Virus record (IMG/VR): IMGVR_UViG_3300050821_000116
Location: 1 to 26,976 of that record
Length of the DNA stretch: 26,976 nt
Reading direction: 5' to 3' (one strand)
Source of the DNA: a virus
Part shown: positions 1 to 26,976 of the stretch, piece by piece
Position numbering within the stretch: the first letter of the stretch is position 1
Layout: every line of letters begins with the position of its first letter
Translations under genes and position numbers: made by a program
Notes under the pieces: generated by a model
What the model saw: only the letters and a program-made list of their open reading frames with translations
The model's database searches: none
Told to the model about the DNA's origin: nothing

Positions 1-1
1 G

Positions 2-1558
2 GTGATGCGGACTGCGGCGGTGAACCTGTGGCTACATAGTGGCGATGCAACACTGGCCGCATCTTTCTTTACCGCTGGCACGTCGGCACCGGTGACGACC
101 GGCAACCAGACGACTGCACCCGATGGCACACTGACCGCAGCGTCGGCTGCATTCCCGGCGGTGCCCACAGGCGAGACATGTGTGCTGTATCAGTCGTTCG
201 TTGTTCCAGCGGCTGGAACCTACACATTCAGTGTCTACCTAAAAGGTGCCGTTGGTGGCGAACAGATATACCTAGGAGCCAATAGCAGCACAGTCCAGTA
301 TGTGGATAGTCCTCGCATCACACTGACTACGGCATGGCAGCGATATAGTATTACAGTCTCGCCGCTTAGTGGACCTGACACAGTATTCTTCGATGTTGGC
401 GCTGACATGCGTGGCGGGACAGCAACCGCCATACCAGCAGAGACAGTTTATGTATGGGGATTTCAGGTAGAGCAGGGCGCGTCTGCATCGCCATACATCC
501 CGACCACCACAGCACCGAACGGCGCACCACGCTGGGACTACGATCCGGTGACGCATGCGCTGCGCGGGTTGCTGATCGAGGAAGCGCGGACGAACCTCTG
601 GCTGCAGAGCGCCGATGTGTCGAATGCAGCAACGATCAAGGAAGGCTCCGGCGCTGCTGCTCCTGTGGTGACGGCAAACCAAGTGACAGCACCGGACGGA
701 ACGCTGTCGGGCGATCAGGTCGCCTATCCTGCCGTGTCTGGTGGGAGCGCCTACAGCCTTTTGTATCAACCAGTTCCGGTAAACGCAACAGTATACACGT
801 TTAGCATCTATCTACGAAGTGCCGTTGGTGGAGAGCAACTCTATCTCGGCGTTCTAGGTTCCTCCGCAGCGCGCACCCTTGTGACGCTGACGACGCAGTG
901 GCAGCGGTTCAGTGTTACCTCGCCAACCATGGTCGCCGGGACTGCATACTTTGACGTTGGCGTGGACCTGCGAGATGCAGGGTCACAAACAGCTAAACCT
1001 GCACAGACCATCTATGCTTGGGGTGGGCAAGTAGAGCAAGGCAGTTTCGCCACATCGTATATTCCAACAGTAGGTACCTCGGTTACGCGGGCACAGGATA
1101 GTTGCACTATTCCACCAGCCAATATGTCGCCATGGTTTGCATCCCCCGGCGGCTCGTGGATGGCAGAGTTTATCGGCTTCAATCCGCCATCGTCGCTGTC
1201 GCCGCGTGTCGTATCTTATCCGCTTGCGGGGAATATCGCGCCGCTCATGGCGTTTCCCAGCGGCTGGATGGGGCAATATGACGGTGCCGCAGGGATGTTC
1301 ACAGCCAATGCGATGACGCCCGGCGCGGTTGCTAAAGGCGCGAGTGCATGGACACCCGGCAGTGCTACGGTTTGCTTGAATAGCGGGGCCGTTGCCTCAT
1401 CGGCGACCTTAACGGCGGGTTACGCCGCGCTTGCCACTGCCGGGGTTCGGCTCATGGCGGACGAAACCGCTGGCGACGGCATGAGCGGCACCATCCGCCG
1501 CGTGCGCTACTGGCCACGCGCACTGTCCAACAGCGAACTACAGGCAGTGACGACGTGA
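2..1558 (+). CDS. Tail fibre/spike-type protein with duplicated carbohydrate-binding-like module (5' end probably truncated)
   Basis: The protein (518 residues visible) holds two copies of a beta-rich module of about 160 residues, at residues 8-167 and 198-356. Both copies keep the same landmarks in order: NLWL, TAPDGTL, YTFS.YL, GAVGGEQ.YLG, LTT.WQR, FDVG.D.R, WG.QVEQG and YIPT. The linker at about 177-200 (DYDP, GLLIEEARTNL) and the exit motif SYIPT...TRAQD are common in phage tail proteins that bind surface glycans. Residues 375-518 form a separate C-terminal domain, possibly a LamG-like sandwich. A GTG at base 2 or ATG at base 5 could be the start, but the frame is open to the window edge, so the gene may begin upstream. 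The stop overlaps the terminase start (GTGA). A host-surface binding role is inferred; the ligand is unknown. An alternative is a head-spike rather than tail location. Confidence 0.7.
   Translation: MMRTAAVNLWLHSGDATLAASFFTAGTSAPVTTGNQTTAPDGTLTAASAAFPAVPTGETCVLYQSFVVPAAGTYTFSVYLKGAVGGEQIYLGANSSTVQYVDSPRITLTTAWQRYSITVSPLSGPDTVFFDVGADMRGGTATAIPAETVYVWGFQVEQGASASPYIPTTTAPNGAPRWDYDPVTHALRGLLIEEARTNLWLQSADVSNAATIKEGSGAAAPVVTANQVTAPDGTLSGDQVAYPAVSGGSAYSLLYQPVPVNATVYTFSIYLRSAVGGEQLYLGVLGSSAARTLVTLTTQWQRFSVTSPTMVAGTAYFDVGVDLRDAGSQTAKPAQTIYAWGGQVEQGSFATSYIPTVGTSVTRAQDSCTIPPANMSPWFASPGGSWMAEFIGFNPPSSLSPRVVSYPLAGNIAPLMAFPSGWMGQYDGAAGMFTANAMTPGAVAKGASAWTPGSATVCLNSGAVASSATLTAGYAALATAGVRLMADETAGDGMSGTIRRVRYWPRALSNSELQAVTT
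23..502 (+). repeat. Module copy A of the fibre protein
   Basis: This stretch codes for residues 8-167 of the first fibre protein and matches 593-1069 in landmark order (NLWL ... GGEQ.YLG ... DVG.D.R ... QVEQG ... YIPT). The similarity is at protein level; DNA identity is only partial, so the duplication is not recent or has diverged under selection. Confidence 0.75.
593..1069 (+). repeat. Module copy B of the fibre protein
   Basis: This stretch codes for residues 198-356, the second copy of the carbohydrate-binding-like module. It is preceded by the GLLIEEART linker and followed by the TRAQD motif that often closes such modules. Confidence 0.75.
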
Positions 1559-3102
1559 GCAAGCGATACAAGATCGTTGAAGGTGGGATGCACGACAGGT
1601 TCCATCAGTCGATGAAGAAGGTGCAGTTCATCGGTGGTGGGTTCGGCAACGGCAAGACAGCGGCGACCTGCATAAAGGCGCTCAAGCTATGCAAGGATTA
1701 TCCGGGGTGCAATGGTCTAATTGCCCGTTCGACTTACCCGAAGTTGAACGACACGATAAGGCGCGAGTTCTTACAATGGTGTCCGACGCCTTGGATAAAG
1801 CGTATGCCCTCGCGCGACGAGAACACATTACTCCTGAAGAATGGGTCTACTGTCAACTTCAGGTATGTCGCACAGCAGGGCAAACAGACAGAGGACTCGA
1901 AGTCCAACTTGTTATCAGCTACGTACGATTGGATTGTGGTTGACCAACTAGAAGATCCTGAGTTCTCGCACAAAGACTTCATGGACCTGATGGGGCGTCT
2001 GCGTGGCAACACAGAGTATGCAGGAGACGACGTGCTCATGCCGCGCGTGGGACCGCGTTGGTTCATGGCAACTCTCAACCCGACACGCAACTGGTGCTAC
2101 CGAGAGATCGTCAAGCCACTGCATGACTTCACTGAGCGCGGCATCGTCAACGAGAAGCTGCTGTGTGAGGTCGATGATAATGGCAAGCCAGTCATCGTGG
2201 ATAGCAAGCCTGTGCCACTGATTGAGTTGTTCGAGGGCAGCACATACGAGAACGTTGACAACGTAGGACAGGACTACATCCGAGGGATGCTGGCCACCTA
2301 CACAGGCAGTATGCGTGAACGCTTCGTGTATGGACGATGGGGTGCACTGAGCGGACTGATCTATCCTCAGTTCGATGAGACAGTCCATGTTCTTAGTCAT
2401 GAAGATATCCGAACGTATCTGCGCCAATTGCGCATGTCCGGTTTTCAGCCTTCATTTGTCGAAGGTTACGATCATGGGTTGTCTCGGCACAGTTGCTATG
2501 GATTGTTCTTCGTTGACGACGACGCCAATGTGCTCCTGCTCGATGGGTTCAGGATTGCGGAGCTTACCGTTGCCGCTGCGGCGAAGTATATATCGACTAT
2601 ACGCGCAGAGTATCGGATCGAAGAAGAAGAACTTGGCCCCATCTACGCGGACCCTGATGTTTTTCGGCGCAAAGCAGGCTCGGCTCGCACTGTTGGAACC
2701 ACGGTCGCAGAGATGTTCAGTGACGAGGGCATTCGGATGCAGCGTGGAAACAACGACATCAATGCCGGCATTAGTAAGAACTGGCAATACCTCACGCCGC
2801 TTGCGCTTCATGAGAACCCGATTACTGGTCATCACATGGCGCCGCACTTCTATGTGGCGAACAGTTGCAACTGGTTCATAGATGAGATCGTAGAGTATTA
2901 CTTCCACCGCGATGGCAGCGATGAGACGACTGACAAGCCAGTGGATCGCAACGACCATGCCATGGACATGTGGAAGTATGCTATGAGCAATCGACCACGA
3001 TTGGCACGCTACACAGGCAAGCCTGATGCACCGCCCGCGTGGATGGCGTGGCACGAGATCGAGCGTGAACAAAACCGTGGCACGAGAGCGAGGCACAAGT
3101 GA
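1555..3102 (+). CDS. terL: Terminase large subunit (TerL)
   Basis: This is the packaging motor that pumps DNA through the portal into the prohead and cuts the concatemer. The N-terminal ATPase has a canonical Walker A, GGFGNGKT at residues 28-35, and a Walker-B-like strand WIVVDQLED at 126-134 (Asp130, Glu133). The MATLNPT segment at 171-177 fits the coupling motif. The C-terminal RNase H-like nuclease shows three acidic clusters expected for metal binding: GYDHG (Asp306), YADPD (Asp366) and NDHAMD (Asp467/Asp471). The length of 515 residues is normal. The start is GTG at 1555, overlapping the previous stop as GTGA; the portal start overlaps its end in the same way. No small terminase subunit is recognisable next to it, so TerS lies outside the window or is unrecognised. 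Confidence 0.95.
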   Translation: MSKRYKIVEGGMHDRFHQSMKKVQFIGGGFGNGKTAATCIKALKLCKDYPGCNGLIARSTYPKLNDTIRREFLQWCPTPWIKRMPSRDENTLLLKNGSTVNFRYVAQQGKQTEDSKSNLLSATYDWIVVDQLEDPEFSHKDFMDLMGRLRGNTEYAGDDVLMPRVGPRWFMATLNPTRNWCYREIVKPLHDFTERGIVNEKLLCEVDDNGKPVIVDSKPVPLIELFEGSTYENVDNVGQDYIRGMLATYTGSMRERFVYGRWGALSGLIYPQFDETVHVLSHEDIRTYLRQLRMSGFQPSFVEGYDHGLSRHSCYGLFFVDDDANVLLLDGFRIAELTVAAAAKYISTIRAEYRIEEEELGPIYADPDVFRRKAGSARTVGTTVAEMFSDEGIRMQRGNNDINAGISKNWQYLTPLALHENPITGHHMAPHFYVANSCNWFIDEIVEYYFHRDGSDETTDKPVDRNDHAMDMWKYAMSNRPRLARYTGKPDAPPAWMAWHEIEREQNRGTRARHK

Positions 3103-5417
3103 GCGGCACATTCGAGCAAGACGATCCGCAGCTTAATCTAGACGCGAGTGGAGATGCGCTTGAGAACTCACTTGACCAAGCCGGTGTTGGATTGCCCGCT
3201 GCACCGGAGCCACCGGCTGTCTACAAAGCAATGCCTGATAGCCGTATACCTGTCTCTAGTAAGCGTGGTGGCATCTGGCGTAGTCGTAGGGATGTTGCGC
3301 AGAAGGGGATGAAAGACCTTGTCGATGCGTGGGATGAGGCCATACGATACTACAACCATGACCAATCGGATCATCGAGATGGTCATAATATGGGAACTAC
3401 TGGCGCTAGTCGCACGGGCGCTGTTGCGGGTAATCGACACGTGGCCCGTCGGCTCAATGATCGGTTCAGCAGCACTGAGAACATTGTCTTCGCGAATGTA
3501 AATGCGCAGATACCAGAGTTGTATGCGAAGAACCCAATCGTCTCAGTGACGAATGAGTTGGTCGGCAGTTCGGCTGTGACTGAGCAGGGCGATGAGTTCG
3601 CACGCGCGTTGCAGAAGCTGATCGACAAGCTATTCACCATGAAGTATCCGCCTGGCATCAACATCAAGCCCAAGGCGAAGAAGAACGTCGTAATTGCACT
3701 GCTAACCAACCGGGCATGGTTCGAGATCGGCTACACCAGCAAAGACAAGAGCAGCGAGCAAGCCATCGCTGACTTGCAGAGTTTGAGCGATCAACTGGCC
3801 GCAGCGAAGGACGACAACGAGATCAGGGAGATCGAAGGTCAACTCATTGCGTTGGAAGAGAAGGTAGAGTTCCTGCAACCGAGTGGTCCGTTCCTTAGGC
3901 TGCGTATGCCGCATCAGGTGCTGATCGATCCGAACTCCGCTGATCCATGGTTGGGTGATGCGAACTGGGTGATGATCGAGGACATGCTACCCACGTCGTA
4001 TATCAACGCGATCTATGGACAAGAGGACCCGAACAATCCTGACAGCGATGATGTGTATAGCATCTTCGAACCGACACACGTGTTGACTGGCGACAGTGGC
4101 ACGAGCAACGGTGACGATGACTTCACGCTGTTCAGCAAGCAGGACAATGCATACTCAGCATATGGCTTCGAGACGAAGGACGCATTCGACAAAGCCTGCA
4201 TGACCCGCGTGTGGTATGTGTGGGATCGTGTCACGCGCCGTCTTGAGATGTATGCTGACAACGATTGGAAGTGGCCGATCTGGGTGTGGGATGACCCATA
4301 CCAGTTGCAGGGCTTCTTCCCACTGACACCGTTGTGGTTCCATGAGAACCCCGTGGCAGTGTATGCGAAGGGTGAGGTCTCGTATTATCTGGACCAGCAA
4401 GACCAGATCAACGAGATCAATGATGAGAAGCGGCGTAGCATCCTGTGGGCACGACGCAACATCTTCTTCAACCCTGAGACTGGCATCACACAGGAGATGG
4501 CTGACAAGATACTTAAGGGTCCTGATGCGACAGCAACACCGCTGAAGTTACCCGAGGGTGTGAAGGGCACGGATGCAGTGTTTAGCATACCGCCCCCGAG
4601 TATGGCATTCGCGCAGCTATTCGACAAGAAGGACTTGTATGCGAGCGTAGACCGCATCGCGAATACGAGCGAAGCAGAGCGAGGCGGTGAGTTCAAGACG
4701 AACACGACGAACAAGGCCATCGATTACTACAGCACGATGGGCAACATGCGCATGGACATGCGCCTGGATGCCATTGAGGATGCGCTTGGCGACGTAGGCT
4801 GGAAGCTAGCGCAGTTGTGCCTGCGGTTCATGGATGCGACCACAGTGATGCAGCTCACTGGTTTGGATGTTAGTCAGTTCTGGGCACCGCTCAACAACCT
4901 AACTGACTACGCACGGATGTCTGTCACCGTCATTGGTGGCAGCACACAGAAGTTGACCACACAGCAGAAGAAGCAGGAGGCTGTGCAGGTCGGACAGGTC
5001 ATGGCACAGTATGTCAGGGCTGCACCTGCAAGTGCATTGAAGGTGTCGTTGGATATGCTCAGCAAGGCATTCGACGACTTCATGATTACTAAAGAGGATT
5101 GGGACAGCATTGCAGCAGAAGTTGCTACGATGGCAACGTCCCAGCAAGGTGGTGCACCGGGACAACAAGCTCCATCCCCACCCGGTGGTGCTCCAGGCCC
5201 GGCTAGTACCGGTGCGATGCCAGGACCTCAGCCCGGTGCACCGCAGGCAGGTGGTGGTATGCAGGTTGCAGCAGCCGTAGTGCAAGCTCTGCAACAGCTT
5301 CCACCGCCTGTTCTGCAAGCGATCGGCAATGCACTGGCACAAGGTGTGCCACCAGCACAGATATTCCAACAGATGCTACAGTCACAGGGTAGCACGCAGC
5401 CAGGACAAGCAGCATGA
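3099..5417 (+). CDS. Portal (head-tail connector) protein
   Basis: The 772-residue protein follows TerL directly and has the size and content of a podovirus portal, the dodecameric ring at the capsid vertex. Landmarks are a core segment around residues 276-291 (IDPNSADPW..DANWV), an aromatic-rich stretch with WYVWD and WPIWVWDDPY, and the PLWFHENP/SYYLDQQDQINEIND region typical of portal wing and stem. A charged helical segment lies near 217-260. The last roughly 90 residues are rich in Gly, Pro, Ala and Gln and are probably a flexible tail or barrel extension reaching into the head. The start is GTG at 3099 in a GTGA overlap with terL, and the end overlaps the next start as ATGA. Assignment rests on position and sequence character. 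Confidence 0.88.
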   Translation: MSGTFEQDDPQLNLDASGDALENSLDQAGVGLPAAPEPPAVYKAMPDSRIPVSSKRGGIWRSRRDVAQKGMKDLVDAWDEAIRYYNHDQSDHRDGHNMGTTGASRTGAVAGNRHVARRLNDRFSSTENIVFANVNAQIPELYAKNPIVSVTNELVGSSAVTEQGDEFARALQKLIDKLFTMKYPPGINIKPKAKKNVVIALLTNRAWFEIGYTSKDKSSEQAIADLQSLSDQLAAAKDDNEIREIEGQLIALEEKVEFLQPSGPFLRLRMPHQVLIDPNSADPWLGDANWVMIEDMLPTSYINAIYGQEDPNNPDSDDVYSIFEPTHVLTGDSGTSNGDDDFTLFSKQDNAYSAYGFETKDAFDKACMTRVWYVWDRVTRRLEMYADNDWKWPIWVWDDPYQLQGFFPLTPLWFHENPVAVYAKGEVSYYLDQQDQINEINDEKRRSILWARRNIFFNPETGITQEMADKILKGPDATATPLKLPEGVKGTDAVFSIPPPSMAFAQLFDKKDLYASVDRIANTSEAERGGEFKTNTTNKAIDYYSTMGNMRMDMRLDAIEDALGDVGWKLAQLCLRFMDATTVMQLTGLDVSQFWAPLNNLTDYARMSVTVIGGSTQKLTTQQKKQEAVQVGQVMAQYVRAAPASALKVSLDMLSKAFDDFMITKEDWDSIAAEVATMATSQQGGAPGQQAPSPPGGAPGPASTGAMPGPQPGAPQAGGGMQVAAAVVQALQQLPPPVLQAIGNALAQGVPPAQIFQQMLQSQGSTQPGQAA

Positions 5418-6487
5418 GCGGAACAGAAGACAGCATCCTCAACTCAATCCCTGACTTCCAGGGTGATAGTGGAGGCGACGATGCAGGCACCGATACGAGC
5501 GGTGGAGGACAGACAAGTAGCCAGCCATCGCATGGCGGTGATAGTGGAGGAACTACTAGTGCTCAGCCTACCCAACCTGGTGGAGAGGGCAGTGCAACTC
5601 AACAACCTCCAGCAGCAGTTAGACGCAGACATGATGGCCTTGTTGAAGTTCCGAATACAGAGAACCCCAACACACGTGATCTGGTAGACCCTGTCAGTGG
5701 CAAGACAGTCGCACGTGGCGGCATCGAACGTCATGTGTTTGAGACTGGTCAACGCCATGCACGGGAGAATGCACAGCTAAAGCAGCAGCTTGGCAACGCA
5801 TCCAGGCAGCTTGCTGGTATCAACGAAGTCACGCAGGAAGCAGTGCGTTTGAATGTCGCACCCGCAGACCAGCTTGCGGCTGTGCGTGTGATGGCTGACT
5901 TCCTGCGTGATCCTGTCAAGACGCTCCAATACTTGGTCGAGGAAGTAAAGAGTAAGGGCTACCCTATTCCGTTCTTGGAGCAGGGTGTTTCGCCGGGGAT
6001 GGACCTCAATGCCATCCAGCGGATGATCGACAACAAGATGCAGCCGCTCACCCAGCAGACGCAGCAGGCACAAGCTGCGGTGCAACAACGACATCGTGCC
6101 GAAGCTGACCTGAACTCATTCCTCGAAGATAACTCCGAAGCGAACTCAAACCTTGACGTTCTGGCCGAAATGCTCAATGCTCAGCCGGGATTGCCTCTCC
6201 AAACTGCCTACACCAAGATGATCCGGTGGGCACACGAGAACGGCCTCGATTGGACGCAATCCCTGAAGCAGCAACTTGCTGCACGACAGCAGCCTAACCA
6301 GCAGCCTAACCCTCAGCAGCCTTCCCAGCAACAAGCTCCGCAACGTCCGCTTCCTGGCAGGCGTAGTGCGAGCGGTAACGGCACTACACCCGTGGGTAAC
6401 GGTGCAGTGCAACAGTATAATGAGAATGCATCGTGGGCCGATATCATTCGGCAGTCGATGCAGGAGCATGGTGTTCAATTCAACTGA
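5414..6487 (+). CDS. Probable scaffolding protein
   Basis: The 357-residue protein lies between portal and capsid, the usual place of the scaffold that templates prohead assembly and then leaves. The first 75 residues are Gly/Ser/Asp-rich and probably disordered. A charged helical segment at about 108-150 (ARENAQLKQQL and following) and a Gln/Ala-rich one at about 195-235 could form coiled coils. A QP-rich linker near 285-310 precedes a short C-terminal region (SWADIIRQSMQ) that could be the coat-binding helix, as seen at the C-termini of other scaffolds. The ATG at 5414 overlaps the portal stop (ATGA). Function is inferred from position and low-complexity helical composition. Confidence 0.8.
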   Translation: MSGTEDSILNSIPDFQGDSGGDDAGTDTSGGGQTSSQPSHGGDSGGTTSAQPTQPGGEGSATQQPPAAVRRRHDGLVEVPNTENPNTRDLVDPVSGKTVARGGIERHVFETGQRHARENAQLKQQLGNASRQLAGINEVTQEAVRLNVAPADQLAAVRVMADFLRDPVKTLQYLVEEVKSKGYPIPFLEQGVSPGMDLNAIQRMIDNKMQPLTQQTQQAQAAVQQRHRAEADLNSFLEDNSEANSNLDVLAEMLNAQPGLPLQTAYTKMIRWAHENGLDWTQSLKQQLAARQQPNQQPNPQQPSQQQAPQRPLPGRRSASGNGTTPVGNGAVQQYNENASWADIIRQSMQEHGVQFN

Positions 6488-6492
6488 GAGGG
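6486..6492 (+). promoter_or_regulatory. Ribosome binding site of the major capsid gene
   Basis: GAGAGGG lies six bases before the ATG at 6499 and overlaps the TGA of the scaffold gene. It is one of the few stand-alone Shine-Dalgarno sites in the block, fitting the high output needed for capsid protein. Confidence 0.65.
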
Positions 6493-6498
6493 TAGGCT

Positions 6499-7467
6499 AT
6501 GCCTGTAGGAACAATCATCCCCGCTGTCGCAGACGTTCTGCACAGCACGCTCACCAAGTCTAGGCGGAAGCTGGTCCTGGCGAGTATCAAGTCGAATGCG
6601 TTGATGGCATGGGTGTTCGCGAACGATCGGGTGGACTACGAGGATGGTGGATACAACATCACCAACCCACTTACGGTCGGGCGCAATCCGAACATCACGA
6701 GCTATAGTTACTACACTCCATTGCCGGTCAACCAGACCGATGAGTTCGATACTGTGGAGTATGGCTATAGCCGTGTGGCTGGCACAGTCATCATCAGCGA
6801 TCAGGAGCAGGACGAGAACAACGGTGCAGCCGCCATCTTCAAGCTGATGAAGGAGAAGATGAATGTCCTTGAAGAGAGCATCAAGGATAAGTTCTCTCAG
6901 TATCTCTACGCTGTTGGTGGTGGGACTGATCCGCTCGGCCTTGGTAGCCTCATCCCAACCAATCCCCTCGTGGGCACACTGGGAGGGATCAACCGTGCTA
7001 CTCAGCCGCAGTGGCGCACCAGTGCCTACGTGTTCGCTGGCGGCATGGACAGCACGAACATAGAAGAAGTGTTCGATGACGTGCTGATGGACTTAACGCT
7101 GAAAGGCGACCGTCCATCCGTGATCTTGGCAGGGCGCAACATCTACCGTATGTATCGGCAGGCTGTGCGCGACAAGATGACGATACCGCTCAGCGAAGGC
7201 AAGGCCGGCAAGCGCATGTTCGACCTCGGCTTCGAGGGCGTCATGCACAATGGCATACCGCTGATGTATGACGAAGATTGCCCCGTCAGCTTCGCATACT
7301 TCATCAACGACACCTATCTGAGACTTCATATGCTGCGTGGAGTCAATATGAAGGTTAAAGAACTCGTCGCGCCATGGAATGTAGACGCCGTAGGATCAAG
7401 AGTAGTTTGGCAAGGACAATGGTGTCTCTGGAGAGCGTTCCGCACACATGCGGTGCTCACAAACTGA
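6499..7467 (+). CDS. Major capsid protein
   Basis: The 322-residue protein follows the scaffold and has its own ribosome binding site, as expected for the most abundant virion protein. The N-terminal region (LHSTLTKSRRKLV..IKSNALMAW) looks like the helical arm of an HK97-fold coat. It is followed by an extended-loop-like part (TSYSYYTPLP...DEFDTVEYGYSRV) and a spine-helix candidate (ENNGAAAIFKLMKEKMNVLEE). The C-terminal half carries NIYRMYRQAVRDK and GFEGVMHNGIPLMYDEDC, a pattern I associate with phage capsid proteins recognising a target, with the P-domain returning near the end (LRLHMLRGVNMKVKELV). No protease is encoded alongside, so processing is not expected. Naming rests on context plus these features. 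Confidence 0.87.
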   Translation: MPVGTIIPAVADVLHSTLTKSRRKLVLASIKSNALMAWVFANDRVDYEDGGYNITNPLTVGRNPNITSYSYYTPLPVNQTDEFDTVEYGYSRVAGTVIISDQEQDENNGAAAIFKLMKEKMNVLEESIKDKFSQYLYAVGGGTDPLGLGSLIPTNPLVGTLGGINRATQPQWRTSAYVFAGGMDSTNIEEVFDDVLMDLTLKGDRPSVILAGRNIYRMYRQAVRDKMTIPLSEGKAGKRMFDLGFEGVMHNGIPLMYDEDCPVSFAYFINDTYLRLHMLRGVNMKVKELVAPWNVDAVGSRVVWQGQWCLWRAFRTHAVLTN

Positions 7468-7479
7468 GGGGAATGTGTG

Positions 7480-7860
7480 ATGGATCGTAGAGCATTGCCT
7501 GCTGATGATCGGGAAGCTGCACGCGAGCAAGCTGCGGCAGACCACAAGGCTGCACTTGAGGAACAGGCTGCGGCACGTGAGGCAGCACCTGAGGAATTTG
7601 TTGACGCAGGCTACGATGACACACTGCCTGGGCAGGTCGAAGTCGTAGCTGGCAGTGTGCAGCATACGCAGTTGCTGAACTCATACCGCAACGCTACGTC
7701 GTATGGGCCAGATCACAACGTTGTTGTACCAGAGGAAGAGCCGCCACCCGATCCGCCGCCGGAGGAAGATGCACAGGCACGCGAACATCCGCTAACTCCT
7801 GAAGAGGAAGAGGAAGAAGCGGAGCGGCAGCGTATCGCTGACGAAGAGGGCCGCGCGTAA
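7480..7860 (+). CDS. Acidic, helical protein downstream of the capsid gene, unknown function
   Basis: The protein of about 126 residues is not a recognised family. The first 45 residues are Ala/Glu/Arg-rich and probably one long helix. The centre (YDDTLPGQVEVVAGS) could be a small folded part. The C-terminal third is proline- and glutamate-rich (EEEPPPDPPPEED and a run of Glu near residue 113). A GAGGGG site at 7466-7471 sits eight bases before the ATG at 7480, making that a better start than the in-frame GTG at 7477. The stop overlaps the next gene's start (TAATG). It may be an assembly or head-completion accessory, as suggested by position between capsid and decoration-like genes; this is inference. 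Confidence 0.75.
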   Translation: MDRRALPADDREAAREQAAADHKAALEEQAAAREAAPEEFVDAGYDDTLPGQVEVVAGSVQHTQLLNSYRNATSYGPDHNVVVPEEEPPPDPPPEEDAQAREHPLTPEEEEEEAERQRIADEEGRA

Positions 7861-8267
7861 TGGCAGGAAACATAGATTTCAAGCCTGCATTCCAGGCTGA
7901 GAAGATACAAGGCAACTTCACACGCATGGTCATGCACATCGAAGAAGATGTGCGCAACGTAGGACCGCTTGGCAACAAGCAAGTCATCACACGCAAGTTG
8001 GTGCCGAAGCAGGAAGTGTTCCATGACGGATACATGGTCTACTTCCCACAGGGGCACAGCATGTTCATTGCTGCGGATGATGAGGAACAGTTGCAGCGTG
8101 TCGGCGTGTTGGAGCAGCCACGGCTCGTGGATATGAACTCTGGTGAGGAAGTGCCGAACAACCTGGCACTGTCTCCGAAGGAGATTGTAGAGCGGTCGCA
8201 ACACAACAGACCACGAGCCCGTAGCCAAGGTGGACTGGCTACGCTCAATGGCGAGGAGATTGAGTAA
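7860..8267 (+). CDS. Hypothetical structural-cluster protein
   Basis: The 135-residue protein is unrecognised. Residues 1-95 look like a compact mixed fold (FTRMVMHIEEDV, VITRKLVPKQEVFHDGYMVYFPQGHSMFIA), and the last 40 residues are polar and probably flexible. It is joined to both neighbours by TAATG overlaps, so it is expected to be made together with the acidic protein and the decoration-like protein. The repeated phrases about pushing or blocking residues that would signal an enzyme are absent: no catalytic motif was seen. A minor head protein is the likeliest role from context. Confidence 0.75.
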   Translation: MAGNIDFKPAFQAEKIQGNFTRMVMHIEEDVRNVGPLGNKQVITRKLVPKQEVFHDGYMVYFPQGHSMFIAADDEEQLQRVGVLEQPRLVDMNSGEEVPNNLALSPKEIVERSQHNRPRARSQGGLATLNGEEIE

Positions 8268-8941
8268 TGGCTAACGTAATGGCTATCGGGACGAACTTCC
8301 CGCGTCGCATCAACATGTATGTGCCAGCGATGGCATACAGCAGTGATGTGAACTACAACGGTGCCACGCGCGTGAACTTCGGTGCACCGCTGGCTGCGAA
8401 TGCGACTAGCCTGTTGAATGCTGCAAGTGTTGCAGCAGGTGCATCGCTCGACCTGAGCGGTGTGGCTGCAATTCCTGACCCGTTCGGTCGCAACGTCGTG
8501 CTGGTTGCTGGTGCTGCGATGGCCACGGCAGCCGTTGTGTATGGCTGGGACTACCTTGGCCAGCCGATTGCTGAACAGTTCACTATGAATGGCACTACGC
8601 CAGTCATAGGCAACAAGGCGTTCAAGGCACTCAACTACGTGTCCTACACTGCCACCGCTACGACGATGAGTATCGGCACGGGTGTGAAGCTGGGACTGCC
8701 TTACAAGACGCTGCGTGTTGGTTACGAGATCGCCAACGGTGCAGTTGTTGCAGCAGGCACGTTGCAGCCTCCTAGCCTTGTCGATCCACAGACCAACGTG
8801 ACGACTGATCCGCGTGGCACATACACGACGACGACCTCGATGAATGGTGCAAACATCATCAGCGCATCGTGCGACTGTGTGAATGATGTGAACACCAGCA
8901 ACCATGGTGGTCTACACGGACTTCAGCAAGCAGCGGCCTAG
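8267..8941 (+). CDS. Probable head decoration or minor structural protein
   Basis: The 224-residue protein is rich in Ala, Thr, Gly and Asn, with alternating beta-strand-like patterns. The central part (VYGWDYLGQPIAEQFTMNG followed by GNKAFKALNYVSY) resembles a strand-turn pattern I know from phage head decoration and minor structural proteins, in which a G.D..GQP..E segment precedes an NGTTPV..GNKAF segment. It is the last gene before the hairpin gap, closing the head cluster. The ATG at 8267 overlaps the previous stop (TAATG). Two Cys residues near the C-terminus (SASCDCVND) could bind metal or form a disulfide. A decoration role is inferred from composition and position. Confidence 0.65.
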   Translation: MANVMAIGTNFPRRINMYVPAMAYSSDVNYNGATRVNFGAPLAANATSLLNAASVAAGASLDLSGVAAIPDPFGRNVVLVAGAAMATAAVVYGWDYLGQPIAEQFTMNGTTPVIGNKAFKALNYVSYTATATTMSIGTGVKLGLPYKTLRVGYEIANGAVVAAGTLQPPSLVDPQTNVTTDPRGTYTTTTSMNGANIISASCDCVNDVNTSNHGGLHGLQQAAA

Positions 8942-8972
8942 CTTGGCCGGTAGGTTGTTGCTAGCTGAATGG

Positions 8973-9006
8973 AGCGGTGTGTCATCCCCCTCGTTGACAC
9001 ACCGCT
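8973..9006 (+). terminator. Strong hairpin, probable terminator or attenuator between head and tail genes
   Basis: AGCGGTGTGTCA at 8973-8984 pairs perfectly with TGACACACCGCT at 8995-9006 around a ten-base, C-rich loop. This gives a 12-base-pair GC-rich stem in the only sizeable gap of the structural block. Only three T follow (TTTCC), so it is a weak intrinsic terminator at best. It could act as an attenuator or as an RNA-end stabiliser that raises the level of the capsid-side transcript. Confidence 0.7.
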
Positions 9007-9014
9007 TTCCGTGT

Positions 9015-9019
9015 AGGAG
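9015..9019 (+). promoter_or_regulatory. Ribosome binding site of the adaptor gene
   Basis: AGGAG lies six bases before the ATG at 9026, downstream of the hairpin. It fixes the start and shows that translation restarts here independently of the head genes. Confidence 0.7.
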
Positions 9020-9025
9020 TGCATC

Positions 9026-9733
9026 ATGCCAGTCAGAGTGCGAGACATTGTTAACGCAGTAATCACCGAACTGTCTCAGGTTCCAGGCGTGGCTACACAG
9101 TTGTATTCTGCGAACAGGATACAGCAGCATGTGCAAGATGCATTCCAGATGGAGTTCGATGACTTCTGGTGGCCTCAGTATGAAACGTTCGTGCAATCAG
9201 GGTTGGATGGTGCGACTGGTGCACTAACACAAGATCTGCAAGGACCGCTCGGGTTCATCACCGACTACACCAACATCAAGAGTGTATGGCCTGGGGTTAC
9301 GCAGCGCAAGGTGCGTGAACTGCCACAGTCAGTTAATCCGTATGCACTCAGTGGTGCTACGTGGCCCATGTATATGGTGCCCGACTACACGGTGCCGAAC
9401 AGGCCATTCAAAGTATTCCCGGTTACTGCTACGGGCACAGTCACAGTGCAGGCCGTGCAGCGTCCCACGATGCCTCTCAGTCTGGACACGGTGCTCTACC
9501 TCGACATGCTCATGCTGCAATACGATGCAGCATGGATGTATTGCGTGGATGATGGCACGATCCCAGCACAGGTGAATAAGTTCCAGACGCTTGCAGCGAA
9601 ACGTCGCACGATCGCGCGTAGCATGACTAGTCAGCAGCCGATCCCGCTCGATCCGCGTCGCATGAGCGAAGAGTTCATGGGAGATAGCGTGGACAGTAGT
9701 TACTTCGTGTTGGATCAGGACCCGCTTGCATGA
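9026..9733 (+). CDS. Probable head-tail adaptor (T7 gp11 / P22 gp4-like role)
   Basis: The 235-residue protein is predicted to join the portal to the tail nozzle. Its N-terminus ([15 protein letters not shown]) and the segment [20 protein letters not shown] are helical and match the pattern of podovirus adaptor proteins. The middle ([11 protein letters not shown] ... [27 protein letters not shown]) is strand-rich. The C-terminus has a long helix ([19 protein letters not shown]) followed by an Arg-rich helix and a tail. The length fits T7 gp11 (about 196) and P22 gp4 (about 166) with some extra. Its placement ahead of the nozzle-like protein, interrupted by one fibre gene, supports the call. 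The next gene overlaps as ATGA. Confidence 0.7.
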
Positions 9734-11313
9734 GCACGACGTTCTCACGTGGTGAAAATCCACTGAAGGCTGACAAGCTAAACACAGCACTCAGTGAGCG
9801 TGTCGCGCGCAGTGGCGATACGATGACTGGGATACTGACGTTAGCACGCGATCCCATTGCAGCGTTCGATGCAGCGACCAAGCAGTATGTAGATGTAAGT
9901 GGTAAGCCAGGACCAAGTGGATCACCGGGACCGCCAGGACCGGCTGGGCCTACTGGTGCTACTGGTGCTACAGGTCCACAAGGTCCACCGGGTGCAACTG
10001 GTGCAGTAGGTGCAACGGGTCCTGCTGGACCGACAGGTGCAACTGGCAACCAAGGACCGCAGGGAACACAAGGACCGATAGGATTAACTGGTCCTGCTGG
10101 ACCGAAAGGTGATCCAGGCTCACCTGGATCACAAGGACCACAAGGTAACATTGGTCCAGCGGGTGCAACTGGACCGCAAGGCAACACTGGTGCACAGGGC
10201 GTAACAGGAGCAACTGGATCACAAGGACCGATAGGCAACACTGGTCCGCAAGGATCGACAGGCCCGAAAGGTGCAGACTCTACTGTGCCGGGACCGACAG
10301 GACCGACAGGTGCAACCGGCCCAACAGGACCACAAGGCACGACAGGCGCAACTGGTGCAACGGGACCAACAGGCCCAGCAGGGAGTGCTGGAGATGTAGG
10401 ACGCAACATCCTCCATAATGCACAAATCAACATATTGCAGCGTGGCGCAGGGCCATGGACAACAAGTGTTTACACGGCAGATCGGTGGGCCGTATCCGCT
10501 GTAGGCGGCTCGACAAGCATATCCGTTGTTGCTCTCACAGACGCAGATCGCACAGCGATAGGAGATGAAGCAGCAGCCCATGCAATACGGGCTGTCGTAG
10601 TAGGCAACGCAGCAGCAGGATCATATTCTGAATTTTTCCAGGGCATTGAATTAATACGACGGTTATCGGGTAAGACAGTCACCGTCAGCTTCTGGGCTAA
10701 GGCTGCGAGCGGAACACCAAAGATAGGAGTATCGCTAGACCAGTATTTCGGTAGTGGGGGCTCACCGTCGGCAGGCGTTTTTATGACTGGCATCCCTGTC
10801 ACGATCAGCACGACAATGACCCGCTACACAGTGACGTTCCCTGTCCCAAGCACAGCGGGGAAGGTGTTTGGCACGAACGGTGATGATTTCTACTATTTGC
10901 AGTTTTGGTTTAGTTCGGGAAGCACCAACAATGTTTACGCGGGTAGTATCGGTGTGCAAAGCGGCACGTTCACACTATGGGGTATGCAACTTGAAATTGC
11001 CAGCGCCGCGACGCCGCTAGAGAAGCTAGACCCACAGCAGGACTTGGCGAATTGCCAACGGTTCTATTGTCTCGTTCAGTGTGTTGCGAACGGATACGGA
11101 CTAGCGGGCATGGGCGTTGGTCAGACAGTCTCTCTACCAGTCGCCCCACGTAGGGGGCCTATACTTACTCCAACTGGCAATTCCAGTGCGAACTTAAACG
11201 CTACCGCGGTGCAGGGGATAGGTGATGGAACACAGGTATGGGTGAATAGCACCGTGGTTGCAGACGGAGGTTGGGTCATCAATCTAGTCTTCACCGCCAG
11301 CGCGGATTTATAG
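9730..11313 (+). CDS. Collagen-like fibre protein
   Basis: The 527-residue protein has three parts. Residues 1-57 contain [10 protein letters not shown] and DAATKQYVD, a short attachment-type motif common in phage fibres and also present in the S74 fibre at 13012. Residues 58-223 are collagen-like Gly-X-Y: about 42 triplets, a break at STVP (184-187), then about 12 more, rich in GPT, GAT, GPQ and GPA, expected to form a trimeric triple helix. Residues 224-527 are a globular tip with a carbohydrate-binding-like sandwich ([40 protein letters not shown]) and a final beta-rich part. The gene sits between adaptor and nozzle genes (ATGA with the former, TAG directly abutting ATG of the latter). Host-surface binding is inferred; a capsid-attached head fibre is the alternative. 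Confidence 0.85.
9901..10398 (+). repeat. Gly-X-Y triplet-coding repeat region
   Basis: A nine-base-periodic, low-complexity stretch encodes about 54 Gly-X-Y triplets with one interruption near 10279-10290. Such DNA is prone to slippage, so fibre length may vary between related phages. The long open frame on the opposite strand here is a by-product of this composition. Confidence 0.85.
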
Positions 11314-13008
11314 ATGTATCTCACCAAGACAAGTGGTGGACTAAATCCGCGCGGTCAGCAGCCGCAGGAGAACCTACAAACCACGACCGTGCGCAGCTTC
11401 GAGGGAGGGCTGAACGTCACCGACACCGATCTCAACATGTCGCCCAAGTATGCGAAGGTGTTGGACAACATCGAGCGTGCGATCGACGGTGCGTTGCAGC
11501 TACGTCCTGGCACGAAGTTCCTGAGCGCGTTGTTGGACACGTCAACCATCGTCAACTGCTACTACTTCAACGGCTTCGTAGTGACGGTGCAGGATAGTGG
11601 TGCCATGACCAAAGTCGATGGCACTGGAGCGCAGTTCCCATTGTTGCTGTCGGGTGCGAACCCATGGCCTGGTGGATCGGTCGAAGTCAACTTCACCATC
11701 TTCAGTTCTGATATGCTGATCGTAGATGGCATAAGCAAGCCGATCATTGTCAGTGGCAAGCCTACCGATCCAAACTACATGGAGGCCCAGTTCCTTGTAG
11801 ATCTGGCCTCTCTGTCGAACGTCAACACACCAGTGGGGAAGTATATCGTAGCACACGGTGAGTATTGCTGCATTGCTGGTGTGTCTACGGACCCAAGCAC
11901 GCTGTTCATCAGTGCGCGCAATACCAGTGGGACATACTTCGGTGATCCGGCACCTAATGATGCTGTTAATCTTGATCTTGGCCCTCGTGTTTCTCTGGGC
12001 AGTGCTACGATCACGGGACTGGTCGCCTATCGCGACAAGCTCCTGGTCACATTTGAGCGCGGCGTCCTGCCCCTCAATCTTGGTGTTTACACTGGCACAC
12101 CCGCTGTGCACACACCTTCAGATGACGGCTTTATCGAAGAGTTTGGTTGTCTTACGCACAGATCACTCATCAGTGTGGGTGACGATACCTTCTACTGCGA
12201 CAACGTCGGGGTCAACTCGATCAGTCGAGTGAACATCTTCAACACGCTACGACCGATCCGCGCCAGTCACCTGATCGATCCACTGACGACTGCGCTACTA
12301 CAGCCGCTAAGCCAAGCACAGATCAGCAAGTATGTGTTTGCAGTCTACGATCTGCGCAACTTCAGGTATATGCTGTTCGCACCAGTATTGGCTGCGGATG
12401 GTGTCACCGTCACCGAGACAATCGGGTTCAGCTATTCTAACATCCCAGCCCTGAAGATCCAAGCATGGGCACGCTTGCGTGGATGGAACTGGCAGGCTGC
12501 GTGTCGCACTGCATTGCAGAACGTCATCTTCGCACGCGACAACAAGCTGTATGCATATGACTTCGACAACCCTGATGTCGGTGCTGATCTACTAGGTGAT
12601 CCCGATGTTGCAGGTGGTGAGGGCCTACCGATCGACTTCAATTGGGAACTGCCGTGGGCTGATATGAAGCAGCGGCAGAAGATCAAGCAGACACGCTACA
12701 TCGGGTTGGACACGCAAGGTGATGCGACGTTTACCGTGAATGGCTACGTGGACAACATCCAGAACTACCACGATGCTGACTCACCACTGCTCAGTATGAC
12801 GTTCGTGGCTGGTGACAGTGCAGGCTATGGCAACTCGCCATACGGTGACAATCCATACGGTGGTGGGCGCAGGACCAGCAACGAGTTCCTCTACGCCTGG
12901 GTCATGAAGTTCAAGCTGATGAAGCTGCGGTTCTTCGGTAGCACGAAGCGTAAACTGAAGTTCGTCAGCATCTCGATATCCTACGTTCAGGGCGGCATAA
13001 GGAGATAG
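11314..13008 (+). CDS. Probable tail nozzle protein (T7 gp12 / P22 gp10-like role)
   Basis: The 564-residue protein has an N-terminal segment (RSFEGGLNVTDTDLNMSPKYAKVLDNI..AIDGALQLRPGTKFL) of the kind that begins podovirus tail tubular B/stabilisation proteins. These start with 'GG...' then 'rG.k..'. The following 400 residues show repeated blade-like strand patterns (YYFNGFVVTVQDSG, LIVDGISKPIIVSG, ITGLVAYRDKLLVTFERG, FYCDNVGVNSISR) fitting a beta-propeller. The C-terminal part (QRQKIKQTRYIGLDTQGDATF, MKLRFFGSTKRKLKFVSISISYVQ) also fits the last domain of such nozzles. It would form the hexameric tube below the adaptor. Start ATG directly follows the previous TAG. Call is from pattern and gene order, not a search. 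Confidence 0.75.
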   Translation: MYLTKTSGGLNPRGQQPQENLQTTTVRSFEGGLNVTDTDLNMSPKYAKVLDNIERAIDGALQLRPGTKFLSALLDTSTIVNCYYFNGFVVTVQDSGAMTKVDGTGAQFPLLLSGANPWPGGSVEVNFTIFSSDMLIVDGISKPIIVSGKPTDPNYMEAQFLVDLASLSNVNTPVGKYIVAHGEYCCIAGVSTDPSTLFISARNTSGTYFGDPAPNDAVNLDLGPRVSLGSATITGLVAYRDKLLVTFERGVLPLNLGVYTGTPAVHTPSDDGFIEEFGCLTHRSLISVGDDTFYCDNVGVNSISRVNIFNTLRPIRASHLIDPLTTALLQPLSQAQISKYVFAVYDLRNFRYMLFAPVLAADGVTVTETIGFSYSNIPALKIQAWARLRGWNWQAACRTALQNVIFARDNKLYAYDFDNPDVGADLLGDPDVAGGEGLPIDFNWELPWADMKQRQKIKQTRYIGLDTQGDATFTVNGYVDNIQNYHDADSPLLSMTFVAGDSAGYGNSPYGDNPYGGGRRTSNEFLYAWVMKFKLMKLRFFGSTKRKLKFVSISISYVQGGIRR

Positions 13009-13011
13009 GAC

Positions 13012-14724
13012 GTGGGTGACGTTACACCGAACCTGAAACTGAACGTCCCTGACTTCGACCAAGACCCATGGGATCAGGACGTTAACACCAACTGGGCAAT
13101 ACTAGATGCCACCGTTGGATTGTATACTGCCATCCCCAACTTGACTGGTGTGTGGAGGAATACGACTGCCTATACGTATGGACAGTCTACGATCGATCCT
13201 GCCGACAGTAGCATCTGGTCTTGCGCTCAGGCACATACGAGTTCTGATGCACCGACGACATTCCAGCAAGATCGTGTACAATATCCTATACGGTGGTCCG
13301 CTACAACACCGGGTGCGATGTTCTATGCGACGCAAGCTGCTACATCCGCACAAGCTGCAGCTAATAGCGCGGCTTCTGCCGCTGCCAGTGCTGCACTGAT
13401 CGGTAATGCACTACCCATCAGCGGCGGGACCATGACTGGTGCACTGATCCTGCACGCTGATCCAAGCAACGTGCTAGAAGCTACTACGAAGCAATATGTA
13501 GATGCACGTGTTGGCGGCGTTGGGTTCTTACCGCTCACTGGTGGAACACTTACTGGAACATTAGTTGTTGGGGGCACAGGTGTTGCATATGGTGTCATTG
13601 CATCAAGCAACCGACACTTCTCTGCATTCGGTTGGGATGGACAGTTATACGCCACAATCAATGGCACCAACGTTGGCTACCTAGCTACGACAGCCTATGT
13701 CAGTGGCAGTTACCTACCGTTGGGTGGCGGCAACCTGAGTGGCACGTTATACGTCGCAGGTGAATTACAGGCTGCACAGATACTACGGCTGAACAGTTCA
13801 GGCACTTATCTGTATGGTGCACCGACCGCTGTAGACTTGCAGATGGATGCTGCTGGGTGGCGACTGCGATACGTGCGTGCTTCTGGTATGCTGCAATACC
13901 TCAATGGCGCTAGTACAGAATTGTTCCACATCGATGGTGGAGGAAATGGCGTCTTCAATGGTGCTATTACTACAGGCGGTAACGCTGTCATTCTCGCCAA
14001 CGTGTATGCAAGTGGTGGTTCAGTATTCGTCGGTGCATCAAATCGAGCTTCATATTCGAGCGATAATGCCAACTACACTAAGCTCTCTATGCTGGACAAC
14101 TATGGCTGGCAACTGAACTGGTCAACAGGCATACTATACTGGATACGCTATGATGGTGCGTCGATTTTGTCAATAGACACATCAGGTGATCTCACCTGTT
14201 CAGGATCAATACAAGCTGGTGGTGGGCTGTCATGCCACGGAGGAGACTTCTGGTTTGGACTTGGTGGAAGTGGTCGTGTCATCAACATAGCCAGTGGTTG
14301 GTATTGGAACTGGGATAGCGCGAACGGTGATTTGTTCTGGGTGTCAGCAAGTGGTGGTTCATTCATCGCTTTCTCTGGTACTGCTGGATACAAACTCATC
14401 AACCAAATAGGTCCAGTAGGAGGAACAGGAGCATACGAGAACTACTCAGACATCCGTGGCAAGATGGACATAGAGCAGTCACCGTATGGGCTTAACGATG
14501 TGCTGAAGCTCAAGCCAATCGAGTTCACTCGTATCAGTAATGGCAAGCGTGAGATTGGGTTCTCTGCACAGGACGTGAGAGAAGTCATACCTCTTGCAGT
14601 GCATGAGATGGGGCTTGATGATAAAGGGACACTCAGTCTCAGCATTGACCCGATCGTTGCAGCACTGGTGAATGGAATGCAAGAACTATCTACCCGCATC
14701 ATAGCACTGGAGGGCAAGCAGTGA
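13012..14724 (+). CDS. Tail fibre with C-terminal S74 intramolecular chaperone
   Basis: The 570-residue fibre starts with a virion-attachment-like part (LNVPDFDQDPWDQDVNTNW), then an Ala-rich helix near 105-130 and ISGGTMTGALIL...ATTKQYVD, the motif shared with the collagen-like fibre. The middle is a long Gly/Ser/Thr-rich beta region, probably trimeric. The C-terminal 92 residues match the endosialidase-type chaperone (peptidase S74): SDIRGK with Ser479 and Lys484 as the expected catalytic pair, GLNDVLKLKPIEF, GFSAQDVREVIP and a last coiled coil ELSTRIIALEGKQ. Members of this family trimerise the fibre and then cut themselves off at the conserved serine. The start is GTG at 13012 with AAGGAG at 12999-13004, seven bases away. 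The 3' end overlaps the next gene as GTGA. Confidence 0.9.
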   Translation: MGDVTPNLKLNVPDFDQDPWDQDVNTNWAILDATVGLYTAIPNLTGVWRNTTAYTYGQSTIDPADSSIWSCAQAHTSSDAPTTFQQDRVQYPIRWSATTPGAMFYATQAATSAQAAANSAASAAASAALIGNALPISGGTMTGALILHADPSNVLEATTKQYVDARVGGVGFLPLTGGTLTGTLVVGGTGVAYGVIASSNRHFSAFGWDGQLYATINGTNVGYLATTAYVSGSYLPLGGGNLSGTLYVAGELQAAQILRLNSSGTYLYGAPTAVDLQMDAAGWRLRYVRASGMLQYLNGASTELFHIDGGGNGVFNGAITTGGNAVILANVYASGGSVFVGASNRASYSSDNANYTKLSMLDNYGWQLNWSTGILYWIRYDGASILSIDTSGDLTCSGSIQAGGGLSCHGGDFWFGLGGSGRVINIASGWYWNWDSANGDLFWVSASGGSFIAFSGTAGYKLINQIGPVGGTGAYENYSDIRGKMDIEQSPYGLNDVLKLKPIEFTRISNGKREIGFSAQDVREVIPLAVHEMGLDDKGTLSLSIDPIVAALVNGMQELSTRIIALEGKQ

Positions 14725-14903
14725 GACAGCAACCGATCGAACCGAACACACCATTGAGCGTGACGCTAAGTGCAGCAGAGTGGAACAATGTCGTAGAGGT
14801 GCTGCGCAAGGCACCGTATGAGCAGGTGGTGGGTGCGATCCAGGCGATCGTAGGCCAGTGCATGACTGAGGCTGATCGTGCAAATAACCCGCCTGGGGCC
14901 TGA
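14721..14903 (+). CDS. Small conserved-looking phage protein of 60 residues
   Basis: The protein starts at GTG 14721 in a GTGA overlap with the S74 fibre stop. It has one compact core, TLSAAEWNNVVEVLRKAPYEQVVGAIQAIVGQ, predicted as two helices, followed by a short polar tail. This layout (S.AEWN.V...L...PY..V...I..I) is familiar from small proteins in phage structural clusters, but no function is known to me. The 3' end overlaps the next gene by 26 bases in another frame. Coding is supported by the coupled start and the amphipathic helices rather than by length. Confidence 0.7.
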   Translation: MRQQPIEPNTPLSVTLSAAEWNNVVEVLRKAPYEQVVGAIQAIVGQCMTEADRANNPPGA

Positions 14904-15345
14904 CAACATTGGATACGCGGTCGGACTTGCCAAGGAGTTGCATAGTCTTGGCACGTTCGGTCACGAAGGACCGGAGTTCGATTGGGACTTCTGCAAGGGA
15001 ACCATGCAGGGCGTGATGCACGATCCGAACTACTACTTCGCACTGGCACACAACAAGGGCAGCTACGTTGGTGCCGTATGCGGCAAGGTCGTGCAGTTCT
15101 ACTTCAGTCCTAAGATCATGGGGATTGAGGATGCATGGTATGTGCGTGAGGGCACGGTGAAGCGTGCTGCTACTGGCATCGCACTGATGCGTGGGTTCGT
15201 TTCTTGGTGCCTCGACATCAAGGGTGCAATGCTGGTGCAGTCAGGTGATGTGGCAGGCATCAACACAGTCGGTGTGGATGCGATGTATCGACACATGGGG
15301 TTCACAAGGTTCGGGACCATCTACAGATACAAGAGGAATGTGTGA
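14878..15345 (+). CDS. GNAT-fold-like protein at the T7 gp13 position
   Basis: The 155-residue protein resembles a GCN5-type N-acetyltransferase. It has an N-terminal ITRLGPDNIGYAVGLAKEL helix region, central strands (YYFALAHNKGSYVGAVCGKVV and EDAWYVREGTV) and a C-terminal MYRHMGFTRFGTIYRYKR that is the usual GNAT ending. The acetyl-CoA pyrophosphate loop is degenerate: where Q/R-x-x-G-x-A is expected it reads RAATGIAL. The GTG at 14878 is chosen because GAGG at 14868-14871 precedes it by six bases and because the next ATG would remove the first strand and helix. It lies between nozzle/fibre genes and the ejection-protein genes, where T7 has gp13. It could be an active acetyltransferase or a fold used structurally; acetyl-CoA binding is not assured. 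Confidence 0.65.
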   Translation: MQITRLGPDNIGYAVGLAKELHSLGTFGHEGPEFDWDFCKGTMQGVMHDPNYYFALAHNKGSYVGAVCGKVVQFYFSPKIMGIEDAWYVREGTVKRAATGIALMRGFVSWCLDIKGAMLVQSGDVAGINTVGVDAMYRHMGFTRFGTIYRYKRNV

Positions 15346-16475
15346 TGTTTACATCCGGTGGTCAGCCTGAACTGTGCATCATGTTGCGTGGTGGAGGCAA
15401 GGGAGGTGGTGGTGCGGCTGCTGCTCCACCGGCGCTATCGCCTACTGTGCTGACTGATCCGGTGAGCGGTAAGTCGTTCATCGACAATCCGCAGTATGAC
15501 GCAAACGGCAAGGTCATCCCTGGCACGTCTGCACAGGACCAGTTGAATGCTGAGATCACGCAGCGGCAGGCTGATGAGCAGTCTAAGTCTGATGCGGCCA
15601 CGGCTCAGGCACAAGCAGATGCTGCTGCAAAAGAGCAAGGGTTCCAGACCAGTCGGCAGTCGGCGTATGACACTGCGATGCAACAGGCCATACGTGCATT
15701 CCAGTTGCAGGGTGTGGACCCGAACCAGTATATGGCGAGTGACATCACACCAGCATTGCAGCGTCAGTTCCAATCCATACAAGATCTGGACCCCAACCCG
15801 ACCGCAGCATTCCCGACCAACCTCGGTGATACGATCGTCAACCAAGTCACGGCAGGCAAGCGCACACAGGCAGGCAATGCACTGAACAGTCTGTTCGCAC
15901 CAACGTATGCTGACACGCAGTTGCCTGACACGATGACCAGTGACTACGTGAACAATATCGTCAACCAGCAGTTCGATCCACTGAGCCAGCAGCTTATCAA
16001 TGCGCAGAAGCGAGGCACGCTCAATGATCCTGGCTACCAGGCCGCAGTGAATGCACTGAATACGAAGAAGGCTGCGGCTACGTCACAAGTGAATACACTA
16101 GGCCAAGGCATCCTATCCACCGACCGCAATGCACTGAATGATTACATCAGTGGTGCGAAGACCAGTGCGAACAGCCTATCGCTGGCTGACCAGTTCGACC
16201 CGAACACGTATGCCACAGGCGCACAGGGCAAGGTGGCCAGTGACGTGAGTGGCTTCGGTGGAGCGTTGCAGACAGCAGTTGGTGATACGCAGTTCGCCAA
16301 CCTGAATGATCTGATTAACGCAGGCGGTGCAGTACAGGGTAGCCAGAACCCGAACGCAGCCAACCCGAACGGTGTGCCGACCGCAGCAGGTGGTGGCAAT
16401 CTGTCGCCTAGCTTCGTGTCACAGGATGAGTTGGCCAAGCAGACACGTGGCCTCGGTAACACGGGCGCATTCTGA
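15345..16475 (+). CDS. Probable internal virion (ejection) protein
   Basis: The protein of about 376 residues is rich in Ala, Gln, Asn and Gly and has no cysteine-rich or enzyme motif. A glycine-rich N-terminal stretch (LRGGGKGGGGAAAAPPA) resembles the start of many podovirus core proteins. Residues 60-120 are a long polar helix (QLNAEITQRQADEQSK, DAATAQAQADAAAKE), and the middle carries further helical Gln/Asn-rich segments. Such proteins sit in the head above the portal and pass into the host with the DNA. An AAGAGGA site at 15331-15337 is seven bases before the ATG at 15345; the GTG at 15342 is an alternative start. Next gene overlaps as TGATG. Assignment is by composition and position. 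Confidence 0.65.
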   Translation: MFTSGGQPELCIMLRGGGKGGGGAAAAPPALSPTVLTDPVSGKSFIDNPQYDANGKVIPGTSAQDQLNAEITQRQADEQSKSDAATAQAQADAAAKEQGFQTSRQSAYDTAMQQAIRAFQLQGVDPNQYMASDITPALQRQFQSIQDLDPNPTAAFPTNLGDTIVNQVTAGKRTQAGNALNSLFAPTYADTQLPDTMTSDYVNNIVNQQFDPLSQQLINAQKRGTLNDPGYQAAVNALNTKKAAATSQVNTLGQGILSTDRNALNDYISGAKTSANSLSLADQFDPNTYATGAQGKVASDVSGFGGALQTAVGDTQFANLNDLINAGGAVQGSQNPNAANPNGVPTAAGGGNLSPSFVSQDELAKQTRGLGNTGAF

Positions 16476-16924
16476 TGGAGATGCAGGAAGAGAATGTGCA
16501 AGAAGTCTACCAGGAGATGGACGAGATCTTGCACAACTACTTCAGGTTGACGATCGCCAAGGAGGGACTGCCGCCACTCAACATGGATTGGCGAACCTAC
16601 TTCACGTTGGACCAGCATGGCAACCTGCTGGTAATCACAGCACGACATAAACTCACCATGCTCGGGTTCGTGATGTATCACATGCACACGCACCTGCACC
16701 ATAACGGCGTAGCGATGGCTGCATGTGACATCCTGGCAGTAGATCTGAAGTTCCGTGGTAAGGGCATCGCACGCAAGATCATGGAGTATGCTGAGAGTGC
16801 ATTGCGTGCTAGAGGGATACGGCAGATCATACACATGTCTCGGACATGCTATGACGCAGAGCCTCTGTTTCCGAAGCTAGGCTACAGGCTCTTTGAGCAG
16901 AGCTTTATCAAGGAACTCAAGTAA
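16475..16924 (+). CDS. GNAT family acetyltransferase within the ejection-protein cluster
   Basis: The 149-residue protein has clear GNAT motif A: CDILAVDLKFRGKGIARKI at about residues 84-103, where the strand AVDLKFRGKGIA carries the R-x-x-G-x-A acetyl-CoA loop (RGKGIA). Strands before it (LLVITARHKL, LGFVMYHM) and the C-terminal AEPLFPKLGYRLFEQSFIKEL complete the fold. The family transfers acetyl groups from acetyl-CoA to amines of proteins or small molecules; the substrate here is unknown. It sits between two ejection-protein genes and is joined to both by one-base overlaps (TGATG, TAATG), so it is made late with the virion proteins. It may be packaged and injected, or may modify virion or host proteins late in infection; both are inference. 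Confidence 0.85.
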   Translation: MEMQEENVQEVYQEMDEILHNYFRLTIAKEGLPPLNMDWRTYFTLDQHGNLLVITARHKLTMLGFVMYHMHTHLHHNGVAMAACDILAVDLKFRGKGIARKIMEYAESALRARGIRQIIHMSRTCYDAEPLFPKLGYRLFEQSFIKELK

Positions 16925-18069
16925 TGGCAGTCACTGCTGCACTAATCTCGGGCGGACTTGCCGCTGCTGGTGCAGTGGGCTCGGCAGCGATCAATGCTAG
17001 TAAGTCGAACTCCGGGGCAGTCCAGAACCAGGACATCCAGTATCAGCAACTGAATGATGCGCGGAACAATGCTTACAACCAAGCACTGGTTCAGGCGCTC
17101 ATCAATCAACGTAGTGTTGCTGGTCAAACAGATAGCTTCGGTTCAACGATCAGGTATGATCCTGCCACTAATCAGTGGGTAAGCGCACTCGGTCCCCTAC
17201 CGCAAGCAGCAACGACCGCTGCTATGCAGGCAGGCATCTCACGCAACACCACCGATCGTGAGCAGGCACAGCTTGCAAACCAAGACGCTGCACGACGTGC
17301 AACACTAGCTGGCTCGGCTGCGGATACGGCACAACGGAACCTCAGTTCGTTCCGTCCTATGGGCAGCGATCAACTGGTGGGGCTGCTGCAACAACAGGCT
17401 ACGCTGGCACAGAACAATACGTTCAGGCCACTGGTGGCTGACACGCTGCGGCAGTTCGCACGCACAGGCACCGCCGCTGGTCCGGTGCTCGGACAGATCG
17501 GGAAGGATCAGGCGACCAACCTGCGACAAAGCTTGATCGACGCACAGATCAAGGGCATGACTAGTGTGAATGACATCAATCAGCAGCGTAGGCAGGGGCT
17601 GGAGCAGAGTGCAGCGAACACTGCTACGCTAGCCAACCCGCAGTTCCAGTATGCAGGCATCGCACCGAGTGGTGTGGACAATACGATGGCGCAGACCGTA
17701 TCGCAGCGGGCATCGCAAGCAGGCATCGCACCTGTGTATGGGATGGCAGGGATGAACTCTGCAATCGGTCAGGAAGAGAGTGCAGCCAAGACTGCCGGTG
17801 GTAGCATAGCTGATCCGAACTTTGGCAAGGTTGCAGCGGGGAGTGCATTGAGCGACCTCAAGACAGCGTTTGGCTCAGGAGGCACAGGCAGTAATCTAGT
17901 CAGTGCACTGGTCAATAAGTATATGACATCAGACCAAACTCCTGGCACACCGACGAATGCGATCAACGAGTCATCTATGAACCCCGACGAAGCAAACGCT
18001 GCACTCAATGCACAGAACTACATGAAGAGTTTGATGTATAGCCCTAGTGGTCCTGGAGGGTTCGGCTGA
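16924..18069 (+). CDS. Probable internal virion (ejection) protein with hydrophobic N-terminus
   Basis: The 381-residue protein opens with a small-residue hydrophobic segment (ALISGGLAAAGAVGSAAINA, residues 5-24), typical of phage proteins that insert into or cross the host membrane during ejection. The rest is Ala/Gln/Asn-rich and mostly helical, with a central RYDPATNQWVS motif and a Gly/Ser-rich C-terminus. This arrangement matches the gp14-type core protein of T7-like phages in general character. No enzymatic motif was seen. Overlaps join it to the GNAT gene before (TAATG) and the next core gene (TGATG). Function is inferred from composition, hydrophobic head and gene order. Confidence 0.7.
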   Translation: MAVTAALISGGLAAAGAVGSAAINASKSNSGAVQNQDIQYQQLNDARNNAYNQALVQALINQRSVAGQTDSFGSTIRYDPATNQWVSALGPLPQAATTAAMQAGISRNTTDREQAQLANQDAARRATLAGSAADTAQRNLSSFRPMGSDQLVGLLQQQATLAQNNTFRPLVADTLRQFARTGTAAGPVLGQIGKDQATNLRQSLIDAQIKGMTSVNDINQQRRQGLEQSAANTATLANPQFQYAGIAPSGVDNTMAQTVSQRASQAGIAPVYGMAGMNSAIGQEESAAKTAGGSIADPNFGKVAAGSALSDLKTAFGSGGTGSNLVSALVNKYMTSDQTPGTPTNAINESSMNPDEANAALNAQNYMKSLMYSPSGPGGFG

Positions 18070-19070
18070 TGCCTACTGCTTCTGCATACGGCACGACTAA
18101 TCCTCGCGGCCTAGAGCCATGGCCGATCGAGCAGACGCTTGCTCCACTTGCTGTCGGCAACAGTCAGGCCGAAGCGCAGATGATGCTGGAGAACTACCAG
18201 CAACAGCGTGATGCTGCGGCGAACGTATACAGTGGTGACTTGCAGCAGCAGCACCAGTATGCCTATGACCAGTTGGCGCAACAACTACAAGAAGCCAATA
18301 TGAAGGCACTGCCTGAGAATGCAAAGGCAGGAACGCTCGGTATCATGGCGTCGTCACCTGCATATCAGGGAGTGTTTGGTGGTGCTGATCCTGGGAGCAT
18401 AGCAGCGGCAATCGGTCAGTCCACTCGATTGCAGAACGCAGACATTGCACAGAAGGGTGGTGCTGCTACGTGGTCACTTGCCAACGCTGGTATGCCTGCA
18501 ACACAAGCCGACGTGCAGGGTATCACTGGGTTGAATGTAAATCCTGGCACATCGATACCTGTGCAGGTTGCGAACATTAAGTTGCAAGGTGATCTAGCAC
18601 GAGCGAATGCTTCATCACGTGCTGCTGGTCCACGCACGAGCACAGACTTCACCAACCCGTATGGCGGCAAGACAACCGTTAGCTTCCCTGCTGGTATGTC
18701 GCAGGCACAGCGTGATGCATACTTGCAGAATGAAGGTGGACTGGTTCCTATCGATCGGCCACCACCGAATGCACCACTCCCCAACACCACGACAGCACCG
18801 AACCAACCGCCAAATAGAACCAACCTGCCCGTGGCAAAGACAGACACGCCAGCTAACAATCCACCACGGGCACAGAACACTGCTGCTGGTGCTGCAGCTG
18901 CACGGCAACAGGTGCTCTCACAGCTTGATGCTATTCAGAACTCGCATCCACAGGTGTATGCCGACATCAAGGCAGGCATGACGAAGAACAATGGCGTGCC
19001 CAACATTGTAGCTGATCCAAGCAAGGCCGGTGGCTTTGCAGTAGTTGGAGCCACCGGGACACATTACTGA
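18069..19070 (+). CDS. Probable internal virion (ejection) protein
   Basis: The 333-residue protein is unrecognised by motif. The N-terminal half is helical (EAQMMLENYQQQRDAAANVY, YDQLAQQLQEANMKAL). Then comes a Gly/Ala-rich stretch (GGADPGSIAAAIGQ) and a central PYGGKTTVSFPAGMSQAQRDAY motif. A proline- and asparagine-rich linker at about 222-275 leads to a last helical part. Its one-base overlaps with a core-type gene before and the giant core gene after make it part of the ejection set. Its place corresponds to gp15 in T7 order but it is less than half that length, so equivalence is not claimed. Confidence 0.65.
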   Translation: MPTASAYGTTNPRGLEPWPIEQTLAPLAVGNSQAEAQMMLENYQQQRDAAANVYSGDLQQQHQYAYDQLAQQLQEANMKALPENAKAGTLGIMASSPAYQGVFGGADPGSIAAAIGQSTRLQNADIAQKGGAATWSLANAGMPATQADVQGITGLNVNPGTSIPVQVANIKLQGDLARANASSRAAGPRTSTDFTNPYGGKTTVSFPAGMSQAQRDAYLQNEGGLVPIDRPPPNAPLPNTTTAPNQPPNRTNLPVAKTDTPANNPPRAQNTAAGAAAARQQVLSQLDAIQNSHPQVYADIKAGMTKNNGVPNIVADPSKAGGFAVVGATGTHY

Positions 19071-22000
19071 TGCCACTCCCTAACTACGACGAGTATGGCA
19101 TACCGATAGGACCAGAGGGCGACGAGCAGCGCAAGGCTGCACTCGCAGCGATGGGCCAGACTACTAACGCTGCTGGATCGATGATCCTCGGCAGTGTTGC
19201 ACCTGACCCTAAGCTGCCTGGACTGGCAGGTTACATACCGTTCGCTGGTGCAGCCGAAGGGCTGATGGGCACGGCTGGCTATCTCGGATCGCAGGTAGCA
19301 CGACTAGCGAACAGCGACCCGAATAGCCTCGCTGCAAAGTGGGGAATACATATCCCCGATCCTCCACAGATACTCAGTGATGCAGGACAGCGGTTCGAGC
19401 AGAACCGTGCAGACATCAAGGCAGGTATTGATAAGTACTCAGGTGGTGTGCTGCCTCAGCCTGACATGAGCACTACCGCTGGCAACGTCGCAGACATCTA
19501 CGGCAGTGCACTCGGTGCTGGTGTAGGCTTTGCACCCGGTGGTATCGTCAATGCATTGCCGCGCGGCCTGAAGACAGTTGGCTCGGTGCTGCTGCCATCG
19601 CTTGAGCACGCAGGCAAGAGCGTGCCGGTCGCAACTGGCATTGGATTGACACAGGGCATGGCTGATCTGGCAGTTAACCCTGTGCAAGCTGCACCGACAC
19701 AACCACAGCAGCAGCAGGCGCCAGACCCCACGACTGTAGCTACAACGACGACACCACCATCGGCTGACACAATTGTGCAGCAAGCTGTGACACCAGCGGC
19801 GCAGCCTGCACCTGATCCCCACTCGATCCTGTTCGGGACGCAGCCAACTACTCCTGACGTGCACGACAGCCTGTTCGGCACTACACCGGCTGGACCTACG
19901 TTCACACAGCAGGGCAGCACACCGACACCGTTGTGGCAAGCTGGCCTTGGGATAATCCTGACGCTAGGTGCGCTCGCCGCTGGCAAAGCCACGCACAGCA
20001 TGGGTGCAGCCATAACTGATGCTGGACGTGATGCGCGGTTCAGCAATCCTGACTACGCAGCGAAGGTGAATGACTACAACAACGATGTGATGTCGCGTGG
20101 TGCTGGTAGTGGTACGCTGGTCCCGCCGGGCGGTGCACCGACGAATGCACCCACTCCGAAGGCTTCGCCACTGAACTCGACCGTCACATACCTCGCTGAC
20201 AAGGTAGGCAATGATGTTGCAGGAGCGCAGAGCTATGTGAACCTGACCAGTGCTGATCCACACTTGGCTGATCGACTGACGAGCCAGATGGGGAATGTGT
20301 ATGACACGCAGTTGCAGCAGAATAAGATCCGCAACTTCCTAGCCACAGGCTACGACAAGACCACGAACACCACCATCCCAAGTATGCAGGGTGTGCTCGA
20401 CAAGTACGCACGTCTGTCACCAGATCAACAGATCGCACTGACTGAAGGACTGAAGGCACAGGACGAAATCAACACACGTGATCGGAACACACAGCTATGG
20501 CAGCAAGCTAACGGCCCAGGAGCAACGCCATCACTTGAGGATGTTGCACACAACTTGTTTGGTCATGGCACGGATGAGCTACGGCAAAAGGCTGCTGCTA
20601 TGCAGGCCGATCCACAGCTTGCAGACATAGCCACAGACTACAAGGGCATCACCGACGGACTGATTAAGGTTGGTGTGCATCCTAGCTATGGCTTCTTCAC
20701 ACCGAGTGAAGCCAGTGATCTACTGAAGTTCCGTCCGAACTACGTGCCCGAGATGGATGTGAATGGCAAGCCCATGCACGCATTTGGGCCACGTGACACG
20801 AGCGCATACACAGGGCAGGCACAGATCGTGACAAACCCCGTGTTCGATCTGGCACAGCATGTGGAGCAGTTGTATCCGCAGTTCGAGCGCAACAGACTCA
20901 ACCAGAACTTGATGAACCATCAGACGGATGTGCAACGTGTGTATCCGCAGGGTGCTCAGTCTTTGGTTGATATACAGGCACCAACAGGAGCACATGCATC
21001 TTACTATCCACAGAGTGGAATGCCTGGAGTGGGAGCAGGACAGGTGCGTGACTCAATTGTGTCTGTCCGCACGGCAAGCGGCACGAAATATCTGCGCATC
21101 GATGACCCTGTGCTGTATGATATCATGACGAACCATAGCCTGGGCAATGCCCATGTCCAGCTTGGTGCACTGAACACAGCACGTAGGATATTCCAACAGA
21201 CCACGACAGGCACGGCAGGTGCAGTGCTGACGACACGGCTTGTCCCAGGACGTACTGCGGCTGCTGTGGCAATGCTTGCACCTTTCAATGCACCAGACAG
21301 ACTGTATGCTGGTATGGCAGACCGTGCTGTGCAGAGGACAGCAGGCGTTACGTCTGGGCTCGCTCGTGGTGCCGACGTGATAGGCAATCTAGCTGGCGTT
21401 CCTATGAGCTATGCGATGGGTTTGGCAGACAGACGGATCAAGAACTTCGCTGACATATTCCATCCAGAAGCGTCCAACCCAGCGAACAAGATGCTACGTG
21501 CTATAGCTGGTGATCCGGTCGTTGATGCTATTCACCAACACGCAGAGAATGTATGGCAGAACAGTGACACGAAACAGATCAAGGACCTGAACATATCTGG
21601 TGCAGGAACTGTCGGCACACTTGATGCACCCGGTGTGCTAACTGGTAAGAAGGGTGGACCGCTCGGCATGTCAGGTGCTGGTGTGCGGTTGCAGTCCGCT
21701 AACTTGTCGCCACATGCATTCTTCGATGGGCAGTGGATGGGTGCGAAGCCATATGTCATCAACCTGCGCAACGCAATGGCTGAAGCATTCACCAACATCA
21801 GTGATGCAGGTCATGACTACGTAGCTCGACTGAACCTAGACAACCCGAACATCGATCCTGAGTCACTCACTTACAACGTGCGTAACCTGTATGGCAACCC
21901 AGGACGTAAGGGCAGCAGCTATCTAGCACAGAAGGGTGCAGGCTACATACCATGGCTGAATGTAGGTATGCAGGAGCTTGGTAGCACAGCGAAAGCCGTC

Positions 22001-23188
22001 ACCAACAACGTTCCGCGCACTGCACTGACGATGGCTACAGGCATGGGAACGCTGGCACTGTTGCAGATCCTCACGCACATGCGCAGTGCAGCACACATGG
22101 ACTTCTTGCAGAACCAGTTGTCGTTACAGCAGCGTGAGGCCAATGTCACGCTGGCACTTGATCCTGATCCGACGAAGCCAACGATGATACCGTTGCCTCG
22201 TAGCCTACGCATGGCGAACGCATTCATGCTCGATGTCATGTCGAAGGCAGTGAACACGATAGCTGCACGACATGACCCTGACGTGTTCAACGGAGTGTGG
22301 GAAGGGATCAAGGACTTTCTGAGTGGTCATATCACTACCAGTACAGCGATGGCGATACGCCATGCCGGTGTGGACATGGGCGACATGTTCAACCTGCCAC
22401 CGATACTCGGTCACATAGACTACAACAGCATCATCAGCAATGGGCTGTCAAACATAGCTGGTGCAATACATGGACCGACTTCTGGGCGCGTGGATAGACA
22501 GGTGCCAGGTGAGACACCTGAACCGCTGGATAGCAAGAACGGTGAAATCTTCAGGAACATCCTGGCCAATGTGATCGGTGCTGGTGCTGCATCGCTGTAT
22601 GACAGTGGTGCCAACATACTGCGCTACCATGCTCAAGGCAACTCGTATTGGGATAGCATGGGCATGGGCATCCATGACTGGTTGCAGCATGGACATGAGA
22701 CGAACCCGATGCTGTTCGAGGGGCCGATCAGGTTGTCGATGCAACCACCGATCGCTGAGACTGTGCAGCCTACATTGCTTGCACTGAAGCAGTTGCCACA
22801 GATACCCGACGTTGGCACAGCAGGCTACACAACTGGTGGTCCGGCACGCTTGCCTATGCCTGGAGGTGGTGGTCCTCCACCTGTATCCAACGACATGCTA
22901 GTGCGCCAGATGCTGATGTCTGCACATGCATATAGCGGTAGGATCGATCAAGCGATGGCACCGATCCTTGCAATCAAGCAGCAGATGAGTGGTGTCGAGA
23001 AGCAGGGGATGGACCCTGTAGAACGGCGCAACTGGTTGAACCAACAGACACGTGCAATGGCAGATCGCTACAAGTTGGTGGACTCGCTGGCCGATGACAT
23101 GTATGTCACACTGAGTAAGTTGGCAGGGAAACCTATCACCAGCTTGGGACAGATCAACTGGCAGCAGGATAGCTCGCAGTTCAAATGA
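19070..23188 (+). CDS. Giant internal virion (ejection) protein, 1372 residues
   Basis: At 1372 residues this is the last and largest gene of the structural block, like T7 gp16 (1318) in place and size. It is predicted to be packed in the capsid core and to form the conduit into the host cytoplasm. Hydrophobic segments occur near residues 289-304 (AGLGIILTLGALAAGKA) and 982-1004 (RTALTMATGMGTLALLQIL). A Thr/Pro/Gln-rich linker spans about 205-285 and carries a repeated short motif, PDPHSILFGTQP and PDVHDSLFGTTP. The middle contains a folded region with LLKFRPNYVPEMDV. The C-terminal half (KPTMIPLPRSLRMANAF, NGVWEGIKDFLSGHI) resembles the C-terminal domains I recall from large phage polyvalent-type proteins. 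No lytic transglycosylase motif (E-S...GLMQ) was found at the N-terminus, unlike T7 gp16. The stop lies in the 8-base convergent overlap with the helicase gene. Confidence 0.75.
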   Translation: MPLPNYDEYGIPIGPEGDEQRKAALAAMGQTTNAAGSMILGSVAPDPKLPGLAGYIPFAGAAEGLMGTAGYLGSQVARLANSDPNSLAAKWGIHIPDPPQILSDAGQRFEQNRADIKAGIDKYSGGVLPQPDMSTTAGNVADIYGSALGAGVGFAPGGIVNALPRGLKTVGSVLLPSLEHAGKSVPVATGIGLTQGMADLAVNPVQAAPTQPQQQQAPDPTTVATTTTPPSADTIVQQAVTPAAQPAPDPHSILFGTQPTTPDVHDSLFGTTPAGPTFTQQGSTPTPLWQAGLGIILTLGALAAGKATHSMGAAITDAGRDARFSNPDYAAKVNDYNNDVMSRGAGSGTLVPPGGAPTNAPTPKASPLNSTVTYLADKVGNDVAGAQSYVNLTSADPHLADRLTSQMGNVYDTQLQQNKIRNFLATGYDKTTNTTIPSMQGVLDKYARLSPDQQIALTEGLKAQDEINTRDRNTQLWQQANGPGATPSLEDVAHNLFGHGTDELRQKAAAMQADPQLADIATDYKGITDGLIKVGVHPSYGFFTPSEASDLLKFRPNYVPEMDVNGKPMHAFGPRDTSAYTGQAQIVTNPVFDLAQHVEQLYPQFERNRLNQNLMNHQTDVQRVYPQGAQSLVDIQAPTGAHASYYPQSGMPGVGAGQVRDSIVSVRTASGTKYLRIDDPVLYDIMTNHSLGNAHVQLGALNTARRIFQQTTTGTAGAVLTTRLVPGRTAAAVAMLAPFNAPDRLYAGMADRAVQRTAGVTSGLARGADVIGNLAGVPMSYAMGLADRRIKNFADIFHPEASNPANKMLRAIAGDPVVDAIHQHAENVWQNSDTKQIKDLNISGAGTVGTLDAPGVLTGKKGGPLGMSGAGVRLQSANLSPHAFFDGQWMGAKPYVINLRNAMAEAFTNISDAGHDYVARLNLDNPNIDPESLTYNVRNLYGNPGRKGSSYLAQKGAGYIPWLNVGMQELGSTAKAVTNNVPRTALTMATGMGTLALLQILTHMRSAAHMDFLQNQLSLQQREANVTLALDPDPTKPTMIPLPRSLRMANAFMLDVMSKAVNTIAARHDPDVFNGVWEGIKDFLSGHITTSTAMAIRHAGVDMGDMFNLPPILGHIDYNSIISNGLSNIAGAIHGPTSGRVDRQVPGETPEPLDSKNGEIFRNILANVIGAGAASLYDSGANILRYHAQGNSYWDSMGMGIHDWLQHGHETNPMLFEGPIRLSMQPPIAETVQPTLLALKQLPQIPDVGTAGYTTGGPARLPMPGGGGPPPVSNDMLVRQMLMSAHAYSGRIDQAMAPILAIKQQMSGVEKQGMDPVERRNWLNQQTRAMADRYKLVDSLADDMYVTLSKLAGKPITSLGQINWQQDSSQFK

Positions 23189-23191
23189 ACT
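23178..23191. other. Palindromic tail-to-tail overlap of the two gene blocks
   Basis: AGTTCA-AA-TGAACT spans both stop codons: TGA of the giant ejection gene at 23186-23188 and, on the other strand, TGA of the helicase gene at 23181-23183. There is no room for a separate terminator, and the five- to six-pair stem is too short to act as one. The two transcripts must overlap unless stopped elsewhere. Confidence 0.6.
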
Positions 23192-24434
23192 TCTCTAGCA
23201 CCTGTTCACCTAGTCCCTTGGACAGCAACACGTTGGTGCCACGGAAGTACTCGGCAGGTCGGCCATAGTCCTGTAGCTTGTCAGTGAACCGTTGCACAGC
23301 ACCGAGTTCGTGCAGCACTTCCAGCAGTGCGTTGAACTCCTGTATGTCCAGGCCACGTCTACACTTGCGTGCTAGGGCAGTGCGCTGCACCGGGTCCATA
23401 CCAGCACTGATAAGTGTCGATCGTAGCGAGTCCAGCGATGCAGCGAACTTGCTGCGAACCTCTGCACCCTCGAAGATCACACCGCTGCCATCCTTTACTT
23501 CGTGGACCAGTCGAATGGCACAGACGATATGGCCATGATCGATGCGCCACGAGCCGTCGTTGATGCAGAGTAGTGCAGCGACACGGAGGACGTGCGAATC
23601 TTCACGCGCTTCGAACGATTGTCGATAAGTGTCCAACGCACGATCGCGCTTGTTATACCATCCACGGAAGGCAGCCATTGCACCCTCAGTGAGTAGGATA
23701 GGTTCGCTGTTGGTAGCTCTGGTTCGGATGGATCGGAGATCAGCGAGCAACCAGGATCTGTCATCAGATGTGTCCGTGCCATCAGGCCATGGTATCTTCT
23801 GCTTAGGCTCATTGGAGAAGATGAACATGCAGCGTGACGTGAAGCCGCCCTCTACCACGTTTGGATTGACTGTCTTGAGTAGCCATATAGGGGTGCTAGC
23901 GGATAGGAAAGAGATCCACACGTTGCGCTGGATACATGACCCGCGCTCAATGGTACCACCACCGTGCCTGTGCGAAGGGCAGTCGTAGAGATCAGTGAGC
24001 AGCGTGGGCATATGTGCAGTGTAGCGTTCGGTGCCCAGGAACACAGCCAGCTCAGGGATGGCAATGCAAAGCTGTGCATTACCGAACTCCATGGTGCTCT
24101 GGTGCAAGATGTCATCTAGCTTCTCTGGTGTCATCTTCGCATCAAGGTAGCCGATCTCATGCGTGGCACTCAGGACTGTGCGCACCAGACCACCGGCAGT
24201 GGATACGCTCGTAGTCTTGCGTGCTACACCACTCTCACCCACGAGGATCAAGTACATGTTGAGGAAGACAGGTGCACGTGGTCGTGCAACGTAGACTTCA
24301 CGACCACATACCCCAGCGATCGCCCACAAACTACACCACCAATCGAATGCGTAAGCAGTCTCCTGCCTCTGCATGAACCGGAGGTATCGACCTATGAAAC
24401 TGTCCTCTGGGACTAGCTTCAGGTAACTCTTCAT
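23181..24434 (-). CDS. DUF3987-like helicase/primase-type ATPase
   Basis: The 417-residue protein matches the DUF3987 family of phage and mobile-element replication ATPases. Visible parts are a Walker-A-like loop LVGESGVARKTTS at about 64-76, an acidic Walker-B-like strand CIAIPELAVFLG (Glu128), a sensor region WISFLSASTP at 173-182 and an arginine finger candidate in VEGGFTSRCMFIF (Arg201). The Walker A is unusual: the lysine at 73 is seven rather than six residues after Gly66 and is preceded by Arg where Gly is expected. The family is thought to act in replication as a helicase-like partner of primases or polymerases; here it is probably the replicative helicase of the phage. It overlaps the endonuclease gene as ATGA and has no clear ribosome binding site, so it depends on coupled translation. 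Confidence 0.8.
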   Translation of the reverse strand: MKSYLKLVPEDSFIGRYLRFMQRQETAYAFDWWCSLWAIAGVCGREVYVARPRAPVFLNMYLILVGESGVARKTTSVSTAGGLVRTVLSATHEIGYLDAKMTPEKLDDILHQSTMEFGNAQLCIAIPELAVFLGTERYTAHMPTLLTDLYDCPSHRHGGGTIERGSCIQRNVWISFLSASTPIWLLKTVNPNVVEGGFTSRCMFIFSNEPKQKIPWPDGTDTSDDRSWLLADLRSIRTRATNSEPILLTEGAMAAFRGWYNKRDRALDTYRQSFEAREDSHVLRVAALLCINDGSWRIDHGHIVCAIRLVHEVKDGSGVIFEGAEVRSKFAASLDSLRSTLISAGMDPVQRTALARKCRRGLDIQEFNALLEVLHELGAVQRFTDKLQDYGRPAEYFRGTNVLLSKGLGEQVLEKFI

Positions 24435-24913
24435 GGGAAGTTCAATACAGCAAACTCTCCATGATATAATAGAGCAGCTTCATCGTAGGCAGCAGCCGCT
24501 TGTTCCGCAGTTTCAAATGTGCCTAGGTAACGCTTTCGTCCTGTGTTGTCTCGTATTCTTGCTATCCATCGTTCACTGTAATGATGTTTGTATACACCTC
24601 GATATCCTGATCCGCTTTCCGTTTGCGGTTGGATAATATTTTGTCCATTTCTCTGCCAGTCCGCAAGCCTCATGTTATATCTTTGACAGTTCAAGCCATC
24701 TCTGTCTTTGTGGTCTACCTGTATCTCGGGAGGCAATTTTAGGATAAATCTGTGAAGATATATCCTTGCCGCATTTCTGCCTTGGAATAGATTGCTCGAT
24801 GCATAGCAAGTATTTGGCCTTATACTTACAGCCCAATTATAGCCCACAACAGTTTCGTAGTCTTCGTCGTCTACAAGAGCTACATAGCCTTGGGTGAGCT
24901 GAACTTCTTTCAT
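24431..24913 (-). CDS. HNH-AP2 homing-type endonuclease
   Basis: The 160-residue protein has an HNH nuclease core, IQVDHKDRDGLNCQRYNMR at about 65-82 with Asp67-His68 and Asn75/Asn80, and a C-terminal AP2-type DNA-binding domain from about 103 (YRGVYK ... RWIARI ... RYLGTFETAEQAAAAYDEAA). This is the layout of free-standing phage homing endonucleases, which cut genomes lacking the gene and so spread it. The ATG at 24911-24913 is chosen because GAAGG lies seven bases upstream (24921-24925) and the longer in-frame extension back to 25048 runs through polymerase coding sequence. Both ends overlap neighbours as ATGA. The gene is clearly more AT-rich than its neighbours, a sign of transfer. Confidence 0.92.
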   Translation of the reverse strand: MKEVQLTQGYVALVDDEDYETVVGYNWAVSIRPNTCYASSNLFQGRNAARIYLHRFILKLPPEIQVDHKDRDGLNCQRYNMRLADWQRNGQNIIQPQTESGSGYRGVYKHHYSERWIARIRDNTGRKRYLGTFETAEQAAAAYDEAALLYHGEFAVLNFP

Positions 24914-26976
24914 GCTGTCACCTTCTCGATACCACTCCACCGATGCACCCCGTCCTTGTCTGGCTTCGACACGCCTAGTTCGGCAGGCACGATCAGCTTC
25001 GTCGGGTTGTCGATCCCGTCTAGCCTGTTCTTCACGCTGTTGATCCACAGCGGTTCCTCAGCATACCGCTTCATGATGGCCCTGACAACCGGCCCGTCCT
25101 CGATCTTGTTCAACGCGATGTTGGCATCATGCACATTGATCGAGATGCGGGCGGTTGCAGGCCACTCAGGATCAGAGTGACACTTGTAGATTACACTTGC
25201 AGTGTGGTCGCCGTTGATCGACTGCGGCTCGAACGCAACGATGCTGTCTAGGGCTGCATCGTCCCATCGTTCCATAAGCAACCATCGTCGTCCGAGGCAG
25301 GTTGTAATAGCACGGTCCCTGCGGACGAGTGAAACCAAGTCATCCCACCACACAGTGACTTCTGGAGTTGCCATGTGGTAGAGTCGATAGGCTTGTTCAG
25401 CTTCGACAGCAGGGAGTCCAGTGACTGTGGCAAGCCGATCTGCGGCCATCCTGTAGTTGAGGCCGTGGCGACATCGTTTGGCAACATACCGAATGGTATG
25501 TCCACCTGCTCCGTCGTGATCCTTTCTCGGAACTTGCTCATAGTCCACCTTGAACATCGTAGAGGCTAGAGCACAATGTGCATCGTATGTTCCTGGATGC
25601 AAGCGAGCTTTTTCAAATTGGTCAAGCCACACAGGGATGTGTGCCAAACAGGCAACTATCCTAGCCTCGACTTGTGACATATCGAAGTAGCTGAACTCCC
25701 AGCCAGGCGGTGCAACGAACATTCCTTTCGCATTCTCTGGGATGTTCTGCATGTTTAGTCCAGTTCCCCAGGCAGTCTGCGAACTACTCAGTCGCCCAGG
25801 TGCAGAGGCTACTCCGGTTTGCTTGTAGGCGCATCGCCAGCGTCCGTCGGTGTCTGGCTCTGCGTTGACGTAGGTGCTGACGAACTTGGCCTCTTGTAAG
25901 TATCGATCAATGGCCGTGATAAGGTCTCTAGCTGGTGCTGGAGTTCTTGGGTGGCGCCTAATACGGTCACGATTTTCCTTATCAGTGCTATTTCCTCTGC
26001 CGACCAAGTGTAACTCTCCAAAGAGGAGATTAGCGAGCTGCATAGGGGACCTGGGATTGAAGCTGAAATCTGGTATGCCAGTTGCCACACGAGCCTTGCT
26101 TTGGCATAACTCGTTTGCAGTTTCCAGGCTTCGTCCAAGCTCATCGGCGAACTGTGATTGCAGTCGCTCATCGACACCCACTCCGTTGACTGTCATTTGC
26201 ACAAGCTCAGGCTGCAATCGCATGACATGCGAGTGGAACCGCTCATGCATTCCTGCGTCTAATAGTTCACGCTCCATTGCCTCGGCAGCAATCCGTGTGA
26301 TGCAACAGTCAGTAACGTTGTATCGCCAGAACGCATCGATGTCACCCTCTTCTTTCCATAGCTGGCCGTCGTCCTTGTAGTAGGGGTGATCGGTATATTG
26401 GGCTGTGATGAAACCCAGATCATGTGGCAGTCCGGGGTATAGGTAATGATGTGCGAGCATCGTGTCGAACCAATGCGAGTGAACGCGGATGCGGTCCTTG
26501 AACCAAAGCCACGTTGCATCATAGTGGCCGTTCTGCGCCACGAGTTGCAGCGTAGGTTTCGATAGAAGATCTTGGAGTTCCAGCCGGATGGTCTGCTCTT
26601 GTGCAAGCGTATAGTGGTTCTCCCCTTGACTACGAAAGTTGATGCAGATGCCAACCTCGTTGGATGGCGCGAAACCAACACATGCTGTTTCTCCAGCCAT
26701 CGTCTCAATGTCGTAGGCAACGGGAGCATTGAGAGTCTTTGCCCATCGAATGAAATCAAGCGCCTCGGTGTAGGTGGGATTGATGAGAGCATCAATGTGT
26801 GGAACATTGAACGTGCCTTCTCGCAATTTGGTTAGCTTGCCCAGGTCCATACGGAACACAATCTCCATGCGCGGTTCACGCATTACGTGGGCGGGATTGT
26901 AGGTAGCCAGGACTTGCACTCGATTGCCACCGATGTCCACTGGGAAGACTGATCCCCTAGCTTTGGTAATTGCTTC
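24910..26976 (-). CDS. polA: Family A DNA polymerase with 3'-5' exonuclease, N-terminally fused (5' end outside window)
   Basis: The visible 688 residues run open to the right edge, so the gene is partial. Numbering here starts at the GTG complementary to 26938-26940, which is not claimed as the true start. The proofreading domain shows Exo I YDIET (Asp77, Glu79), Exo II NGHYD (Asn137, Asp141) and Exo III YNVTD (Tyr207, Asp211). The polymerase domain has motif A FDMSQVEAR (Asp420, Glu425), motif B RYVAKRCRHGLNYR (Arg484, Lys488) and motif C NVHDANI (His604, Asp605). Two positions are odd: His492 stands where E. coli Pol I has Phe762, and Ala606 stands where the HDE glutamate is expected. Upstream the frame continues into a UDG-like segment. 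It copies the phage genome, with the helicase-type gene two places downstream. The stop overlaps the endonuclease ATG (ATGA). Confidence 0.93.
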   Translation of the reverse strand, partial: EAITKARGSVFPVDIGGNRVQVLATYNPAHVMREPRMEIVFRMDLGKLTKLREGTFNVPHIDALINPTYTEALDFIRWAKTLNAPVAYDIETMAGETACVGFAPSNEVGICINFRSQGENHYTLAQEQTIRLELQDLLSKPTLQLVAQNGHYDATWLWFKDRIRVHSHWFDTMLAHHYLYPGLPHDLGFITAQYTDHPYYKDDGQLWKEEGDIDAFWRYNVTDCCITRIAAEAMERELLDAGMHERFHSHVMRLQPELVQMTVNGVGVDERLQSQFADELGRSLETANELCQSKARVATGIPDFSFNPRSPMQLANLLFGELHLVGRGNSTDKENRDRIRRHPRTPAPARDLITAIDRYLQEAKFVSTYVNAEPDTDGRWRCAYKQTGVASAPGRLSSSQTAWGTGLNMQNIPENAKGMFVAPPGWEFSYFDMSQVEARIVACLAHIPVWLDQFEKARLHPGTYDAHCALASTMFKVDYEQVPRKDHDGAGGHTIRYVAKRCRHGLNYRMAADRLATVTGLPAVEAEQAYRLYHMATPEVTVWWDDLVSLVRRDRAITTCLGRRWLLMERWDDAALDSIVAFEPQSINGDHTASVIYKCHSDPEWPATARISINVHDANIALNKIEDGPVVRAIMKRYAEEPLWINSVKNRLDGIDNPTKLIVPAELGVSKPDKDGVHRWSGIEKVTA
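24921..24925 (-). promoter_or_regulatory. Ribosome binding site of the HNH endonuclease
   Basis: GAAGG on the minus strand precedes the endonuclease ATG by seven bases while lying inside the last codons of the polymerase gene. It decides the short start over the long one. Confidence 0.6.
26833..26976 (-). other. C-terminal end of a uracil-DNA-glycosylase-like domain fused to the polymerase
   Basis: In frame with the polymerase, the first 48 visible residues read ITKARGSVFP, then VLATYNPAHVMREP and DLGKL. Family 4 and related UDGs end with a strand, the motif T-x-HP(S/A)..(L)LR and a helix, and some phage family A polymerases carry such a domain at the N-terminus (SPO1-type). The likeness in order and spacing is good, but the histidine of the HP motif is asparagine here (TYNPAHVMR). 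Only the end of the domain is inside the window, so activity cannot be judged. Confidence 0.6.

Follow-up and report, generated by a model that had tools for sequence, protein, structure and literature searches.

Histidine at position 762 marks an apparently undescribed clade of viral family A DNA polymerases

The entire linear IMG/VR record analysed here (26,976 bases, hereafter the window) encodes at its right end a family A DNA polymerase that carries histidine at the position of Phe762 in E. coli Pol I. His762 marks a large and old clade of viral PolA proteins, which is apparently undescribed. Our preferred reading, to which we assign a probability of roughly 60%, is that the enzyme is a replicative, proofreading family A polymerase of a deep phage clade, in which His762 was gained once and then kept within a rebuilt nucleotide pocket that alters nucleotide selection. 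In viral ecology, residue 762 serves to mark polymerase type and phage lifestyle. As the initial annotation of this DNA had stated, the residue is normally Phe, Tyr or Leu, affects nucleotide incorporation and has a proposed link to lifestyle, in agreement with published work (PMC6302109; PMC9069017; PMC13228545).

The polymerase gene and its genomic context

The source is a soil-type phage. From the size of relatives its genome probably spans 40-47 kb; the record is a fragment. The plus strand encodes phage structural genes (large terminase, portal, major head protein and tail fibre), and the right end of the window carries replication genes on the minus strand. Of the polymerase gene (24910-26976, minus strand) 688 codons are present, as its 5′ end is cut by the contig end. 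Its product matches PF00476 with 104.6 bits against a curated cut-off of 34.3, PF01612 with 33.3 bits, also over the cut-off, and phrog_17 (1.7e-71). PF01612 corresponds to a 3′-5′ proofreading exonuclease domain (26296-26715, minus strand) with DIET, NxxxD and YxxxD motifs. Complete relatives of the polymerase have about 820-900 codons and carry a uracil-DNA-glycosylase (UDG)-like domain (PF03167) at the N-terminus, most of which lies beyond the point where the window gene is cut off. Between the polymerase and primase genes lies an HNH endonuclease gene with an AP2 domain (24431-24913, minus strand; phrog_99, 6.3e-32; PF00847), whose ATG overlaps the polymerase stop codon. The primase/helicase, a replication partner gene, is DUF3987-like and matches phrog_14296 (23181-24434, minus strand).

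The structural block also contains a gene for a collagen-like Gly-X-Y protein (PF01391) that also has a carbohydrate-binding-like domain (9730-11313, plus strand), and two acetyltransferase-like (GNAT) genes lie among the structural genes (14878-15345 and 16475-16924, plus strand). A 1372-residue protein with neither a Pfam nor a PHROG match is encoded at 19070-23188 (plus strand), in a position like that of a large internal virion protein.

Assignment of residue 762

The initial annotation had read motif B as RYVAKRCRHGLNYR, with His (codon CAC) at position 762, and had named no strand; the motif lies on the minus strand, and the position of the histidine was borne out by three alignments. 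Taq F667 was aligned with window His504 (25465-25467, minus strand) by phmmer, and with MAFFT E. coli K-12 PolA F762 and His504 shared a column, R754, K758, G763 and Y766 being in register. Aligning the relative from phage Mel-JY34 against Bst gave His at 762 as well. Motif B, the O-helix (25450-25491, minus strand), also holds Asn507 (25456-25458, minus strand), equivalent to Pol I position 765 and co-occurring with His762, and Arg501 (25474-25476, minus strand), equivalent to Pol I 759 and Taq 664. Elsewhere on the minus strand, motif A FSYFDMSQVEARIVA (25651-25695) keeps D705 and E710, Ala581 (25234-25236; Pol I 845) belongs to the residue set that goes with His762, and motif C INVHDANIALN (25108-25140) keeps H881 and D882, with Ala at E883.

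Membership in family A is evident from the presence of Asp705, Asp882, R754, K758 and Y766 in the window protein and from its palm-fingers-thumb fold. An AlphaFold model built with 46 sequences, a check that had been proposed beforehand, reached a mean pLDDT of 90.9 and placed His504 within helix 495-506, and the best Foldseek matches of the model were the Bst, Klenow, Taq and phage G20c polymerases, with TM (target) values up to 0.81. The structure supports the fold and the helix, while the assignment of residue 762 itself comes from the mutually agreeing sequence alignments. With His at this position the window protein falls outside the F, Y and L types of the Nasko/Keown scheme.

Spread of His762 among relatives

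Two scans of viral contigs found 22 and at least 405 relatives, and the best 80 of the 405 were used. All were recruited by similarity, with residue 762 ignored, but they do not amount to an unbiased sample of family A polymerases overall. Tabulating residue 762 across relatives, as the initial annotation had suggested, gave His in all 94 rows that cover motif B among the best matches listed, window included. Among these best matches, CAC encoded the histidine in 53 and CAT in 40 of the 93 codons examined, and His in all 94 rows, with both codons in use, goes well past what chance or sequencing error could produce. After thinning to below 80% identity, His762 was still present in 46 of 46 rows, down to 18-26% identity. 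When distant relatives, named phages and outgroups were added, the 111 distinct sequences had His (91), Phe (16), Tyr (3) or Leu (1) at this position.

Cultivated or named phages with His762 include Pseudomonas phage PaP2, Polaromonas phage Tiera, Caulobacter phage Kuura, Vibrio phage VS-ABTNL-3, Microcystis phage Mel-JY34 and a Desulfofustis phage, and Pseudomonas phages 119X and PaMx share about 99% identity with PaP2 in this protein. His762 was also found on phage-like contigs in bacterial and archaeal metagenome-assembled genomes (MAGs). Integrated His762 copies were considered and rejected: the best genome-contig matches were MAG contigs, which may be binned phage contigs, and the Bacillus matches have Leu762. 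In several His762 relatives the polymerase gene is split by extra DNA (L113, 4001-7060; L114, 4001-7099; L159, 8001-10715), and in L159 the protein alignment breaks directly after His762-Gly763.

One His762 clade, with a probable single origin

A tree of 65 sequences was built with the columns around residue 762 (motif B) removed. The 46 His762 rows and one Tyr762 row formed a single group with an SH-aLRT of 99, and residue 762 changed twice on the tree, where 16.7 changes were expected under shuffled labels. In a careful tree from which three very long branches were left out, support for the clade was 87/95; the two trees cover 62-65 sequences. The window lies inside this proposed His762 clade, for which the tree points to a single origin even when motif B is disregarded. 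The claim that histidine at 762 would mark an uncommon polymerase clade was therefore right as to a distinct clade but not as to its rarity, as at least 405 related IMG/VR stretches exist. Similarly, the observation that 'YG' is replaced by 'YR' applies to the window subclade (27 of 28), but other His762 lineages differ.

The simplest reading of these sequences is a single gain of His, followed by no more than one reversion to Tyr. In the single Tyr762 row (L115; MW202554, 1727-4364) the motif KRIRYAFGYR has R759/R761/R767 as in the window subclade, but N765, A845 and P848 are lacking. It is a possible natural reversal to Tyr762 and as such of use for comparison.

Residues accompanying His762 and a proposed mechanism

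We compared the 46 His762 sequences with 19 F/Y/L sequences. Asn765 occurs in 42 of the 46 and in none of the 19, which mostly have Leu, Ile or Val there. Ala845 is present in all 46, whereas position 845 is Asn in 16 of the 19, and Pro848 and Ser850 are each found in 44 of the 46 His762 rows. D705, Y766, Q849, H881 and D882 never vary, and only one row has lost K758; within the window subclade 705, 754, 758, 766 and 882 are invariant and Arg759 is fixed (28 of 28). The window clade accordingly shares D705, K758, Y766, H881 and D882 with the F/Y/L762 viral PolA types (Nasko 2018, PMC6302109; Keown 2022, PMC9069017) and differs from them in combining His762 with Asn765, Ala845 and Pro848. Since the co-occurring residues share one phylogenetic origin, their association is no independent proof of contact. 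Asn765 is a plausible partner of His762, because 765 is the position of Bst V713, where the V713P replacement gave a half-closed 'ajar' state (PMC12756729).

We propose that an aromatic residue at 762 was replaced by His once in a deep phage clade and has since been retained. His762 would lie on the dNTP face of the O-helix, like Phe762, and would pack against the sugar of the incoming nucleotide in place of Phe, and Asn765, one helical turn on, may position it in a rebuilt pocket. An enzyme with such a pocket would depart from the F, Y and L types in how it selects nucleotides (sugar discrimination, fidelity and speed), and the exonuclease would correct the resulting errors. We predict that the enzyme is active as a replicase, proofreads and has a changed nucleotide selection, though the effect of His762 could be small. 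As to the equivalent position in other polymerases, F667Y and Y526F alter ddNTP discrimination (PMC4215692), and T7 is slowed by Y526F and Y526L (PMC13228545).

The O-helix of the window subclade is basic (K758, R759, R761), which should make base selection less strict and help the enzyme to extend past damage, with the exonuclease compensating. Taq T664R, at the 759 equivalent, lowers fidelity (PMC4215692). Human and zebrafish POLN likewise have a basic O-helix residue at the 759 equivalent, which governs fidelity and lesion bypass, fidelity being low in human POLN (PMC4591814); POLN, however, is eukaryotic, whereas the phage enzyme has His762 and a proofreading domain. POLG Y955H was rejected as a disease parallel, because POLG R943/K947/Y951/Y955 match 754/758/762/766, so that Y955 corresponds to position 766 and not 762.

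The alternative that survives best is that His762 is neutral or nearly so and kept by descent, with compensated enzymes behaving as ordinary Phe762 polymerases. The single origin of His762 and the change of other pocket residues alongside it would fit this, as would the Bradyrhizobium phages, which show that 762 type alone does not set lifestyle (PMC12632393). Even so, His762 has been held at 18-26% identity while positions 755-757, 759-761, 764 and 767-769 drift, which points to purifying selection, and replacing the position-762 residue in T7 or Taq has strong effects. We regard neutrality as unlikely, though a serious contender.

Partner genes and lifestyle

The phrog_14296 primase/helicase is encoded in 23 of 30 His762 genomes and in both of two further records (one of which, PaP2, is also among the 30). 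It was also present in both tested Tyr/Phe lineages inside or beside the clade (L115 and vir526), and in none of 15 F/Y/L phages outside it. As in the F/Y/L762 types, the 762 type here tracks phylogeny and replication partner genes, the difference being that the partner is phrog_14296; a comparable tie of helicase type to 762 type has been reported (PMC6302109). The link to ribonucleotide reductase reported for the F and Y types did not extend to this clade, as none was found in the 30 His762 genomes. A tyrosine integrase was found in only one of the 30 and a resolvase in none. These counts weakly favour a virulent lifestyle, with which they are consistent, but they leave virulence unproven, because many of the genomes are contigs of uncertain completeness.

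The gene content also bears on the idea, which we consider improbable, that His762 adapts the polymerase to a modified nucleotide of the phage genome, comparable to DpoZ and 2-aminoadenine. DpoZ of vibriophage phiVC8 is, like the window enzyme, a phage family A polymerase that departs in motif B, and its O-helix departures accompany base modification (PMC8599892). It differs, however, in its motif B residues L455 and F459 and in the presence of Z-DNA genes, and the DpoZ group is recognised by Phe in place of Tyr766 and by PurZ in the genome. The steric-gate Tyr766 is kept in all His762 rows, and neither a PurZ/PurA-like gene (PF00709) nor a member of the thymidylate synthase/hydroxymethylase family (PF00303) was found in the 30 His762 genomes.

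That the gene encodes a degraded or accessory (repair) polymerase and not the replicase seems equally improbable. The Ala at motif C Glu883 and the degenerate UDG domain of the window subclade could be taken that way, but E883 is likewise A, S or Q in 13 of the 19 F/Y/L rows, and both catalytic Asp residues, K758, Y766 and the exonuclease motifs are conserved. Moreover, no other gene of the window contig matches PF00476, and the polymerase gene lies near that of the primase/helicase. A sequencing or alignment artefact is refuted by the concurrence of dozens of independent contigs and cultivated phages and by the agreement of three alignments.

Relation to described polymerase types

No description of the His762 type was found in the literature searched, which makes it apparently rather than provenly undescribed; His762 sequences are already in databases, annotated plainly as DNA polymerase. 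The table of Nasko 2018 lists F, Y and L only and has no His column (PMC6302109). Keown 2022 searched IMG/VR and retained a sequence only if its residue 762 was F, L or Y (PMC9069017), a filter by which the His762 type was discarded. The 762 marker scheme is thus incomplete, since that filter left out a large clade with a fourth residue. More tentatively, the His762 polymerases may make up a major natural class of their own, the fourth in viral PolA, with a distinct nucleotide-selection chemistry (a His762-Asn765-Ala845 pocket and, in the window subclade, a POLN-like basic O-helix), namely a replicative proofreading enzyme that combines altered sugar or base selection with tolerance of template damage; we hold this wider claim to be possible rather than probable. 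Changing residue 762 altered T7 infection (2026 preprint), and as cultivated members of the clade exist, it is directly measurable how a natural His762 affects fidelity, speed and the use of ddNTPs as well as the growth of the phage. The O-helix solution of the His762 type may also serve polymerase engineering.

The polymerase of PaP2/119X, like that of Polaromonas phage Tiera, shares His762, Asn765 and Ala845 and an adjoining phrog_14296 primase gene with the window, but its identity to the window is only about 22% over the polymerase region and its motif B, KKIVHGTNYMM, lacks R759/R761/R767. Microcystis phage Mel-JY34 and Manatee Spring phage MW202489 combine a UDG domain with a His762 polymerase and an adjoining DUF3987/phrog_14296 gene, and of the two only MW202489 has an exonuclease match over the cut-off. 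They differ from the window in identity (about 26%) and in motif B, which reads HGTNYGG or HGTNYLG. In L004, L009-L017 and other complete relatives the UDG-like domain (the N-terminal 180 residues) has NPA in place of HP[SA] and few of the expected cysteines. In the window subclade this domain may sense uracil without being catalytic. In the Mel-JY34/Manatee subclade HPS or HPA is mostly retained.
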